64,000 nt of DNA from Engelhardtia mirabilis (GTDB lineage: Bacteria; Planctomycetota; UBA1135; GCA-002686595): assembly GCA_007751255.1 (NCBI GenBank), contig CP036296.1, positions 6,696,001-6,760,000 on the forward strand, in the 5' to 3' direction. The translations under genes were made by a program, and so were the position numbers. Every line of letters starts with the position of its first letter. The first letter of the stretch is position 1. The notes under the pieces were generated by a model. The model searched no databases. It saw only the letters and a list, made by a program, of their open reading frames with translations, and was not told the origin of the DNA. Below, one piece after another: positions 1 through 64,000 of the stretch.

Positions 1-1185
1 AGAGCGAGCGACGACTGCCACACCGCTCGCATCTTCTACGTCGCCAGCGTGCTGGACGACCTGCCGGAGTCGAGCGCCGCGCTGGTGTCGATGCCGCGTT
101 CGATGGCGGGCGCGGTCGAGGCGAATGACTCCGGCGAGTTCAGGATTGACGGGCTGGTGCCGACAACGGAGTACCGACTCTGGGGTGTGTCCGAGGCGGG
201 CGTCAGCCTCGGCCAGGGGGTTGATGCCGTAGCCGGCGGGCCACCGGTCACGGTCGAGCTGTACCGCTTGGTCGGCGCGCGCGTCGTGCCCCGCGTGGCC
301 GATCCGTCGCTGCTCGGGCCTTGCTTCCACCCCGGCCGCTGGAGCTACGGCCTGGGCACGAGCGACGGCGGCGGGACCGTGTCCTGGCGACACCCGCCCC
401 TGCGCTGGATCGGCCAGGGCTTCGACTTCGAGGGGGCGGCGAGCCGCTTCGAGCTGCCGATCCTCGTCATGACGACTGCTGACAGTGCAGCGGTGACGAC
501 GATCCCCCTCACCGGGGGACCGCCCGGATTCGAGCCGGTCTCCGTCGACGTCGAGCTCACCGACGTGAGGCCGGGGGCGCCGCCTCCCCTGCGCTACGTC
601 GACTTCGATCCCCTCCGGGACGGCGTCGGAACCCTGTCGGTGTCGATCCCCGTCCCGGGGGAGCTGCTCAACGGATCCCAGGACTCGAGCCTGGGGCGCT
701 TGCATCTGATGCCGCTCGACTCGCGGATCCAGGGGTCGATCGTCGAACTGACCGTGGCCGATCTACCCCGCCTCGAGCTTGGCTGCGTTCCGGTGGGGAC
801 CTATCGAGTCCTGTTCCAAGCTGCCGGAAGCCGCCTGTCCAGTCGCGGGCGCGAGCTTCCGATCGCCGTCGTCGAACGCGGTCAGCTCGGCGAGGTGCGG
901 ATCGACCTCGAGCCCTGGGGCTCCCTCGAGCTGGTCCGCACCGACGCAGCGGGGATCTCGCACACGGGCCAATCGAAGCTGGTGCTCGAACGCTCGCTCG
1001 CACTCGATGACGCCGGCGCCGCCGAACGCATCAGGGCCATCTGCGACGGACCGCCGCACGTCTTCCATCTGATCCCCTGTGGCACTTGGCACGTGCTGAG
1101 CGCCGATCGACGGGGAAACATCGTCGAGCAGCTCGGCGAGGTCACGATCGTCGAAGGCCAGACGGTCACCCTGCGCGTTCCGTAG
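1..1185 (+). CDS. Exported carboxypeptidase-regulatory-like protein, 5' partial
   Basis: The frame is open from the first base, so the gene begins upstream; a GTG at 49 is probably internal. At least 394 residues are visible. A segment reading SGEFRIDGLVPTTEYRLW is typical of carboxypeptidase-regulatory-like beta-sandwich domains, which decorate exported proteins in planctomycetes and relatives. Similar short beta-rich stretches recur (for example GCVPVGTYRV and LIPCGTWHVL), suggesting several such domains in a row. No catalytic motif is seen. The function is unknown; a structural or surface role is an inference. Its last 20 bases overlap the convergent NADH dehydrogenase gene. Confidence 0.7.
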   Translation, partial: RASDDCHTARIFYVASVLDDLPESSAALVSMPRSMAGAVEANDSGEFRIDGLVPTTEYRLWGVSEAGVSLGQGVDAVAGGPPVTVELYRLVGARVVPRVADPSLLGPCFHPGRWSYGLGTSDGGGTVSWRHPPLRWIGQGFDFEGAASRFELPILVMTTADSAAVTTIPLTGGPPGFEPVSVDVELTDVRPGAPPPLRYVDFDPLRDGVGTLSVSIPVPGELLNGSQDSSLGRLHLMPLDSRIQGSIVELTVADLPRLELGCVPVGTYRVLFQAAGSRLSSRGRELPIAVVERGQLGEVRIDLEPWGSLELVRTDAAGISHTGQSKLVLERSLALDDAGAAERIRAICDGPPHVFHLIPCGTWHVLSADRRGNIVEQLGEVTIVEGQTVTLRVP

Positions 1186-2461
1186 CGCGCCGCGATCGCG
1201 AGTCGCCCTCGGCCGAGATCACGATCCGCGCGCTGCGTCGGTAGGTGAAGTAAGCGCGAATCCAGTCGATCAGCACGACGACCCGGTTGCGGAAGCTGAC
1301 CAGGGTCATGAGGTGCACGGTCATCCACAGGAACCAGGCGGGGAAGCCGGTGAACTGGCGGCCGAAGACCGTGCCCACGGCCGCGGAGCGACCGATCGTG
1401 GCCAGGGATCCGCGGTCCACGTACTCGAAGGGCGCGCGCGGCTGGCCGGCCAGGTCCCGGGCGATGTTGCGGGCCGCGGTGCGCCCGGCCTGGATCGCGG
1501 CGGGGGCGACGCCGGGCACGGGGCCGCCCAGGCCGACGATCGAGGCGGCGTCGCCGCAGACGAAGACCTCGGGGTGGGCGGCCACGGACAGGTCCGGTTG
1601 AACCGCCGCGCGCCCCTGGCGGTCGACGGGCGCGCCGAGGGAGGCGACCACCGGGGATGCCGCGACCCCTGCGGCCCACACGACGGTGCGCGCCGGGATG
1701 CGCTCGCCGGCAATGTCGACGCCCTCGGCGTCCACGTCGCGCAGGGGACTGGACAGGCGCACCTCGACGCCCAGGCGCTCCAGTTGGCGCTGGCCCGCCG
1801 CGGCCAGCTCAGGCGGCAGGGCCAGGAGGATGCGGTCCGCGGCCTCGACCAGCAGGATGCGCGAGTCGTCGGGGCCGAAGTTGCGGAAGTCCTCGGCGAC
1901 GGTGACGCGCGTCAGCTCGGCCAGTGCTCCGGCCAACTCGACGCCGGTGGGCCCGGCCCCGACCACGACGAAGGTCAGCCAGGCGCGTCGGCGTTCGGGG
2001 TTCGGCTCGCGTTCGGCGGCCTCGTGGGCCATCAGCACCCGCCGGCGGATCTCGAGCGCGTCGCGCAGGGTCTTGAGTCCCGGCGCGCGCTCGGCCCACT
2101 GGTCGTGTCCGAAGTAGCTGTGGGTGGCGCCGAGGGCGACGATCAGGAAGTCGTAGGCGAGCTCGCCGTCGGCCAGGATCACCGTGCGCCGCTCGGGCTC
2201 GACCCGCACCACTTCTGCCATCGACACCCGCGCATTGCGCTGGCGATGCAGCAGCCGGCGGATCGGCGCCGCGATGTCCGGCGCGCTCAAGCCCGCCGTC
2301 GCCACCTGGTACAGCAGCGGCTGGAACAGGTGGTGGTTCTGGCGATCGACCAACACCACGTCGACCGCCTCACCGGCGAGCCGCCGCGCCGCCTCGAGCC
2401 CCGCGAACCCGCCGCCGAGGATCACTACCACGGGCCGCGCACCGCCGCTCGAAGTCTGCAT
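1166..2461 (-). CDS. ndh: Type II NADH dehydrogenase (NAD(P)/FAD-dependent oxidoreductase)
   Basis: 431 residues, normal for the family. The enzyme oxidises NADH and reduces membrane quinone without pumping protons. It has an N-terminal FAD-binding Rossmann motif (VVVILGGGFAGLEAARRL), the family block NHHLFQPLLYQVATAGLS, a second dinucleotide motif for NADH (VVVGAGPTGVELAGAL) and a C-terminal FAD contact (EVFVCGDAAS). The hydrophobic C-terminal stretch (FPAWFLWMTVHLMTLVSFRNR) fits peripheral membrane attachment. The ATG lies 42 bases after the ribBA stop on the same strand, so the two may be co-transcribed. Its 3' end overlaps the convergent upstream gene by 20 bases. Confidence 0.93.
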   Translation of the reverse strand: MQTSSGGARPVVVILGGGFAGLEAARRLAGEAVDVVLVDRQNHHLFQPLLYQVATAGLSAPDIAAPIRRLLHRQRNARVSMAEVVRVEPERRTVILADGELAYDFLIVALGATHSYFGHDQWAERAPGLKTLRDALEIRRRVLMAHEAAEREPNPERRRAWLTFVVVGAGPTGVELAGALAELTRVTVAEDFRNFGPDDSRILLVEAADRILLALPPELAAAGQRQLERLGVEVRLSSPLRDVDAEGVDIAGERIPARTVVWAAGVAASPVVASLGAPVDRQGRAAVQPDLSVAAHPEVFVCGDAASIVGLGGPVPGVAPAAIQAGRTAARNIARDLAGQPRAPFEYVDRGSLATIGRSAAVGTVFGRQFTGFPAWFLWMTVHLMTLVSFRNRVVVLIDWIRAYFTYRRSARIVISAEGDSRSRRATERAG

Positions 2462-2503
2462 GGGGGTATCGGGTTCAGAGCGCCGGGCGGCGCCCGGCCG
2501 CGC

Positions 2504-3754
2504 TCACCCCAAGGTCTCTTTGATCTCGCCCAGCAGGTGCCCGAGCTTGTCGCGCTTGGTCTGCAGGTAGCGAGTGTTGAAGGAGTTCGGCTCGGTCTTG
2601 AGCGGCACCTGGTCCTCGACCGACAGCCCGTAGCCCTCGAGGCCGGCGATCTTCTTGGGGTTGTTGGTCAGAAGGCGCATGCGGCGCACGCCGAGGTAGG
2701 TGAGCATCTGCGCGCCGAGGCCGTACTCGCGCAGGTCGGCGGCGTAGCCCAGGGCCTGGTTGGCCTCGACGGTGTCCATGCCCTCGTCCTGCAGGCGGTA
2801 GGCCTTGAGCTTGGCGGCCAGGCCGATGCCGCGGCCTTCCTGGCGCATGTAGACGAGCACACCGTACTTCTGCGCGGCCAGGGTCTGCAGGGCCTGGTCG
2901 AGCTGGGTGCCGCAGTCGCAGCGCAGGGAGTGGAACACGTCGCCGGTCAGGCACTCCGAGTGCACGCGCACGGTGACGACCTCGTCCACCGCCTCGCGCG
3001 GACCGTCGAGACCGGGACCGGGCATGGCCTCCGTCGTCAGCGCCACGTGCTCGCGGCCGTCGAGCTTGGAGCGGAACAGGTGCGCGCGGAAGTTGCCGAA
3101 GCGCGTTGGCAGGGGCGTGTCCATCTCGACCGCCTCGATCAGGCGCTCGGTCTGGCGGCGGTAGGCGATCAGATCCGCGATGGTCACGATCCGCAGGTCG
3201 TGCTGCTTGGCGAAGACCTCCAGGTCGGGCATGCGGGCCATGGTCCCGTCGTCCTTCATCACCTCGCAGATCACGCCCGCGGGCCGTCCGCCCGCCAGGC
3301 GCGCCAGGTCGACGATGCCCTCGGTCTGACCGCCGCGCACCAGCACCCCGCCGTCCTTGGCCCGCAGGGGGAAGATGTGACCCGGGCGAGCCAGGTCGGT
3401 GGCGCTGGCGCCCTCGGCGGCGGCGACCTTGATCGTGTGCGCGCGGTCGGCGGCGCTGATGCCCGTCGTCACGCCCTCGCGCGCCTCGATCGAGACCGTG
3501 AAGGCCGTGCCCATGCGGCTTTGGTTCTCATGGGCCTGGGGCGGAAGATCGAGCTGATCGCAGAGCGCCTCGCCCATCGGCATGCAGATCAGCCCGCGCG
3601 CCTCCTTGGCCATGAAGTTGATGGCTTCAGGCGTCACGTGCTCGGCGAGCATCGCGACGTCGCCCTCGTTCTCGCGACCCGGGTCGTCGACGAGGATGAT
3701 CATCTTCCCGGCGCGCAGGTCTTCGAGGGCGGCGGGGATCGTGCTGAGCGGCAT
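2504..3754 (-). CDS. ribBA: Bifunctional 3,4-dihydroxy-2-butanone-4-phosphate synthase / GTP cyclohydrolase II
   Basis: 416 residues from the ATG at 3754. The frame stays open upstream, but the protein family begins at [18 protein letters not shown], and GAAGGG sits 8 bases before this ATG. The N-terminal half is DHBP synthase (acid loop [10 protein letters not shown], conserved [12 protein letters not shown]), which makes the four-carbon precursor of riboflavin from ribulose 5-phosphate. The C-terminal half is GTP cyclohydrolase II with its zinc cysteines ([18 protein letters not shown]) and RQEGRGIGL. Together they feed both branches into riboflavin synthesis. The gene is monocistronic or followed by ndh. 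It is divergent from the cyclophilin gene. I saw no FMN riboswitch in the 163 bases upstream. Confidence 0.96.
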
Positions 3755-3917
3755 GGTGGGTGCCCTTCGGAGCGGATGGGACGTCCTGGCCGGGGCCGGG
3801 ACGGAATCGGTCGGACCCTCTCGCGCGGTCCTTTGAGCGCGCTGGTCGACCTGACATCTTAGTCCACTCGGCCGACCCTTCCCGGCCCCGACTCCACGAC
3901 TGACGCCCAGGCCCGCC

Positions 3918-6056
3918 ATGACCCACGCAGCCCACCGCCCCGATCGGGCCCCTCGCAGCCCCTGGTTCGCCGTCGCCCTGGGAGTCCTGGCATCCTGCGC
4001 GAGCCCGTCCTCGGTCTCCGATCGCAGAGAGCCCGTCGACACCGGCGGCGCGCGTCTGGTCGGAGCGGAGATCGACCTGCCCACGCGGCCGGACCTGTTG
4101 GACGTGGCGCGACTCGAGGCCGGCCGCACTACCGGCGGCGGGCGCCTGCTGCTGCTGCTGCGAAACGGCGACATCGCCGTGCGCGAGCGCGCGGCCACCG
4201 CACTGGGACGCCTGCCCTTCCCGCGCTACGGCTCGGAAGTGACCGACGCCCTGTGCACGGCCCTGGCCGACAACGCGCCGGAAGTCCGAACGGCGAGCGC
4301 CTTCGCCCTGGGGATCCGCGGGGATGCGTCGGCCATGGGCGTCCTGGCCGCCCACGCCACCGACTCCGAGGCCAACGTGCGCGCCGCCGTGGTCGAGGCC
4401 GCCTCGCGCCTGGGGGGCCCCACCGCCGTGGACATCTGCATTCGAGCCATGGCCGACCCCAGCCCCGGCGTGCGCCAGGAGGCCATCGTCGGCACCGGGC
4501 GCTGGCCGCGGGAGGACCCGCGCGGCCCCGAGGTGGACCGGCGGCTGATCGACCTGCTTTCGCCGATGCGGACGGAGGCGGCCGGGGCCCCGGCGCCCTC
4601 GGAGACCTGGCTGGTGCTCTACGCCCTGCAGCGGCGGCGCTCGCCCCTGGGCGCGGGGGCCTTCCTCGATCACCTCTCGGCGGGCAACTCCGCGGATGCG
4701 CGCATCTTCGCGGCGCGCGGCCTGGCGCGCATCGACCCGTCGGGCGCGAACCTCGGTGGTGACCCGCGGCCCGAGCTGACCCGCGCCCTGGAGCGCGCCC
4801 TCGACGATCCCGATTGGCGCGTGGTCGTGGAGGCCGTGCAGGGCCTGGGCAGCCACGGCGACCCGGCTTCGATCGGACCGCTGATCACGGCCCTGAGCCA
4901 CTCGTCGGCACACGTGCGCCGCGGCGCGATTCGGGCCCTGGGCTCGGTCTCCGCGGGGCAAGGCCCGATCACGTCGGCCCTGTCCCGAGCCCAGAGCGAC
5001 ATCTCCCCCAACGTGCGCGCGGAGGCGCTCGAGACCCTGGCGAAGGTGGCGCCGCCGTCGGTGGCCTTCGAGACCCTGCAGGACCTGCGCGCGGACTCCG
5101 AGCCGATCATCCGCCGGGGGGTGGCGAGGGCCGCGGCGCAGCTCGCCCCCGAGTTCGCCTTCCGGTTGCTCGAGCCCCTGGCGGCGGACCCGCTGACCTT
5201 CGTGTCCGTCGACGCCCTGACCAGCTTGGGCGTCGTCGGCGACGAGCGCAGCCTGCGCCTGTTGCGCGCGACGATCACGCGCGACCCCGACCTGGTGCTG
5301 GTGCAGATCGCGGCCGCGGCCATCGGCGACAAGGCCACCGCCGAGGACGTCGCCCTCATGGCCTCGCGCCTCTCGCGGGCCAGCGGTGACGGCGTCGACG
5401 AGCTGTGGAACACCGCTTTGGCCATGGCCCAACAGGTGGGTGGCGAGGGCGCGGTGGAGCTCGCGGGCCAGGCCCTGACCCTGGCCAACCCCTACCTGCG
5501 GCATGTCGCCTCGGGGGTGCTCGAGGTCCTCGCGGTCGACGTGCGCACGCCCACGGTGCCGGTTGAGGGCCCTCCCATGGACGTGCCCGTGGCCGGGCGC
5601 GACTTCCCCCTGTGGCGCACGAACCCCCTGGTCGAGATCCTGACCACGCGCGGCTCGTTGATCTTCGAGCTGTATCCGGAGGAGGCCCCGCTGCACGTCC
5701 ACAACTTCCTGCGCCTGGCAGAGTCCGGCTTCTACGAGGGGACGACCTTCCACCGCGTGGAGCTCGACTTCGTGATTCAGGGCGGCGACGCGCGGGGCGA
5801 CGGGTCGGGCGGCGCGAGCTGGCGCGGGGGGCCGCTCCCCCACGAGTTCACCCGTCGCAAGTACCTGCGCGGCTCGCTGGGGATGCCGCGCTGGGACGAC
5901 CCAGACAGCGGCGGATCCCAGATCTTCGTGACCCACCGGCCGACGCCCCATCTGGACGGCCGCTACACCCTCTTCGGGCAGCTCCGCCAGGGCTGGGAGA
6001 CCCTCGACCGGATCGAGGTCGGCGACCGTATCCGCAGTGTTCGAGTTCTTCCTTGA
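3918..6056 (+). CDS. Lipoprotein with HEAT repeats and a C-terminal cyclophilin-type peptidyl-prolyl isomerase
   Basis: 712 residues. The signal peptide ends in a lipobox (LASC, Cys27), so the mature protein should be lipid-anchored outside the inner membrane. Residues about 60-530 form a run of helical HEAT/PBS-like repeats, with recurring patterns such as VRERAATALGRL, VRTASAFALGIRGD and VRRGAIRALGSV. Residues about 550-712 are a cyclophilin domain (NFLRLAESGFYEGTTFHRV, FVIQGGD, GSQIFVTH, LDGRYTLFGQ) that should catalyse proline isomerisation during folding of exported proteins. The HEAT solenoid probably presents or recruits clients. The cyclophilin Phe-His-Arg core is intact, so activity is expected. 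It is a single gene in this position. Confidence 0.9.
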   Translation: MTHAAHRPDRAPRSPWFAVALGVLASCASPSSVSDRREPVDTGGARLVGAEIDLPTRPDLLDVARLEAGRTTGGGRLLLLLRNGDIAVRERAATALGRLPFPRYGSEVTDALCTALADNAPEVRTASAFALGIRGDASAMGVLAAHATDSEANVRAAVVEAASRLGGPTAVDICIRAMADPSPGVRQEAIVGTGRWPREDPRGPEVDRRLIDLLSPMRTEAAGAPAPSETWLVLYALQRRRSPLGAGAFLDHLSAGNSADARIFAARGLARIDPSGANLGGDPRPELTRALERALDDPDWRVVVEAVQGLGSHGDPASIGPLITALSHSSAHVRRGAIRALGSVSAGQGPITSALSRAQSDISPNVRAEALETLAKVAPPSVAFETLQDLRADSEPIIRRGVARAAAQLAPEFAFRLLEPLAADPLTFVSVDALTSLGVVGDERSLRLLRATITRDPDLVLVQIAAAAIGDKATAEDVALMASRLSRASGDGVDELWNTALAMAQQVGGEGAVELAGQALTLANPYLRHVASGVLEVLAVDVRTPTVPVEGPPMDVPVAGRDFPLWRTNPLVEILTTRGSLIFELYPEEAPLHVHNFLRLAESGFYEGTTFHRVELDFVIQGGDARGDGSGGASWRGGPLPHEFTRRKYLRGSLGMPRWDDPDSGGSQIFVTHRPTPHLDGRYTLFGQLRQGWETLDRIEVGDRIRSVRVLP

Positions 6057-6138
6057 ACGGGGCCTGGAGAGCCTGTGGAGAACCCGTCTAGAAGCCGCCG
6101 AGGAGTCGCGCAGAGCTCGCGGGCACTCGGCCGCAAGC

Positions 6139-6176
6139 TAAGCCCATGAAAGGGCTTATAGCTCTCCACAAGAGCT
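6139..6176. terminator. Two adjacent short hairpins after the cyclophilin gene
   Basis: TAAGCCC (6139-6145) and GGGCTTA (6152-6158) form a perfect 7-base stem. Immediately after it, AGCTCT (6160-6165) and AGAGCT (6171-6176) form a 6-base stem. They lie 80-120 bases after the upstream stop and 160 bases before the next gene. There is no clear T-run, so termination is plausible but not proven. Confidence 0.35.
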
Positions 6177-6334
6177 GGCGAGGGCGCGCGGGGCGAATCG
6201 GCTGGTCGTGGAGCGAGGGTCGTCTCCAGTCCGCCTTCGGCCCCGTCCGATGGACGGAAGATGCCGGGCGCCCCCTGCCCCGCTGACCCCTGGCGATCCC
6301 GTCGGGGGCGGCCCATCGCCCGGCTCGGAGCCCC

Positions 6335-7639
6335 ATGCGCGCACTCGAGCTCTCCCTCCTCCTCACCACCCTCACCGCCGGCGGCATCGTCGGCGGCTCG
6401 GCCCTCGAGGATCTCCGCCACAAGGTCCAGGAATCCGAGCAGGAGTCCCTCGAACTGCGCGCCGCGAACACCGAGCTAGCCCGGCGCCTGGGTCGCCTGG
6501 AGCCCCTCGGCCAGTTGGACGGCCGGGTCGCCGAGGTCGAAGCGCTGCTGGCCGAACGGGACCCCCAGGTCGACGGGCGAATCCGTCTGACCGAAGCCAG
6601 CGTGGCCGAGCTGCGCGACGAGTTGGAGGCCCGCGAGGTGCAGCTCGAGGAGGTCGTCCAGCAGCAGCACGCCGCCATGGACGCGATGGTCTCGACCCGC
6701 GTCGACGCCGTCGACCGGGTCTTGGCCGAGCGCCTGTCCGCCGAGCTCGCCCTGCTCGAACGCAGCCTCGAGTCGCGCCTCGACGACATGAGCGGTCAGG
6801 TGTCCGACGCCCTCGGTGTGGCCGAGCAGGGACTGAGCGCGATCGGCGAGCTGCGCGACGCGCTGCCGGGCGAGCAGGACCTCGGGCGGCTGTGGCGCGA
6901 GTTGGTGGCGCCGGTGGTCCAGATCCACGGCCCCTACAGCGTCGGCAGCGGCGTGCTGCTCGAGTCCCGGGAGACCGAGGACGGGGCGGTGACGCACCTC
7001 TTGACCGCCTGGCACGTGGTGCGCGACGTGCAGGACGACCCCGCCGATCCGATCACGCCGGTCCCGGTCCGCATCTACCTCGAGGGCGACGCCCTGCGCG
7101 AGGAGACCGCCACCGTCCTGGCCCACGACGCGGTGCGCGACATCTGCCTGCTGCGCCTCGACTCGAATCGCGCCGTGCCCTACGGCGCGCGACTGGCCTC
7201 GCTCCAGAGCGCGAAGGACATCGCGACCTTCGAGCCCGTCTACGCGGTCGGCTGCCCCCTGGGCACCGAGCCCCTGCCCACCGCGGGCGAGGTGGCCACG
7301 CCGACCCACGTGGTCGACGGTGTGCGCTACATGATGATCAACGCGCCGACCTACATCGGCAACTCGGGCGGCGGCATCTTCGACGGCAACAGCCACGAGC
7401 TCGTGGGCGTGTTCGCGAAGATCTACAACCACGGCACCCTGCGCCCGACGATCGTGCCGCACATGGGGCTGGTCGTGCCGCTGGAGGAGATCTACACCTG
7501 GCTCGACGACGAGGGCTACGACTTGATCGAGGAGTCGGGGTCCCGGCACCTGGTGCGCGTCGACCCGCCCCTGTGGCCGCGCACGACCAGCGACGACGTC
7601 GGCTCGGGCCTGTTCACCGCCGCGACCGTGCGCGACTGA
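6335..7639 (+). CDS. Exported trypsin-like serine protease with N-terminal coiled coil
   Basis: 434 residues. A hydrophobic N-terminus (LSLLLTTLTAGGIVGGSAL) is followed by about 150 residues of heptad-rich coiled coil (residues 25-175). A chymotrypsin-fold protease domain then runs from about 190 to 410. The triad is visible: His227 in TAWHVV, Asp269 in DAVRDICLLRL and Ser344 in YIGNSGGGIF. This resembles the catalytic domain of HtrA/DegP-type proteases, but no PDZ domain follows; the coiled coil may drive oligomerisation instead. Localisation is probably periplasmic or anchored by an uncleaved signal. Substrates are unknown. The next gene is convergent, 18 bases away. Confidence 0.85.
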   Translation: MRALELSLLLTTLTAGGIVGGSALEDLRHKVQESEQESLELRAANTELARRLGRLEPLGQLDGRVAEVEALLAERDPQVDGRIRLTEASVAELRDELEAREVQLEEVVQQQHAAMDAMVSTRVDAVDRVLAERLSAELALLERSLESRLDDMSGQVSDALGVAEQGLSAIGELRDALPGEQDLGRLWRELVAPVVQIHGPYSVGSGVLLESRETEDGAVTHLLTAWHVVRDVQDDPADPITPVPVRIYLEGDALREETATVLAHDAVRDICLLRLDSNRAVPYGARLASLQSAKDIATFEPVYAVGCPLGTEPLPTAGEVATPTHVVDGVRYMMINAPTYIGNSGGGIFDGNSHELVGVFAKIYNHGTLRPTIVPHMGLVVPLEEIYTWLDDEGYDLIEESGSRHLVRVDPPLWPRTTSDDVGSGLFTAATVRD

Positions 7640-7657
7640 ACGCGGGGCGCGGCGCTG

Positions 7658-8833
7658 TCAGATGCGATCGAGGGCGGCGGTGAGGAGCTCGAGCTCGGCG
7701 CTCGCGTTGGGCCAGTGGGGCGCGATCCGCAGCAAGCCGTCCGGCCCGGTCACCGCTACGCCGGCCTCGCCCAGGGACTCGACCACGTGTTGGGTGTCGA
7801 CGCCGGCGGGGGGCGCGAAGGAGGCGATGGTCGAGCGGCCGGCGGGCTCCGCGTGGCGCAGAGAGCGCCAGCCGCGGGCGACCAGCTCGGGCTCGACCCG
7901 ATCCAAGTAGGCCTGGACGTGGTTCCAGATGGCCTCTGCGCCCAGGCCCTCGAGCAGTTCGATCGACGCGGCCAGGCCGCACAGGCCGAGGAAGTTGTGC
8001 ACGCCCTGCTCGAAGACCCGTGCGTCCGACGACAGGGGGCGGTCGTAGCGCAGCTCTCCGGGACCGAACAGGAAGGCGTCGAAGTCCACGTGGCTGACCC
8101 AGCCGACGCTGAGCGGCTCGAGCTCGGCGCGGGCCGCCTGGGCCACGAACAGGAACCCGGCCCCCATCGGGCCCATCAGCCACTTGTGCGAGGCGCAGGC
8201 CAGGAAGTCGATCCCGGTGGCGACCACGTCGAGGGGCGTCGCCCCCACCGCCTGGATCCCGTCGACGAAGACCCGCGCGCCGACGGCGTGGGCGCGCTCG
8301 GCGATCTCGGCCAGGGGCATGGCGAGTCCGGTCTGGAACTGGACCGCGCTGACGGCGACCAGGGCGCAGCCGCGGGCAAGCTCCGCGTCCAGGGCGGCCA
8401 GACCCTCCTTGAGCGAGCGCTGGAAGGGCGCCAGGGGCACGAACACCACCTGCGCGCCGCGCGCGCGAGCCGCCGCCTGCCAGGGGGTCACGTTGGTCGG
8501 GAATTCGCCTTCGAACAACACCACGCGGTCACCCGAACGCAGGGCCAGGGCCGAGGCGATGGCGGAGACTCCGGCGCTCGTGCTGGAGACGCGCGCGACC
8601 TCGCCAGGCCGGGCGCCGATCAGGCGCGCGAAGCCGTCGCGGGCGGCGTCGGCGCGCTCGATCAGGTGCGGGAAGGCCGCCAGGCCGCCGGTCTCGCCCA
8701 GGGCCACCCCCGCGCGCAGGGATTCGGCCACTGGGAGCGACAGGGGTGAGATCGCCGCGTGGGCCAGGTAGGCGCCGGCCCGCAGGTCAGGGAACAGGGA
8801 GCGGTCACCGAGCTGGGCGTGCATGGCGACCAT
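7658..8833 (-). CDS. Class V aminotransferase-fold PLP enzyme
   Basis: 391 residues from the ATG at 8833; a frame-open ATG at 8875 is possible but would cover the promoter region of the divergent methyltransferase. The PLP lysine is in CASHKWLMGPMG. The upstream aspartate that contacts the pyridine nitrogen is in VFVDGIQAVGA, and VSSTSAGVSAIASAL fits the phosphate-binding region. The closest recognisable relatives are cysteine desulfurase and isopenicillin-N-epimerase-like enzymes. No cysteine-bearing desulfurase loop is obvious, so transamination, epimerisation or C-S lyase activity are all possible and the substrate is unknown. It stands alone, convergent with the protease gene. Confidence 0.85.
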   Translation of the reverse strand: MVAMHAQLGDRSLFPDLRAGAYLAHAAISPLSLPVAESLRAGVALGETGGLAAFPHLIERADAARDGFARLIGARPGEVARVSSTSAGVSAIASALALRSGDRVVLFEGEFPTNVTPWQAAARARGAQVVFVPLAPFQRSLKEGLAALDAELARGCALVAVSAVQFQTGLAMPLAEIAERAHAVGARVFVDGIQAVGATPLDVVATGIDFLACASHKWLMGPMGAGFLFVAQAARAELEPLSVGWVSHVDFDAFLFGPGELRYDRPLSSDARVFEQGVHNFLGLCGLAASIELLEGLGAEAIWNHVQAYLDRVEPELVARGWRSLRHAEPAGRSTIASFAPPAGVDTQHVVESLGEAGVAVTGPDGLLRIAPHWPNASAELELLTAALDRI

Positions 8834-8870
8834 GCTGCCGGGACGACTACTGACTCGGTACCTGCGCGCC

Positions 8871-8908
8871 GACATTTGCGGCCGAGCCCGCGCTTAGAAT
8901 CTGCGCCG
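8871..8908 (+). promoter_or_regulatory. Possible promoter with almost no leader before the methyltransferase
   Basis: TAGAAT (8895-8900) matches a sigma-70-type -10 box and lies only 8 bases before the ATG at 8909. GACATT (8871-8876) is 18 bases upstream as a poor -35 box. If used, the transcript would start within a few bases of the start codon. No Shine-Dalgarno sequence is present, consistent with a leaderless message. Confidence 0.3.
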
Positions 8909-9769
8909 ATGGATGAGGTCCAAGCAGACGCCCAGCGCCACTGGGCGCCGCCGGGGAGCGCCTACTCGCCGCTGGTCGATCCCCGCGAGGGCGTGCGGCG
9001 AAGTGCCCAGGCCAACGCGCGCCTGGATCGCTCGATCGCGGGTGTCGACATGCGGACCGAGGACCAGGTCGCGCTGATCGAGGACCTCTTGCGCCTGCAC
9101 CGTCCGGAATCGGTCGGGGTGGAGCCCGCCGGCGCGGCGCGCTGGACCCGGGGCAACAGCTTCTATCCCCTGGGCGACGCCTACGTGTTGCAGGCGGTGG
9201 TCCGGCGCCAGAGGCCGAGGCGCGTGATCGAGGTGGGCGGCGGCTACTCGACAGCGGCGCTCCTGGACGCCATCGACATGGACGGGCGCGCAGACGAGGT
9301 GCAGATCACCGTGGTCGAGCCCGACCCCGACCGCCTGGCGTCGCTCCTGCGCGAGGGCGACACCGCGCGGCTCGAGGTCATGGTGGGCGAGATCCAGGAC
9401 CTGGAGCTCGAGCGCTACGACGAGCTCGGCGCGGGCGACCTGCTCCTGATCGACTCGAGCCACGTGCTCAAGACCGGCAGCGACGTACAGCTGCTCCTGT
9501 TCGAAGCCCTGCCGCGCCTGGCCCCCGGCGCGTTGGTCCACTTCCACGACGTGCCCTGGCCCTTCGAGTATCCGCCCGAGTGGATCGCCGAGGGGCGCAG
9601 TTGGAACGAGGCCTACGCGGTGCGAGCCTTCCTGCAGTTCAACTCGGCCTTCGGCGTGGCCCTGCACCTGTCGCACCTGGCCGCCCTCGATCGCCAGCGC
9701 CTGGCCCGCTCTTCTCCCGAACTGGCCGCGGAGGCCGGCAGCTCCCTCTGGATCGAGCGGCTGCGGTGA
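8909..9769 (+). CDS. Class I SAM-dependent methyltransferase
   Basis: 286 residues from the ATG at 8909; earlier starts in this frame overlap the divergent gene and lack family sequence. The S-adenosylmethionine motif I is RVIEVGGGYSTAALLDA, followed by the acidic ribose-binding residue in VVEPDPDRL and the motif IV region GDLLLIDSSHVLKTGSD. The pattern DSSHV...HFHDV resembles the Methyltransf_24/cephalosporin-hydroxylase-like group often found beside glycosyltransferases. The substrate is unknown. Its stop codon overlaps the GTG start of the GT87-type membrane glycosyltransferase (GTGA), so the two are translationally coupled and probably act on the same glycan or lipid. Confidence 0.85.
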   Translation: MDEVQADAQRHWAPPGSAYSPLVDPREGVRRSAQANARLDRSIAGVDMRTEDQVALIEDLLRLHRPESVGVEPAGAARWTRGNSFYPLGDAYVLQAVVRRQRPRRVIEVGGGYSTAALLDAIDMDGRADEVQITVVEPDPDRLASLLREGDTARLEVMVGEIQDLELERYDELGAGDLLLIDSSHVLKTGSDVQLLLFEALPRLAPGALVHFHDVPWPFEYPPEWIAEGRSWNEAYAVRAFLQFNSAFGVALHLSHLAALDRQRLARSSPELAAEAGSSLWIERLR

Positions 9770-11061
9770 ACGCGCGCGCCCGCCGCGCGCGCCTGGCGCT
9801 GATCGTCGTCGCCTGCGCGATCGGGATCGTGGCGCTGTTCGGGGTGGCGGACCGCGCGGCCGAGGGTCGCCAGGCGATCCTGCGCTGGCAGCCGGCCTTC
9901 GAGGCGCTCGAGTCGGGCGCGAACATCTACGCGCGCCCGGAGGGTGTAGTGGATCCCCACGCCACCAACGAGGGCTATCCGACCCTGCCCCTGTCGGCCC
10001 TGTTCATGGGCGCGGTGTTGAAGGCGGGCCCCGTGGTCGGTTGCCTGGTGTTCGCCGCGGTCAAGCTGGCCTGCGCGGCGCTCCTGTTGATCGGCGGCGT
10101 GCGCCTGGCTCGGACGGCGGGTCTCGAGTTGCCGCTGGCGGCGCAGTGGTTGCTGCTGCTGTTGACCCTGCGCGTGATGCTGTCCGACGTCAGCCACGGC
10201 AACACCAACCTGCTGGTCGGCGCGACGGTGGTGGCGACGGCCCTGTGGTGGTCGACGCGCCGTGACGGCCTGGCCGGAGGTGCGATCGCCCTGGGCGCGA
10301 CGCTGAAGGTCACGCCGCTGCTGCTCCTGGCCCTGCCCCTCGCCCGCCGCAGCCCGCTCGGATTGCTCGGCTTCGCGATCGGACTGTTGCTGTTCGTCGT
10401 CGTGCTGCCCGGTGCACTGCTCGGCTTCGACTTCAACCTCGAGCTGATCGGCGCCTGGTACGACCAGATGCTGGCGCCCTACCTCTCGAGCGCGGATCCG
10501 GGTCCGATGCAGACCCAGCAGATCAACCAATCCCTGCTGGGCGCCATGTCGAGGCTCACGACCGATTCGCTGGCGATCGAGGCGCGCGGCGACACCTGGC
10601 CAGCGGACGTGAGCGTGGCGCTGGTCCACCTGGACCCGGCGAGTTTCCGCTGCCTGCATCGGGCGGCTTGCGCCGCGGTCGTCGGGGTGTTCGCGGCGGC
10701 CCTCGTGCGTCGACCGGTCAGGCACCTGGCCCTGGCCCACGTGTCCCTCGGTGCCCTGGCCATGCTGCTGGTCTCCGAGCGTTCGTGGAAGCACCACCAC
10801 GTGACCCTGGCCCTACCCATCGCTTGGTGCTGTGGCGTGGCCTTCAGCGCCGCGCCCGTCCGTGAACGCGCGGTCGCGACGGCCGCGCTCGTGGCCTCCC
10901 TCGCCGGCCACGCTCTGTCTGGCAGCGGCGTGCTCGGAGACCGCGGCAGCGACCTGGCGGAGGCGTTCGGCGCCTTCACCTTCGCGGACCTGGCCCTGTT
11001 CGGGGCGGTGGCCTGGACCCTGTTCAAGCTCGAGCTGCCACCCCGCCGCTCCGGCGCCTGA
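9766..11061 (+). CDS. GT87-family (DUF2029) polyprenyl-phosphate-mannose-type membrane glycosyltransferase
   Basis: 431 residues from a GTG that overlaps the methyltransferase stop. About ten hydrophobic segments are visible. An early loop carries FEALESGANIYARPEG, the usual GT87 catalytic-loop setting, followed by GYPTLPLSAL. Further family signs are DVSHGNTNLLVGA and GATLKVTPLLLLALPL. Such enzymes transfer sugar (mannose in mycobacterial PimE-like members) from a polyprenyl-phosphate carrier on the outer face of the inner membrane. The exact donor and acceptor cannot be told. The 3' end overlaps the convergent HPP gene by 38 bases. Confidence 0.82.
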   Translation: MNARARRARLALIVVACAIGIVALFGVADRAAEGRQAILRWQPAFEALESGANIYARPEGVVDPHATNEGYPTLPLSALFMGAVLKAGPVVGCLVFAAVKLACAALLLIGGVRLARTAGLELPLAAQWLLLLLTLRVMLSDVSHGNTNLLVGATVVATALWWSTRRDGLAGGAIALGATLKVTPLLLLALPLARRSPLGLLGFAIGLLLFVVVLPGALLGFDFNLELIGAWYDQMLAPYLSSADPGPMQTQQINQSLLGAMSRLTTDSLAIEARGDTWPADVSVALVHLDPASFRCLHRAACAAVVGVFAAALVRRPVRHLALAHVSLGALAMLLVSERSWKHHHVTLALPIAWCCGVAFSAAPVRERAVATAALVASLAGHALSGSGVLGDRGSDLAEAFGAFTFADLALFGAVAWTLFKLELPPRRSGA

Positions 11062-11554
11062 GGACCGCGAGCGAACCGGCCACGACCCCGGCGCCGACCA
11101 TCAGAGCCAGGCCGTCGGCGGGGGTGCGCAGCAGGCCCAGCGCGAAGATCAGGGTCGTCGCCAGGGCCGGGGGGTGCGGCGTGCGCGCGAGGCCCGTGGC
11201 CGCCGCGGTGAGGGTCACCGCCAGGGTCGCCGATAGGACGTGGCGCAGCTCGAAGGCCTGGGGCAAGGCGGGGACCATCCGTGCGGCGCCGCTGACCCAC
11301 AGGGCCGCCATGCCGAGGGCGACACCCAGGCCGTGGCCCAGGATCACGTTGCGCGGCCGGTTGCTCTCGGCGCCGGGGGCGGCGAGCCCCGCGAAGGCGG
11401 TGACCCCCAGGGGCGGCGCCAGCACGGCCGCGTCCGCGGCCGCCGCCAAGAGGCCGATCGGGACCATCAGCGCCCCGCTGGCCAGGGCCAAGCGCAGGGT
11501 CGAGAGGGCCGGCAGCGGCGCCACTTCCGTCCGTTGTGGAGTTTCGAGAACCAT
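11024..11554 (-). CDS. HPP-family integral membrane protein
   Basis: 176 residues from the ATG at 11554; an earlier in-frame ATG at 11641 would add a charged, non-conserved stretch and run over the operator-like repeat. Four or five hydrophobic helices are present. The family signature is clear: VLAPPLGVTAFAGLAAPG, ESNRPRNVILGHGLGV and ARTPHPPALATTL. HPP proteins include plant chloroplast nitrite transporters, and bacterial homologues are often near nitrogen-oxide genes. Here the gene is divergent from a globin/reductase/NsrR operon, so nitrite or another nitrogen oxide is a reasonable inferred substrate. Confidence 0.85.
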   Translation of the reverse strand: MVLETPQRTEVAPLPALSTLRLALASGALMVPIGLLAAAADAAVLAPPLGVTAFAGLAAPGAESNRPRNVILGHGLGVALGMAALWVSGAARMVPALPQAFELRHVLSATLAVTLTAAATGLARTPHPPALATTLIFALGLLRTPADGLALMVGAGVVAGSLAVLRRRSGGVAARA

Positions 11555-11586
11555 TTCAGATGACGAGTCGATCGGACCGATGGCAT

Positions 11587-11607
11587 AGTGGCGAACGAAA
11601 CGCCACT
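11587..11607. promoter_or_regulatory. Perfect inverted repeat between HPP gene and globin operon (candidate NsrR operator)
   Basis: AGTGGCG (11587-11593), a 7-base spacer, then CGCCACT (11601-11607): two-fold symmetry over 21 bases. It is 32 bases upstream of the HPP ATG and 61 bases upstream of the globin ATG. The position in the shared divergent control region, with an NsrR gene in the operon, suggests a repressor site. The sequence does not match the known enterobacterial NsrR consensus, so assignment is by position only. Confidence 0.4.
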
Positions 11608-11668
11608 TTAGGCGGGCCCGGCGGAGGTCGGACCGCTCCACCCCTCCCGAATCCGATTCCTACGATCC

Positions 11669-12031
11669 ATGAGCCTCTACGAACGCCTCGGCGGTGAGCC
11701 CGCCTTCCAATCCGCCGTCGACGAGTTCTACCGCCGCATGCTGACCGACGAGCGGGTCTCGCGCTTCTTCGACGACGTCGACATGGAGGGCCAGATCGCC
11801 AAGCAGAAGGCCTTCCTGACCTACGTGACCGGCGGGCCGGCCGAGTACACCGGCAAGGACATGCGCGCGGCCCACGCCGAGCTGAACGAGCGCGGCCTCA
11901 GCGACGAGCACGTCGACGTCGTGATCGAGCACCTGGGCGCGGTCCTGCTGTCGATGGGTGCGGCGCCCGACGACGTGGGCGAGGTCGCGGCCCTGGCCGA
12001 GAGCGTGCGCGCGGACGTCCTGGGCCGATGA
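11669..12031 (+). CDS. glbN: Group I truncated (2/2) haemoglobin
   Basis: 120 residues, the normal size of a trHbN-type globin. The signature is complete: SLYERLGGEPAFQSAVDEFY, the Phe20-Tyr21 B-helix pair whose tyrosine stabilises bound oxygen, FLTYVTGGPAEYTGKDM and the proximal haem-ligand His69 in MRAAH. Known members oxidise nitric oxide to nitrate when supplied with electrons. The stop overlaps the start of a ferredoxin-NAD(P)H-type reductase (ATGA), giving it a dedicated partner, and an NsrR repressor gene follows. NO detoxification is therefore the likely role; this is inferred from context plus family knowledge. Confidence 0.93.
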   Translation: MSLYERLGGEPAFQSAVDEFYRRMLTDERVSRFFDDVDMEGQIAKQKAFLTYVTGGPAEYTGKDMRAAHAELNERGLSDEHVDVVIEHLGAVLLSMGAAPDDVGEVAALAESVRADVLGR

Positions 12032-12999
12032 GCCCCGGCCAGATCGAGGTCGAGGGCCAGCGCATCGAGCTGGAGCAGGGCGAGACCGTCCTCCAGGGGC
12101 TCGAGCGCGCCGGCCTCGACGTGGCCAGCGGCTGCCGCGCCGGGACCTGCACCAAGTGCCTGCTCCAGGCGCAGGACGCTCCGCCCCCGGCCAGTCAGCG
12201 GGGCCTGCGCCCCACGCTCACGGCCCAGAACTTCTTCCTCGCCTGCCAGGCACGCCCGACCGGGCTCCTGCGCCTGCGTGGGAGCCGGGGTCCCGAACCG
12301 GTGCGGGCCCGCGTGGCCTCGATCGACCACCTGACCGAGGACGTGGCGCGACTGCGCCTGACCCCCGACGAGCGCTTCGACTACCGCCCGGGGCAGTACC
12401 TCGACGTGCTGCACCCCGGCGGCGAGTCGCGCAGCTACTCGATCGCGAGCCTGCCGAGTGACGGTTGGCTGGAGCTGCACGTGCGCCGGATTCCGGGCGG
12501 GCAGGTCAGCGGATGGCTCCACGAGCTGGCCGTCGACGCCGAACTCGCGGTGCGCGGTCCATTCGGCCAGTGCTTCCACGTGGCGGACGACGACCAGCGC
12601 AAGCTGCTCCTGGTGGGCGCCGGCACCGGGCTCGCACCCCTGGTGGGCATCGCACGGGACGCGCTCGAGCAGGGTCACCGCGGGCCGATCGACCTGGTCC
12701 ACGGCGGACTCGAACCGAATCGGCTCTACCTGCGCGACGACCTCGACCGGCTGGCCCGGGAGTCCCCGCAACTGCGCGTGCACCACTGCGTCCTGCGGGG
12801 CGCCACCGCGCGCGAGCACGAGGGGCCGTTGGATCAGGTCGCGATCCGCCTGGCCGGAGCCCTGGCCGGCGCCCGCGCCTTCCTCTGCGGGGACGGCGAG
12901 ATCGTGCACCTGCTGCGCCGCAGCCTGTTCCTGGCGGGCCTGCCTTCCGGCGAGATCCTGGCCGATCCCTTCCTGCCGTCGAAGCCCGCCCTGGCTTGA
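12028..12999 (+). CDS. 2Fe-2S ferredoxin / FAD / NAD(P)H reductase
   Basis: 323 residues. An N-terminal plant-type 2Fe-2S domain has Cys36, Cys41, Cys44 and Cys73 (SGCRAGTCTKC and LAC). An FAD domain follows with the isoalloxazine motif RSYSIAS (residues 135-141). An NAD(P)H domain carries GAGTGLAPLVG and AFLCGDGE. The order ferredoxin-FAD-NAD is that of phenol-hydroxylase and CDP-6-deoxyglucose reductases. The four-base overlap with the globin gene makes it the probable haem reductase, so the pair does in two polypeptides what flavohaemoglobin Hmp does in one, with an extra iron-sulfur centre. Confidence 0.92.
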   Translation: MSPGQIEVEGQRIELEQGETVLQGLERAGLDVASGCRAGTCTKCLLQAQDAPPPASQRGLRPTLTAQNFFLACQARPTGLLRLRGSRGPEPVRARVASIDHLTEDVARLRLTPDERFDYRPGQYLDVLHPGGESRSYSIASLPSDGWLELHVRRIPGGQVSGWLHELAVDAELAVRGPFGQCFHVADDDQRKLLLVGAGTGLAPLVGIARDALEQGHRGPIDLVHGGLEPNRLYLRDDLDRLARESPQLRVHHCVLRGATAREHEGPLDQVAIRLAGALAGARAFLCGDGEIVHLLRRSLFLAGLPSGEILADPFLPSKPALA

Positions 13000-13069
13000 G
13001 CTGCTGGCGCTGGTCATCGCGGGCCGTGTCCTGCACCATCGAGCGCGCGCTGCTCTCGCGCCGACGCCC

Positions 13070-13507
13070 TTGCGAATCACCAAGCACACCGACTTCGCCC
13101 TGCGGGTCCTGATCTTCCTGGCCTCGCGCCCGGGCGAACGCGTCTCGACCGAACGCATCGCCCAGGCCCACGGCATCTCCCTGGCCCACCTGCAGAAGGT
13201 CGTGCGTCGCCTGGGCGAGCTCGGCTTCCTGCGCCTGGTGCGCGGCAGCGGCGGCGGCGTCGAGTTGGCCCGCGACCCCGAGGACGTCTCGATCGGCGCC
13301 GTGGTCCGCGCCCTCGACGACGCCACCAGCCTGGTCGAGTGCTTCGAACCCGCCACCGACACCTGCGTGATCTCGTCGGCCTGCCGCCTCAAGGGCTCCC
13401 TGCGCGTGGCCCAGGAGGCCTTCTACGCCGCCCTCGACGACACGAACCTGCAGGAGATCGTCGCCGGCAAGGTCGGCGCCCGCCTGCGGGAACTCACCGG
13501 CGGCTGA
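13070..13507 (+). CDS. nsrR: Rrf2-family nitric-oxide-sensing repressor NsrR
   Basis: 145 residues from a TTG start that gives the canonical beginning RITKHTDFALRVLIFLA; the frame is open upstream but non-homologous. A winged-helix DNA-binding region spans residues 1-80 (GISLAHLQKVVRRLGELGF). Three cysteines, Cys91, Cys99 and Cys105 in LVECFEPATDTCVISSAC, have the C-X7-C-X5-C spacing I recall for Bacillus-type NsrR, where they ligate the NO-sensitive iron-sulfur cluster. RLKGSLRVAQEAFY is also NsrR-like. It follows the reductase gene by 70 bases and probably represses its own operon and the divergent HPP gene. Confidence 0.9.
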   Translation: MRITKHTDFALRVLIFLASRPGERVSTERIAQAHGISLAHLQKVVRRLGELGFLRLVRGSGGGVELARDPEDVSIGAVVRALDDATSLVECFEPATDTCVISSACRLKGSLRVAQEAFYAALDDTNLQEIVAGKVGARLRELTGG

Positions 13508-13551
13508 GCGGGCGACGCCGCCCGCCGGACACCGACGCCGGGTCTTCGCCG

Positions 13552-14694
13552 ATGCTCTCGGTCCTGTTCGTCAACTACAACTCCTGGGCCGAGCTCGAGG
13601 GCGCCCTGACCTCCCTCGCGCAGCAGTGGCCGCTGGACGGCGGGCAGCGCGAGCTGGAAGTGGTCGTCGTCGACAACGCCTCGCCCCACCGCGACGCCTC
13701 GATCGAGGCCCGCGTCGAAGCTTCGCTGGCGCGTTGGGGAGGGCGGCTGGTCCGCCACGCTCGCAACGACGGCTACGGCGGCGGCATGAACCTGGCCCTT
13801 GAGCACGCCAGCGGTGAGCTGATCCTGGTCTGCAACCCGGACCTCTTGTTCCTGCCCGGCTGCATCGAGCGCATGGCGCGGCACCTGGACGAGCATCCGA
13901 GGGTCGGCGTGGTGAGCCCCGAGACGTTCGCCACCGCCGACCGCTCGCTGCGCTTGCCGACGGGAGTCGTGCCGACCCTGGCCGATTTCGTCGGCGACAC
14001 CCTGGCCGCCCTCAGCCCGCGCTTCGCCCATCGCAACTCGATGCGTCGGACGCGGCAGTTCCTGCCGGTCTGGAGCGCCGGCCCTGACCTGGAAGTCGAG
14101 ATGGTCGCGGGTTGCTGCTTCATGCTGCGACGCGCGGTGATCGAAGAGGTCGGATTCTTCGACGAGCGCTACACCCTCTACTACGAGGACACCGACCTGT
14201 CCCTGCGCGTGCGCCGAGCCGGTTGGACCATCGAGCAGGTGGACGGGGCCGGCATCGTGCACCTCTACGACCGCTCGGCCGCGACCGACCGCCATGCCGC
14301 CCACGCGCGGATGCTGCACAGCCGGCGGGCGTACTTCCGCCGCTGGTACGGACCGCTCGGCGCTTGGGCCCACGACGCTTGCCTCGCGCTTCTGCGTACT
14401 GGCTGGGCCGAACGTCGCCGTTCAAAGGCCCAGGACAGCGCCGTGCCGCTGGGCGTCGCGGCCGGCGAGTTGAGCCTCGAGATCCCCGGGCCCAGCCGTC
14501 GCTGGCTGGTCGAGATCGCCTACGACCCAGACTTCCTCTACGCCGCCGGTCAGATCGGCTCGGGCCCGTGCTGGACCCCCTGCGAGCAGGTCTTGGCCGA
14601 GCTACGGCAGCCCGCCTGGCTGCGGATCATCGACCTCGACGGGGCGCGGCCGCGGGAGCTCGTCCGCTACCGCTGGGGCGTCTCGCCCGGCTGA
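13552..14694 (+). CDS. Family 2 glycosyltransferase (rhamnosyltransferase-like)
   Basis: 380 residues from the ATG at 13552. The GT-A fold is evident: SVLFVNYNSWAELEGAL, VVVVDNASPHRDASI, the conserved asparagine-glycine turn ARNDGYGGGMNLAL, the nucleotide-sugar metal motif region ILVCNPDLLFL, and the acceptor-side FFDERYTLYYEDTDLSLR. Such enzymes add deoxysugars or hexoses to cell-surface polysaccharides at the cytoplasmic face. The C-terminal 100 residues do not resemble the usual family and may be an added domain. It starts 45 bases after nsrR, without obvious functional link. Confidence 0.88.
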   Translation: MLSVLFVNYNSWAELEGALTSLAQQWPLDGGQRELEVVVVDNASPHRDASIEARVEASLARWGGRLVRHARNDGYGGGMNLALEHASGELILVCNPDLLFLPGCIERMARHLDEHPRVGVVSPETFATADRSLRLPTGVVPTLADFVGDTLAALSPRFAHRNSMRRTRQFLPVWSAGPDLEVEMVAGCCFMLRRAVIEEVGFFDERYTLYYEDTDLSLRVRRAGWTIEQVDGAGIVHLYDRSAATDRHAAHARMLHSRRAYFRRWYGPLGAWAHDACLALLRTGWAERRRSKAQDSAVPLGVAAGELSLEIPGPSRRWLVEIAYDPDFLYAAGQIGSGPCWTPCEQVLAELRQPAWLRIIDLDGARPRELVRYRWGVSPG

Positions 14695-14709
14695 GCTCGC
14701 CCGCGTGCG

Positions 14710-15630
14710 TCAGCGGCCGCCACGAAAGCGCGCCGGGTCGCGCTCCGAGTTGGGCACGAATGGGAAGGCGGCGCTGGGCTCCACCCCCACGTCCGGCCCG
14801 CCCTGGTAGAGGTTGCCGACGAACGGCCCGCCGAGCAGGCGGCGCTGCACGGTGCTCGCCCGTTCGAACACCTCGCGTGACGTGCGCAAGCCGTGGAAGT
14901 TCGGGAACCAATAAGGCCCGTAGGTGAAGTACAGGGTGCGGCGCGTGCGGCCGGAGTGCAGGGCCTTGGCGCCATGCCACAGGTCCTGGGTCAACACGAC
15001 CACGTCGCCGGCCTCCACCAGCACCTCGGTGTAGCCGGGCAGGTCCTCCCAGCGCACCTGCGGCCGACCCTCGTTCTGGGCGCGGAAGGCGGCGCTTACC
15101 TCGCGATCGAACTGCGGCTCCGGCCAGTCTGGGTGCAGGCGACCGTAGGGGAAGTCCTCCGCCCGCCGATGGCTGCCCGCCAGGGCGACGAAGGGGCCGT
15201 CGTCGGTGCCCACGTCGCTGAGGCAGACCGTCAGGGTCAACAGGCGCGTACGCGGTCCGGTGGGCGTCTCCTCGAAGCCCGACAGGGCCAGGGCGTGCAG
15301 GGGCAACCCGACGCCGCGCCGCCGGGTGAGGGCGAAGCTCTCGGTCAGGCGGATGTCGCCCGGCATCAAGGCCGCGCACCAGTCCAGGAACAACGGCTCG
15401 TCGACGAGGTCCAGGAACCGCTGGCCGCACTCGGTGACGTTCATCAACCGGTACTCGTCGACCACCGGCGTGAAGCTCGCCAAGGATTCGGCGGGCAGGT
15501 CGGGGGTCTGCAGGCCCTCGAAGGCTCGCAGGTCGTCGGACAGCGCCGACACGCGCTCGGGGTCGAAGGCACCGCGCACGACGTGGAAGCCGTTGGCGGC
15601 GAAGCTCTGTAGTTCTCTCGAGGTCGGCAT
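14710..15630 (-). CDS. Phytanoyl-CoA dioxygenase (PhyH)-like protein
   Basis: 306 residues. The start reads ELQSFAANGFHVVRGAFDPE, the typical PhyH opening. Later blocks fit the jelly-roll core: GPFVALAGSHRR, AGDVVVLTQDLWHGA (candidate distal iron-ligand histidine) and RRTLYFTYGPYW (2-oxoglutarate-binding arginine). The usual first iron motif H-x-D/E is not evident: the corresponding region reads LPLHALALSG. It may be a diverged Fe(II)/2-oxoglutarate oxygenase or a protein that has lost metal binding. Substrate unknown. It is convergent with the GT2 gene, 15 bases apart. Confidence 0.75.
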   Translation of the reverse strand: MPTSRELQSFAANGFHVVRGAFDPERVSALSDDLRAFEGLQTPDLPAESLASFTPVVDEYRLMNVTECGQRFLDLVDEPLFLDWCAALMPGDIRLTESFALTRRRGVGLPLHALALSGFEETPTGPRTRLLTLTVCLSDVGTDDGPFVALAGSHRRAEDFPYGRLHPDWPEPQFDREVSAAFRAQNEGRPQVRWEDLPGYTEVLVEAGDVVVLTQDLWHGAKALHSGRTRRTLYFTYGPYWFPNFHGLRTSREVFERASTVQRRLLGGPFVGNLYQGGPDVGVEPSAAFPFVPNSERDPARFRGGR

Positions 15631-15845
15631 GGTCGCCCGCGGCCCCCGGCCTTGCGGACCGGTCCACGCTAAGTCGGCACGACCACCGGTACCAGGGGTC
15701 AGGACGTCATACCCGCCGGGCGGCGTCTCAACCGAGTCCAGCTGGCCGGGGCCCCGTCCGTCAGCGGAGCCTTTCTAGAGATCCGGCGAAACTACCGCAG
15801 GACCGGCAACGCTCCCGGGCTCCACGGCGGGCAGGCCCCAGCTCC

Positions 15846-15867
15846 TGCCGATTCTGCCGATTCTGCC
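15846..15867. repeat. Short tandem repeat upstream of the secreted propeller gene
   Basis: The 9-mer TGCCGATTC occurs twice in a row, followed by TGCC. It lies 40-60 bases before the ATG at 15907 in a 276-base intergenic region. No promoter box is convincing here. Confidence 0.5.
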
Positions 15868-15906
15868 CCTGCAAACCGTCCTCCAAGGACCGAGCCTGAT
15901 CTCCCA

Positions 15907-17958
15907 ATGCTCAGACACTCCACAGCACTAGTCATTGCCGCCTTCGTCGCCGCGCCGACCGCGTCGGCTCAGATCGTCGAACCCCTCGTCAACGCGACGC
16001 TGCTCCACAACGACGCCGACTTCCACGACCTCGCCGTCACGCCCGATGGGCGCTGGGGAGTCGCGCGCTCGTCCAGCTCGGTCGCGTTGATCGAGATGAA
16101 GACCGGCACGGTGAGCAGCTCGATCACCTACTTCCCGACCGAGTCGACGTTCATCCCCAACCCAACGTCGACTCCGCCCCTACGCGCGATGAACCGGTCG
16201 ATCCAGGCGACCAACACCCGCGTCCTGACGGCGAGCGTCAACGGCAAGGTCCGCATCTACGGGATCAACGAGTCAACGACCCCGGCCTCCCTCGACCTGC
16301 TCGCGCCGGCTTCGACCGGCACGGGCAACGCCTTCGACTGCATCCTCACCCCCGACGGCTCGAAGGGTCTGGTCGTCCACGACGCAGGCCCGACCGAGGT
16401 CTTCGACATGTCGACTGGGGCGCTCCTCGGGACCTTGACGGGTTCAGGCAAGTACTTCGGCCCGAGCTCCGTCCTCAACCCCCTCGACGTCATCGACGTC
16501 ACCGATGACTACGCCGTGACGATCGCCCCGGCCTCGACCGGCGGCACCGCAGGCGCCGGCAGCATCCTCGTGCACGACCTGAACACCCTCTCGACGGTGA
16601 CCCTGTCGCCCGCGCCGCCCACAGGCGCCTACCACGACCTCGACATCTCGCCCAACGGACTGGAGGTGCTCGTCGCTGCGAACAGCGGCCCGATGCAGCA
16701 CTTGCGCCTGACCTCGGGCGCACCGGTGTACCTGGGCTCACCGGGTTCGTCGGGTAGTGCCTTCAACTTAGCCCAGAGCATCTGGGTCCAAGAGATGGTT
16801 CAGGCGACCGACAGCGTCGGGATGGTCATCGACGCCAGATTCGGCTTCTCTGGGCCCAACGTCCAGTTCGTCCAGTTGAACGGTGGGACCGTCTCGGCTG
16901 CGCAGAGCCACCACGTCGCGAGCGCTGAGATGCACGACTGCGCCTTCAACACTGACGGCACTCGCGCGATCGTGCACGGCTCCTCCCTCACTCCCTCGGG
17001 TTACGGACCGGCGGTTCAGATCTTCGACACGTCTGCTCCCGCCGCCGTCCTTGCATTGGGGTCCCCCCTGGCAAGCCCTGGACATGGCTACATGGCCACG
17101 TTCGACACTTCCAGTCCGATCTTGATGCCCAACTCCCTTGAGGCAACGTTCGATCGAGCGATCGCCGCAGGCAACACCGACCCCAGCCCCAACGGCTCGG
17201 GTCGGGTCATCGTGTATGACCTCGGCATCGCCTCAGGAACGCCTGGCATCCTGAATGCGTTCATCGACTCGACCAACTTCCTCAGGTACTACGAAGTCGC
17301 AGTGACGCCGGGTGGCAACATGGGCGTCGCAAGAATCGCCATGGGAGCCACCCCCTCCAAGTCACCTCACTTCGACATGGTCAGCGGTTCGTTCGTCGGC
17401 GCCGCAGAGAGTTCCGCCCCGGGAAGCAGCTTCGAGTCCCGGAACACCGTTGCGCTCACGGACGCACGCGCGCTCTTCGGTGGCGGCGACGACCTGCCCG
17501 CCGCGCCCTTCACCCAGTACGCCGTGAACAAGGTCTTCGAGCTGCCCTACTCCTTCGGGACGGCGAACGCCAACTCGTCCGGACTGCCGGCGACCCTGAG
17601 CTACACGGGGACTCCCGACATCTCCACGAACAACTTCGACTTCGTGATCTCGGACCTGCCGCCGATCCCCTTCGGCGGTTCGGTCCCGGTGACTCTGTTC
17701 TACTCGCTGAACCGATTCGAGACTCCCTACCTGGTTGCCGACGGCAACATGTACTTGGCGCCCACCGTGGTCCGTCTCGCCACTGTGAACGCGACCTCGG
17801 ACCCGTTCACGATCAGCTTCGACCTCAGCGCGCCCTTGCAGCAGGCGAACATCGCGGCCGACGACGTGGTGCACTTCCAGGTCTTCTATCGCGACAACCC
17901 GGTGACCACCGGCGGTACCAACATCACCCAGGGGATCACGGCGCACTTCCACCAGTGA
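15907..17958 (+). CDS. Large secreted beta-propeller-like protein
   Basis: 683 residues with a signal peptide ending ASAQ near residue 22. Repeated segments such as HDLAVTPDGRWGVARS, DCILTPDGSKGLVVHD, LDISPNGLEVLVAAN and EVAVTPGGNMGVARI have the spacing of YVTN/WD40-like propeller blades, covering residues about 35-510. The C-terminal 150 residues (from about 540) look like a separate beta-sandwich. No enzyme motif is seen. Codon use is less GC-extreme and Ser/Thr content is higher than in the neighbours, common in secreted proteins. Function is unknown; binding or surface structure is likely. Confidence 0.75.
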   Translation: MLRHSTALVIAAFVAAPTASAQIVEPLVNATLLHNDADFHDLAVTPDGRWGVARSSSSVALIEMKTGTVSSSITYFPTESTFIPNPTSTPPLRAMNRSIQATNTRVLTASVNGKVRIYGINESTTPASLDLLAPASTGTGNAFDCILTPDGSKGLVVHDAGPTEVFDMSTGALLGTLTGSGKYFGPSSVLNPLDVIDVTDDYAVTIAPASTGGTAGAGSILVHDLNTLSTVTLSPAPPTGAYHDLDISPNGLEVLVAANSGPMQHLRLTSGAPVYLGSPGSSGSAFNLAQSIWVQEMVQATDSVGMVIDARFGFSGPNVQFVQLNGGTVSAAQSHHVASAEMHDCAFNTDGTRAIVHGSSLTPSGYGPAVQIFDTSAPAAVLALGSPLASPGHGYMATFDTSSPILMPNSLEATFDRAIAAGNTDPSPNGSGRVIVYDLGIASGTPGILNAFIDSTNFLRYYEVAVTPGGNMGVARIAMGATPSKSPHFDMVSGSFVGAAESSAPGSSFESRNTVALTDARALFGGGDDLPAAPFTQYAVNKVFELPYSFGTANANSSGLPATLSYTGTPDISTNNFDFVISDLPPIPFGGSVPVTLFYSLNRFETPYLVADGNMYLAPTVVRLATVNATSDPFTISFDLSAPLQQANIAADDVVHFQVFYRDNPVTTGGTNITQGITAHFHQ

Positions 17959-18030
17959 CCCCCCCAGCGGACTCGGAATCGCCCTCGCGCGAAGTCGAAG
18001 TCCGCGACTGGCCGCCAACGGACCCGAAGC

Positions 18031-18069
18031 GAAGGCCGGTGGACGCGCGCGAGCGCTCCGCCGGCCTTC
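18031..18069. terminator. Bidirectional terminator hairpin between convergent genes
   Basis: A 13-base stem with one wobble pair (18031-18043 with 18057-18069) and a 13-base GC-rich loop. It sits between the stop of the secreted propeller gene and the stop of the ECF sigma gene, overlapping the latter. No T-run is present. Confidence 0.6.
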
Positions 18070-18646
18070 ACCCCTCCCCCAACACCTCCGCCAGCCTGGC
18101 CATGGCGCGGGAGAGGATCGTGCGCACGTTGACCTCGGTCTTGCCCAGCTCGGCGGCGATGTCGGCGTAATCCAGGCCGGCGATGCGGCGCAGGACGAGG
18201 ACTTCGCGGTAGTGGTCGGGGAGCTGGTCGAAGGCGGCCTCGATGCGGGCCACTTCCTCGCGGGCCACGGCGGCGCGGCTGGGGGTGCAGACCGAGGCGT
18301 AGGCGCCGAGCAGGGCCTTGTCGTCCGGGTCGGGCAGGTCGCGGGCGGCGTCGCGTTTTGCGGCGCGCCAGTGCTCGGCGCGGTGGCCGATCTTGCGTAG
18401 CGCCGTGGCGTAGAGCCAGCGCTTGAAGCCGTTCTCGGTGGGGTGCTCGAAGCGCTCGCGGTGGACCAGGATCTCGCGGCAGACCGACTGCACCAGATCG
18501 ATGGTCTCCTCGCGCGAGCGGACCTGGCGTCCGGCGCGCAGGCGCACGAAGCCGTGCAGGGCCGGCATGTGCTGGATCAGGAGCGCCTCCAGGGCCTGGT
18601 CGTCCCCATCGGCCAGGCGACGCAGCAGCTCGGGGTCGTCGTTCAA
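18068..18646 (-). CDS. ECF-type RNA polymerase sigma factor
   Basis: 192 residues. Region 2 is visible as ALEALLIQHMPALHGFVRLR and VQSVCREILVHRERFE plus NGFKRWLYATALRKI. Region 4 is AAFDQLPDHYREVLVLRRI followed by a helix-turn-helix (LDYADIAAELGKTEVNVRTI). No anti-sigma gene is adjacent. The gene overlaps the stop of a Ser/Thr kinase gene (ATGA) and lies downstream of it. In planctomycetes many ECF sigma factors are encoded with such kinases and are thought to be controlled by phosphorylation; that is family knowledge, applied here by analogy. Confidence 0.92.
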   Translation of the reverse strand: MNDDPELLRRLADGDDQALEALLIQHMPALHGFVRLRAGRQVRSREETIDLVQSVCREILVHRERFEHPTENGFKRWLYATALRKIGHRAEHWRAAKRDAARDLPDPDDKALLGAYASVCTPSRAAVAREEVARIEAAFDQLPDHYREVLVLRRIAGLDYADIAAELGKTEVNVRTILSRAMARLAEVLGEG

Positions 18647-21333
18647 CGGTCCGCCTCCGAGCTTCGATCCAGGGCGCGCGAGACGCGGAAGCCTGCGTCG
18701 TCGGCGATGGTGTCGACATCGGCGAGGCCGCGGTAGCTGACCCGCGCGCTGAAACCCAGGGTGTAGTAGCTACCACCGCGGTGGTGGGCGGTCGAACGCC
18801 CCGCGGTCGAGCGCCGGAAGCCGTCGCCGGGGGCCGCCGGGTACTTGTCGTAGCGCGCCGGGGAGTCGCGCACCCACTCCCAGACGTTGCCGTGCATGTC
18901 GAAGAGCCCGAAGCCGTTGGGCGACTGCTCGCCCACCGGACCGGTGAGTGCTCGGCCGTCGGAGAAGTCCTCGATGTAGTCGAAGGTAACGCTCCAAAGG
19001 GGTGCGGAGCCTTCGTCCGCGAGGTTCGCGTGGCCCTCGAGCGACAGCTCGTCCTCGCCGGTGGCGAAGCGCGTGGTCGCGCCCCCGCCACAGGCGTACT
19101 CCCACTGGGCCTCGGTCGGCAGGAGCAGGCCGCAGCAGCGCACGAACCGCGCGCTGTCGTTCCAGCTCACCGTCTCGACCGGGTGCCGCAGGGTGAATGG
19201 TCCGGAGACGCTGGGCTCCCCGGCGGCGTAACCGCTCGGGTTCTCGCCGAACAGGCTGATCCACTGGCCTTGGGTGGTTTCGAACTTCGACATGAGGAAC
19301 GGCTCGAGGGTCACCTCGTGCGGGGGCCCCTCGTTGGGAACGGCTTGCGGGTCGAAACCGGGCGCGCTCGGGTCTTCGGATTGGGCGCCCATCAGGAAGG
19401 TCCCGCCGGGCAGCAGCACCAACACGATCCCCATCTCGTCCGCGGGCACGATCTGCCCCGCGGCGTCGCGCCCGGGCTCGGCGCCGCTCATCGGGTGCCA
19501 GAACTCGAGCAGGCCCGAGTCGGGGTCGGCGCCGATCGGCAGCAGGCCGAGCTGCGGCTCGAGCTGCAGGCCGTCGTAGCGCTCGAATGCCATCGTCGCG
19601 GCCTCGGCCCAGCGCTGCCGGGCCTCGGGTCCCTTGAGCGTCAGGGTCTCCAGTCCCTCGGCGAAGTCCAGGCGCTTGGGGATGCTCCAGCCCTCGTCGT
19701 CGATCCCGTCGTCGCTCGCGAGGCCCTGACTCAGCCGCTCGAGTTCGTCGATGAGCCGCACGAGCTGTTCGTCCCACCAGGCCGTGCGCCCGGCCTCGGG
19801 TCCATAGACCGGCGCATGCGCGTCGGCCCCTGCTGCGGCGCGCAGGCCGGCCAGGTCGTCGCGATAGGCGGGAGTCTCGGCCACCAGGGCTCGGGCGCGC
19901 TCGACCCAGTCTGCGAAGCGCTCCGCGAGCTGGGGCCCGGGAGGCCAAAGCTCGCGGGCCTCGGCGTGTAAGCGCTCGACGTCGCGCAGGGCCGAGAGGC
20001 GCAGGACGTCGTGGCTGCGGGTGGCGGCCAGGAGCGAAAGCCACAGGCTCACCGCCAAACCCGCGACCACCGCGACGACCGCGACCCCGGCGGCCGCGGC
20101 AAGGGCGCGGTTGCGGCGCACCCACTTGCCCAGCTCCGCGACTGGCCCCGTGCGGTAGGCGCGCACCACCCGGCCCTCCAGGTAGGCGCGCAGGTCCTCG
20201 GACAGCTCGATCACGCTCGCGTAGCGCTGGGACGGCTCGCGCCGCATGGCGTGCTCGCAGATGGCCACCAGCTCCGGATCGACGTCGCGCGACGCCTCGA
20301 CCAGGGGTCGAGGCGCGGCTTCCACCACCTGGCCGACGATCTCCTCCGGAGTGCTGCCCGGATGCCCGAATGGGGCGCGGCCGCTGAGCAACTCGTACAG
20401 CATCCCGCCGATGGCGTAGACGTCCGCCGGCGGCCCGATCGCGTCGATCTCGCCGCGGGCCTGCTCGGGGGCCATGTAGGCGGGGGTCCCGACCAGATCG
20501 CCCGCACCGGTCATCAACGGCGAGTCGTGCTCGTGGTTGCGGCGCGTGGATTGCACCGGCGCGTGGCCTTCGGACCGGCGCCCGAGCTGGGCCAGGCCCC
20601 AGTCGATCACGTAGGTCTCACCGAACTGCCCGACCATCACGTTGGACGGCTTCAGGTCGCGGTGGACGACGCCGCGCGAATGGGCGTAGGCCACCGCTTC
20701 GCAGACGCGCAGCAGCACGTTCAGGGCACGCGCGCGGGGCCACTCGCCCGCGTGCACGCGCTCGACCACGCGCGCGAAGCTGTCGCCGCGGATCAAGGGC
20801 ATCGTGAAGAAGACGCGGCCCCGGGCGTCGATGCCGAGCTCGTGCACCGGAACGATGCCGGGGTGCTCGAGCTGGCCGGTGACCTGGGCCTCCTCCAGGA
20901 AGCGCGCCAGGGTGCGGGGGTCCTTCGCCGCAAGCTCATCGACGTCGATCGAGTCGATCAGGACCTTCATGGCCAGCTCGCGGCGCAGGTCCCGATCCCA
21001 CACGCCGAGGATGCGCCCGCGCCCGCCGTGGGCGAGCTCGCTGCGCACGGTCAGGCGTCCCGAGTCAGGGGGCTCGCGCCGCAGCCCCCTCACGTCCGCG
21101 CGCGCCTGGTCGCTGGCGGCCTCGCGCTGGCGGCCCTGCTCGAGCTCCGAGTCGAAGGCGTCCGAGAGCAGTTGCCAACTGGCGTACATGGCGCGCAGCT
21201 TCGGCGCGAGTTCCGCGTGGGACCCGCACAGTGCGTCGAAGTCGGGCTGCTCTCCGGCCTCGCGGCGCTCGATGTATTGCGCGAAGAGCTCCGCTGCCGG
21301 GGAGAGCTGAACGGGATCTCCCTGGGTGGACAT
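18643..21333 (-). CDS. Membrane Ser/Thr protein kinase fused to a SUMF1/formylglycine-enzyme-like domain
   Basis: 896 residues. The kinase domain (about 95-395) has ATP lysine Lys123 (AMKVL), the catalytic loop HRDLKPSNVMV (Asp226), a variant metal loop DWG (Asp244) and YMAPEQARG. The glycine-rich loop is degenerate (LAHGGRGRILGVWD). One transmembrane helix lies near residues 410-436. After a linker, residues about 650-890 form a SUMF1-type domain (GGTFLMGAQS, ETTQGQWISLFG, LPTEAQWEYACGG, MHGNVWEWVRDS). The kinase is cytoplasmic and the SUMF1-like part outside, a sensor-like arrangement. It is coupled to the downstream ECF sigma gene. Confidence 0.9.
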   Translation of the reverse strand: MSTQGDPVQLSPAAELFAQYIERREAGEQPDFDALCGSHAELAPKLRAMYASWQLLSDAFDSELEQGRQREAASDQARADVRGLRREPPDSGRLTVRSELAHGGRGRILGVWDRDLRRELAMKVLIDSIDVDELAAKDPRTLARFLEEAQVTGQLEHPGIVPVHELGIDARGRVFFTMPLIRGDSFARVVERVHAGEWPRARALNVLLRVCEAVAYAHSRGVVHRDLKPSNVMVGQFGETYVIDWGLAQLGRRSEGHAPVQSTRRNHEHDSPLMTGAGDLVGTPAYMAPEQARGEIDAIGPPADVYAIGGMLYELLSGRAPFGHPGSTPEEIVGQVVEAAPRPLVEASRDVDPELVAICEHAMRREPSQRYASVIELSEDLRAYLEGRVVRAYRTGPVAELGKWVRRNRALAAAAGVAVVAVVAGLAVSLWLSLLAATRSHDVLRLSALRDVERLHAEARELWPPGPQLAERFADWVERARALVAETPAYRDDLAGLRAAAGADAHAPVYGPEAGRTAWWDEQLVRLIDELERLSQGLASDDGIDDEGWSIPKRLDFAEGLETLTLKGPEARQRWAEAATMAFERYDGLQLEPQLGLLPIGADPDSGLLEFWHPMSGAEPGRDAAGQIVPADEMGIVLVLLPGGTFLMGAQSEDPSAPGFDPQAVPNEGPPHEVTLEPFLMSKFETTQGQWISLFGENPSGYAAGEPSVSGPFTLRHPVETVSWNDSARFVRCCGLLLPTEAQWEYACGGGATTRFATGEDELSLEGHANLADEGSAPLWSVTFDYIEDFSDGRALTGPVGEQSPNGFGLFDMHGNVWEWVRDSPARYDKYPAAPGDGFRRSTAGRSTAHHRGGSYYTLGFSARVSYRGLADVDTIADDAGFRVSRALDRSSEADR

Positions 21334-21447
21334 GGGCGGCTTCAGCTTAGCTCGCCCACGGGAGCTGACCTGGGAGTTCGCAAAAAGGCCCCGGAGCGCC
21401 CCCGACGCGCGAGGCGGAGGGACGCGGGCACTGGCGGCCGATGGCTG

Positions 21448-23037
21448 TCAGTGCCGGAAGTGCCGCGCGCCCGTGAAGACCATCGGGACGCCGCGCTCGT
21501 CGCAGGCGTCGATCACGGCCTTGTCCTTGACCGAGCCACCCGGTTGCAGGATTGCGGTGATGCCCGCGTCCATGGCCGTCTCGGGGCCATCCGGGAAGGG
21601 GAAGAAGGCGTCGGAGGCGAGCACGGCGCCCTGCACCTGGTCGCCGGCCTTGGCGATCGCCAGCTGCACCGAGTCGATGCGGCTCATCTGGCCCGCGCCC
21701 ACGCCGAGCACGCGCGTGCCCTTCGCGATCACGATCGCGTTGGACTTCACGTGCTTGGCCACGAGGTTCGCGAAGACCAGGCCGTCGAGTTGTTCGGAGG
21801 TCGGCTCCGCGCGGGTGACAACCTCGCACTGCTCACGCTGCTCACGGCTCTGATCGGCATCCTGCACCAGGAAGCCGCCGGAGATCGGCTTGAGCTCGCC
21901 CGCCAAGTAGGCGCCACTCTTCGGGCCCACTTCACCGACGGTCAACAGGCGCACGTTCTTGCCCCACTTGGGCACGGTGGTCAGGTGCTCGAAGGCGTCC
22001 TCGTCGAAGCCGGGGGCGACGATCGCCTCGACGAAGCGCCGATCCGCGGTCAAGAACTTCGCCGTCGGCAGATCCACCGATCGGTTGAAGGCAAGGACCG
22101 AGCCGAAGGCGCTGACCGGGTCGCCGGCCCAGGCCTGGGCGATGGCCTCGCCGAGGGTCGCGGCGCTGGCGGCACCGCAGGGGTTGTTGTGCTTGACGAC
22201 GCAGGCGAAGGGCGCCTCGAAGTCGCTCGCCAGGCGCAGGGCCGCGTCCAGGTCGACGTAGTTGTTGTAGGAGAGGGCCTTGCCGTTCAGCACCTGGGCG
22301 CTGGTCAGCGAGTGCGCGCCGGGGGTGGCGAAACGGTAGAGCGCCGCCTCCTGGTGCGGGTTCTCTCCATAGCGCAGGGTTTGCGCCCGGGTGCCGGCCA
22401 GGGTGAAGCCGCGCGGGAAGCGCTCCTGCGTGGCGCCGTCGGCCAACTCCTGGGCGAAGAGCCACTCGGCGATGGCGGCGTCGTAGCGCGCGGTGCGTTG
22501 GAAGGCAGCCACGGCCAACTCGCGCAGCAGCGAGGGCGGCAACTCGCGGTCCTGCTCACGCAGGGCGGCGAGCACACGCGGGTAGTCCTCCGGCGCCGTG
22601 ACCACCCCCACCGAACGGTGGTTCTTCGCCGCCGAGCGCAGCATGGCCGGCCCGCCGATGTCGATCTGCTCCACGGCCTCCGCGCGGCTCACTCCCGGGC
22701 GCGCAACGGTCTTCTCGAACGGGTAGAGGTTGACCACCAACAGGTCGATGTTCTCGATCCCGTGCTGCTCCATGGCGGCGCGGTGCTCGGGATCGTCGCG
22801 CAGACCGAGGAGCCCCCCGTGCACCTTCGGGTGCAGGGTCTTGACGCGACCGGAGAGCATCTCCGGGAAGCCGGTGTAGCTCGAGATCTCGGTCACCGGG
22901 ACGCCGGCCTCGTTGATCGTCCGACAGGTGCCGCCGGTGGAGAGGACCTCCACGCCCAGGGCCACGAGGTCACGGGCGAAGTCGACGATGCCTGTCTTGT
23001 CGGAGACGCTGATCAGCGCTCGCTTGACGCGGACCAT
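21448..23037 (-). CDS. purH: Bifunctional AICAR formyltransferase / IMP cyclohydrolase
   Basis: 529 residues, normal for PurH. It catalyses the last two steps of de novo purine synthesis: formylation of AICAR by 10-formyl-tetrahydrofolate, then ring closure to IMP. The N-terminal cyclohydrolase domain has ISVSDKTGIVDFARDL, LSTGGT, SGRVKTLHPKVHGG and IDIGGPAMLRSAAKNH. The C-terminal transformylase carries the catalytic block VVKHNNPCGAA and ends DACDERGVPMVFTGARHFRH. It is a single gene with about 110 bases on each side, and a hairpin upstream separates it from the outer-membrane protein gene. Confidence 0.97.
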   Translation of the reverse strand: MVRVKRALISVSDKTGIVDFARDLVALGVEVLSTGGTCRTINEAGVPVTEISSYTGFPEMLSGRVKTLHPKVHGGLLGLRDDPEHRAAMEQHGIENIDLLVVNLYPFEKTVARPGVSRAEAVEQIDIGGPAMLRSAAKNHRSVGVVTAPEDYPRVLAALREQDRELPPSLLRELAVAAFQRTARYDAAIAEWLFAQELADGATQERFPRGFTLAGTRAQTLRYGENPHQEAALYRFATPGAHSLTSAQVLNGKALSYNNYVDLDAALRLASDFEAPFACVVKHNNPCGAASAATLGEAIAQAWAGDPVSAFGSVLAFNRSVDLPTAKFLTADRRFVEAIVAPGFDEDAFEHLTTVPKWGKNVRLLTVGEVGPKSGAYLAGELKPISGGFLVQDADQSREQREQCEVVTRAEPTSEQLDGLVFANLVAKHVKSNAIVIAKGTRVLGVGAGQMSRIDSVQLAIAKAGDQVQGAVLASDAFFPFPDGPETAMDAGITAILQPGGSVKDKAVIDACDERGVPMVFTGARHFRH

Positions 23038-23076
23038 GGGATGGGATCGATGTGGGTCGGGGGGAGTGGGAATGGG

Positions 23077-23100
23077 GACGGGCGCCGCGGGGCGCCCGTC
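23077..23100. terminator. Terminator hairpin after the outer-membrane protein gene
   Basis: GACGGGCGCC (23077-23086), loop GCGG, then GGCGCCCGTC (23091-23100): a perfect 10-base stem between the stop of the leftward gene at 23164 and the purH start at 23037. It has no T-run. Confidence 0.6.
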
Positions 23101-23163
23101 ATCGTCTCGGTGACCTGCCAGCGTGCGAACCCTGGTCGATTGCAGGCGCGGTTGGCGTGCTTG

Positions 23164-24003
23164 CTAGAGAAAGTAAGTCAGCCCCAGGAAGAAGATCACG
23201 CCCTCGGGAGTGACCTTGCCCGAGACCGTGTTGGCGTCGGTGCCGCCGCCGCCCTGGGGGATGTTGAGCACCAGGTCGTCGTCGGTCGAATCGAGGGCCA
23301 CTTCCCAGAAGGCACCGAGCTCGAGGCTCAAACTGTCCGCCAACCAGAAGCTCGCGCCGCCGACGAAGCCGAGCGTCCAGTACTCGTCGCCCTCGAGGGT
23401 CACGCGCTCTTGGAAGCTGGGGCTGTACTGCACCGTCGCATCGAGGGAGATGCCGTCGATGTAGCCCAGGTCGATGCCACCGAAGAGCTTCATGCGCGGG
23501 TTCGCCTGGAGCGGATCGGTGTAGTAACGCGTCGAGAACAGGTAGTGGATCGACGTGTACTCGTCCGGCGAGATCTTGCTCGCCAGGGGCTCCACCGGGT
23601 CCGCCTTGAAGGAGCGGAACTCGACGATGCCGCCCAGAGCGAAGTTGTCGGTGAGGAAGTAGTTGTACTTCGCGGCACCGCCGCCGATCGGCTGCAGCTT
23701 GGTGTAGTCCGTGCCCGAGCCGAGCTCCGGCGAACCGCTCTTGTCCTCGAGCGCGACCTTGGCGTTGAAGATGCCCCAACCCGAGGAGACCCCCAGGGTG
23801 TGCGAGCCCTCACCCATTCCTTCCCAGAACCGCGACTGGTCCGTGGCGACCGCTTCTTGGGTAAGGCCAGCGCATGAGCTGAGTGCGCCCATTGCGAGCA
23901 CGCCAGCGGCCAAGAACAACGTGGACGACGGACGGGGCGCACGGCGTGCGGATGCGGTTCGCACGGTCGCAGCGACCTGGACCCAGGCGTGACGGATCGT
24001 CAT
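23164..24003 (-). CDS. Outer-membrane beta-barrel-like protein
   Basis: 279 residues from the ATG at 24003; an earlier ATG at 24084 adds a proline/arginine stretch unlike a signal. The N-terminus is long and basic, then hydrophobic, ending in a lipobox-like ALSSC. The remainder alternates hydrophobic residues with many aromatic and Gly/Asp turns: NYFLTDNFALGGIVEFRSF, MKLFGGIDLGYIDG and LGFVGGASFWLADSLSLELG. It ends FFLGLTYFL with a C-terminal aromatic-hydrophobic strand typical of outer-membrane barrels. It may be an OmpA/OmpW-like small barrel. The partner and cargo are unknown; a terminator hairpin follows. Confidence 0.75.
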   Translation of the reverse strand: MTIRHAWVQVAATVRTASARRAPRPSSTLFLAAGVLAMGALSSCAGLTQEAVATDQSRFWEGMGEGSHTLGVSSGWGIFNAKVALEDKSGSPELGSGTDYTKLQPIGGGAAKYNYFLTDNFALGGIVEFRSFKADPVEPLASKISPDEYTSIHYLFSTRYYTDPLQANPRMKLFGGIDLGYIDGISLDATVQYSPSFQERVTLEGDEYWTLGFVGGASFWLADSLSLELGAFWEVALDSTDDDLVLNIPQGGGGTDANTVSGKVTPEGVIFFLGLTYFL

Positions 24004-24181
24004 CGGGACTCTCGGAGGGCCTCGTGAACTGCTCCCAGGCGACGGACGCCGGGGGACGCGAAGCCGAATCCTAATCGGAGGCACCGGGCGGTGTTGACCC
24101 CATTTTCATTTGCGGCGCGGCGGCCTCGGGGGCCGTGGATAAGATGCCCCTTCTTCCGAGTCCCGAGACTCCAGCCCACCG

Positions 24182-26473
24182 ATGAAACGCACTGCGGCCC
24201 TCTCATTGGCAATCGTCGGCGCCTTCCTCAGCGCTTGCGACAAGTCGTCCAACGTCGTCACGACGCCGATCGGCTCCGTGGCCATCTTCTCGCCCTCGAC
24301 CGGCGCCATCCCGCTGCCCAACGACCTGCTCCTCTCGGGGTCGACGGACGGCACGTTGAATGCGCCGATTCCGAGCAACCCTGCCCAGCAGGGTCTGTTC
24401 GCGGCGATCAACGCGCTCGACGGCTGGTCGCCGACGGCGCCAATCTCGGTCGCCTTCTCGGAGCCGATCGACCCGGCCACGGTGCTGCCCGGTGCAGTGC
24501 GCATGTTCGCGGTCACGACCGCCGGCCTGTCGAGTGGTAACGCCGTCACGGGCATCGACTCGGAGTTGACCTTCGGCGTCGACTTCGTGGCGACCGCGAC
24601 ACCGGACTTCCGTGCGATCGCGCTGTTGCCCCTGCGCGCGCTCGAGCCGTCGTCCAACTACATGGTGATCGTCACCGATGCGGTCAAGGACGCGGACGGT
24701 GCCGCCACGCAACGCAGCATCGTTTACGACCTGGCGTCGGACACCGCGCCCCTGGCTGCTGACAACCCGCTCAAGCCGCTGCAGGGCCTGATCGGTGCGA
24801 TGCAGACGGCGGCGGTGGGCGAAGGCATCGCGAAATCGAGCATCGTCGTCAGCTTCACCTTCCAGACCCAGGCCATCGGCACCGTCCTCGGCACCGTGGC
24901 GACGCTGGTCCAGGGCGGCGAGTCGGCGGTGATCGCCGGCCTGTGCGGCGCGGCCCCGGTGGACTGCACCGACATGAGCGCGGACCCCAACCTGGTCGCC
25001 AGCATCGGAGGGTTCGTCGAACTGCCTTCGATCACCACCAACGTGGACCTGGTGCGGGTATTCCAGGGCGAGCTGACGGTGCCGTACTTCCTGACCGCGG
25101 CCGCTGCCGGCGGCACGGGCGTCGACGACCTGACCCAGGACCCGGCTCCGCTCTTGACCTGGTGGAACTCGCGCTTCGACTGGCTCGCCCCGGGGACCGA
25201 CGACCCGAACCACGTCACCTCGCTGAACCCCCTACCGGCCACCACCGGCCAGGTCACGATCCCGGTCTTGGTCACGGTTCCGAAGGGCGCGGCGCCGCCC
25301 GTGGGCGGTTGGCCCGTGGCCATCTTCCAGCACGGCATCACCCGCAACCGCAGCGACCTGATCGGCAACGCCGGCACGGTCGAGGTGTCCACCGGCGTGT
25401 TCCAGGAGGTGCTAGCCTCGAACTCCGTGGCGGACGCCTTCGCCCTGGCGAACTACGCCTGCGTCGCGATCGACCTGCCCCTGCACGGGCTCGATCCCTC
25501 GAGCCAGTTCGGTGACCCCTTCCCGGCCGAGCTCTTCGCCGGCTACGAGACGGCAGTCGACGACCTGCGCGAGCGGACCTTCGGTCTGGACCTCTTGGAC
25601 AACTTCATCGGCACGCCCAACCCGTCCGGGGACGGCTTCGCCGATCCCAGCGGCGCGCACTTCATCAACCTGGGCAGCCTGCGGACCACGCGGGACAACC
25701 TGCGCCAGGCGGTCTCGGACCAGCTCTACCTGCTATCCCTGATCGACCAGATCGACGTGACCGACGGCGTCGGCGGCCCGGCGGACGGCACGCCGGACCT
25801 GAGCGGCTCGGACGTGCACTTCGTGGGGCACTCCCTGGGTGCGATCACCGGTGGCATCTTCCTGGCCTACGCCAACCAGGTCCGCACCGTGAGCTCGGCG
25901 ACCCTCGGCATGCCCGGCGGTCAGCTCGCCTACCTGCTGCAGAACTCGCCCAACTTCTCGGGGCAGATCAACGGCGGGCTCGCTGCGGCGGGGATCCTCC
26001 CCGGCACGGCCGAGTACAACCTGTTCTTCGTCGCGGCCCAGACGGTGGCCGCCGATGCCGATCCGCTGAACTACGCCCGGCTGATCAGCCCCCAGGCCCC
26101 GCCGCCCGGCGGACCCACGCCGACTCCGATCCACGCCCTCGAGGTGGTTGGCGAAGCGCCGACCTTCCTGCCGGACCAGACGATCCCCAACAGCGCGGCG
26201 ACCGCGCCGCTGGCGGGCACCGAGCCCTACTTCGCGGCGCTGGGCCTGGACGACATCGAGGCCGACGTGCCCTCCGGCGCTCCGATCTTCGGCGCCGTGC
26301 GTTTCATCCGCGGCGCGCACCAGTCCCTGCCCTTCCCGTCCCTGACCACTGTGCCGGTGGCGACGCTCGACGACACCAACACGGAGATGCTGGCGCAGAC
26401 GGTCGAGTTCGCCGTGTCGAACGGCACGATGCTGACGCTGGTCGACGAGACGGTGATTGATACGGGGCCGTGA
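24182..26473 (+). CDS. VolA/Pla-1-type extracellular lipoprotein lipase, copy 1
   Basis: 763 residues. The signal peptide ends in lipobox LSAC (Cys near 19). The N-terminal part opens with the family motif FSPSTGAIPLPNDLLLSG..DGTLNAP, as in the bacterial virulence-factor lipase N-terminal domain (VolA, Pla-1), and contains an Ig-like segment of the SbsA/Big type (ISVAFSEPIDPATVLPGAV). The hydrolase core has IFQHGITRNRSDL as oxyanion region, the nucleophile elbow FVGHSLG with Ser551, and a C-terminal histidine in FIRGAHQS. It should cleave lipids or esters at the cell surface. A related gene follows after a strong terminator. Confidence 0.87.
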   Translation: MKRTAALSLAIVGAFLSACDKSSNVVTTPIGSVAIFSPSTGAIPLPNDLLLSGSTDGTLNAPIPSNPAQQGLFAAINALDGWSPTAPISVAFSEPIDPATVLPGAVRMFAVTTAGLSSGNAVTGIDSELTFGVDFVATATPDFRAIALLPLRALEPSSNYMVIVTDAVKDADGAATQRSIVYDLASDTAPLAADNPLKPLQGLIGAMQTAAVGEGIAKSSIVVSFTFQTQAIGTVLGTVATLVQGGESAVIAGLCGAAPVDCTDMSADPNLVASIGGFVELPSITTNVDLVRVFQGELTVPYFLTAAAAGGTGVDDLTQDPAPLLTWWNSRFDWLAPGTDDPNHVTSLNPLPATTGQVTIPVLVTVPKGAAPPVGGWPVAIFQHGITRNRSDLIGNAGTVEVSTGVFQEVLASNSVADAFALANYACVAIDLPLHGLDPSSQFGDPFPAELFAGYETAVDDLRERTFGLDLLDNFIGTPNPSGDGFADPSGAHFINLGSLRTTRDNLRQAVSDQLYLLSLIDQIDVTDGVGGPADGTPDLSGSDVHFVGHSLGAITGGIFLAYANQVRTVSSATLGMPGGQLAYLLQNSPNFSGQINGGLAAAGILPGTAEYNLFFVAAQTVAADADPLNYARLISPQAPPPGGPTPTPIHALEVVGEAPTFLPDQTIPNSAATAPLAGTEPYFAALGLDDIEADVPSGAPIFGAVRFIRGAHQSLPFPSLTTVPVATLDDTNTEMLAQTVEFAVSNGTMLTLVDETVIDTGP

Positions 26474-26500
26474 TCGGTACGGGGCCGTGACAGACGCAGA

Positions 26501-26536
26501 GCGAGCGGGCCGGGAGGTGACTCCCGGCCCGCTCGC
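26501..26536. terminator. Strong terminator hairpin after lipase copy 1
   Basis: A perfect 16-base stem (26501-26516 with 26521-26536) closed by a GTGA tetraloop, 27 bases after the stop codon. No T-run follows. It separates the two lipase genes, so they are probably transcribed independently. Confidence 0.8.
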
Positions 26537-26702
26537 GTTCGGGACGGCCGCGCGACGTTCACTCGAGGTCGATCCAGCTTCTGCGACAGCGCCGGCTCGA
26601 CCGACGGCCGACCGGTCCTCGGCATCGGTTGGTTCACGAGGGTGCGAGCGCGCTGACCACCGGGAGCTATGCTCGCAGCTCCGACCCTCCTGAGGAGCCC
26701 CC

Positions 26703-28904
26703 ATGTCGAACCTCGAGTGCCCGCGCGATCATGCCGCGCCCCGGTCTCCGCGCAGTGACGTCGCTCTGGCCCTTTGCGCGTGCGCCTCTCTGCTGACTGG
26801 TTGCGACCATTCCTCGGGCGAGGTCTCGACGATCCTGCAGCCCACGGCGATCTACTCGCCGACCACGGGCCAGTTGCCCCTGCCCAACGACCTCTTGTTC
26901 GAGGGCACGATCGACGGGACCCTCTCGCCGCCGGACGCCGACGACCCGAGCAGCCAAGGCCTCGTCGGCGCCCTCTCGGCCATCGACGGTTGGTCGATCG
27001 CGACCCCGGTGCGATTCCGCTTCAGCGAAGCCCTCGATCCGACGTCGGTGGTGTTCGGCTCCAGCGTGCGCCTGTTCGAGGTGCAGTTGGACACTGCCTT
27101 GGCCCTGGCCGGCGCACCGGTCGCGGCAATCGTGCGCGAGGTTCGCCCGCAGGAGGTCGAGCTCGAGCTGGAATCGAGCGGGGTCGAGATCCGCCTCTGG
27201 CCCGCGCGGCCCCTGACCCCGTCCACGAGCTACCTGGCATTCGCCACGAACGCCCTGCGCGCGGCCGATGGCGAGCCCATCGCCCCCAGCATCGTCTACG
27301 ACCTGGCGGCGGCGCCCGAGCTCGTGCCGCCCTCCAATCCCCTGGCGCCCTTGCAGCAACGACTCCTGGCGGAGCGCTCGGCGCTAGCGGCCTTCGGCGT
27401 GCAGACCGACGACATCGTGGTGTCGACGAGCTTCACGACCCAGTCCCTGGGAGCGGTACACGAAGCCCTGCGCGCCATCGCCCTGGGCGAGGAGGCGCTG
27501 TTCGCCGCGGACCTGTGTTCCCTGGAGCCGAACCTGGTTTGTAGCGACGATCCGAGCGGTCCTGCGCCGACCGCCGAGCTCGCGGTCATGGGGCCGGTGG
27601 AGATCCCGCTCCCCGACGGTGTGCCCTTCTTCCTGGGCCAGTTCTTCGAGGGCGCGCTGACCGTCCCGAGCTTCTCGGCCCAAGCCATCGGCACGAGCGA
27701 CCCATTGCAGCTCAACGGCGACGAGACACCCCTGACCCAGCACTGGCGCGCGCGCTTCCCCTTCGGCCCGGACGACGACGAGCGGCCGTTGACCGGTCGC
27801 AACCCACTGCCCGCCGCGCAGGGCACGGCCACGGTGCCGGTCTTGATGGTGCGACCGATCACGCCCAAGCCCGAGGGCGGTTGGCCCGTGGTCGTCTTCC
27901 AACACGGCATCACCGGCAACCGCACCAACGCCCTGGCCCTGGTCAACGCCTTCGGCCTGGCGGGCTTCGCGATCGTGGCCATCGACCTGCCCCTGCACGG
28001 GATCCGCGACGAGGAGGACCCGCTCTTCGCCGGCTACGCGGACGTCCCCGGCCAGCCGCGCGAGCGCACCTTCGGTCTGGACCTGCTGACCGAGGTCGAC
28101 GACGACGAGTTCCCCGGCGCGGACGGCGTCGCGGACTCCTCCGGCGCCCACTTCATCCAGCTCGAGAGCCTGCTCTCGACCCGCGACAACCTGCGTCAGG
28201 CGGCCTCCGACCTGCTGAACCTGATCGAGCTGGTCGACACCATCGACTTCGACGGCGACGGCAGACCGGACCTCGACGGCGAGCGAATCCACTACGTGGG
28301 CCACTCCCTGGGAGCGATCGTCGGCGGCCAGATGCTGCCCCACACCGACCGCATCGTCTCGGCCACCCTGGCCATGCCCGGCGGCGGCCTCGCGCGACTC
28401 CTCGAGGGGTCGGCCACCTTCGGCCCGCAGATCACCGAGGGTCTGGCCGCCAAGGGCATCGAGCCCGGAACCCCCGACTTCGAGTCCTTCCTCGACGTGG
28501 CCCAGATCGTCACCGAGGACGGCGACCCCCTGGCCCACGCGACGCTGCTGAAGCGCCAGAACAAGCCCCTGCACCTGATCGAGGTGGTCGGCGAAGAGGG
28601 CCTCTCCGAGCCCGACCAGGTCGTGCCCAACTCCGTCGCGGGCGGGCCCCTGTCGGGTACCGAGCCCTACGCCTGCGCCCTCGGCCTGGCCCCCATCACC
28701 GGCAGCACCTTCGATCCGGGCGGCGTGCGCGGCGTCGCCCGCTTCCTGCGCGGCGACCACATCACGATCCTGATCCCCAGCAACTTCGACGACTTCGAGC
28801 TCGTCGCCGCCTGGGAGGAGATGCAGCGCGAGACGGTTGACTTCGCCTACAACGACGGGCTGTTGATCACCGTGCTCGACCCGACGCTCTTGAAGCAGGA
28901 CTGA
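26703..28904 (+). CDS. VolA/Pla-1-type extracellular lipoprotein lipase, copy 2
   Basis: 733 residues and a paralogue of the preceding gene across its whole length. The lipobox is LLTGC after an unusually long 30-residue lead. Shared blocks are YSPTTGQLPLPNDLLFEG, RFRFSEALDPTSV, VVFQHGITGNRTNAL, the nucleophile elbow YVGHSLGAIVGG (Ser535), and the C-terminal FLRGDHITI with the candidate catalytic histidine. GAGGAG lies 9 bases before the ATG. Sequence divergence from copy 1 is considerable outside these blocks, so the duplication is old. Distinct lipid substrates are possible. Confidence 0.87.
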   Translation: MSNLECPRDHAAPRSPRSDVALALCACASLLTGCDHSSGEVSTILQPTAIYSPTTGQLPLPNDLLFEGTIDGTLSPPDADDPSSQGLVGALSAIDGWSIATPVRFRFSEALDPTSVVFGSSVRLFEVQLDTALALAGAPVAAIVREVRPQEVELELESSGVEIRLWPARPLTPSTSYLAFATNALRAADGEPIAPSIVYDLAAAPELVPPSNPLAPLQQRLLAERSALAAFGVQTDDIVVSTSFTTQSLGAVHEALRAIALGEEALFAADLCSLEPNLVCSDDPSGPAPTAELAVMGPVEIPLPDGVPFFLGQFFEGALTVPSFSAQAIGTSDPLQLNGDETPLTQHWRARFPFGPDDDERPLTGRNPLPAAQGTATVPVLMVRPITPKPEGGWPVVVFQHGITGNRTNALALVNAFGLAGFAIVAIDLPLHGIRDEEDPLFAGYADVPGQPRERTFGLDLLTEVDDDEFPGADGVADSSGAHFIQLESLLSTRDNLRQAASDLLNLIELVDTIDFDGDGRPDLDGERIHYVGHSLGAIVGGQMLPHTDRIVSATLAMPGGGLARLLEGSATFGPQITEGLAAKGIEPGTPDFESFLDVAQIVTEDGDPLAHATLLKRQNKPLHLIEVVGEEGLSEPDQVVPNSVAGGPLSGTEPYACALGLAPITGSTFDPGGVRGVARFLRGDHITILIPSNFDDFELVAAWEEMQRETVDFAYNDGLLITVLDPTLLKQD

Positions 28905-28987
28905 GGTCGGGCGGATTCACCGCTACCCACCGTCGATGACGCCTTGCGCCGAACGGCAGCCCGCTTGCTCGACCTCTTGGCCACGGC

Positions 28988-29380
28988 TCAGTCCTCGAAC
29001 GGCGCCACGACCTCGACCTTGATGCGGTCCGGATCCTCGCAGTAGAGCGCGTAGTAGTCCGGCCCCGTGGCGTGGGGGTACTCCGACTCGTACAGCACCG
29101 TGTACCCCTCGGCCTTGACCCAGGCCGCGATCTCGTCAACGTGCGCCCGCGACTCGCCAGTGAAGGCCAGGTGGTTCAGCCCGACCCGCTTGCGGTGGTA
29201 GCCGGCCCTCAAGTGCTCCTTCGGCGCCGGCAGGAAGCACAGGTACGCCAACCCGTCCTTCACGTAATTCATGCCCCCCGACCAACGGTCCGGCGCATAG
29301 CCGAGCTTGGCCATGAACGGCGTCCAGAAGGCGATCGAGCGCTCGAGGTCGCTCACGTAGATCTCGATGTGGTGGAGCAT
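28988..29380 (-). CDS. VOC (glyoxalase/dioxygenase superfamily) protein
   Basis: 130 residues from the ATG at 29380, which gives the canonical beginning MLHHIEIYVSDLERSIAFW; the open frame upstream is not conserved. The fold has two beta-alpha-beta-beta-beta units. Metal-ligand candidates are His3 or His4, the histidine in GLNHLAFTGES, and the glutamate in VLYESEYPH or the final DPDRIKVEVV. YYALYCEDPDRIKVEVV is the typical C-terminal glyoxalase signature. Members isomerise or cleave small molecules, or bind antibiotics; the substrate here cannot be told. It is a single gene. Confidence 0.85.
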   Translation of the reverse strand: MLHHIEIYVSDLERSIAFWTPFMAKLGYAPDRWSGGMNYVKDGLAYLCFLPAPKEHLRAGYHRKRVGLNHLAFTGESRAHVDEIAAWVKAEGYTVLYESEYPHATGPDYYALYCEDPDRIKVEVVAPFED

Positions 29381-29571
29381 CAACTTATCCCGGCTACTTG
29401 ATTGGGGCCGAGTCGAGTCCCCGGCTCCGCACACATGGCTGCGGGCGGGAGGCGATCGAGGTGAGACTACGGCCCCGTCGATCGATTGCGAGCCCCGTCA
29501 GGGTCGCTCAATCTTGAACTCGGCCCAGGCCTTGCCAGACCTCCTCGAGCTCGAACACGACTTTCGCGAAC

Positions 29572-30195
29572 CTAGAGGTCGACGTAGGTCTTGTTGTAGA
29601 TGTCCTTCATCGCTTCGCCCTCGAAGGTCCAATAGGGGCCTGGCGCCAAGGGGTAGTCCACCCCCATCATGGTTTGCGTAGCGGCAGACAGCGACATCTC
29701 CTCACCGTTGAACATGACCTTCTTCGGGCCGACGACTTTGACCACATCGCTCGATCGATTGGAATGGAGGAACGCACCCATCGGGATCCCCATTTCCTCG
29801 AAGTTGAGGTTCGGTCGACGGGACTTCAACTTCTCTGCCGCCGCTGATTCCTGAGGTTCGATCCCTTCGAGGTCTCCAGCCAAGTCGGTGGTCACGTCTT
29901 CCGCCGTATCAAAGAGCTTCAGAATCGCGATCGCCTGCTCCGGATCGATCTGAAAGAACTCTCGCTTCGGGTTCACTCGGTGGGGCCCAAATGCCACGTG
30001 AAGGGCCTTCTCGACCTCACTCGGGTTCAGAACGCGGCATGCAAACTCGACGGTGAACGGCACGGGTACACCAGTGGTGTAGAGCTGTGCCACTCGAGTA
30101 TTGGGCTCACTCTGGTTCGTCATTCCAATCTTCACGAGCCCCGGCATGGCCGGGTTCGTCAGGACGTACACGACGCTCAATTGAGTCTCAGTCAT
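29572..30195 (-). CDS. GIY-YIG (T5orf172-type) nuclease-like protein with RAMA-like C-terminal domain
   Basis: 207 residues from the ATG at 30195; a GTG at 30210 would add five residues. Residues 1-100 match the T5orf172 branch of GIY-YIG nucleases (VVYVLTNPAMPGLVKIGMT, then an arginine in NTRVAQLYTTG, a histidine in ALHVAFGPHR, and REFFQID). Residues about 125-207 (MGIPMGAFLHSN, VMFNGEEMSLSAAT, GPYWTFEGEAM) resemble the RAMA domain that accompanies restriction-modification enzymes. The gene is less GC-rich than its neighbours, which suggests recent acquisition. It could act in DNA defence or repair; no methylase or partner gene is present. Confidence 0.75.
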   Translation of the reverse strand: MTETQLSVVYVLTNPAMPGLVKIGMTNQSEPNTRVAQLYTTGVPVPFTVEFACRVLNPSEVEKALHVAFGPHRVNPKREFFQIDPEQAIAILKLFDTAEDVTTDLAGDLEGIEPQESAAAEKLKSRRPNLNFEEMGIPMGAFLHSNRSSDVVKVVGPKKVMFNGEEMSLSAATQTMMGVDYPLAPGPYWTFEGEAMKDIYNKTYVDL

Positions 30196-30393
30196 AAAAC
30201 GGCTTTTCACTCGGATTCGACCCAGGATGCCAGCCAGGGGGACCTATTCGCGCCACATGCTCCTATCGCAGGTCATGATGGGGCAGCTGATGCCCGAGTC
30301 GCGCGAGAGGCCCACTATGAAGCCGAGACGGGCTGGTCCCTCGGGGCCGGCCTCGATCGGCGCCTTGGGCGCACGTCGGCCAAGCGGCCCGGA

Positions 30394-31498
30394 TCAGTCG
30401 TGCTTCTGCCGCAGGTACGCCGTCATGAAGGCGTCGAGGTCGCCGTCCAGCACCGATTGGATGTTGCCGACCTCCTCGCCCGTGCGGTGGTCCTTGACCA
30501 TCTGGTACGGGTGCATGACGTAGGAGCGGATCTGGCTGCCCCAGGCGATCTCGCCCTTCTCGCCGTAGAGCTTGGCCATCTCCTTGTCGCGCTCGGCTTC
30601 GCGCAGGGCGATCAGCTTGGCCTTGAGCAGCTTGAGGGCGGTGGCGCGGTTCTTGTGCTGGCTGCGCTCGTTCTGGCAACGCACGACGACGCCGGTGGGC
30701 AGGTGCGTCATGCGCACGGCGGACTCGGTCTTGTTGACGTGCTGGCCGCCGGCCCCGCCGGCGCGCATGGTGTCGATGCGCAGGTCCGACTCGGCGATCT
30801 CGATGTCGACGTCGTCGTCGACCTCGGGCGTGATGTCGATGCTGGCGAAGGAGGTCTGGCGGCGGGCCTGGGCGTCGAAGGGGCTGATGCGGACCAGGCG
30901 GTGCACGCCGGCCTCGGACTTGAGGTAGCCGAATGCGTAGGGGCCGCGCACGAAGAGCTGGGCGGAGCGGATGCCGCCCTCGGTCTCCTCGGAGCGCTCG
31001 AGCAGCTCCACGTCGAAGTCCTGGCGCTCGGCCCAGCGCGTGTACATCCGCAGCAGGATCTCGGCCCAGTCGCAGGCGTCGACGCCGCCGGCCCCGGCGC
31101 TGATCGCGATGTACGCGTTGGAGCTGTCGTGGTCGCCCCCGAGCATGACCTTGAACTCGAGCGCGTCGGTCTGCTCGGCGACCTTCGTGGCCAGGGCTGC
31201 CAGGTCGTCCATGACCTCGGCCTCGCCCTCCTCGGCGCCCATCTCCAGCAGGAGATCGGCCTCTTCCAGGCTGGTCTCGAGCTGGGCGAGCGGATCCATC
31301 ACCGTTCGCAGGGTCTTGAGTTCACCGACGAGCTTCTGGGCCTTGTCGGAGTCGTTCCAGAAGTCCGCGGACTCCTGGAGCTTGTTCAGCTCGGCCAGAC
31401 GCGCAGCGCGGGAAGGGTAGTCAAAGACCCTCCTTTAGCTGGTTCAGCCGGCTGCGAGAGGCCGCGAAGGCCTCCTTGTGATCGCTGAGGGATGCCAT
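30394..31498 (-). CDS. prfB: Peptide chain release factor 2, expressed by programmed +1 frameshift
   Basis: Two joined segments: 31498-31424 (25 codons, beginning [11 protein letters not shown] and ending at the UGA of 31423-31421) and 31422-30394, giving 367 residues, as in other RF2 proteins. The frameshift site is the classic CTT TGA C with a Shine-Dalgarno-like AGGAGG just upstream. RF2 recognises UAA/UGA stops; the recognition motif SPF is in [16 protein letters not shown], and the peptidyl-hydrolase motif GGQ is in [12 protein letters not shown]. Low RF2 lets the ribosome pause at UGA and shift, an autoregulatory loop. Gene prediction from ATG/GTG alone would lose the N-terminal 65 residues. 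Confidence 0.97.
31420..31435 (-). promoter_or_regulatory. Programmed +1 ribosomal frameshift site of prfB
   Basis: Read leftward, AAGGAGGGTCTTTGAC: an internal Shine-Dalgarno-like AGGAGG, three bases, then the slippery CTT, the in-frame TGA (31423-31421) and C. It matches the conserved prfB recoding signal. Confidence 0.95.
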
Positions 31499-31699
31499 GG
31501 GGGCGGAGAGTTTACGCAGGGGCGCCGGCCATGCCTAGGGAGGCGATTTCCGCGTCGCGGGTCGCGCCACTCCGTCCGGCGCGGGCGAAGTCGGGATCCG
31601 CTCGCCGTGACTCGCCGCCGCCGCTGCCCTAGTCGCGCTGTCGTCACCCCCACTGGCGCCCCCCGGCGCCGCCGCCGCGAACCCACCGAAGCGATCTCG

Positions 31700-32284
31700 A
31701 TGCGACCCACGATTCCGGTCCTGTTGGCCCTCTGCTGTGTAGGGGCACTCGCGGCAATCGTCCCGCCGTCGCCGGAGCCCCAGGAGCCGCCCGCGGCCTC
31801 CTTGCCCCTGCGCTCGGGCTCGGGCAGCTGCAAGCCGATGGCGCCGCTGCGCCTCACTCTCTCCCCGCCCGACGACGGCGCCGGCTCGTTCGAGCTGGCC
31901 TACTCGGTCACCCCGCTGGTCGACGTGCTCGACCTCGAGGTCGAGCTGCGCCTGCCCCGCGGCGGTGCGGTGGCCAGCCACGCTGCCGTGCGCGCGGGAA
32001 GCACCGAGGCCGGGCAGGAGCACAGCGGTTCGGCCCGGATCGCCGCGCCGGCCGGACCGGGATTCGTCGTGGAGGTCGTCGCGAAGGCCCGGGTCGCCGA
32101 CCCGGTGATCACTGGCGGCATCGCGACCCTGTGCGTGACCGAGCTGCTGGAGTTCGGCGAGGTCGCTCGCGACACGCCCGGGCGCTTGCTGCTCACGTCG
32201 AGCCCCGTCGGTGACGAGGCCTTCGTCAGCCGCGACTTCGCGGCCGTCCACCGCCCGGTCGACAGCGCGGGGGCAGGCCGATGA
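31700..32284 (+). CDS. Small exported protein of the duplicated metallopeptidase module, copy 1
   Basis: 194 residues from the ATG at 31700, which starts a signal peptide (MRPTIPVLLALCCVGALAA). The mature part is a beta-rich single domain: SCKPMAPLRLTLSPPDDGAG, LAYSVTPLVDVLDLEVELRLP, GGIATLCVTELLEFGEV, ending FVSRDFAAVHRP. I recognise no known family. A paralogue lies at 34860-35465 in the same position before a second metallopeptidase. The stop overlaps the metallopeptidase start (ATGA), so the pair is co-translated. A role as propeptide, inhibitor or surface partner of the protease is possible but is inference. Confidence 0.8.
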   Translation: MRPTIPVLLALCCVGALAAIVPPSPEPQEPPAASLPLRSGSGSCKPMAPLRLTLSPPDDGAGSFELAYSVTPLVDVLDLEVELRLPRGGAVASHAAVRAGSTEAGQEHSGSARIAAPAGPGFVVEVVAKARVADPVITGGIATLCVTELLEFGEVARDTPGRLLLTSSPVGDEAFVSRDFAAVHRPVDSAGAGR

Positions 32285-34485
32285 GTCGCTCGTTGCTCAC
32301 GTTCCTGTTGGCCCTTTGCTGCGCCACCCAGCTCGATCAGGCGGCCGCCCAGGGCATTGCCTCGGGTCAGCTCCTCTACGTCGACCGCGAGCTCACGTTC
32401 GAGGACGGCTTCACCGGCGTGGAGACCGAGCGTCCGGTGCCGAACGCGGTCGTGCGGGTGTTCGACGCCACCGACGGCGCCATCCTGGGCGCCGGCCTGA
32501 CCGACTTCGACGGCAACTTCAGCCTGGCCGTCGCGGGCAGCGGCCCCCGGGACGTGATCGTGCGCGGGTTCTGCGTGTCGGGCACCTACGGGGCCAATCG
32601 CGTGCTGGTCGAGACCGTCGACGGCGTCGTCTATTCCACCTCCAGCCCGACGCTCTCGATCCCGGACCTCGCGACGACCTTCGACGTCGGGCAGCTCATC
32701 GCTCCGAAGGTGACCGCCTCCGGATTCGTAGGCAGTCCCTTCAACCTGCTCGACCAGGGCGTGCGAGCCATGGAGTACGTCACCGACCAGGGCGCCGGCG
32801 GGCTGCCGGAGACGATTCGGATCCAATGGCCCGAGCTGTTCTCGTTCGCCATCTACAACGTGGCGCACCTGTCCGGCGACGACGGCTTCGACGACATCGT
32901 CGCGTTGCACGAGATCGGGCACGTGATCCACAAGCTCTACTCCGACTCGGACAGCGCGGGCGGGGGCCACACCCTGGGTCAGAGCAATCAGGATCCTTCC
33001 ATCTCCCTGGGCGAGGGCTGGGCCTCGTTCTTCGCCGGCGCGGTGCGCCAGCACCAGGGCCTGTCGAACCCGGGCTTCTACCTGGACTGCGACGGCGACG
33101 GCAGCACAGGGCCAGCCGGGATCCAGATCCACATGCGCTTCGAGGACGGAGCGCCCTTCGCCCAACTGACCGGCGGGGAGGCCGACGAGGGCGCGGTCTT
33201 CTGTGCCCTGTGGGACCTGATCGACCGCCACGACACCGACGACGGCTTCCCCGGCGACGACGACCTGCTCGACGGCACCATCGACCTCGCCCCCGGGCTC
33301 GACGGGGACCAGGCCCAGTGGCAGGCCTTCACTGGCCCCGTCGTGGTCAGCTCGCCCTACCTGCACGTGATCGAGCTGTGGAACGGGCTGTTCCTGGACG
33401 CCGGGGCCGACCGCTACGCGGAGCTGAGCGCCGCCTTCGCCGCCTGGAAGATCCGCGTCGAGGAGGACCTGTTCGAGCCCAACGACACCACGGCGCAGGC
33501 TACGCCGCTGGTCCCTGGCAAGGCCTGGAGTCCCACCCTGACCCTGTACGCCTCCGACCTCGATCCGCCAGTCCCGGGGGGCGGCGATGTGGACGTGTTC
33601 CGGGTGGACCTCTTCGCGGGCCAGGTGATCGAGATCGAAACCCGCTATCCAAGCGGCGCCGCGGACCACGAGACCTATTGCGATACGCGCCTGGCACTCT
33701 TCGCCCCGGACGGCTCGCTCGTCGCGAGCAGCCTCGACGGTGGCGCGGGCGACAACGCCAAGCTCGCTGGCCTCGTCATCGAGCAGAGCGGGCCCCACGC
33801 CATCCACGTGGCCGCCGAGTCGAGCCTGAAGGCGACCGGCTCCTACGAGATTCGCGCCGTGGTCCTGAGTCCGCCGGCGATCACTGGCCTCTCGCCGACC
33901 TCGGTGCAGACGCTGCTCGTCGGGGCCTCACCGACGATCGTGGTCGACGGTGTGGACATCGGGAACGCGACGTCGGTCACGATCGGAGGGGCGCAGGTCG
34001 AAAGCTTCGTTGCGGTCGGGCTCGACCGGCTCGAGATCCACGGCGCGAACTACGTGCAGCTCGGCCTGCAGGACTTGGTCGTGACGACACCCTTGGGGAG
34101 TGCCTCGACGCCGATCAGCGTGACGACGCCGGCGGCGCCGTTGCTCAACGTGGCCGACGGGGCGCCCTTCTGGAACTCGATCACGCCGATCGCGGCCCGC
34201 GTCGCCGCCGAACCCGGTGACCTGGCCTTTCTATTCGTGTCCCTCTCGGACCAGCCCACGGCCGTCCCGGGAGTGCTCGATCTGGACATCGGTGGAGGGC
34301 TCTCGGGCCTGTTCCAGGTGGCGCTGCTGGTGGGCAACGGTGCGGGCCTGGCGAGCTACCCGATCCCGGTCGCCTCCCTGCCCGCGCAGGTGCCATTCCA
34401 CCTGCAGGCGGGAGTGCTGCCGAGCGCGACCCTGGCCCTGCCGTTGCTGGCGTCGAATGCGGTCCAGGGCGCGAAGTCCTTCTGA
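32281..34485 (+). CDS. Secreted HExxH metallopeptidase-like protein with IPT/TIG domain, copy 1
   Basis: 734 residues with a signal peptide ending AAAQ near residue 24. Residues 30-110 are a transthyretin/carboxypeptidase-like domain (VVRVFDATDGAIL, GNFSLAVAG). The zinc site is His210-Glu211-x-x-His214 in LHEIGHVIHKLY, with candidate third ligand Glu245 in LGEGWASFF, a gluzincin-like layout. A Ca-binding-like DCDGDGS follows. Residues about 445-530 resemble a pre-peptidase C-terminal domain (DVDVFRVDLFAGQVIEIET). An IPT/TIG domain spans about 535-625, and the last 110 residues are another beta domain (ending AGVLPSATLALPLLAS). It probably acts outside the cell. A paralogous copy follows. Confidence 0.8.
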   Translation: MSRSLLTFLLALCCATQLDQAAAQGIASGQLLYVDRELTFEDGFTGVETERPVPNAVVRVFDATDGAILGAGLTDFDGNFSLAVAGSGPRDVIVRGFCVSGTYGANRVLVETVDGVVYSTSSPTLSIPDLATTFDVGQLIAPKVTASGFVGSPFNLLDQGVRAMEYVTDQGAGGLPETIRIQWPELFSFAIYNVAHLSGDDGFDDIVALHEIGHVIHKLYSDSDSAGGGHTLGQSNQDPSISLGEGWASFFAGAVRQHQGLSNPGFYLDCDGDGSTGPAGIQIHMRFEDGAPFAQLTGGEADEGAVFCALWDLIDRHDTDDGFPGDDDLLDGTIDLAPGLDGDQAQWQAFTGPVVVSSPYLHVIELWNGLFLDAGADRYAELSAAFAAWKIRVEEDLFEPNDTTAQATPLVPGKAWSPTLTLYASDLDPPVPGGGDVDVFRVDLFAGQVIEIETRYPSGAADHETYCDTRLALFAPDGSLVASSLDGGAGDNAKLAGLVIEQSGPHAIHVAAESSLKATGSYEIRAVVLSPPAITGLSPTSVQTLLVGASPTIVVDGVDIGNATSVTIGGAQVESFVAVGLDRLEIHGANYVQLGLQDLVVTTPLGSASTPISVTTPAAPLLNVADGAPFWNSITPIAARVAAEPGDLAFLFVSLSDQPTAVPGVLDLDIGGGLSGLFQVALLVGNGAGLASYPIPVASLPAQVPFHLQAGVLPSATLALPLLASNAVQGAKSF

Positions 34486-34487
34486 CG

Positions 34488-34812
34488 TCAGCCGTGGAGC
34501 ACGAGGGTGGCGCGAACTCGGTCGTCGGCGTCGAAGGTGAGCTCGGTGACGACACTCGCCCCATGTCAGTGGTCCCTTGCGTCGATTGGCTGAACTGGAT
34601 CGCGACGTGCAGATCGGGTCCGTAGCCGCATTCGATCGGCCCGTCGGGGTCCGGAAGGCGACCTGCGCGGGTGAGCCCCCCGACGCTCGCGGTGACGCCG
34701 ATCCGCCGACCGACTGCTGAGCCTCGTCGACGACGGACCGGGCGTCGGCGAACTCGTGGTCCTCGGCGTGACCTGCCGGCGCCGGGTCCCTAGCTCGCCC
34801 GGCGTTCCCCAC
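34488..34812 (-). pseudogene. Broken protein-coding remnant between the two duplicated modules
   Basis: Read leftward, three frames give protein-like sequence end to end: AGHAEDHEFADARSVVDEAQ (frame 1), then GLTRAGRLPDPDGPIECGYG and GPDLHVAIQFSQSTQG (frame 2), then ASVVTELTFDADDRVRATLV ending LHG and a TGA at 34488. Shifts are needed near 34705 and near 34560. The composition is coding-like only when joined. It is either a gene that has decayed by two indels or two assembly errors. I recognise no family. Its stop lies three bases from the end of the forward gene. Confidence 0.55.
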
Positions 34813-34859
34813 GGCGCCCTACCCCGGCGTCGCCGCCACGTTCTCTCCAGATCGTTCCG

Positions 34860-35465
34860 ATGCGACCCTCGTCCTCGCGACTGCTCGTGCTGTGCTGCGC
34901 GTCGTTCCTGACCGCGCTCTCGCCCAATCCCGCCCCGCTGGAGGCCGCTGCGCCCCAGGGCGGTGCCTCACCCGCCACGATCCTCCCGCTGCGTGCGCGG
35001 CCCACCGCCTGCAAGCCGTTGGCGCCCCTGCGCCTGACCCTGACTGCGCCGGAGCACGCCTCCGGAGCGCTTCGATTCGGCTATTCGGTCAATCCGCTGA
35101 TCGACGTGTTGGACCTCGCGGTCGAGCTGCGGCTGCCGGACGGCGGTGCCGTGGTCAGCCACGACGCCGTGCTCCGCGGCCTGACTCTGGCCGGTGACTC
35201 GCAGCGCGGCGGCGCCGTCGTGGCCCCGCCGACCGGCCCGGGCTTCGCCCTGGAAGTCGTCGCCGTGGCGCACGTCGTGGACCCAGTGATCGAGGGCGGC
35301 ATCGCCACGCTGCGCGTCACCGAGCGCCTCGAGTTCGGTGAGCTCGAGCCCGACCTGCTCGGCAGCCTTCGGACCACGGCGAGCGCTGATGGCAGCGCGC
35401 CCCTGGTCAGCCGCGACTTCGCGGCCCTGCACCGCGCATCCGCTGGCACGGGGGAAGCCCGATGA
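34860..35465 (+). CDS. Small exported protein of the duplicated metallopeptidase module, copy 2
   Basis: 201 residues with a signal peptide (LLVLCCASFLTALSPNPAP). It is paralogous to the protein at 31700-32284: ACKPLAPLRLTLTAPEHASG, GYSVNPLIDVLDLAVELRLP, VVDPVIEGGIATLRVTERLE and LVSRDFAALHR align directly. The conserved cysteine before KP and the VSRDFAA ending are shared features. No family is recognised. It overlaps the start of the second metallopeptidase by four bases (ATGA), as in copy 1, so the two-gene module was duplicated as a unit. Confidence 0.8.
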   Translation: MRPSSSRLLVLCCASFLTALSPNPAPLEAAAPQGGASPATILPLRARPTACKPLAPLRLTLTAPEHASGALRFGYSVNPLIDVLDLAVELRLPDGGAVVSHDAVLRGLTLAGDSQRGGAVVAPPTGPGFALEVVAVAHVVDPVIEGGIATLRVTERLEFGELEPDLLGSLRTTASADGSAPLVSRDFAALHRASAGTGEAR

Positions 35466-37690
35466 GCCGCTCGATGCTCTCCGTCCTCGTCGCCGTGGCC
35501 TGCGCCGCTGCGTCGAACCTCGCTGCGTCGAACCACGCTGCGGCCCAGGGCAGCGCCTCCGGGCAACTGCTCTACGTCGACCGCGAGTTCACGTTCTCGG
35601 GCGGGTTCACAGGCGTCGACGTCGAACGCCCGGTCCCCAAGGCGATCGTTCGCATCCTCGACGCGGGCAGCGGAGCCGTGCTGGGCTCGGGCTCCACCGA
35701 TCTCAGCGGTAACTTCACCATCGCGGTGGCCGGCAGTGGACCACGCGACGTGATCGTGCGGGCGTTCAGTCTCTCGACCAACTACGGCGTGGGCCGGGTG
35801 CAGGTCGAGGACTTGTCCGGCGCCGTCTACTCCACCTCGAGCCCGATCCTCTCGATCCCCGACCTGGCCGCGCCCTTCGATGCGGGCCAGCTCGTGGCGC
35901 CCAAGGTCATCGGGCCCGGCTACGTGGGCGGGCCCTTCAACCTGCTCGATCAAGGGGTGCGCGCCATGGAGTACGTCACCTCCCTCGGCGCCGGCGGACT
36001 GCCCCTGAACCTGCTCGTGCAGTGGCCCGACAGCGGCTCCTTCGCCACCTTCAACAACGCCCACATCTCCGACGACGACGGCTTCGACGATCTCGTCGTG
36101 CTGCACGAGATCGGGCACGTGATCCACAACCTGTACTCGAGCTCCGACAACCCCGGGGGATCCCACGGATTCACCCAGAGCGACCAGGACCCGGCCCTGT
36201 CCCTGGGCGAGGGATGGGCCTCCTTCTTCGCGGGGGCAGTGCGCCAGCACCAGGGGCTCGCCAACCCGGGCTTCTACCTGGACTGCGACGGGGACGGCAG
36301 CAGCGGCCCGGGCACCGTCCAGCTCCACATGCGCTTCGAGGACGGCGCGCCCTACGCCGCCTTCACCGGCGGCGAAGCCGACGAGGGCGCGGTCTTCTGC
36401 GCCCTGTGGGACCTGGTCGACCGCGCCGACACGGACGACGGCATCCCGGGCGACGACGACCTGCTCGACGGCAGCATCGACCTCGCGCCCGGACTCGACG
36501 GCGACCAGGCCCAGTGGGCGGCTTTCACCGGCCCCGAGGTGGTGGACTCGCCCTACCTGCACGTCATCGAGTTGTGGGACGGGCTGTTCCTGGATGCGGG
36601 CGCCGACCGCTATCCGGAGCTGAGCGCGGCTTTCGCGGCCTGGAAGATCCGCGTGGAGGAGGACCTCTTCGAACCCGATGGCAGCACTGCCCAAGGCACG
36701 CCCCTGGTCCTGGGCGATGCCTGGAGTCCGACCCTGACCCTCTACGCCTCCCCATTCGACCCGCCGGTTCCAGGTGGCGGCGACGTGGACGTGTTCCTGG
36801 TGGACCTGACGGCGGGACAGGTGGTCGAAGTCGAGACCCGCTACCCCGGCGGAGCCCCGGACCACGAAACCTACTGCGATACGCGCCTGTCCCTCTTCGC
36901 GCCGAATGGCTCGATCGTGACGACAGCCTTCACCGGCGGCGCCGGCGCCAATGCCAAGTTGTCCGACGCGGTGATCGACCAGACTGGGACCTACTCGATC
37001 CAAGTCGCCGCCCAGTCGAGCTTCCGACCCACCGGCTCCTACGAGATCCGCGCGCGCGTGAACGGCTCCGTCGGTCCGCCGACGATCAGTGGCCTGTCAT
37101 TGTCGACGGTGCAGACTCTCTACAGCACCGCGGCGCCGCAGGTCATCGTCAGCGGCACCAACATCGGCAGCGCGACGTCGGTCACGATCGGCGGCGCGAG
37201 CGTGGCGAGCTTCTCCGCCATCGGGCTCAGTGGCCTGTCGATCACCTTGCCGCAGTTCGCCCAACTCGGGCCCCAGGACCTGGTGGTGACCACGCCGCTG
37301 GGCGCGGCCTCGACGACGATCAACGTCGTCGCACCCGCGATCCCCGTTCTGAACATCGCCGACGGGCTCCAGTTCTGGACCTCCACCAGCCCGATCGCCG
37401 CGCGGGTCGCCGCGGCCCCGGGCGACCTGGCGTTCCTGTTCGTGTCCCTGTCGAGCCTGCCCACGTCGGTCCCGGGCGTGCTCGACCTGGACATCGGCGG
37501 CGGGATCGCGGGCCTGTTCCAGGTGGCGGTGCTGACCGGCGACTCGATCGGGCTGGCGAGCTACCAGATCCCGATCGTGCTCCTGCCCACGCAGGTGACC
37601 TTCCACCTGCAGGCGGGCGTGCTGCGGATCGACACCCTGGCCCTGCCCCTGGAGGCCTCCAACACGGCCAAAGGCAAGAAGCTCTTCTGA
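35462..37690 (+). CDS. Secreted HExxH metallopeptidase-like protein with IPT/TIG domain, copy 2
   Basis: 742 residues with the same architecture as copy 1: signal peptide (extended by a repeated AASNxAA segment), carboxypeptidase-like domain, zinc motif LHEIGHVIHNLYSS, candidate third ligand in LGEGWASFF, DCDGDGSSG, pre-peptidase C-terminal-like domain, IPT/TIG domain (PPTISGLSLSTVQTLY) and beta C-terminus. All putative catalytic residues are kept, so both copies should be active if the family is. The two proteins are near-identical through residues 200-460 and drift in the IPT region. A strong hairpin follows the stop. Confidence 0.8.
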   Translation: MSRSMLSVLVAVACAAASNLAASNHAAAQGSASGQLLYVDREFTFSGGFTGVDVERPVPKAIVRILDAGSGAVLGSGSTDLSGNFTIAVAGSGPRDVIVRAFSLSTNYGVGRVQVEDLSGAVYSTSSPILSIPDLAAPFDAGQLVAPKVIGPGYVGGPFNLLDQGVRAMEYVTSLGAGGLPLNLLVQWPDSGSFATFNNAHISDDDGFDDLVVLHEIGHVIHNLYSSSDNPGGSHGFTQSDQDPALSLGEGWASFFAGAVRQHQGLANPGFYLDCDGDGSSGPGTVQLHMRFEDGAPYAAFTGGEADEGAVFCALWDLVDRADTDDGIPGDDDLLDGSIDLAPGLDGDQAQWAAFTGPEVVDSPYLHVIELWDGLFLDAGADRYPELSAAFAAWKIRVEEDLFEPDGSTAQGTPLVLGDAWSPTLTLYASPFDPPVPGGGDVDVFLVDLTAGQVVEVETRYPGGAPDHETYCDTRLSLFAPNGSIVTTAFTGGAGANAKLSDAVIDQTGTYSIQVAAQSSFRPTGSYEIRARVNGSVGPPTISGLSLSTVQTLYSTAAPQVIVSGTNIGSATSVTIGGASVASFSAIGLSGLSITLPQFAQLGPQDLVVTTPLGAASTTINVVAPAIPVLNIADGLQFWTSTSPIAARVAAAPGDLAFLFVSLSSLPTSVPGVLDLDIGGGIAGLFQVAVLTGDSIGLASYQIPIVLLPTQVTFHLQAGVLRIDTLALPLEASNTAKGKKLF

Positions 37691-37699
37691 CCGGGCGGG

Positions 37700-37726
37700 G
37701 CGGGGGGGAGCCCGGCTCCCCCCCGC
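37700..37726. terminator. Bidirectional terminator hairpin between convergent genes
   Basis: A perfect 11-base stem (37700-37710 with 37716-37726) with loop CCCGG. It fills the gap between the stops of the rightward metallopeptidase gene and the leftward aminopeptidase gene. Confidence 0.75.
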
Positions 37727-39121
37727 TCACTCGCCGGCTTGCATGCGATCCAAGAGACCTTCCTGTGCCCGCAGGGCCTCGATCTCGGCGCGCGCCCGCG
37801 GCGCGCCGGCGGTCAGGTTCACCGGTCCCTCGTCCGTGACCAGAATCACGTCCTCGATGCGGATGCCGATGCCGGCGGCCGTGTCGTACAGGCCGGGCTC
37901 GACGGTGATCGCCACGCCGGGCTCCAGGCGCTTGGCGTAACTGCCGGGGTCATGGACCTCCATGCCGATGTAGTGGCTGGGACCGTGCAAGCGCAGGTCG
38001 AGCACGCCGTGGCGCTCGAAGACCGCGTTGCAGGCAGCGTCCACGTCGCCGAAGGAAGCGCCCGGCACCGAGGCCGCGATGCCGGCGACCTGGGCCTCGG
38101 CCACGATGTCGTAAAGCTCAGCGGCGCGCGGGCTGAAGCTCGCGTCCACCGGCCAGGTGCGGGTGATGTCGCAGGTCTGGTGGTCCAGCTCGCAGGCGTA
38201 GTCGACCAGCAGCACCTCGCCCGGCTCGAGGCGCTTCGACACCTCGCTGTAGTGCAGCACGCAGGAGTTCGCCCCGGCACCGACGATGGCGTAGTAGGCC
38301 GGCCCGGTGCCGCCCTGGAGCCGGTGCACGAAGGTCATCAGCGCGTCGATCTCCCACTCGTAGAGGCCCGCGCGGGTGGAGCGCACGGCCTCGAGGATGG
38401 CGGCCACGCTGGCGTCCGCGGCGCGCCGCAGGGCGGCGACCTCTTCGGGCGTCTTGATCCGGCGCAGCTCGGCGATCTGCGCCGAGCAGTTCTCGACCTT
38501 GGCGCCGAAGCGCTCCTCCAGGGCCTGGGCCAGGGCGCGCTCGCGACTGGGGCGCCCGTCCAGGGGATCGCGCTCGATCTCGCGGTTGTAGGGCCAGGCG
38601 CGATCGGTGGCCCCGGCCAGGGTCACCCAGGGGTCGCGAGGCACGTGGAGCGTGAGCTCGCCCTCGGCCGCCAGCTGCTCGAGGTCCTTCAGCAGCGCAC
38701 GCTCGGGCCGCACGTCGGTCACCCCCGCCGCGGCCCGGGCCCATTCGTCGCCGGTGTCCCAGCGCGGCCCCTCCCACTGCTCGACCTGGGGCCGGGCGTC
38801 GGGCAGGTAGAGGATCTCCGTCTCGCCGGCCGCGTCCATCAGCAGCGACGCGCCCGGGCTCTCGATGCCGGTGAAGTACCAGAACACCTTGTCCTGGCGG
38901 AAGGCCACGTAGTCGCGCGTGGCCGGCAGGCCGCGCAGCAGGATCCAACCGCCGTCGACGACCTCGCGCAGGGCGGCGCGGCGACCGGCGTGGAAGTCCC
39001 GGCCGAGGCCGACCTCCGGCACCTGGGCCGCGGGGACCGCGTCGTCGTCGACGATCGGCGCGGCCAGGGATGTGGACGAGAGCGCGAGGAGTGCGACGGC
39101 CAGGCGGATCGTGGGCTGCAT
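37727..39121 (-). CDS. pepP: Exported Xaa-Pro aminopeptidase (M24B)
   Basis: 464 residues from the ATG at 39121, which starts a signal peptide (TIRLAVALLALSSTSLAAP); an earlier in-frame ATG at 39184 overlaps sfsA. The N-terminal creatinase-like domain (about 40-190) contains VFWYFTGIESPGASLLMD. The C-terminal pita-bread domain has the five dinuclear-metal ligands: two aspartates in LLVDYACELDHQTCDITRTW, histidine in GPSHYIGMEVHD, and glutamates in ITVEPGLYD and IRIEDVILV. It removes an N-terminal residue before proline. The signal peptide suggests a periplasmic role, unlike the cytoplasmic E. coli PepP. Its start overlaps the upstream region of divergent sfsA. Confidence 0.92.
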   Translation of the reverse strand: MQPTIRLAVALLALSSTSLAAPIVDDDAVPAAQVPEVGLGRDFHAGRRAALREVVDGGWILLRGLPATRDYVAFRQDKVFWYFTGIESPGASLLMDAAGETEILYLPDARPQVEQWEGPRWDTGDEWARAAAGVTDVRPERALLKDLEQLAAEGELTLHVPRDPWVTLAGATDRAWPYNREIERDPLDGRPSRERALAQALEERFGAKVENCSAQIAELRRIKTPEEVAALRRAADASVAAILEAVRSTRAGLYEWEIDALMTFVHRLQGGTGPAYYAIVGAGANSCVLHYSEVSKRLEPGEVLLVDYACELDHQTCDITRTWPVDASFSPRAAELYDIVAEAQVAGIAASVPGASFGDVDAACNAVFERHGVLDLRLHGPSHYIGMEVHDPGSYAKRLEPGVAITVEPGLYDTAAGIGIRIEDVILVTDEGPVNLTAGAPRARAEIEALRAQEGLLDRMQAGE

Positions 39122-39182
39122 GGTCGGCCGAGGATAGCGATGCACCCTCGACCTCGGGCGGGACGCCGTCACAATGCCCGCC

Positions 39183-39884
39183 ATGCGTATCGACGCCCCG
39201 CTGCTCGAAGGCCGCTTCCAGCGCCGCTACAAGCGCTTCTTCGTCGACGTCGAGCTCGACGACGGCTCGGTGGTCACGGCCCACTGCCCCAACACCGGCA
39301 GCCTCAAGGGTTGTCTGGTCGAGGGCGCCCAGGCCTGGTTGCGCGACAGCCAGTCGGAGACTCGCAAGCTGCGCCACACCTTCCAGGCGATCAAGATCGG
39401 GCGCTCGTGGGTCAACGTCGACACGGGCCTGCCGAACAAGGTCGTGCGCGCCGCCGTCGAGGCGGGGCAGATCCCCGAGCTGACCGGCTACGCCTCGGTA
39501 CGGCCGGAGGTCAAGTACGGCACGGGCAGCCGCATCGACCTCTTGCTGGAGGACGACGATCGCCCGCCCTGCTACGTGGAGATCAAGAACACGACCCTGG
39601 CCGAGGGCCGCACGGCGCGCTTCCCCGACGCCGTCACCTCGCGCGGGCTCAAGCATCTCGGCGAGTTGACCGAGGTCGTGCGCCAGGGCATGCGCGCGGT
39701 GCAGTTCTTCTTCATCAGTCGGGCCGACGTGGATTGCTTCCGCCCCGCGGACGACATCGACCCGGCCTACTGCGCGGGCCTGCGCGCGGCGGCGGCGGCG
39801 GGGGTCGAGGTGCTGGCCTACTCGTCGCAGGTGCGCCGCGATCGATTGGCCGTGGCCGAGCCGCTCGAAGTCCTGCTCGACTGA
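39183..39884 (+). CDS. sfsA: SfsA-family protein (sugar fermentation stimulation protein homologue)
   Basis: 233 residues from the ATG at 39183; an ATG three codons earlier is possible. The family blocks are all present: GRFQRRYKRFFVDVELDDGS, HCPNTGSLKGCLVEGAQAWL, VNVDTGLPNKVVRAAVE, EVKYGTGSRIDLLLE, CYVEIKNTTLAEGRTARFPD and RGLKHLGELTEVVRQG. The RIDLLL...VEIKNTTL arrangement with Asp, Glu and Lys resembles a PD-(D/E)XK nuclease core, and SfsA binds DNA in E. coli. Its cellular job is unclear. A HAD phosphatase gene begins 12 bases after the stop, so the two probably form an operon. Confidence 0.95.
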   Translation: MRIDAPLLEGRFQRRYKRFFVDVELDDGSVVTAHCPNTGSLKGCLVEGAQAWLRDSQSETRKLRHTFQAIKIGRSWVNVDTGLPNKVVRAAVEAGQIPELTGYASVRPEVKYGTGSRIDLLLEDDDRPPCYVEIKNTTLAEGRTARFPDAVTSRGLKHLGELTEVVRQGMRAVQFFFISRADVDCFRPADDIDPAYCAGLRAAAAAGVEVLAYSSQVRRDRLAVAEPLEVLLD

Positions 39885-39895
39885 CGGACCGACCC

Positions 39896-40558
39896 TTGCG
39901 ACTGACCCTGTTCGACCTCGACGGCACGCTGACGCCGCGCGACACGGAAGTGGAGTGGGCGACGCTCCTGGGCGAGCGGGGCCTGATCGACCCCACGCCC
40001 CACGTCAAGTTCTGCGCGGACTACCACCGCGGCGAACTGGACCTGGACGCCTACTTCGCCTGGTACACGGCCATTCTGCGCTCCCACGAGTTGGAGCTCT
40101 TGACCGAGCTGCGCGACGAGTTGGTCGCTGAGCGCATGCTGCCCAGCGTGCCGGCGGTGGCGCGGGGCTGGCTCGCGCGGGCGCGGGCGGAGAGCGACGC
40201 GGTGCTGCTGGTGACCGCCAGCAACCACTTCCTGACCTGGCCGATCGGTGCGGCGCTGGGCGTCGACGCGACCCTCGGCACGCGCTACGAGGAACGCGAT
40301 GGCGCGTTCACCGGGCGCCAGGTGGGGCCGGCCTGCCTGCGCGAGGGCAAACGGCTGCACGTGTCCGAGTGGCTCGCGAACGGCGGGCTCACCTGGGACG
40401 ACCTGACCCACAGCCGCTTCTACAGCGACTCGCACAACGACCTGCCCCTGCTCGAGGCCGTGGCCGAGCCGATCGCGGTCGACCCCGATCCGATCCTCGC
40501 GCGGGTCGCGGCCGAGCGGGGCTGGCAGGTCCTGAGCCTGGGGCCGGAGTCCGCTTGA
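39896..40558 (+). CDS. HAD-IB-type phosphatase
   Basis: 220 residues from a TTG start placing motif I right at the N-terminus (RLTLFDLDGTLTPRD); no ATG lies upstream in a conserved position. Motif II is VLLVTASNHFL, motif III the lysine in REGKRLHVSEWL and motif IV YSDSHNDLPLL, all four intact. The arrangement, with a helical cap between motifs I and II, is that of subfamily IB, which includes SerB-like phosphoserine phosphatases and related enzymes. The substrate is not determined by the sequence. It follows sfsA closely and ends before a hairpin. Confidence 0.88.
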   Translation: MRLTLFDLDGTLTPRDTEVEWATLLGERGLIDPTPHVKFCADYHRGELDLDAYFAWYTAILRSHELELLTELRDELVAERMLPSVPAVARGWLARARAESDAVLLVTASNHFLTWPIGAALGVDATLGTRYEERDGAFTGRQVGPACLREGKRLHVSEWLANGGLTWDDLTHSRFYSDSHNDLPLLEAVAEPIAVDPDPILARVAAERGWQVLSLGPESA

Positions 40559-40607
40559 GACCGGCAGCCCGGCCCAGGATCACGAGCGGACGTGTTCGCC
40601 CGCGTGA

Positions 40608-40636
40608 GCCGGAGCGCCGATATCGACTGCTCCGGC
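40608..40636. terminator. Hairpin after the HAD phosphatase gene
   Basis: GCCGGAGC (40608-40615) and GCTCCGGC (40629-40636) form a perfect 8-base stem with a 13-base loop, 50 bases after the stop. No T-run follows, so it is a tentative terminator. Confidence 0.4.
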
Positions 40637-40692
40637 GCGGTGCACGGGTCCGCGCAGGATGCCGCCCTTCGCTGATCGGGCTATCCCGGGGC

Positions 40693-40704
40693 TAGACTGC
40701 CCCC
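40693..40704 (+). promoter_or_regulatory. Possible -10 box with a near-leaderless start before the DUF389 gene
   Basis: TAGACT (40693-40698) resembles a sigma-70 -10 box 6 bases before the ATG at 40705, so transcription would begin at about the start codon. The -35 region is not recognisable. The same arrangement (TAGAAT, 8 bases before ATG) precedes the methyltransferase at 8909. Confidence 0.25.
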
Positions 40705-41733
40705 ATGCCCCTGCGATTGGTCGCGATCCGCGTTCCCCTGGCCCGAGCCGGGCTGGTGCGGAGCGTCGTCGAAGCCGCGGGCTACGACGCCCTGTGGTTG
40801 GACGAGAACGAGTCGCGCGCCTACTGCCAGGTGGTGGTCGACCGCCAGGACGTGGCGCCCCTCTTGGACGAGTTGAGCAATCACTTCCCGGGCGAGTCGG
40901 ACCTGCACGCGGCCGTGCTCGAAGTCTCGGCGGTGCTGCCCGAGCGCGCGCGCGAGGACCCCGAGCCCGAGCCCAACCAAGCCCCGCCGAGTCGCTGGCC
41001 CTGGCGTTCCACCCGCTCCGTCAGCCGTGAGGAGCTCAAGACCCAGTTGGCCCAGGGCGCGGAGGTCGACGACGTCTTCCTGATCACGGTGCTGCTGTCG
41101 GCCCTGGTGGCGGCCGTGGGGCTGGTGCAGGGCAACGTCGCGGTGGTGGTGGGCGCAATGGTGATCGCACCCCTCCTGGGCCCGAACATGTCCCTGGCCC
41201 TGGCCACGACCCTGGGCGACGGCGAGCTGTTCAGCCGCTCGATCCGCTGCAACGCCGTGGGGGCCGGCGCGGGGCTGGGGCTGGCGATCCTGATCGGCGC
41301 GCTCTTCCCCCTGACCGAGCCCTTCGGAGTCGAGGTCGCCTCCCGCACCCACCTGGGCTTCGCCGACCTGGCCCTGGCCCTGGCGTCGGGGGCCGCCGGC
41401 GCCCTCGCGCTGACGGCCGGCGCCAAGAGCTCTCTAGTGGGCGTGATGGTGGCCGTGGCCCTGATGCCGCCCCTGGTGGTGACGGGCATGCTGCTGGCCA
41501 GCGGCCACCCGGGCGCGGCCGGGTCCGCCGCCATGGTCGTCGCCGCCAACGTGATCTGCGTCATCCTGGCTGCGGTGGCCACCTTCCTGGGCCGGGGCAT
41601 CCGGCCACGGGCTTGGTGGGAGGCCGAGGCGTCGGCGCGGCGCTCCAGGCACGCGCTGACGGTCTGGATCGCCCTGCTCGCCGTGGCCGCGGTCTTCATC
41701 GCCGCCACCGAGTTGGGCTGGCTGGAGACCTGA
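40705..41733 (+). CDS. DUF389 (TIGR00341-type) membrane protein
   Basis: 342 residues. A soluble N-terminal region (1-110, ferredoxin-like) is followed by six or more hydrophobic helices. The family core is clear: VDDVFLITVLLSALVAAVGL, GNVAVVVGAMVIAPLLGPNM, LALATTLGDGELF, GAAGALALTAGAKSSLVGVM and VALMPPLVVTGMLLASG. The DUF389 family has no established biochemical role. The repeated Gly-Ala-Met-x-x-Ala-Pro-Leu and Ala-Leu-Met-Pro-Pro elements look like two inverted membrane repeats, hinting at a channel or transporter, but that is an inference. It stands alone. Confidence 0.9.
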   Translation: MPLRLVAIRVPLARAGLVRSVVEAAGYDALWLDENESRAYCQVVVDRQDVAPLLDELSNHFPGESDLHAAVLEVSAVLPERAREDPEPEPNQAPPSRWPWRSTRSVSREELKTQLAQGAEVDDVFLITVLLSALVAAVGLVQGNVAVVVGAMVIAPLLGPNMSLALATTLGDGELFSRSIRCNAVGAGAGLGLAILIGALFPLTEPFGVEVASRTHLGFADLALALASGAAGALALTAGAKSSLVGVMVAVALMPPLVVTGMLLASGHPGAAGSAAMVVAANVICVILAAVATFLGRGIRPRAWWEAEASARRSRHALTVWIALLAVAAVFIAATELGWLET

Positions 41734-41864
41734 CTCGGGGTCCGGCGCCCCTGAGGCGCGGCGCAGCTCCAGGAGCCCATTCGAGGGGTCCGGTCCAGAT
41801 TCGGCCGATGGTCTCAAGCGGGGCCGGTGGTCCTCCGATCCCTCAGGGTCTGGAAGAGGTACCC

Positions 41865-42293
41865 ATGCGAGTCCCCACTCTGCCCCACCGCATGTCTGGC
41901 CGCAGCGGCATGTCCATGCTCGAGCTCGTCGTCTGCTCGACGATCCTGCTCGTCAGTGTCATGGCGGCGGCTCACGCCCAGTTGGATGCGAACCGGCTCA
42001 TGACCGAAGCCCAGCAGACCAACGTGGCCGTTGGCGTCGTCCATGCGGCCCTGGAGTCGGTGCTCGAGGTCGACCTGGAACAACTGGTAGCCGGCGAGGC
42101 GGCGGTGCAGATCGGCGGCGAGGTTCCCGTGGCCCAGGATCTGCTCGCGGGACAATCCGTCGTGCTCGACACCCCCGGGTTCGACCCCGCCGCCGACGAC
42201 ATGCCCGATTCCCTCGAAGTCCGCACCACCTTGACCTGGACCTCGCTGACCGGCCACCAGCGGCAGATGACCATGGCGGGGGTGCTGCGTTGA
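41865..42293 (+). CDS. Type IV pilin-like / pseudopilin protein
   Basis: 142 residues from the ATG at 41865, preceded by GGAAGAGGT. A 15-residue leader ends in Gly15 before MSMLELVVCSTILLVSVMAA, with the conserved glutamate at mature position 5 (Glu20), the signature for prepilin peptidase. The N-terminal hydrophobic helix continues to residue 38. The short remainder (LTWTSLTGHQRQMTMAGVL) has the look of a PilV/GspI-like minor pilin. It starts a four-gene run with overlaps (TTGA) and so is likely a minor component of a pilus or type II secretion-like apparatus; the assembly ATPase and platform are not in this window. Confidence 0.8.
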   Translation: MRVPTLPHRMSGRSGMSMLELVVCSTILLVSVMAAAHAQLDANRLMTEAQQTNVAVGVVHAALESVLEVDLEQLVAGEAAVQIGGEVPVAQDLLAGQSVVLDTPGFDPAADDMPDSLEVRTTLTWTSLTGHQRQMTMAGVLR

Positions 42294-42955
42294 GGCCTGC
42301 GGGTGCGCGGTCGCGACGGGGCTTCACGCTGATCGAGATCTCGATCACCTTGACCCTGTTCGGTTCGATCGTGGGCGCTTTCCTGTTGGCGACGACGCGC
42401 AGTCGCTCGTTGACCGACACCCAGTCGATCCGGCTCGATCTCGAAGCCGAAGTCCTCGACGTGGTCCGCAACCTGCGGCGGGAGCTGGGGCGCTCGGGCT
42501 ACGCGACGGTCGACGGCCAGGACTTCCCGCTGATCTTCGACCCGGGCCAGAGCGTCCTGGTCGACTTCCAGCACGACGACCCCCAGGCGCTCAGCGAGGT
42601 CGATCCGACCGAGCTCGCCTACCTGGTGGCCAGCGACGCCGACGGCGACGATTGGCCCGACCTCGACGCTGACAACGCGGTCCAATGGTCCGACGAGCGC
42701 CGCGCCCTCTTGCTGGTGCCCAACGCGCAGGGATTCAACGATCTCGTGCTGCGCTCGACCGAAGCGGCTGATCGCATTCTCTCCCGCCGCGCCCTGTATC
42801 TGCGCTGCGAGACGACCTCGGACACCGGCTTCGAGATCCCCTTGCGTGGGGTGCGAGTGCAATTCGTCCTGGGTCGCCAGGAACCCAATGGGCGCGAGTT
42901 GACGCGCACCTCGACGGAAGTCTTCGTACTTGCCAACGGAGGACTCGGAGTTTGA
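42290..42955 (+). CDS. Type IV pilin-like minor pilin (PilW/GspJ-like)
   Basis: 221 residues from a TTG that overlaps the previous stop (TTGA). The leader is 11 residues ending RRG, followed by FTLIEISITLTLFGSIVGAF, with glutamate at mature position 5 (Glu16). The rest is a soluble domain with the PilW/GspJ-type pattern LEAEVLDVVRNLRRELGRSG and a long acidic region (VASDADGDDWPDLDADNAVQ). It ends in an overlap with the next gene (TTGA). It is probably a minor pilin that primes assembly together with the preceding and following proteins. A non-ATG start may lower its level. Confidence 0.8.
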   Translation: MRPAGARSRRGFTLIEISITLTLFGSIVGAFLLATTRSRSLTDTQSIRLDLEAEVLDVVRNLRRELGRSGYATVDGQDFPLIFDPGQSVLVDFQHDDPQALSEVDPTELAYLVASDADGDDWPDLDADNAVQWSDERRALLLVPNAQGFNDLVLRSTEAADRILSRRALYLRCETTSDTGFEIPLRGVRVQFVLGRQEPNGRELTRTSTEVFVLANGGLGV

Positions 42956-44790
42956 AGCTACGCACCTCGCAACACCTCCACGGAGCGCGCCGACGGCGGG
43001 GCTCCCTGCTGGTTTGGACCGCCTTCATCGCCATGGCGGTCTTGGCCACGACCATGGTCTCCGTCTCGGTCTCGGGCTCCGCCAGCCGACTGGCCCAGGG
43101 CAACGCGCGGCGAGTTGCCGCCGAAGAGGTCGCTGCGGCCGCCGCCGAGGAGGCCGCAGCGCGGATCAAGACTTCCCTGATGGTCGGTGAAGAGGTGCCG
43201 GCCGACGGCAGGCTCGTGATGACTACCGGCAGCGGGAGCTACACGATCGAGACCGTGGGCGCGATGACCACGACGAAAGACGATTCCGGCCTGACCGGCA
43301 ACGATCAGCTCTATCGCATCGAGGCCTTCGGCGAACACGAGGGCACGCGCAGCCGCGTCCGCCGACTGGTCGTGGCGCGCTCCGTGCCGATGTTCCAGTA
43401 CGCCCTGATGCACGAGAACGATCTGATCTTCTGGAACCCGGCACCCCTGGAGATCAACGGTCCAGTCCACACCAACGGCGATCTGCACATCCTTTCGCGC
43501 CGCGATCTGGTCTTCAACACCAACGTGATCCGCGTCGCGGGCGAGGTGCACCTCGGTGCGCCCTGGGACGAGTGGTACGAGGGTTGGGAGGATTGGTGGG
43601 AAGGCCAGGCCGTGGATCCGCAGATTCGGCGCTGGGTCGAGGACCCCTTCCACCCCGGCGAGCCCGAGGAGTACGAGACCCTGCCGACCCGCGACAGCCT
43701 GCGCGACATGGGTATCGACGCCGACAACGGCCTCGACTCGAGCTTCACCGAAGGCTACGACGCGAACGACGACGACGACTTCGACGACTGGCAAGACATC
43801 GCGCCCTACATGGCCGAGGTCCTGGAGCGCTTCTCGCCGCCGGATGGGTACAAGGGCGACGGCACCGGCAACACGCTGCAGAGCGTCGAGCACGGCGACC
43901 ACCAGGTGGAGATGCCGCCGCTGGAGTCGTTCGAGATGTACGTGGAGGGCGATGACCTGATGTGGGACGACCTGACTGGCACCTACATCGAGGCCACGCC
44001 AGGGAACGGCACCCACTCCAAGGGCACCTGGTACGCCAACGCCGACCTCTCGATCATCAGCCACGAGGACGGTAGCTGGAACGCCTACGACAAGGAGGGC
44101 AACGACCTCACCGCCGAGATCTCCGACGCCATCGAGGCCTCCGAGCTGTACGACGCCCGCCAGGCGGACGGCAGCGACGAGTACATCCAGAACACGATCA
44201 TCGACCTCAAGCGTCTGGGCCAACTGGGCTACTTCCCGGCCAACGGCCTGCTGTACCTGGCGGGCGAAGGCGCCGGTGAGGGTACGGACGTGAAGGGCTT
44301 CCAGCTCACCGAGGGCAAGCACCTCAAGGGTGACCTGACGGTCGTCTCGCCCAACTCGATCTACATCCACGGCGACTACAACTTCGCCAGTGAGAACCCG
44401 GCCGCGGTGATGGCGGACTCGATCAATCTGCTGTCGAACGATTGGGACGGGACGAAGGAGCCCGGCGAGCTGCCGAAGGCCAGCGACACCATCTACAACT
44501 GCGCGATGGTGATGGGAGACTCGCGCCCCGAGGCCGGCTACCAGAACGGCGGCGCGGTCAACCTCGCTCGCTACCACGAGGACTGGTCGGGTGGGGTCGA
44601 GGCCGCGATCCACGGCTCGATCGTCTGCACCGGCTACAGCCGCTACGCGACCGGCAAGTTCGTGCTCGGTGACGACTACTACCTCGCCCCCAGCCGGGTC
44701 TGGACCTTCAACGAGGACTTCACGGACCCGGAAGAGCTGCCCCCCTTCACACCTTCCTTCGTCAACGTCTACGACGCTGCGATCTGGTGA
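42952..44790 (+). CDS. PilX/DUF4900-like exported protein
   Basis: 612 residues from a TTG overlapping the previous stop. The N-terminus is basic (GARRRRGSLLVW) and then hydrophobic (TAFIAMAVLATTMVSVSVSG), as in PilX-type minor pilin proteins, although no clear prepilin glutamate is seen. A PilX-like region follows to about residue 130. Residues about 150-560 carry a DUF4900-like beta-rich region: NGPVHTNGDLHI, VVSPNSIYIHGDYNF, GSIVCTGYSRYA. The middle is strikingly acidic (YDANDDDDFDDWQD). Position after two pilin-like genes suggests a large surface or tip component, function unknown. Confidence 0.75.
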   Translation: MKLRTSQHLHGARRRRGSLLVWTAFIAMAVLATTMVSVSVSGSASRLAQGNARRVAAEEVAAAAAEEAAARIKTSLMVGEEVPADGRLVMTTGSGSYTIETVGAMTTTKDDSGLTGNDQLYRIEAFGEHEGTRSRVRRLVVARSVPMFQYALMHENDLIFWNPAPLEINGPVHTNGDLHILSRRDLVFNTNVIRVAGEVHLGAPWDEWYEGWEDWWEGQAVDPQIRRWVEDPFHPGEPEEYETLPTRDSLRDMGIDADNGLDSSFTEGYDANDDDDFDDWQDIAPYMAEVLERFSPPDGYKGDGTGNTLQSVEHGDHQVEMPPLESFEMYVEGDDLMWDDLTGTYIEATPGNGTHSKGTWYANADLSIISHEDGSWNAYDKEGNDLTAEISDAIEASELYDARQADGSDEYIQNTIIDLKRLGQLGYFPANGLLYLAGEGAGEGTDVKGFQLTEGKHLKGDLTVVSPNSIYIHGDYNFASENPAAVMADSINLLSNDWDGTKEPGELPKASDTIYNCAMVMGDSRPEAGYQNGGAVNLARYHEDWSGGVEAAIHGSIVCTGYSRYATGKFVLGDDYYLAPSRVWTFNEDFTDPEELPPFTPSFVNVYDAAIW

Positions 44791-45287
44791 TCAACGCCCC
44801 CGTCGCCATGAAACCCAATCGACGTACCCGCATCCTGGTCGACCGGGACCTGCAACTGCGCTTCGCGCTGATCGTGCTGCTGGCTTCGACCAGCGCCGTC
44901 TTCATCCAGACGGCCCTGACCAGCTTCATGATCGGCCGCCTGGCCGAGCAATTGCCCAATGACGGTCGGGCCCTGATGACCGACGTGCCCGGAGCCCTGG
45001 CGCTCAACGCAGGCATCACCCTGGCAGTCACGGTCCCGTGGCTGGTGTTCCTCTCGCTCCTGGGCACCTTCCGCGTCTTCGGCCCGATGGTCGGCTTCCG
45101 CAACTTCATGCGCGACGTGGCCGCGGGGCGTCGGAGTTCCGCACTCACGATCCGCAAGGGCGACCACCTGCAGGACGTGTGTGACCTGCTCAACGAAGTG
45201 ACGGAGCCTCTGCGGGCGGACATCGCCGAGCGCCAGGGCAAGGGCGACGACGAGTCGAGTTCCGGAGCGATCGACCGAGCGGCGTAG
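44787..45287 (+). CDS. Two-helix membrane protein with HAMP-like segment
   Basis: 166 residues from a GTG overlapping the previous stop (GTGA); an ATG at 44808 is an alternative. Two hydrophobic segments are seen: FALIVLLASTSAVFIQTAL and LNAGITLAVTVPWLVFLSLL. These are separated by a 45-residue outer loop. The C-terminal part, RVFGPMVGFRNFMRDVAAGR and LTIRKGDHLQDVCDLLNEV, has the proline-containing helix and acidic pattern of HAMP linkers, then ends without a signalling output domain. It may be a membrane adaptor for the pilin-like system; that is inference from position. Confidence 0.7.
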   Translation: MINAPVAMKPNRRTRILVDRDLQLRFALIVLLASTSAVFIQTALTSFMIGRLAEQLPNDGRALMTDVPGALALNAGITLAVTVPWLVFLSLLGTFRVFGPMVGFRNFMRDVAAGRRSSALTIRKGDHLQDVCDLLNEVTEPLRADIAERQGKGDDESSSGAIDRAA

Positions 45288-45313
45288 GCGGACGTCAGGT
45301 GCCAGGCACAAAA

Positions 45314-45331
45314 CCGCGGCCTACGCCGCGG
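45314..45331 (-). terminator. Intrinsic-like terminator for the leftward membrane protein gene
   Basis: Read leftward, CCGCGG, loop CGTAGG, CCGCGG, then TTTTG. A 6-base palindromic stem with a short T-run follows the stop at 45336 by a few bases. It also lies after the rightward gene stop at 45287. Confidence 0.55.
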
Positions 45332-45335
45332 GCGG

Positions 45336-46373
45336 CTACATGGAAATCTGGAACTCGTCCTCGTCGGAGATCGGGTACTGGGGCCCGCCGGGCCCGCCGA
45401 TGCGCTCCTTCCAGGGGTCGGCGCGCTTGGGCCGCACGACCCGCGAGCTGACCGCCAGGGCCGCCGCGTAGCGCGCTCCGTCGAAGATCTGGCGCACCAC
45501 GACCGTGGTCACGGTCAGCCCCAAGAGGGCGAGCACCCGCCACAGGCTGGCCGACTCGCGCAGGCCCTCTTGCAGTAGCGGCCCGGCGATCGCCCCGCAG
45601 CCCAACAGGAACGCGAAGTCGACCACGAACAGGAGCGCCATCGGACGCAGGGTCTGGATCGGGTGGCGCAGGATGGTCCCGAGCGCGCGCAGGGAGCCGA
45701 AGACGACCGAACTCTGGCTCTGCAACGCGATCCGCACGCGGGTGTAGGTCGCCCAGGTCCACAGGCCGGACAAGGTCAGGGCGTAGAGGCCGTCCTGGAG
45801 CCAGACCAGGCGACGCACGGTCAGCTCACTGGTGGCGAACTCGCTGTCGCCGCCGGGCCAGCCCATCCAGCCCTCGAGCACGACCTGGCGCCAGGTATCG
45901 CCAAGGAACAGACGCCCTGCGATGTCGGTCAGCACCAGGAACAGCAGCGACAGGCGCACGAAACGCCAGAAGTAGCGCACGCCCCCGTGGAAGTAGCGCC
46001 GCGTGACACTGGTGCGCGAGGGGTCGAGCAGGGTGCCGAGCCAACCGCCGGCGGTGAACACGCCGAAGAAGACTGCCACCAATGCCAGCCAACCGGCCGT
46101 GGTCGCGAGGGAGTCGTAGAGCTGCGACAGTCCCTGTGCCTGGTCGGTGCGGAAGGTCGCGTCCATGTTGAACGCCTGACTGCCGGGGGCATAGCGCGTG
46201 GCCACCGTGTCGGCGACCCAGGCGTGGGTCGGCAGGGTCACCACCAAGGCCAGGGCGCACACGCCGATGGAGCTGAAGACCCAGGCCATCGGTCGCACGA
46301 AGGCACGCCGCAGGGCGACGAGAAAGACGGGCGTGTCGAGGCGGGCGCGCCCGCGTTCGGAGGACAGTTCCAT
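45336..46373 (-). CDS. Multi-pass membrane protein of unknown function
   Basis: 345 residues from the ATG at 46373; an earlier ATG in this frame lies inside the M1 peptidase gene. About six hydrophobic helices are seen (AWVFSSIGVCALALVVTL, LALVAVFFGVFTAGGWLG, FVRLSLLFLVLTDIAGRLF, LALLGLTVTTVVVRQIF among them). A 50-residue periplasmic-looking loop follows helix 1. I recognise no family. The start is two bases after the M1 peptidase stop on the same strand, so the two are co-transcribed, and the membrane protein may work with the exported peptidase. Confidence 0.75.
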   Translation of the reverse strand: MELSSERGRARLDTPVFLVALRRAFVRPMAWVFSSIGVCALALVVTLPTHAWVADTVATRYAPGSQAFNMDATFRTDQAQGLSQLYDSLATTAGWLALVAVFFGVFTAGGWLGTLLDPSRTSVTRRYFHGGVRYFWRFVRLSLLFLVLTDIAGRLFLGDTWRQVVLEGWMGWPGGDSEFATSELTVRRLVWLQDGLYALTLSGLWTWATYTRVRIALQSQSSVVFGSLRALGTILRHPIQTLRPMALLFVVDFAFLLGCGAIAGPLLQEGLRESASLWRVLALLGLTVTTVVVRQIFDGARYAAALAVSSRVVRPKRADPWKERIGGPGGPQYPISDEDEFQISM

Positions 46374-46375
46374 GG

Positions 46376-49195
46376 TCAGCCCCCGAAACCCTTGTACCAG
46401 TGCATCGCGTGGGCCGCTTGGCCGAACACGCGCTCGGCCCAACGCAGGGCGGTGACCGACTCGGAGTCCGCATACCACTCGTTGTTCGAGCGGTCGGTAT
46501 CGATGAAGTAGCCGCGGTCGGGGTCGACGGCGGCGCTCTTCAACTTCGAGGCGCTGGCGTAGGTGAGCTTGATCCAGCGCCGCCCGAGCTGTTCTTCGCG
46601 GGTCCAGGTGTACTCCTCGATGGCCCCGTCCTCGAACTCGAGGCGCACGAGCACCGGTAGGGAGAGGGAGCCGCTGCGCTCGACGGTCACTTCAACGGTC
46701 CACGGGCGGTCCGGGCCGTCCGTGTCGGAGCTCGCGGCGCTCTCGGTGGAAGAGTCGTCGGAGTCGGAACCAGCGGGACCATCCAAGGTCGTCGGTCCAC
46801 CGGTCGCGGCTGGGCTCGCATCCTCTGCGCCCCCGGCAGCCGCTGCCCTTCCGCCGCCGATGTCGCCTCCGTCCCCGGCCCCTCCGTCCCCGGCCCCTCC
46901 GACGCCCGGCTGCTCCGCCGGCTCCAGGCCCAGCTCACCATCACCCGCCTGCGCCTCATCGGCGCTCGGGTCGGAGCCCGCTTCCTCGATGACGAAGCGC
47001 CCGTCCTCGTCCATGAAGGCGCCCAGCTCCGCGCCCTCGCGACGCTGGGACACCCCGATCGACCAGTCGACCGTGCCCGTCCCGCGGAACATCTCGTCGA
47101 AGTACCAGCCGAGCTCGAGGTCGAGCCCGGTGCCCTGCTCGAACGAGTTGAAGAAGTCGTCGGGGTAGGGATGGCCGAAGCGCCAATCCCGGGCGAAGGC
47201 CCGCATACCGCGCAAGAATGCCGAGTCGCCGTCCTGACCCGAGGCCGCGCTCAGGAAGGCCGGCGTCGAGCGCAGGACCGTCGCCGTGCGCGCATAGGTG
47301 TTGGTGTAGTGGCTGCCGCGATCGACCGAGTTCCAGGCCCAGTTGTCGATCGGGTCGCGGTCGGCGTTCGAGAGGTAGCCGCTGCGGTCACTCCAACGGG
47401 GGTCGCTCTCGCGCGGCGCCGCGGTCAGCAGCGGTTGGTCGCGCCACCAGTCGACGAAGCCGCTGGAGCGCACCGGTCGAACCTGGGCGAAGTCGTCCAA
47501 CCCGAGCCACTCGAGGGGCGGAACGGGCACTCGCCGCAGGGCCATGGCGCTGCCCGCCGAGCCGGTGCCGACGCGCAGGAGCCGCACGCCGCGCAGGGGC
47601 ACCCCGCCGTAGCTGGTGGTGTCTTGGCTGTCGCCCCAGACCCGAGCGATCACCTCGGAGTCGGCGTAGGAGTTGAGGCCCTCGTCCAGCCAGGCGGCCT
47701 CGAACTCGTTGTTGCCCGAGAGCATGTAGAACCACTGGTGCCCAGCCTCGTGCACGGTGACGCCCTCGGGCGAGTGCATCCAGGGATGGCTGAACAGGCG
47801 CGTGCCCGCGGTGAAGATCGTCGGGTACTCCATGCCGCCCGCGGCCGAGGCGCCCCACGCGGGGTCGACCACGGTGATGCGCTCGAAGGGGTACTCGCCG
47901 AACCACAGGCCGTAGAAGAACAGCGCGGCACAGGTGGCGTGGATGTGGCGATCGGCTTGGACCTCGCGCTCGGGCTGGATCAGCGCCTCGACGGTCACCT
48001 CGCGCAGGCCGGGAACGAAGTCCTCGCCGAAGGCCCGGCGCGCCCGCTCGACCTCTTCGGGGTAGCGGTCGGCCCACTCCTGGAAGCGGAAGGTCTTGGA
48101 CTTGGTGTAGAAGTCGGGATCGGCCGTCCACATGAAGTCGTGGACCAGGAGCTCGCGGCCCGACTCCGGATCGGGGCGCTCGCGGTCGTCCATCGACGGC
48201 GCCGCAAAGCTGACCTCGACCCGATCCCCGCGCGCGAGCTCGCGCGTCTCCACGCCGCTGGCATAGACCCGATCGGCGAACTCGGCCGGCAGGTCGAGCA
48301 CCACGTCGTAGGTGCCGTAGTCCGCGTACCACTCACTGAAGGCGTGGAACTGGTGGCAGTTCCATCCGCGCCCCTCTTCGTAGACGCCGAGCTTCGGGAA
48401 CCACTGGGCGACCAGCAGGAAGTCGTCCTTGGTTCCGGTGCGGCGGCGCACCCGCGGCAGGCGCGACGACCAATCGACCAGGACCTCGGCGGTCTCCCCG
48501 GGCTCCACGGCCTCGGGCAGCTCGACCCGGAACACGGTCCGGTCGGCAGTGTTTCCGTCGGTGGGCTGCTCCCAGGTCAGGCTCGGCGCGAGGTCCAGCT
48601 CGCTGCCGTCTGCCCGCCGCAGCCGGATCGACTCGATCTCGCTCCAACCCCAGCCGTCGGTCATCAGGTGACCGCGCAGGCGCCCGCCCGCCGCGGTCAG
48701 GTGGGTGGTGCGGTTGTTCGCGAAGGCGTTGAGGTAGAGGTGGAACCACAGCTCCTCGACCGAGTCCGAGGTGTTGTTGGTCCAACGCAGGGTCTCGCGG
48801 CCGGACAGGTCGAAGCGCGGCTGGCCGTCGACGACGATCGGCTCGACCCGCGCCCGGATGGTGTAGTCCGTGCGGCAGCGGCCGCCCGCGCCCAGGGTCT
48901 CGAGGACCGGCCCCTGGACGAAACTGTCGCGCCGGGGCCCGCCGCCGCTCTCGACCCGCCTGGGCTGCGGGGGTCCTTCGGGCTCTTGGAGGCCCGCGCC
49001 CTGGGACTGTGGGCTCCCCTGGACTGGGGCGACGAACTCCACGGACCCGGAACTATCTTCCCCCTCCTGGCACGCCGCTGCGGCCGGAGCCAACAGCAGG
49101 CAGGCCAGGCCGGCCGATGAGAGTAGCTCGATCAGCCCCGTGAAGGGCGGCTGCCCGGCGCCGGTGCCCGTGGCTCGATGGCTTCCTAAATCCAT
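46376..49195 (-). CDS. M1-family zinc metallopeptidase lipoprotein with glycine/aspartate-rich linker
   Basis: 939 residues. A signal-like stretch ends in a lipobox-like AAAC near residue 42. The M1 fold covers about 110-700. The zinc site is His482-Glu483-x-x-His486 and Glu505 (VHEAGHQWFY, then WLDEGLNSY 18 residues later), exact M1 spacing. The exopeptidase motif is GGMEYPTIF in place of GxMEN. Residues about 745-835 are low-complexity (EQPGVGGAGDGGAGDGGD, SDSDDSSTESAASSD), followed by a 100-residue beta domain (VEVTVERSGSLSLPVLVRLE). The variant GGMEY and large size fit the exported bacterial M1 group rather than cytoplasmic PepN. Confidence 0.88.
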   Translation of the reverse strand: MDLGSHRATGTGAGQPPFTGLIELLSSAGLACLLLAPAAAACQEGEDSSGSVEFVAPVQGSPQSQGAGLQEPEGPPQPRRVESGGGPRRDSFVQGPVLETLGAGGRCRTDYTIRARVEPIVVDGQPRFDLSGRETLRWTNNTSDSVEELWFHLYLNAFANNRTTHLTAAGGRLRGHLMTDGWGWSEIESIRLRRADGSELDLAPSLTWEQPTDGNTADRTVFRVELPEAVEPGETAEVLVDWSSRLPRVRRRTGTKDDFLLVAQWFPKLGVYEEGRGWNCHQFHAFSEWYADYGTYDVVLDLPAEFADRVYASGVETRELARGDRVEVSFAAPSMDDRERPDPESGRELLVHDFMWTADPDFYTKSKTFRFQEWADRYPEEVERARRAFGEDFVPGLREVTVEALIQPEREVQADRHIHATCAALFFYGLWFGEYPFERITVVDPAWGASAAGGMEYPTIFTAGTRLFSHPWMHSPEGVTVHEAGHQWFYMLSGNNEFEAAWLDEGLNSYADSEVIARVWGDSQDTTSYGGVPLRGVRLLRVGTGSAGSAMALRRVPVPPLEWLGLDDFAQVRPVRSSGFVDWWRDQPLLTAAPRESDPRWSDRSGYLSNADRDPIDNWAWNSVDRGSHYTNTYARTATVLRSTPAFLSAASGQDGDSAFLRGMRAFARDWRFGHPYPDDFFNSFEQGTGLDLELGWYFDEMFRGTGTVDWSIGVSQRREGAELGAFMDEDGRFVIEEAGSDPSADEAQAGDGELGLEPAEQPGVGGAGDGGAGDGGDIGGGRAAAAGGAEDASPAATGGPTTLDGPAGSDSDDSSTESAASSDTDGPDRPWTVEVTVERSGSLSLPVLVRLEFEDGAIEEYTWTREEQLGRRWIKLTYASASKLKSAAVDPDRGYFIDTDRSNNEWYADSESVTALRWAERVFGQAAHAMHWYKGFGG

Positions 49196-49269
49196 GCAGG
49201 ATAGAGACTTGAGCCGCAGGGACGAGGGAGGCGAGAGGCCCCACGGGCACGCCCAGGATTCTAGGCGAA

Positions 49270-49301
49270 TCCGCTCATGCCCGCACGGAGGGCTCCGATA
49301 A
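49270..49301 (+). promoter_or_regulatory. Candidate sigma-28 (FliA) promoter of the flgM-like gene
   Basis: TCCGATAA (49294-49301) closely matches the flagellar sigma -10 box GCCGATAA. Upstream, CGCTCA (49273-49278) begins a segment shared with the fliD upstream region (CGCTCA, 15-16 bases, [AT]CCGATAA). The -35 box differs from the enterobacterial TAAA. The predicted leader is about 35-45 bases. FliA is encoded in this window. Confidence 0.6.
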
Positions 49302-49347
49302 AGAGGCTGGCCTCAGGACTTCCCAGAAGGGCCAGAAGGAATCCGAC

Positions 49348-49935
49348 ATGGACATCCGCAGCAACGACCCCAATTTCCGCCGCAGCCAGGCCGCCGACCA
49401 CAAGACGGCCCGCATCCAAGCCCACCGCCTCAAGCAACAGGGCCTCGAGCAGGGCGGCGAGACCGACAACCGCCACGAGGGCGGCAGCCGCCGAATCCAA
49501 GCTCACCGTCACAAGATGCAGGAGGCCGAGGCCAAGCCGGTGCCCCTGCCCACGACGGACGACCACCAGACCGCCCGCATCCAGGCCCACCGCCTCAAGA
49601 TGCAGGAAGCCGAAGGCACCCCGGTGCCCCTGCCGACGACGGGCGACCACCAGACCGCCCGGATCCAGGCCCACCGGCTGAAGAACCAGGCCCTCGAGGA
49701 AGCCGGCCAGGCGCGCACCGATGCCCCTGCCGCCCGCCAGGTCACCGGTCTCGACCGCATCGACCTCTCCGAGAGCGCCCGCGCCGCCGCCCGCGTGGTG
49801 GACAACGCCGCCACGCCCCCGGACCGCCTGGCCGCCCTGCGCGAGCTCTACCAGAGCGGCCGCCTCAACTCGCCCGAGCGCCTCGAACGAGCCGCCGCCG
49901 CGATCCTCGGCAAGTCCGTGGACCAGCTCGGCTGA
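49348..49935 (+). CDS. flgM: FlgM-like anti-sigma-28 protein with N-terminal peptide repeats
   Basis: 195 residues, about twice the usual FlgM length. The C-terminal 60 residues look like FlgM: RIDLSESARAAARVVDN, LAALRELYQSGRLNSPERLE, AAAAILGKSVDQ. FlgM binds and inhibits the flagellar sigma factor until the hook is complete. Residues 18-118 hold four copies of a unit centred on ARIQAHRLK: residues 18-32, 44-60, 72-90 and 100-118, spaced by proline-rich linkers (KPVPLPTTDDHQ, TPVPLPTTGDHQ). The repeat is basic and probably helical. The role of the repeats is unknown. It has a sigma-28-like promoter and a split terminator downstream. Confidence 0.75.
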   Translation: MDIRSNDPNFRRSQAADHKTARIQAHRLKQQGLEQGGETDNRHEGGSRRIQAHRHKMQEAEAKPVPLPTTDDHQTARIQAHRLKMQEAEGTPVPLPTTGDHQTARIQAHRLKNQALEEAGQARTDAPAARQVTGLDRIDLSESARAAARVVDNAATPPDRLAALRELYQSGRLNSPERLERAAAAILGKSVDQLG

Positions 49936-50005
49936 TCAGAGGGGTCGACCCCCTCGACCTCGCTGCTGCCCCATCCTGTCTCGTGCGGGCCTCGGCCCGA
50001 CCACT

Positions 50006-50203
50006 GAACCCCGTCGCGCTCCGCTAGTGTCCTGGATCAGAAATTCGGCGTCACTGCCCGGAGGTCCGATCGATGCTGGCTAGGCGCGCCGACGACGCGT
50101 ATCCGCTGCGATACTCGGAGGAGGCGCAACGACGCCAGCGGCGATCGGAGCCCGGGAAGTGACGCCGAATTTCTGATCCAGGACACTAGGTGCGACGGGG
50201 TTC
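50006..50203. terminator. Terminator hairpin after flgM split by a palindromic element
   Basis: GAACCCCGTCGC (50006-50017) and GCGACGGGGTTC (50192-50203) form a 12-base perfect inverted repeat. Removing the inserted element and one TA restores a hairpin with a 12-base loop 70 bases after the flgM-like stop, followed by TTGGTT. The element lies in the loop. Confidence 0.6.
50025..50188. mobile_element. MITE-like palindromic element, copy 1 (160 bases, flanked by TA)
   Basis: A 160-base element (50027-50186) bounded by TA on both sides, as expected for TA target duplication of the IS630/Tc1-mariner type. The two ends are perfect inverted repeats of 29 bases (31 with TA): GTGTCCTGGATCAGAAATTC and onward. 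Weaker pairing continues inward for about 20 more bases, so the whole element can fold as one long hairpin. It encodes no protein of its own. Confidence 0.8.
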
Positions 50204-50700
50204 TTGGTTGGAGGGCAGTCGACTGGGCAAGGCCGCCGTGGCCGCGAGCCGAAGCCGCCCTCTCGCGAGCTCGCCCATCGGTCGCCAGGACCAACCGCGA
50301 CATGGGCCTCGACCAGGCGATGGATGCGCTCCAGGGGCCGGAGATGATCGCCGACGAGCCGGTGCCGAGCTGGAAGTCGCCGGCCACGGCAGTCGGGAAT
50401 GGATCTGGCCCTTGGCTTCAAGCTCGCAGCCGGAGAGCTTCGTCTTGCAGTCGATGAACCACGCACCTTGGCTCGCCGTCATGTTCGCCTGGATCAGCTG
50501 TGCCGCAGCCGCGGCGCGAATCGCACGACTACTGAAGTCGTTCGCGCAGTCCTGCGCCGGCGCGCGGTCATCGATCCAGGCCGTGCCGGTGTTGCCCGTG
50601 CGCTCCAGCACGTCGTGGCCCTGATGAAGGCCGAGGCCGCGCACGAGGCAGGTCTGGGCGAATGCGGGGCACAGCACCGAGGACGCTGACAGGTCGACCA
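50189..50700. other. Segment between the two palindromic elements; no convincing gene
   Basis: This 510-base stretch is bounded by both copies of the palindromic element. A leftward open frame (50677-50186) yields a protein-like stretch (AWIDDRAPAQDCANDFSSRA, IQANMTASQGAWFIDCKTKL) and then becomes arginine/proline-rich, as noncoding GC-rich DNA does. Competing rightward frames look no better. It may be the remnant of a gene carried between element copies. I assign no product. Confidence 0.35.
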
Positions 50701-50861
50701 GTGTCCTGGTTCAGGAATTCGGCGTCACGGCCCGGAAGTCCGATCGATGCTGGCTAGGCGAGCCGACGACGCGTATCCGCTGCGATACTCGGAGGAGGCG
50801 CTGGCGACGCCAGCGGCGATCGGAGCCCGGGAAGTGACGCCGAATTCCTGAACCAGGACAC
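50701..50861. mobile_element. MITE-like palindromic element, copy 2 (161 bases)
   Basis: Nearly identical to copy 1 and in the same orientation. Ends are perfect inverted repeats of 28 bases. Both arms differ from copy 1 at the same symmetric positions (GATCAGAA becomes GTTCAGGA, mirrored in the other arm). TA is kept only on the right side; the left neighbour is CA. The centre differs by a few bases (GCAACGACGCC versus GCTGGCGACGCC). Confidence 0.8.
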
Positions 50862-50909
50862 TAGTCCGACTCTAGCCCGCGCGCCGACCTCGATGGGCAG
50901 GCGCCCCGC

Positions 50910-51542
50910 TCAGAGCTGCTGCGCGAGCTGCCAGGCGGCGAAGCGCACGAAGCGTTGGGGCGAGCTGAGCGCCACTTCCCAGCGGGAGCCGCCGTCGCGG
51001 GCGCCGTCTTCGCGGCCGTAGTAGGCGACCAGGGCCTTGCGGACGGGCTCGTCGGTGGCGTCGAGTTCGACGCTGGCGTTCCAGATCACTTGTCCCGTGT
51101 CGACGGAGACCAGCTCGGCGTAGAGGCCCACGGCCAGGGGCGCGTAGACGCGCTCGCGGGTGATCTCGAGGTGCAGCACGGCGTCGACGCGGTAGCGCTC
51201 GGCGACGCCCAGGAGCCCGTCGATCGACCAGTGGCCGTCGAGGCGCGGCGAGTGCAGCGGCAGCTCGTCGAGGTCGAAGGCGCGCAGGGCGATGACCTCG
51301 TAGGGCGTGCCGGAGGCGACGAAGGAGGTGAAGTCCTCCTGGAGGGCGCGCAGCTCCGGGCCTTGCGGGCCGTCCGCGTCGGGCGGACCGTCGACGGGCA
51401 GCACGGCTACCCGCGCGATGGCGTAGGTGTCGAAGTCGGGCGCGACCCGCGCGTGCGAGAGCAGCGGGACGGTGGGCGCCATGCAGCCCGCGAGGAGCGA
51501 CCCTGCGGCCAGGACCGCGGCCGTGGCGACGCGCGCGATCAC
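50910..51542 (-). CDS. Outer-membrane or periplasmic lipoprotein at the end of the flagellar cluster
   Basis: 210 residues from a GTG that overlaps the previous stop (GTGA). The signal peptide ends in lipobox LLAGC. The mature protein has a mixed alpha/beta pattern: TYAIARVAVLPVDGPPDADG, YEVIALRAFDLDELPLHS, YRVDAVLHLEITRERVYAPL, LYAELVSVDTGQVIWNASVE. This resembles the nucleotide-independent GNA1162/CsgG-like lipoproteins and the FlgO-type flagellar lipoproteins. The position, last in a long flagellar operon, makes an outer-membrane flagellar function plausible, but I do not recognise the family firmly. Confidence 0.75.
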   Translation of the reverse strand: MIARVATAAVLAAGSLLAGCMAPTVPLLSHARVAPDFDTYAIARVAVLPVDGPPDADGPQGPELRALQEDFTSFVASGTPYEVIALRAFDLDELPLHSPRLDGHWSIDGLLGVAERYRVDAVLHLEITRERVYAPLAVGLYAELVSVDTGQVIWNASVELDATDEPVRKALVAYYGREDGARDGGSRWEVALSSPQRFVRFAAWQLAQQL

Positions 51543-52318
51543 GGCTGCTTCGCGCCGGCCGCGGGGGCCGGGACCGCGCGCTGCTTGTCGATCAGGATCT
51601 GGATCAGGTCCTTCTCCGACTCCAGACGTCGGATCTGGGCCGTGACCAGGCGCGCCGACAGGTCGGCGTTCTGGGCCTCGAGGTCGGCGATGCGCTTGTC
51701 CTTGGTGTTCTGCACCTGCTCGAGCTCGGCGCGGCCGAAGTCGCCGGCCTGGAGGTCGTGCTGCAACTCGACGATGCGCTCTTGCATCAACTCGAGTTGG
51801 CCCGTGAGGGCTTCCACCTCGATCCGCAGCGAGTCGCGCTCCTCGAGCACCGCTTGGTACTGCTGCAGCATCAGCGGACGACCGGTGCCGCCGGGCTCCA
51901 GGTCGCGGGCGGGCGCGTCCAGGGCCATGCGGCTGCCCGCCGGCTCGGCGTAGACCACCCCGCCGTCGCCGTAGAGCGGCGTGGTCGGGCCGGGCTTCTG
52001 GGTGAAGGGGGCGGTGATGCCGGTCGAACCCGGACCGACCACGCGCGCCGCGTCGGCGGCCGCCGTTTGCCCCGGGGGCGTGGCCGAGTAGGCGCCGCCG
52101 CCCTGGCCCAGCTCCGAGCCGCCGCGAACCTGCGGTGCCCAGCCCGACATGCCCGCGGACTGCGCGGGCGAGTAGGCCTGCTGCAGTTGGCCGGAGCCGG
52201 CTGCTTGGCTCCCGGGCGTCGCGCCCGGTCGTGCGTAGTAGAGGGGCCCGGCGCAGGACGCCATGCCGAGGGTGCAGAGCAACCCGAGCTGGGCCGTGGC
52301 GAATCGTTGGTGCTTCAT
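51539..52318 (-). CDS. Coiled-coil lipoprotein in the flagellar cluster
   Basis: 259 residues from the ATG at 52318, with GGAGGAG 10 bases upstream; a GTG three codons earlier would sit on that ribosome site. Signal peptide with lipobox MASC. Residues 25-145 are low-complexity (Gly/Ser/Ala/Gln/Pro). Residues about 150-245 form a long coiled coil (YQAVLEERDSLRIEVEALTG, LMQERIVELQHDLQAG, KRIADLEAQNADLSARL). Family unknown. It lies between the 70-residue gene and another lipoprotein gene, both translationally coupled to it or within a few bases, so it likely assembles with them at the cell envelope. Confidence 0.75.
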   Translation of the reverse strand: MKHQRFATAQLGLLCTLGMASCAGPLYYARPGATPGSQAAGSGQLQQAYSPAQSAGMSGWAPQVRGGSELGQGGGAYSATPPGQTAAADAARVVGPGSTGITAPFTQKPGPTTPLYGDGGVVYAEPAGSRMALDAPARDLEPGGTGRPLMLQQYQAVLEERDSLRIEVEALTGQLELMQERIVELQHDLQAGDFGRAELEQVQNTKDKRIADLEAQNADLSARLVTAQIRRLESEKDLIQILIDKQRAVPAPAAGAKQP

Positions 52319-52323
52319 GCCTG

Positions 52324-52536
52324 TCACTCCTCCGTGACGTCTCCCGCGGGATCGTCGCTCTCGACTTCGATGAGCGATCGCTCCCCACAGGAACAGGTGA
52401 ATTCGATGCCGACCACGCGCCCTTCCAGGCGCACCAGTCGTGCTGCTTTCTCGTGTTTCGACGAACCGGGCAGCGCCGCCGGCGGGTCGGCTCGGCGTGC
52501 GTCCAGTTGAACGCGATCGCGCTTGATGATCGTCAT
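52324..52536 (-). CDS. Small conserved-looking protein downstream of fliA
   Basis: 70 residues, starting TIIKRDRVQLDARRADP. A Cys-x-Cys pair sits in FTCSCGERSLIEVESDDP, and the middle is basic. The start is 11 bases after the fliA stop. It has no transmembrane segment or signal peptide. I do not recognise a family; the cysteine pair may bind metal or may only be a zinc-ribbon half. The tight spacing between fliA and the lipoprotein genes and the coherent codon use support it as a real gene. Confidence 0.65.
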   Translation of the reverse strand: MTIIKRDRVQLDARRADPPAALPGSSKHEKAARLVRLEGRVVGIEFTCSCGERSLIEVESDDPAGDVTEE

Positions 52537-52547
52537 GGCGCGGCGGC

Positions 52548-53276
52548 TCAGCCCTCTCCCAGGTCGGTCCGCAGGGACACGTTGAGGCGGTAGACGGCGC
52601 GGCTGTGGAGCTGGCTGACGCGCGACTCGGTCACGCCGAGCACCTCGCCGATCTCCTTCAGCAGGAGGCCCTCCGCGTAGTACAGGGAGATCACGGTCTG
52701 CTCGTTGTCCGGCAGCTCGCCGATCGCCCGGGCCAGGACGCGCTTCATCTCGACCCACTCGGCGCTGTCGACCGGATCCTCCGAACGCGGATCGGCCAAG
52801 AGCGCGCCGAAGTCCTCCGTCGGGCCGTCGTCGAGTGAGACGACCATGCTGGTGCGCGCGGAGGACAGGATCTGGTCGACCTCCTCCTCGGAGATCTCCA
52901 GGGCCCCGGCGAGTTCCTCGGGACTGGGCGGACGGCCCAGGGACTGCTCCAGCCCGCGGCGGGCGGTGTCCAGGTCGCGCACCCGCTCGCGGCGACCGCG
53001 GGGCAGGAAGTCGGCCTTGCGCAGCTCGTCGATGATCGCGCCGCGGATGCGCGGGAAGGCGTAGGTCGAGAACTGCAACCCGCGCCCCGGGTCGAACCCG
53101 TCGGCGGCGGCGATCAGGCCCAGCATCCCGTACCCCAGGAGGTCGTCGCGGTCGATCCGCGCCGGCAGCTCCACCGCGAGCCGCCCCACGATGTGGTGCA
53201 GAAGCGGCAGGTGCTCGAGGATCAACGCCTCGCGAGCGCCGGGGTCGAGCTGGCTGGCTTGTTGATAGGGGGTCAC
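52548..53276 (-). CDS. fliA: Flagellar RNA polymerase sigma factor (sigma-28)
   Basis: 242 residues, the usual size. Region 2 is HLPLLHHIVGRLAVELPARI, then DDLLGYGMLGLIAAADGFDP, then QFSTYAFPRIRGAIIDELRK. Region 3 includes LGRPPSPEELAGALEISEEE. Region 4 is AIGELPDNEQTVISLYYAEG and the helix-turn-helix LLLKEIGEVLGVTESRVSQL. It directs late flagellar genes such as filament cap, flagellin and flgM; matching promoter-like sites occur before fliD and the flgM-like gene in this window. It follows the small membrane protein and FlhG genes in the operon. Confidence 0.95.
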   Translation of the reverse strand: MTPYQQASQLDPGAREALILEHLPLLHHIVGRLAVELPARIDRDDLLGYGMLGLIAAADGFDPGRGLQFSTYAFPRIRGAIIDELRKADFLPRGRRERVRDLDTARRGLEQSLGRPPSPEELAGALEISEEEVDQILSSARTSMVVSLDDGPTEDFGALLADPRSEDPVDSAEWVEMKRVLARAIGELPDNEQTVISLYYAEGLLLKEIGEVLGVTESRVSQLHSRAVYRLNVSLRTDLGEG

Positions 53277-53319
53277 GGCTGGGGCGTGGTGGGTTCAAGG
53301 GCCAGGGCGAGACGGGGGG

Positions 53320-53583
53320 TCAATTGCCCTCCGCCGCCGCAGCCTCGTTGGCTGCCCTTTCTTCGGCAGCCTCCTGCCGGAGCCTCCATCCCAGTGCCTT
53401 CGCCGAGAGGCGAAAGTGTGCCAGGACTGCAACCCAGGCCAGGACGCCGCGCAGGGCGGCTGTCTCCGCCGGCGCGTCCCACAGCAGTGAGAGCAACCCA
53501 CAGGCGGCGCCGGCGGCCACCGCCAAGCGGTGTCCCAGGGCCATCCACGCCGGGGGGCAGGCAGTTCTTGCTCGTTTGGCCAT
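53320..53583 (-). CDS. Small two-helix membrane protein between flhG and fliA
   Basis: 87 residues starting at the ATG at 53583, 9 bases after the flhG stop. Two hydrophobic segments, LAVAAGAACGLLSLLW and AALRGVLAWVAVLAHF, are joined by a short loop, followed by a charged alanine/glutamate-rich tail (RQEAAEERAANEAAAAE). No family recognised. The operon position and lack of a competing gene in other frames favour a real gene. It may anchor a flagellar component to the membrane. Confidence 0.6.
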   Translation of the reverse strand: MAKRARTACPPAWMALGHRLAVAAGAACGLLSLLWDAPAETAALRGVLAWVAVLAHFRLSAKALGWRLRQEAAEERAANEAAAAEGN

Positions 53584-53592
53584 CGGACTGCG

Positions 53593-54420
53593 TCAGGGGC
53601 GGACGACGGCTCGGGCCAGGCGTTCGTAGCGCAGGGTGATCGTCTCCAAGGCGCGGGCCACCGCCGAGCTCGGCGCCGAGCGCACGAAGGGTTCCTGGCG
53701 CGCGGACCCGGCCACGACCTCGCGGCCGCGGGGCAGATGCCCGAGGACGCGCGGCCGACGCGCCAGGAAGCGTTGGCAGACCGCGGTGAGCCGGTCGCTG
53801 ACGCGCTGGGCCTCCTGGGGATCCCCGGCCATGTTCACCAGCACCTCCGGCGTCGGCAGCTCGAGGCGGGCCTCGCGCGCCGCGGCGTCGAAGGCCTTGA
53901 TCAGCCCGTAGGCGTCGGTCAGGGCGGCGGGATCGGGAGTGGTCACGACCAGCACGTGGTCGGCCTCGATCGCGAAGCCCAGGACGTCGGGACCGATGCC
54001 CGCCGCGCTGTCGGCCAGGATCAGGTCGTAGTCGACGGACAGCTCCGCCAGCCCCTCGAGCAGGCGCCGGCGACGGCTGCTGTCCGGTCGCGCCATCTCC
54101 AGCTCGCCCGAGCTCGCCGGCAGGAGGTCGAGGCCCGGCTCGACCGTGCACAGGCACTCGCGCAGCTGGGCTCGGCCGCAGAACCAGTCCTCCTGGTTGC
54201 GAGCCGGGTCCCGGCGCAGCAGCACTTGCAGGTTGGCCAGGCCGAAGTCCAGGTCGACCGCCAACACGCGCAGCCCGCGCCCCGCCAGGGCCAGACCGAC
54301 GTTGGCGACGAGGGTGCTCTTGCCCACGCCGCCCTTGCCGCCGGTGACCAGGGCCAGGGGCGCTTGGCGCCGGGGCCCGCGCAGGGTCGCGGTGGCGAGG
54401 TTCGCGGCCTGCTGATTCAC
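53593..54420 (-). CDS. flhG: Flagellar number regulator FlhG (MinD-like ATPase)
   Basis: 275 residues from a GTG overlapping the flhF stop (GTGA). The deviant Walker A is TGGKGGVGKSTLVANVGLAL. Further motifs are LAVDLDFGLANLQVL, DLILADSAAGIGPDV (Walker B/switch II) and VVTTPDPAALTDAYGLIKAF. FlhG dimerises on ATP, acts on FlhF and sets flagellar number and position. The start of the protein reads NQQAANLATA, which resembles the FlhF-activating DQAxxLR element only loosely, so that element may be shortened. It is followed by the small membrane protein gene. Confidence 0.93.
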   Translation of the reverse strand: MNQQAANLATATLRGPRRQAPLALVTGGKGGVGKSTLVANVGLALAGRGLRVLAVDLDFGLANLQVLLRRDPARNQEDWFCGRAQLRECLCTVEPGLDLLPASSGELEMARPDSSRRRRLLEGLAELSVDYDLILADSAAGIGPDVLGFAIEADHVLVVTTPDPAALTDAYGLIKAFDAAAREARLELPTPEVLVNMAGDPQEAQRVSDRLTAVCQRFLARRPRVLGHLPRGREVVAGSARQEPFVRSAPSSAVARALETITLRYERLARAVVRP

Positions 54421-55421
54421 GCGAGCCTCCCGCGCAGGACCAGGTCGGCCAGGCGATCGCGGGAAGGACGGTGCAGGTGGCCGCGGATCTCCTGGCCGTC
54501 GCACAGGAAGGCCACGCCCAGGCGCGCCCGCACGGCCAGCTCGACCGCCGGCGCGGGCTCGTCGGTCTCGTCGAGCTTGGTGATCACCAGGCCCTCCGGG
54601 TTCAGGCGCGCGAAGGCCCGGTGAGCGCGCTCGAGGCTGCGCATGCCGGTGGTCGCGGACAGCACCAGGTAGGCGGCGGTGGGACCGAAGTCTGCCAGCT
54701 CGGCCAGGCTGGTCTGGATCCGGCCCAGCTCGCGGGCATCGTTGGGGCTGCGGCCGGTGGTGTCGACCAGGATCGCGTCGAGGGGGCCGCTGGCCTCTAC
54801 GCGAGCGCTCAACTCGGCGCTGCTGCGCGGCGCCCACAGGGGCACTTCCATGCGATCGGCGAAGGCGCGCAGCTGGTCCACGGCACCGGCGCGGTAGGCG
54901 TCCAGGGCGCAGATGGCGATGCGGCGACCGGCGCGCGAGAGGCTGTCCGCGAGCTTGGCCACGGTGGTGGTCTTGCCGACCCCGGTCGGACCGACCATCG
55001 CGATCAAGCGCGGTTGGCCGGTGGCCTTGGGTGCGGGCGCGATCGAGAGCTGGCGCGAGAGGGCGGCCGCGGCGGCGTCGATGGCGTGGGTCCCGCGCTG
55101 TCCGGTGGCGGTCACCGCGGCGCAGATCTGCTCGGTCCACTCGCCGCTGCAACCGCTGGCGCGCAGGCGCCGGCGCAGGTCGCGCAGTCCCGGGTCCAGG
55201 GAGGGCAGCACGTCGGTCAAGCCGTGGCTCTTGGGCGGCTCGTCGCCGAAGCCCACCGCTGCCAGGCGCTCTCGCGCGCTGCTTTCGATGCCGACGGCAA
55301 TGGTCACGTCCCCCAGGGGGCCCTTCTCCTGTGAAAGGAAGGCGGCCTTCTCCCCGTAGATCTGCGCCGCGCGCGTCAGCGCGTCGCGAAGGTCCTTGCC
55401 CCTGACTCGGTGGATCTGCAT
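54417..55421 (-). CDS. flhF: Flagellar SRP-type GTPase FlhF
   Basis: 334 residues. The N-terminal part (B and N domains) starts MQIHRVRGKDLRDALTRAAQ. The GTPase domain has MVGPTGVGKTTTVAKLADSL (P-loop), CALDAYRAGAVDQLRAFADR, ILVDTTGRSPND (switch) and LVITKLDETDE (guanine specificity). FlhF marks the site of flagellar assembly at the pole with FlhG. The B domain is short compared with some homologues. It is 15 bases downstream of flhA and overlaps flhG. Confidence 0.95.
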   Translation of the reverse strand: MQIHRVRGKDLRDALTRAAQIYGEKAAFLSQEKGPLGDVTIAVGIESSARERLAAVGFGDEPPKSHGLTDVLPSLDPGLRDLRRRLRASGCSGEWTEQICAAVTATGQRGTHAIDAAAAALSRQLSIAPAPKATGQPRLIAMVGPTGVGKTTTVAKLADSLSRAGRRIAICALDAYRAGAVDQLRAFADRMEVPLWAPRSSAELSARVEASGPLDAILVDTTGRSPNDARELGRIQTSLAELADFGPTAAYLVLSATTGMRSLERAHRAFARLNPEGLVITKLDETDEPAPAVELAVRARLGVAFLCDGQEIRGHLHRPSRDRLADLVLRGRLA

Positions 55422-55436
55422 GTCACTCGCCTCGGA

Positions 55437-57602
55437 TCAACTGGGGTCGTCGTCCATGCGGACGATCTTCTGGGTCTCGATGCTGCCCGCCGCGGTGACC
55501 TCGCCGTAGCTGAGGACCGCGACCTTGGGCAGGGACGCGCGCACCAACTCGGACACGAAGCGCCGGACGTTGGAACGCACCAGCAGCACCACCTCGCGCC
55601 CGCCGCGCGAGGCCTCCGACATGGAGCCCTCGACGCGCTCGACCAGCTCGCGCAGCCAGGCCGGGCCGATCGGCGCCGACTGGGCCTCGTTCTCCGCGGG
55701 ACCGCCGCTGCCCACGGCGTGGGCGATGCGGGCCTCCACGTCGGGGTCGAGGGTCACCGCGTGCAGGATCCCGTCGGCGTCCGCATGCTGCTCGCACAGG
55801 GAGCGGCCCAGGCGCTGGCGCACGCCCTCGGTCAGGGCGTCCACGTCCTTGGTGCGCTCGGACTGGTCGGCCAGGGCCTCGAGAATCGCGGGCATGTTGC
55901 GAATCGGAGCACCCTCGCGCAGCAGGTTGCGTAGCACCTGTTGCAGCAGCCCGTAGCCCACGCGATCGGGGACGACCTCCTCGACCACCGCCGGTGCGAC
56001 GCGCTTGACGTTCTCGACCAGGTCCTTCACGTCGTCGCGACTCAGGATGTCGCCCAAGTGCGCACGCAGGACCTCGCTGAGGTGCGTGACGAGCACGCTG
56101 GTGGAGTCGATCACGGTGTAGCCGAGGATCTCGGCCTCGTCGCGATCCGACGCACTCACCCACCAGGCCGGCAAGCCGAAGGCGGGGTCGATGGTCTCCT
56201 TGCCCTTGACCTTGCCGGTGGTCTGCCCGCCGTCCATGGCCAGGTAGCTGCCGGCCTCGATCACGCCGCGCGCGACCTCGTCGCCGCCGATCACGATGCG
56301 GTAGGCGCCGGGCTCGAGCCGCACGTTGTCCTTGACCCGCACCGGCGGCAGGACGAGGCCCTGGGTGCCCGCGATGCGTTTGCGCAGGTTGGCGACGTGG
56401 TCGAGGATGCCGGTGCCCTGCTTGTCCTGGACCAGCGGGATCAGGCGATAGCCGATCTCGAGGCTGATGCGGTCCACCGACAGCAGCTCGAGGATCTCCT
56501 GCTCCTCGGCCTGCTTGGCCGCGTCGTCCGGATCGACCTCGTCGGCGGGCTTGGACGCGGGCCCGTCGTCCTCGAGGACGCCGGCGCGCTCGAGCAGGGC
56601 CCGCGGACCGTCGGCCCCGCGGGTGAACTGCCAGCCGATCAGCATCAAGCTGGCCAGCAGCATGAACGGCAGGCGCGGCATCCCCGGCACCCAGGCCAGG
56701 GCGAAGATCATCACCGCCACCGTGGCCGTGGCGCGCGGGCGCCCGCCGATCTGGGCGATCAGGTTCTGGCTCAGGCTCTGGCGGCCGGAGGCGCGGGTCG
56801 AGAGCACCGCCGCGGCGGTCGAGACGAACAGCGCGGGGATCTGGCTCACCAGGCCATCGCCGATCGTCAGGCGGCTGTAGCGCTCGGCGGCCTCGCCGAA
56901 GTCGAGCCCGCCGGCCGCGCCCACGGCGATGCCGACCACCAGGTTGAGCGAGGTGATGATCAAGCCCGCCACGGCGTCGCCGCGCACGAACTTGGAGGCG
57001 CCGTCCATGGCCCCGTAGAACTCGGCCTCGCCAGCGATCGCCTGGCGCCTGGCGCGGGCCTCGTCGGCGCCGATCAGGCCGGCGTTGAGGTCGGCGTCGA
57101 TCGCCATCTGCTTGCCGGGCATGGCGTCCAACACGAAGCGTGCAGACACTTCGCTGATCCGGCCCGCACCCTTGGTGATCACCACGAACTGAATGATGAC
57201 CAGAATCAGGAACACGATCAGGCCCACGACGATGTTGTCGCGCACCACGTAGGCGCCGAAGGCGCTGATCACCGAGCCGGCGTCGCCGCCGGAGAGGATC
57301 AGGCGCGTGCTCGCCACGTTCAGCCCCAGCCGCATCAACGTCCCGAACAGCAAGATGGTCGGGAATGCCGACAGCTCCGCCGCATCGCGCACGTTGATGG
57401 TGACCAGCAGCATCAACAGGGAGAAGGCGATGTTGAAAGTCAGCAGCGAGTCCAGCACCCAGGGCGGGAGCGGCATCACCAGCGTCATCATCAACGCCAG
57501 CACGCCGCCGCCGACCAGCAGGTCCGCGCGCTTCAGGATCCCGGCACCGAAGCTGGTCGGCGCTTCGCCACTGGCGGCGGCGTTCTCGGCAAGCTCGCTC
57601 AT
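55437..57602 (-). CDS. flhA: Flagellar export gate protein FlhA
   Basis: 721 residues. Eight hydrophobic helices cover the first 330 residues (GGGVLALMMTLVMPLPPWVL, NIAFSLLMLLVTINVRDAAE, with the family signature IVVGLIVFLILVIIQFVVIT and RFVLDAMPGKQMAIDADLNA). The large cytoplasmic C-domain receives chaperone-substrate complexes, with IGYRLIPLVQDKQGTGILDH and ERVEGSMSEASRGGREVVLL. It forms the nonameric ring of the type III export gate. It overlaps the flhB stop by four bases and ends 15 bases before flhF. Confidence 0.97.
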   Translation of the reverse strand: MSELAENAAASGEAPTSFGAGILKRADLLVGGGVLALMMTLVMPLPPWVLDSLLTFNIAFSLLMLLVTINVRDAAELSAFPTILLFGTLMRLGLNVASTRLILSGGDAGSVISAFGAYVVRDNIVVGLIVFLILVIIQFVVITKGAGRISEVSARFVLDAMPGKQMAIDADLNAGLIGADEARARRQAIAGEAEFYGAMDGASKFVRGDAVAGLIITSLNLVVGIAVGAAGGLDFGEAAERYSRLTIGDGLVSQIPALFVSTAAAVLSTRASGRQSLSQNLIAQIGGRPRATATVAVMIFALAWVPGMPRLPFMLLASLMLIGWQFTRGADGPRALLERAGVLEDDGPASKPADEVDPDDAAKQAEEQEILELLSVDRISLEIGYRLIPLVQDKQGTGILDHVANLRKRIAGTQGLVLPPVRVKDNVRLEPGAYRIVIGGDEVARGVIEAGSYLAMDGGQTTGKVKGKETIDPAFGLPAWWVSASDRDEAEILGYTVIDSTSVLVTHLSEVLRAHLGDILSRDDVKDLVENVKRVAPAVVEEVVPDRVGYGLLQQVLRNLLREGAPIRNMPAILEALADQSERTKDVDALTEGVRQRLGRSLCEQHADADGILHAVTLDPDVEARIAHAVGSGGPAENEAQSAPIGPAWLRELVERVEGSMSEASRGGREVVLLVRSNVRRFVSELVRASLPKVAVLSYGEVTAAGSIETQKIVRMDDDPS

Positions 57603-58711
57603 GCGCCCTGGGCCTCAGCCTTCGGACCGCGCCCCTCGAGACGCCAGACGTACTGGATCACGGTGGCCACGGCCTGGAACAGGTCGGCCGGCACCATGTC
57701 GCCGACCTCGGCCTTGGCGTAGAGCGCGCGCGCCAGGGGCACGTCCTCGTAGAGCGGGACGTCAGCCTGGGTCGCGATCGCCTTGATGTGCTGGGCCAGG
57801 TCGTCGACGCCCTTGGCCACCACCCGCGGCGCGGCCGGCAGGTTGCCCTCGGCGTCGGGCTCGTAGGACAGGGCCACGGCGTAGTGCGTCGGGTTGGTGA
57901 CCACGACGGTCGCTTCGGGCACCTCTTGCATCATCCGCCCGGTGGCCATCTCGCGCTGGATCTGGCGCACGCGCGCCTTGACGTGGGGATCGCCCTCGTC
58001 CTGCTTGTGCTCGCGCTTGACCTCCGACTTGCTCATGCGGTTGTCCTTGGCGAACTGGCGGCGCTGGTAGATCAGATCGAGGACCGAGATCAGCAGGATC
58101 ACGATCAGGGCCGCGGCCGCCGCGACCAGGATGATCGACATGCCTCCGCGCAGGGACGGGCCCAACTCGTTGCCGGCGATGTCGAAGACCCGCGGCAACT
58201 GCAGGTAGACCGCCGTGACCAGGGCGGCGGTGATCGCCACGAGCTTGAGCATGGCCAGGCCCAGTCGCATCGCCCCGCGTGCCCCGAGCAGGCGCTTGCT
58301 GCCCTTGATCGGGTCGAGCTTCGTGAGGTCGAACTCGAGCGCCTTGCCGGCGATCCGGAAGCCGATCTGCCCGTAGCCGGCGACCAGGCCGACGGCCAGC
58401 ATCGGCGCCAGGGTCAAGAGCAGCGGCGCGGTGATGCCCATCACCTGGGCCTTCATGATGATCGCGGCGTCGGGCACCGTGATCTCCCCGCGCGACAGCT
58501 CGCCGAGCTGCTCCACCGTGCGCGCGGTCAGCCCGCCGATGGACTCCAGCAACTGGGGCCCGCCCATGGACATGGAGACGCCGGCGCCGACCAGCATCAT
58601 GGCCGCGATGAACTCCTGACTGATCGCCACGCTGCCCTTCTCGCGCGCCTCCTCGAGCTTCTTCGGGGTTGCGTCTTCGGTTTTCTCTTCCTTGGGGGTT
58701 TCGTCGGACAC
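57599..58711 (-). CDS. flhB: Flagellar export switch protein FlhB
   Basis: 370 residues. It begins EETPKEEKTEDATPKKLEEA as FlhB family members do (DKTEdPTpkRL). Four transmembrane helices cover residues 30-215. The self-cleaving motif NPTH is present in ATVVVTNPTHYAVALSYE, followed by PRVVAKGVDDLAQHIKAIA. Autocleavage there switches export from hook to filament substrates. The start lies three bases after the fliR stop; the 3' end overlaps flhA by four bases. Confidence 0.97.
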   Translation of the reverse strand: MSDETPKEEKTEDATPKKLEEAREKGSVAISQEFIAAMMLVGAGVSMSMGGPQLLESIGGLTARTVEQLGELSRGEITVPDAAIIMKAQVMGITAPLLLTLAPMLAVGLVAGYGQIGFRIAGKALEFDLTKLDPIKGSKRLLGARGAMRLGLAMLKLVAITAALVTAVYLQLPRVFDIAGNELGPSLRGGMSIILVAAAAALIVILLISVLDLIYQRRQFAKDNRMSKSEVKREHKQDEGDPHVKARVRQIQREMATGRMMQEVPEATVVVTNPTHYAVALSYEPDAEGNLPAAPRVVAKGVDDLAQHIKAIATQADVPLYEDVPLARALYAKAEVGDMVPADLFQAVATVIQYVWRLEGRGPKAEAQGA

Positions 58712-58714
58712 GAT

Positions 58715-59491
58715 TCAACCTCCCAGGGCGTCGAGCCCGCTCGCGGTCCAGTAGCGCACGTCCTCGAAGATGCCGCCGAACAGGGGCGCCATCACCGGAC
58801 TCAGGATCAGCATCACGATCAGGGCCACGCCCACGCGCAGGGTGAAGCCGAGCTCCAGCACGTTGATCTGCGGCACCGTGCGAGCGAGCAGGCCGACCAT
58901 CACCGAGACCATCGCCATCAGGACCATGAAGGGCGCGCCGAAGGCGACCCCGGCGCTGATCGCCTCGCCGAACAGACCCACCACGAAGTCGGTCACGCCG
59001 AGCTGGGCGCTCATGCTCCCCACCGGCGCGCGTTCGAAGGAATCGACCAGGCTCTGCACGACCCAGTGGTGCGCGTTGACCGCCAAGAGCCCCAGGATCG
59101 CGAAGCCCTCGTAGATGAGCGTCACGATCGAGGAAGACACGCCGGTGCCGGGGTCGACCTGGTTCGCCATCTGCAGCCCCATGTCCAGGCTCAAGAGCTC
59201 GCCCATGACCCGCACCACCATCACGCCGAGCTGCATGATGAGGGCCAGGAAGAAGCCGATCAGGGCTTCGCGCAGGGCCATCACCGCGAAGATCGGTGCC
59301 GCGTACACCTCGGGCAGTGGCTCGCCGCTGGCCGAGAAGGAGACCGCCGACAGGGCGATGATCAGCGCGATCTTGGTGCCCGACGACGAGAGCGTCTGAC
59401 CCAACAGAGGCGCGGCCAGTACCATCGTGCTGGTACGCACGAGGTACAGGCCGAAGGCCTCGATGTTGGCGGGATCCAGGAGCGGGTTCAC
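58715..59491 (-). CDS. fliR: Flagellar export protein FliR
   Basis: 258 residues, six hydrophobic helices. Typical elements are FGLYLVRTSTMVLAAPLLGQ, AVMALREALIGFFLALIMQ, GELLSLDMGLQMANQVDPGT and LARTVPQINVLELGFTLRVG. FliR forms the core of the export gate with FliP and FliQ. Spacing to fliQ (19 bases) and flhB (3 bases) confirms the operon. Confidence 0.96.
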   Translation of the reverse strand: MNPLLDPANIEAFGLYLVRTSTMVLAAPLLGQTLSSSGTKIALIIALSAVSFSASGEPLPEVYAAPIFAVMALREALIGFFLALIMQLGVMVVRVMGELLSLDMGLQMANQVDPGTGVSSSIVTLIYEGFAILGLLAVNAHHWVVQSLVDSFERAPVGSMSAQLGVTDFVVGLFGEAISAGVAFGAPFMVLMAMVSVMVGLLARTVPQINVLELGFTLRVGVALIVMLILSPVMAPLFGGIFEDVRYWTASGLDALGG

Positions 59492-59510
59492 GTTGTTCCG
59501 TCGGCGCCGT

Positions 59511-59786
59511 TCAGGACAGGCCGAAGACCTTGATCTGTCCGAAGATCTCGCTCGCGTAGTCGCGCAAGAGCGAGAGCGCCGGCGCCAGGAGCACGAGCGT
59601 GACCAGGATCACGGCGAGCATCTTCGGCACCAGGCTGAGGGTCTGCTCTTGGATCGACGTCAGGGCCTGGAACAGACTCACCAAGAGGCCGACGGCCATG
59701 CCGCACAAGAGCACCGGCGCCGACAGCATGATCGTGACGATCATCATGTCCCGCGCCAGATCGACGACTTTGAGGTCGAGTTCCAT
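59511..59786 (-). CDS. fliQ: Flagellar export protein FliQ
   Basis: 91 residues, two transmembrane helices: LARDMMIVTIMLSAPVLLCG and MLAVILVTLVLLAPALSLLR. Between them is the conserved loop LVSLFQALTSIQEQTLSLVP. FliQ wraps around FliP and FliR in the export gate. It starts 7 bases after the fliP stop. Confidence 0.96.
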   Translation of the reverse strand: MELDLKVVDLARDMMIVTIMLSAPVLLCGMAVGLLVSLFQALTSIQEQTLSLVPKMLAVILVTLVLLAPALSLLRDYASEIFGQIKVFGLS

Positions 59787-59793
59787 GGCTGCT

Positions 59794-60627
59794 TCAGGCC
59801 GCGGTTGCGAAGGAAGTCACGAGCGAGTGACAGATCAGGTGCCAACCGTCGACGAGCACGAACAAGAGGATCTTGAACGGGGTCGAGATCATCACCGGCG
59901 GCAGCATGAACATGCCCATCGAGAGCAGCACGCTGGCGATCACCAGGTCGATCACGAGGAAGGGCAGGAACAAGAGGAAGCCCATCTGGAAGGCGGTCTT
60001 GAGCTCCGAGAGCACGAAGGCCGGCACGACCACGTTGAAGGGCAGCCCGGCGGACTGGATCTCCGCCTCGTCGAGGCCGGCGATCTCGGTGAACAGCGCG
60101 AGCTCGCCGGGGCGCGTGTTGGCCAGCAGGAACCCCGAGAGCTCGCCCCAAGCCAAATCCAGGGCCTCGCCAGAGTCCATCTCGCCCTGCGAGTAGGGCA
60201 CGTAGGCCTCCTGGTGGACGCGGGTGATCACCGGCCCCATCACGAAGCTCGTCAGGAACAGCGCCAGGCCGATGATGATCGGTGTCGGCGGCAGCTCGTT
60301 GGTCGACAGGGAGCGACGCACGAAGGACAGCACGATCACGATGCGCGTGAACGAGGTGACGGAGATCAGCGCCGCGGGCAGCAGCGAGAGCGCCGTCAGG
60401 ACCAGGACGATCTCGATCGCCGAGCTCAGGCGCTGGTCCTCGGGCAACTCGGTTTGATCCGCGCCCGAGTAGCCGTCCTCGCCGTCGAGGCCGTCGACCA
60501 GGGTCGAGGTGCCGGCCTCGGCGATGTACTTGTCCTCGGCGATCTGGGCCGAGACCGTGGGGCTGGCGAACAGCAACACGATCAGCGCCACCAGGGCGCG
60601 CAGGCAGTTGCGGTGGGTGCGGCTCAT
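59794..60627 (-). CDS. fliP: Flagellar export protein FliP
   Basis: 277 residues from the ATG at 60627. A cleavable signal peptide (ALVALIVLLFASPTVSAQ) is followed by a 40-residue acidic segment and then the FliP core: VLVLTALSLLPAALISVTSF, RIVIVLSFVRRSLSTNELPP, PTPIIIGLALFLTSFVMGPV, VPAFVLSELKTAFQMGFLLF, LPPVMISTPFKILLFVLVDG. FliP pentamers form the export pore. It overlaps the fliO stop by four bases. Confidence 0.96.
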   Translation of the reverse strand: MSRTHRNCLRALVALIVLLFASPTVSAQIAEDKYIAEAGTSTLVDGLDGEDGYSGADQTELPEDQRLSSAIEIVLVLTALSLLPAALISVTSFTRIVIVLSFVRRSLSTNELPPTPIIIGLALFLTSFVMGPVITRVHQEAYVPYSQGEMDSGEALDLAWGELSGFLLANTRPGELALFTEIAGLDEAEIQSAGLPFNVVVPAFVLSELKTAFQMGFLLFLPFLVIDLVIASVLLSMGMFMLPPVMISTPFKILLFVLVDGWHLICHSLVTSFATAA

Positions 60628-61253
60628 CCGAGCAACCCTCCGTCGCGCAGGGCGTCGGCCACGGTGGCGGTCTGGCGCCTCTGGGGTAGGGCCGCGGCGG
60701 GTTGCGGGGCGGCCTGGCGGCGGCGGCCCGCGCCCTTGGCGGCGGCCACGCGGCGCACCAACTCGCGCTGGGCGTCCACGTCGCCGGCGCCCGCGCCCGC
60801 GCGGGCGCGCACCCGGTCGGCGGCTGCAGAGGTGGCCTCGGGCCCGAGCTCCGCGCCGATGCGCGCGAGCAGCTCGGAGAAGCGACCGGCCGGCGCCGCC
60901 TGGCGCGCGGGTGCGGGAACCGGCGGGACCGCGTCCGGCTCCCCGTCGACCTCGGCCACCAGCGAGACCTCCTTCTCGCCCACGCCCAACACCAGGGTGC
61001 GGTCGTAGCAGGAGACCACGACCAGGCGCTGCTTGCGCCCGATCGTCAGCACGTCGATGACCTTCAGGGAGCGGCGCATGGCGCGGCCCTGGGCGGTGCC
61101 CTGGACCAACTTGCGCAGGCCGATCGCACCCAGGCCCAACAGGCTCAGGATCCCGATGCAGGCCATCAGGTAGCGGGTCCACTCGATCCCCACGCCTCCC
61201 GCCGTGTCGATTTTCGCGACACTGGCGACGGCCAGTCCGAAGGCGTCCAACAT
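60624..61253 (-). CDS. fliO: Flagellar biosynthesis protein FliO
   Basis: 209 residues from the ATG at 61253, with AAGG 8 bases upstream; a GTG two codons earlier is too close to that site. One transmembrane helix (YLMACIGILSLLGLGAIGL) is followed by the FliO core RSLKVIDVLTIGRKQRLVVV and DRTLVLGVGEKEVSLVAEV. The C-terminal 80 residues are alanine/arginine-rich and poorly conserved (VRARAGAGAGDVDAQRELVR). FliO helps FliP assemble. It is the first gene of the export-gate operon, after a strong terminator. Confidence 0.9.
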   Translation of the reverse strand: MLDAFGLAVASVAKIDTAGGVGIEWTRYLMACIGILSLLGLGAIGLRKLVQGTAQGRAMRRSLKVIDVLTIGRKQRLVVVSCYDRTLVLGVGEKEVSLVAEVDGEPDAVPPVPAPARQAAPAGRFSELLARIGAELGPEATSAAADRVRARAGAGAGDVDAQRELVRRVAAAKGAGRRRQAAPQPAAALPQRRQTATVADALRDGGLLG

Positions 61254-61360
61254 GCCCACACCTTTCGGAGGGCGGGGCCCCGGGGCCCCAGGGGCGAATC
61301 GCGACAGTCCCAGCCTTGGACCCGAAGCCGGGATCCGGCGGCGCTGCCCCGAACGCGACC

Positions 61361-61412
61361 GGACCGCAGGCGCCGGTCGGGAAGAGGGCTTCCCGGCCGA
61401 CGCCTGCGGTCC
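61361..61412. terminator. Strong terminator hairpin between the fliD-fliS-fliT-like and fliO operons
   Basis: A 24-base stem (61361-61384 with 61389-61412) with two imperfect pairs and a four-base loop. It starts 19 bases after the stop of the fliT-like gene. This should separate the late filament genes from the export-gate operon. No T-run follows. Confidence 0.8.
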
Positions 61413-61430
61413 GAATGGTGGGAGCTCGGC

Positions 61431-61793
61431 TCAGCCGGCCATGTCGCAACTGCGGCCGAGCGGGCTGTCGCCGGAGCCCGTCGACTCGAGCACCCGGCGC
61501 GCCGCGCGGGTGCGGGCGATGTCGCCGGCCACGGCGCCCGAGCGCAACTGCGCCCGGGTGCTGAGCAGCACCGACAGGCGGCGAGCGCGGGCGACGGTGT
61601 CCACCGGCAGGGCAGCGCCCGCCTCGTAGAGCTCGCGGAAGGCCTCGAACGCCTGGGCGCAACGGGCGGCAGCCCGCTCCACTGCTCCGGCTCCACGGGA
61701 CGAACCCACGCCGCGCTCGATCTCGGTCAAGAGCGCTTCTTGGGCCGCCACGAAGGCGGCGGCCACGTGGGCCGGATCGGCGGCGCTGCTCAC
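61431..61793 (-). CDS. Small alpha-helical protein after fliS (FliT-like position)
   Basis: 120 residues from a GTG overlapping the fliS stop (GTGA). The sequence is almost all helix with high alanine and arginine: ADPAHVAAAFVAAQEALLTE, AERAAARCAQAF-like segments, LYEAGAALPVDTVARARRLS. FliT, a chaperone for the FliD cap, often follows fliS, and this gene has the right size and position, but I see no sequence signature. The assignment as FliT-like is by position only. Confidence 0.65.
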   Translation of the reverse strand: MSSAADPAHVAAAFVAAQEALLTEIERGVGSSRGAGAVERAAARCAQAFEAFRELYEAGAALPVDTVARARRLSVLLSTRAQLRSGAVAGDIARTRAARRVLESTGSGDSPLGRSCDMAG

Positions 61794-62176
61794 GCGGCCT
61801 GCCCGACCTGCAACTCGACCTGTTCCCAGGCGTCGAGCAGGGTCCGCATGACTGTCAGCGCCGGCAGGAGGTGCTCGCCGTTGCGCTCGCCCATGGCCAG
61901 GCCCAGGCGCTCTTCGACGAAGAGGTACAGGCCCTCGAGGCGCTGGCACAGGTCCGGCGAGTGGCTGTGGTCCAGGCTGAAGCGCAGTTCGGTCACGATC
62001 GCGTCGGACTTGGCGATGGCCTCGTTGAAGGCGGCGACCTGGGCCGGGAGCTCCAGCCTGCGAGCCTGCTCCATGCGGCGGATGGCCGACTGGTACAGGA
62101 GCCGGACGATCTTGATCGGCGGCGCGCTCTCGAGGCTGGTCTCTTGGTAAGCGGCGACGGGGTTCTTGGAGCTCAT
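61790..62176 (-). CDS. fliS: Flagellin export chaperone FliS
   Basis: 128 residues. The family start NPVAAYQETSLESAPPIKIV is present, then LLYQSAIRRMEQARRLELPA, IVTELRFSLDHSHSPDLCQR and GLYLFVEERLGLAMGERNGE. FliS binds the flagellin C-terminus and keeps it from polymerising before export. It lies six bases after the fliD stop and the flagellin gene is next upstream. Confidence 0.95.
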   Translation of the reverse strand: MSSKNPVAAYQETSLESAPPIKIVRLLYQSAIRRMEQARRLELPAQVAAFNEAIAKSDAIVTELRFSLDHSHSPDLCQRLEGLYLFVEERLGLAMGERNGEHLLPALTVMRTLLDAWEQVELQVGQAA

Positions 62177-62182
62177 GGCGGA

Positions 62183-63637
62183 TCAGTTGTCGGTCTGGAT
62201 GCCGAAGCTGACGTTGTTGAGGAACTGTTGCTGCGCCTGGAGACCGGCGAGAGTCTCCTCGAGCGCCGTGAACTGGGCGACCAACGCGGACTCGAAACCC
62301 TCGAGCCGATACTCGAGCTCGCCGATGCGCTTGTCGATGAACGTGTTCTGGTCTTCGAGCGTCTTCTTGCGCGAGCCGAGCAGACCGTCGAGCTTGCTCC
62401 CACCGGTGCTGACCTGGTCGTCGAGCAGCGAGTCGAGCTTCTGCGAGATCAGCGAGAAGAGGCCCTTGTCGGCGGAAGTGTCGACGTAGAACTCACCCGT
62501 TCCAGTGGCCGCTCCGCCATTGTCGAAGCCGTCGTTGTCGACGAAGAAGTCGGCGAAGGCGTCGGGGTCCTCGGCCAAGAGGCTCTTGGCCTTGGCGCTG
62601 TCGAGGGTCATCTTGCCGTTGATGTCCAGGGAGATCCCCAGCAGGCCGATCGAGCCGTAGGCGCTGGTCGAGTCGACCAGATCCGACGAGTAGATCGTGT
62701 TCGAGAGGGCCGAGCGGATCGTCCGCAGCGAGGACTCGCCGAACAGGGAGCCGCCGGCGCCCTTGTCCTCGTCGTAGGTTGACTGGGTGGCGATGAAGTC
62801 CATCACCGCGTTGTAGGAGTTCACGAACTCCTGCAGCGAGCCCACGATGGCCTCGTCGTCGATGCCCACGTTGAACGTGATCGGCGCGCCGACCGGAGTC
62901 TCCGCCTCGACCGAGAAGGTCAGTCCGGTGACCACGTCCGAGAACTCGTTGCTGGAGCGCTCGATGGCCAGCCCGTTGAGCACGATCTCGGCGTTCTGGG
63001 CCACGGTCAGGTTGGCGTCCACGTCCAGGGCGCCGTTGCCACTCACGATGTCGAGGTTCTGAATCGTGTAGTCCGCGCCGGTGTCCTTGCCCTCGAGTAC
63101 GAGCACGTAGTTCGGCGCGTTGTCGTCACCGGTGTTGATCACCGTGGCCTGGACCACGTCGCCATGCTCCTCGTTGAGCTGGGCCGCGACCTCCTCCAAG
63201 CTGGAAGTGCCCGAGAAGGCCTCGAACTCGATCGCCTGCCCGTTGTAGTCGAACGAGATGTTGACCCCGCCCAGATCGGTCGTCTTGTCGACCACGCCCT
63301 CGGCCGACCAGCGGTCCGCCTGGGCCAGTTGGTTGATCTCCAGCGTGTAGGCGCCGTCGGCCGCGCCGCCCAGGGCCTCGAAGGAGGCGAAGCCCTCCGC
63401 GCTGGGCGTGACCGAGTTGGCCAGGAAGCCCGAGTTGGAGGCCAGCTCCTCGGCCTTCTTCTTGAGGCTCTCGACCAGCCCGCTGAAGGTGTTGAGGCCG
63501 TTGATCTTGGCCTGGTTGCCGGTCTTCTGCTGCTGGAGCAGGTTGATCGGGATGCTCTCCGCCTGAACCAGTGCGGAGATGATGGCCTGGGTGTCCAGAC
63601 CGCTGGCGATCCCGGAAAATGCGATGTTGCCCGTCAT
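62183..63637 (-). CDS. fliD: Flagellar filament cap protein FliD (hook-associated protein 2)
   Basis: 484 residues from the ATG at 63637, with GGAAGG 10 bases upstream. The N-terminal D0 region is SGIASGLDTQAIISALVQAE, followed by LQQQKTGNQAKINGLNTFSG. The flagellin hook IN motif region is YTIQNLDIVSGNGALDVD. The C-terminal coiled region is TLEDQNTFIDKRIGELEYRL and TALEETLAGLQAQQQFLNNV. FliD caps the filament and folds flagellin at the tip. The central domain has many Asp, Gly and Thr. A sigma-28-like -10 box lies 48 bases upstream. Confidence 0.95.
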   Translation of the reverse strand: MTGNIAFSGIASGLDTQAIISALVQAESIPINLLQQQKTGNQAKINGLNTFSGLVESLKKKAEELASNSGFLANSVTPSAEGFASFEALGGAADGAYTLEINQLAQADRWSAEGVVDKTTDLGGVNISFDYNGQAIEFEAFSGTSSLEEVAAQLNEEHGDVVQATVINTGDDNAPNYVLVLEGKDTGADYTIQNLDIVSGNGALDVDANLTVAQNAEIVLNGLAIERSSNEFSDVVTGLTFSVEAETPVGAPITFNVGIDDEAIVGSLQEFVNSYNAVMDFIATQSTYDEDKGAGGSLFGESSLRTIRSALSNTIYSSDLVDSTSAYGSIGLLGISLDINGKMTLDSAKAKSLLAEDPDAFADFFVDNDGFDNGGAATGTGEFYVDTSADKGLFSLISQKLDSLLDDQVSTGGSKLDGLLGSRKKTLEDQNTFIDKRIGELEYRLEGFESALVAQFTALEETLAGLQAQQQFLNNVSFGIQTDN

Positions 63638-63684
63638 ATGGTGTCCCTTCCCGACGTGGCCCGAGGGGCCGGACGTCGGTGCCG

Positions 63685-63714
63685 TTATCGGTCGACTCCG
63701 CACGGCGCGTGAGC
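63685..63714 (-). promoter_or_regulatory. Candidate sigma-28 (FliA) promoter of fliD
   Basis: Read leftward, ACCGATAA (63692-63685) is the -10 box. CGCTCA lies at the upstream end (63714-63709), 16 to 17 bases before it, and the intervening sequence resembles the flgM-like promoter. Predicted start about 40 bases before the ATG at 63637. Confidence 0.6.
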
Positions 63715-63816
63715 GCTTTGCGTCGCGGGATTGGGGCCCAGTCACAGGTTGTGGAACGGTGCCCCGAACGAGCCCCGGCGCGACACCGCGTGTGCGGCGC
63801 CGCGCCAGGGCGCGTT

Positions 63817-63893
63817 GGAAAGAGCTTCCGAGCGGGAAGTTCTTTCCGCGATCGAACCCCACGCGCGCGACCCTGTTGGCCGCGCGCGCGGGG
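63817..63893. terminator. Two tandem hairpins downstream of flagellin
   Basis: Hairpin A: 13-base arms 63857-63869 and 63881-63893 (one wobble), loop of 11 bases, immediately after the flagellin stop. Hairpin B: 13-base arms 63817-63829 and 63835-63847 with one mismatch and a 5-base loop. Together they should end the flagellin transcript before the fliD promoter. Confidence 0.7.
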
Positions 63894-63899
63894 AGCGGA

Positions 63900-64000
63900 T
63901 CAACCGATCAGGCTCAGGGCGAGCTGCGGCTGCTGGTTGGCCTGGGCCAGGACCGAGACCGAAGCCTGCTGGAGGATCGAGTTGCGGGTCAGGTCGGCCG
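63900..64000 (-). CDS. fliC: Flagellin C-terminus, partial (gene continues beyond the window)
   Basis: Only the last 33 residues and the stop are inside the window. The translation ADLTRNSILQQASVSVLAQ followed by ANQQPQLALSLIG is the standard flagellin D0 C-terminal helix, which FliS recognises and which packs in the filament core. The gene lies upstream of fliD and is followed by two hairpins. Confidence 0.92.
   Translation of the reverse strand, partial: ADLTRNSILQQASVSVLAQANQQPQLALSLIG

Follow-up and report, generated by a model that had tools for sequence, protein, structure and literature searches.

A putative two-protein nitric oxide dioxygenase operon with an NsrR-like regulator in the planctomycete Engelhardtia mirabilis

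Flavohaemoglobin (Hmp) is described as the most conserved target of NsrR (PMC1274295). In the same article, Rodionov et al. (2005) predicted that an operon of Legionella pneumophila, formed by glbN and a reductase gene, is also an NsrR target and oxidizes nitric oxide (NO) in the manner of Hmp, a prediction restated in PMC3820574. The core of globin, reductase and NsrR that we describe here is thus not new, having been published in 2005 for Legionella. Two other described proteins are of direct interest: THB1, a group I truncated haemoglobin (trHb) with a distal lysine, is reported to have NO dioxygenase (NOD) activity in vitro (PMC4304232), and AtNITR2;1 is presented as a nitrite transporter of the HPP family (PMC4137279, citing Maeda 2014).

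The window analysed here is a stretch of 64,000 nucleotides from Engelhardtia mirabilis (contig CP036296.1, positions 6,696,001 to 6,760,000). Four of its genes, at 11024-13507, encode a divergent HPP protein, a group I truncated globin, a Fer2-FAD-NAD reductase and an Rrf2 regulator (Table 1). An earlier note on this DNA had proposed these genes, and we find all four at the positions claimed, with each family confirmed by profile searches. The globin and reductase genes do overlap, sharing 4 bp (ATGA, 12028-12031), and the HPP gene is indeed divergent from the operon; its product carries the H-P-P motif and, above cut-off, the TM_HPP domain that characterizes the HPP nitrite transporter family. 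The Rrf2 gene, whose TTG start was inferred by aligning its product with the structure 5n07, begins 70 bp past the end of the reductase gene and does not overlap it.

Table 1. Features of the globin-reductase locus (positions in the window)
Feature	Position	Strand	Remarks
HPP family membrane protein (TM_HPP)	11024..11554	-	PF04982 40.1 bits, cut-off 27.2; possible nitrate/nitrite transporter
Probable operator of Rrf2/NsrR-like repressor, TAGTGG-CGAACGAAACG-CCACTT	11586..11608	.	HPP-globin intergenic palindrome
Group I truncated globin, 120 aa	11669..12031	+	PF01152 67.7 bits, cut-off 21
Ferredoxin-type [2Fe-2S]-FAD-NAD reductase, 323 aa	12028..12999	+	Fer2, FAD_binding_6, NAD_binding_1
Rrf2 family regulator, NsrR-like, 145 aa	13070..13507	+	PF02082 119.7 bits; TTG start inferred

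The globin has the features of group I truncated haemoglobins, namely a Bac_globin domain, group I relatives, a proximal His and a B10 Tyr, and the PDB entries nearest to it, such as cyanoglobin 2hz2 (E 6e-30), belong to this group as well. Residues F20, Y21, Q42, K45, Q46 and H69, which we take to occupy helix positions B9, B10, E7, E10, E11 and F8, are nearly invariant across its family, with haem-pocket residues kept in 84-85 of 86 globins. In the reductase, Fer2, FAD_binding_6 and NAD_binding_1 each score above their cut-offs, giving an oxygenase-type arrangement of a CX4CX2C...C [2Fe-2S] motif (C36, C41, C44 and C73), an FAD domain (RxYS) and an NAD-binding domain; the four cysteines are kept in all 72 full-length reductases. 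Since this protein resembles oxygenase reductases such as MmoC and BenC, it may have a different partner.

Are globin and reductase associated in other genomes? Among loci fetched on globin similarity alone, a reductase gene lies directly 3' of the globin gene in 73 of the 80 testable cases, the seven exceptions including both Methyloprofundus loci, while a reductase adjoins the globin in none of six more distant trHbs. An Rrf2 gene is found nearby in 43 of 72 loci and is missing from the vicinity in 29. When globins are collapsed at 90% identity, the reductase is kept in 57 of 63 clusters and the Rrf2 gene in 36 of 59. The globin-reductase linkage is far beyond chance and occurs in at least five phyla, as given in the records. 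The conserved linkage in relatives on which the earlier note made its proposal depend is therefore observed, extending to HPP in 9 of 86 loci. Globin and reductase identities also correlate (mirror-tree: Spearman 0.44; best of 500 permutations 0.19), a correlation that is partly due to common ancestry and on which we do not lean. We found no single ORF combining globin and reductase domains in the fetched loci, and flavohaemoglobin scores above its cut-off in only one of 40 genomes, which is not that of E. mirabilis. The window has the three elements of the Legionella-type system: a trHb I gene, a reductase gene behind it and a linked gene for an NsrR-type regulator. How truncated haemoglobins are re-reduced in cells is an old question, and NOD activity without a reductase cannot turn over; a reductase trailing one trHb lineage so regularly identifies a likely partner and opens the question to direct tests.

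The regulator combines the hallmarks of NsrR: an Rrf2 domain, D8, which is the fourth cluster ligand of NsrR, and the three cysteines C91, C99 and C105 that the earlier note had pointed out. D8 is kept in 47 of 47 Rrf2 neighbours, and the cysteines in 46-47 of 47, whereas the two stronger Rrf2 paralogues in the E. mirabilis genome carry E at the D8 position. The nearest solved structure is NsrR 5n07 (E 7e-24), which we take to be the protein of Streptomyces coelicolor. The regulator stays below the NCBIfam cut-offs for both the NsrR equivalog (104.9 bits, curated cut-off 182) and RirA (97.7 bits, cut-off 193). Because the NsrR equivalog cut-off is not reached, we call the protein NsrR-like and not an NsrR ortholog, a name given by resemblance.

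A palindrome of the form TAGTGG-N11-CCACTT lies 60 bp before the globin start and 31 bp before the HPP start, and shares its 23-bp geometry with the boxes of NsrR type that precede sister operons; it is probably the operator of the NsrR-like repressor. The published NsrR box (score 12/14 or better) was found upstream in 36 of 86 loci, compared with a mean of 0.5 and a maximum of 3 in resampled sequence; none of the 86 globin coding sequences contained it. The window site scores 8/14 on this published consensus and 11/14 on a variant consensus; on average, 1.6 in a set of 86 resampled sequences reach the latter score. It has a twin in the same genome, 40 bp upstream of a cytochrome c-nosZ operon, and a strict pattern built from the two sites has only these 2 occurrences in 6.95 Mb. 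A looser pattern (up to one mismatch) is not enriched, with 9 sites genome-wide versus 24 for the reversed control and, in each of 12 relatives, fewer sites than the reversed control. These nine comprise the window and nosZ sites, five sites in stop-to-stop frames over 600 aa, and sites L140 and L137. Such frames are weakly informative at this G+C: the window and nosZ sites also lie under frames of 173-360 aa. Site L137, judged by eye, was set aside as a chance occurrence overlapping the start of a likely polysaccharide-export membrane protein. Comparing operator type with the Rrf2 recognition helix by eye gave no strict pattern. Few genomes bear on the conservation of the operator before nosZ: of 18, several of them incomplete, just E. 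mirabilis and G001 gave a full-length match to nosZ. In the nosZ region of G001 a different Rrf2 gene intervenes, preceded by one weak operator-like site (2/12 mismatches); longer operator consensuses gave nothing above 11/18 there.

We consider it likely that the window operon encodes an NO-inducible, NsrR-repressed NO dioxygenase made of two proteins. The repressor would hold an Fe-S cluster through C91, C99, C105 and D8 and, bound to the palindrome at 11586-11608, would repress both the globin-reductase-repressor operon and the HPP gene from their common intergenic region, until attack of NO on the cluster released it. The oxygenated globin would turn NO into nitrate, and the co-translated NAD(P)H-FAD-[2Fe-2S] reductase would then reduce the globin's ferric haem again; together, the two proteins would do the job that flavohaemoglobin does as one. 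HPP may carry nitrate or nitrite across the membrane. We infer NO sensing, repression, catalysis, electron transfer and HPP transport alike for the window system. The linkage counts, the NsrR-type boxes before many pairs and the published Legionella prediction all support the two-component, flavohaemoglobin-like reading of the earlier note. We found no Cu nitrite reductase in the E. mirabilis genome.

Is the HPP gene part of this system? We regard an unrelated neighbour as somewhat unlikely: although HPP is nearby in only the nine loci mentioned above, in variable orientation (divergent in the window, L033 and L075, otherwise placed in six more), 11 of the 40 genomes searched carry an HPP gene and six of these, in two phyla, have it no more than about 2.3 kb from the globin, and the window HPP gene has its operator region in common with the globin operon. 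The other five HPP-bearing genomes place it elsewhere, and the HPP genes of L083, L085, L088 and L090 showed no NsrR-like box upstream. A first HMM, built from the window protein, had detected HPP in no locus besides the window and L033, as if it were unlinked; this model proved weak, and one built from 11 HPP proteins gave the nine loci. HPP is an optional but recurrent partner of the globin-reductase pair, a link that suggests how the reaction product may be moved.

The globin could also act as an NO reductase, a nitrite reductase or an oxygen carrier that the reductase keeps ferrous. In methanotrophs, trHbs of groups II and III are believed to supply methane monooxygenase with O2 (PMC11102522), and the nosZ twin of the operator hints at expression under low O2, but NOD function has been argued for many globins (PMC3820574) and demonstrated in vitro with one group I trHb (PMC4304232). 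With a tight reductase linkage that suits catalytic turnover better than oxygen storage, we find such a role unlikely.

That the regulator senses iron or redox state like RirA or IscR, making globin and reductase an iron- or redox-responsive module, appears quite unlikely: its NsrR and RirA scores are close and both below cut-off, and a C-X7-C-X5-C spacing also occurs outside NsrR, but the NsrR boxes upstream of many sister operons, the D8 found throughout the Rrf2 neighbours as opposed to the E of the two paralogues, the nearest solved structure and the nosZ twin all speak against it.

Beyond the NO dioxygenase itself, we suggest tentatively that an NsrR relative of the planctomycete lineage may have moved to a rewritten operator (AAGTGG-N11-CCACTT replacing AAGATG-N11-CATCTT), tying together aerobic NO removal by globin and reductase, a recurrent permease for nitrate/nitrite of the HPP family and N2O respiration by cytochrome c-nosZ. 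The twin site suggests a possible common switch for NO removal and N2O reduction in this planctomycete; if the operator was rewritten in this way, one NO signal would clear NO and also ready N2O reduction.

How does the locus compare with the described systems? The window HPP protein, with its low score (40 bits), can be likened to AtNITR2;1 by family only. NsrR 5n07 and the window regulator have the Rrf2 fold in common and align at D8 and three cysteines, at 88 bits only and with a cysteine spacing off by two residues. The algal THB1 of Chlamydomonas is a group I trHb like the window globin, whose near-invariant K45 (probably E10) presumably corresponds to the distal lysine of THB1; we know of no operon-encoded reductase for the latter. 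Flavohaemoglobin is a single polypeptide that has a 3/3 globin and lacks a Fer2 domain. Hmp (NF009805) and the window pair both combine a globin with an FAD/NAD reductase, but the window has two chains, a truncated globin and an extra [2Fe-2S] centre, which places it outside the one-chain definition. With glbN-lpg2536 of L. pneumophila it has in common a trHb of the cyanoglobin type with a ferredoxin reductase behind it, and a proposed Hmp-like role; an NsrR site is predicted in L. pneumophila, and the window has a variant palindrome of the same geometry. Globins of other Legionella records (L. pneumophila is not in the set) are 63-67% identical to the window globin. Legionella loci with a nearby Rrf2 gene have it divergent, with an AAGATG-type box, whereas in the window it is downstream on the same strand, with an AGTGG-type box and a divergent HPP gene. 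To the published core, our analysis adds the breadth of the globin-reductase linkage, the proximity of Rrf2 genes, the NsrR-box counts, a variant operator with its nosZ twin and the recurrence of HPP.

The operon described in the earlier note, within a genome of 6.95 Mb, is confirmed for all four genes, including the orientation of the HPP gene and the overlap between the group I truncated globin and the reductase (see table). Its reading as a split system for NO detoxification is supported, and the mechanism proposed, an Rrf2 (NsrR-like)-repressed NO dioxygenase (NOD) that would do in two chains the work of flavohaemoglobin (Hmp), appears likely from sequence. The neighbouring genes, among which a domain search also identified a methyltransferase, look unrelated to the operon.

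Features of the operon, its surroundings and the nos cluster (C1, contig of the same genome)
Feature	Position	Strand	Remark
HPP gene	within 11024-13507	-	
Group I truncated globin	within 11024-13507	+	
Fer2-FAD-NAD reductase	within 11024-13507	+	ATGA overlap shared with globin
Rrf2 regulator	within 11024-13507	+	70 bp past reductase
GT87, family 2 glycosyltransferase and PhyH dioxygenase genes	9580-11061 and 13552-15630		flank the operon
nos cluster of clade II: cytochrome c (dihaem type), nosZ, 221-aa ORF, nosD	C1:4880000-4885062 (L143:1-5063)		perfect AAGTGG-N11-CCACTT site before it

Globin matches occurred in 24 of 61 genomes (our own plus relatives). Loci from named genomes were fetched on globin similarity alone, as the best 80 of 158 confirmed relatives, which biases the sample towards close relatives. 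Our counting set holds 86 loci with globins at least 54% identical: 75 of these 80, a further 10 from relatives, and the window's own locus, after removal of duplicates of the relatives' loci (L049, L051, L054, L064, L084) and of the window (L129). Linkage is conserved: with named loci limited to the best 80 of 158, 80 loci have 500 bp or more of downstream sequence, and in 73 of them the reductase comes immediately after the globin (exceptions: L040, L086, L092, L094, L095, L099, L120). Flanking sequence is sufficient on either side in 72 loci, of which 43 have an Rrf2 gene close by (25 divergent upstream; 3 upstream and 15 downstream, both on the same strand). Both genes accompany the globin in 41 of these 72 loci and neither in three. 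Loci are not independent, so counts were repeated after collapsing by globin identity: the reductase is present in 57/63 clusters and Rrf2 in 36/59 at 90%, and in 39/44 and 29/43 (at least one member) at 80%. Among the matches listed, and going by record titles, the globin-reductase pair occurs in Planctomycetota, Pseudomonadota, Myxococcota, Acidobacteriota and Hydrogenedentota. Six more distant truncated globins (30-43% identity) and a seventh fetched, L043, have neither reductase nor Rrf2 nearby, and neither gene adjoins the second truncated globin of our genome (G000:C1:6016833-6017168; L001, L048).

Two copies of the pair can coexist, on opposite strands within about 4 kb in Methylobacter tundripaludum (L121:5929-9790); in Legionella londiniensis the two lie on different contigs (L058, L061). 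Locus L035 (genome G049), from another family of the same order, has a globin 81% identical to that of the window, with reductase and Rrf2, while many genomes of the window's own family, incomplete as these genomes are, gave no globin match; this suggests horizontal transfer.

Rodionov et al. give an NsrR consensus, gATGyAT-N5-ATrCATc (PMC1274295). Scored as printed over the 250 bp preceding the globin, it reaches at least 12 of 14 positions in 36 of the 86 loci (perfect in 11; 27/68 with one locus per 90% cluster), against a mean of 0.5 and a maximum of 3 in 50 first-order resamplings, and in none of the 86 globin coding sequences. When a longer consensus of 18 positions is combined with an AGTGG variant, 52/86 loci score at least 14, a figure that is partly circular because both consensuses were partly drawn from these loci. 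L033, L039, L050 and L057 score best with the variant. The window has TAGTGG-N11-CCACTT at 11586-11608, its sole site with a single mismatch (with up to two, 4 sites observed for 0.91 expected). Against this site counts its score of only 11/14 on the 14-position variant, since the YAT/ATR part is not kept; resampled sequence reaches 11 in 1.6 of 86 loci on average.

Without mismatch, AAGTGG-N11-CCACTT occurs once in the genome, at C1:4885040-4885062. The stricter AGTGGCR-N7-YGCCACT finds exactly this site and that of the window (reversed control, 1), a descriptive count as the pattern was derived from those two sites. The twin site lies 40 bp upstream of a gene for a cytochrome c that carries two CxxCH motifs. 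After this gene come a Sec-dependent (clade II) nosZ (TIGR04246, 803 bits, cut-off 625), a 221-aa ORF with no Pfam match, and nosD. Direct repression of nosZ by NsrR is described for Magnetospirillum (PMC11014258). Among 18 genomes nosZ is matched over its full length only in ours and in G001, leaving little to compare; in G001 (L168:883-1438) a different Rrf2 gene directly precedes a nosZ 50% identical to ours, and only a weak AAGTGG-type palindrome (2/12 mismatches) stands before this pair.

Eleven of 40 genomes have one TM_HPP gene each above cut-off, within about 2.3 kb of the globin in six (G000, G019, G065, G080, G087, G088) and on a different contig in five. In the set of 86 loci (named loci being the best 80 of 158), HPP lies near the globin in 9. 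It is divergent in the window, L033 and L075, upstream on the same strand in L083 and L090, and downstream on the same (L056, L107) or opposite strand (L085, L088); by eye, from the alignment, the HPP proteins of the window and L033 are of another subtype than the gammaproteobacterial ones. That HPP recurs across two phyla, in different orders, argues for a functional tie. In L083, L085, L088 and L090 no NsrR-like box precedes HPP, which argues against strict co-regulation there. Literature searches found no paper on HPP with NsrR, and a single plant review on HPP with nitric oxide, haemoglobin and operon.

Residues numbered on the window proteins are strongly conserved: globin Y21, Q42, K45, Q46 and H69 in 85/86 (one gap each) and F20 in 84/86; the four [2Fe-2S] cysteines in all 72 reductases of full length (5 of the 77 found were shorter and set aside); Rrf2 D8 and C91 in 47/47 neighbours, C99 and C105 in 46/47 (the gap, L006, is at a contig end). 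The near-invariant globin lysine, at probable E10, recalls the distal lysine of Chlamydomonas THB1, to which it presumably corresponds in position. In THB1 a lysine is the distal haem ligand, and NOD activity was seen in vitro (PMC4304232).

Since flavohaemoglobin exceeds the curated cut-off in just one of 40 genomes (G081, Nitrotoga), a rate with no matched background and many genomes incomplete, the data fit the pair as an Hmp substitute; the other 39 gave sub-threshold, partial matches only. This argument was already made for Legionella in 2005: in L. pneumophila the glbN-lpg2536 operon, which encodes a cyanoglobin and a hypothetical ferredoxin reductase, was predicted to be the sole NsrR target, with Hmp-like NO oxidation suggested (Rodionov et al., PMC1274295), a proposal that Gardner repeats (2012, PMC3820574). 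In Methyloprofundus a group I truncated globin gene is reported among the ten most transcribed, perhaps as an NO response (PMC8788690); both Methyloprofundus loci in our set lack an adjacent reductase. The operon core, globin-reductase under probable NsrR-type control, is therefore an already known kind of system; what we add to the literature that our searches found is the breadth of the linkage, the association with HPP and a variant operator shared with nosZ.
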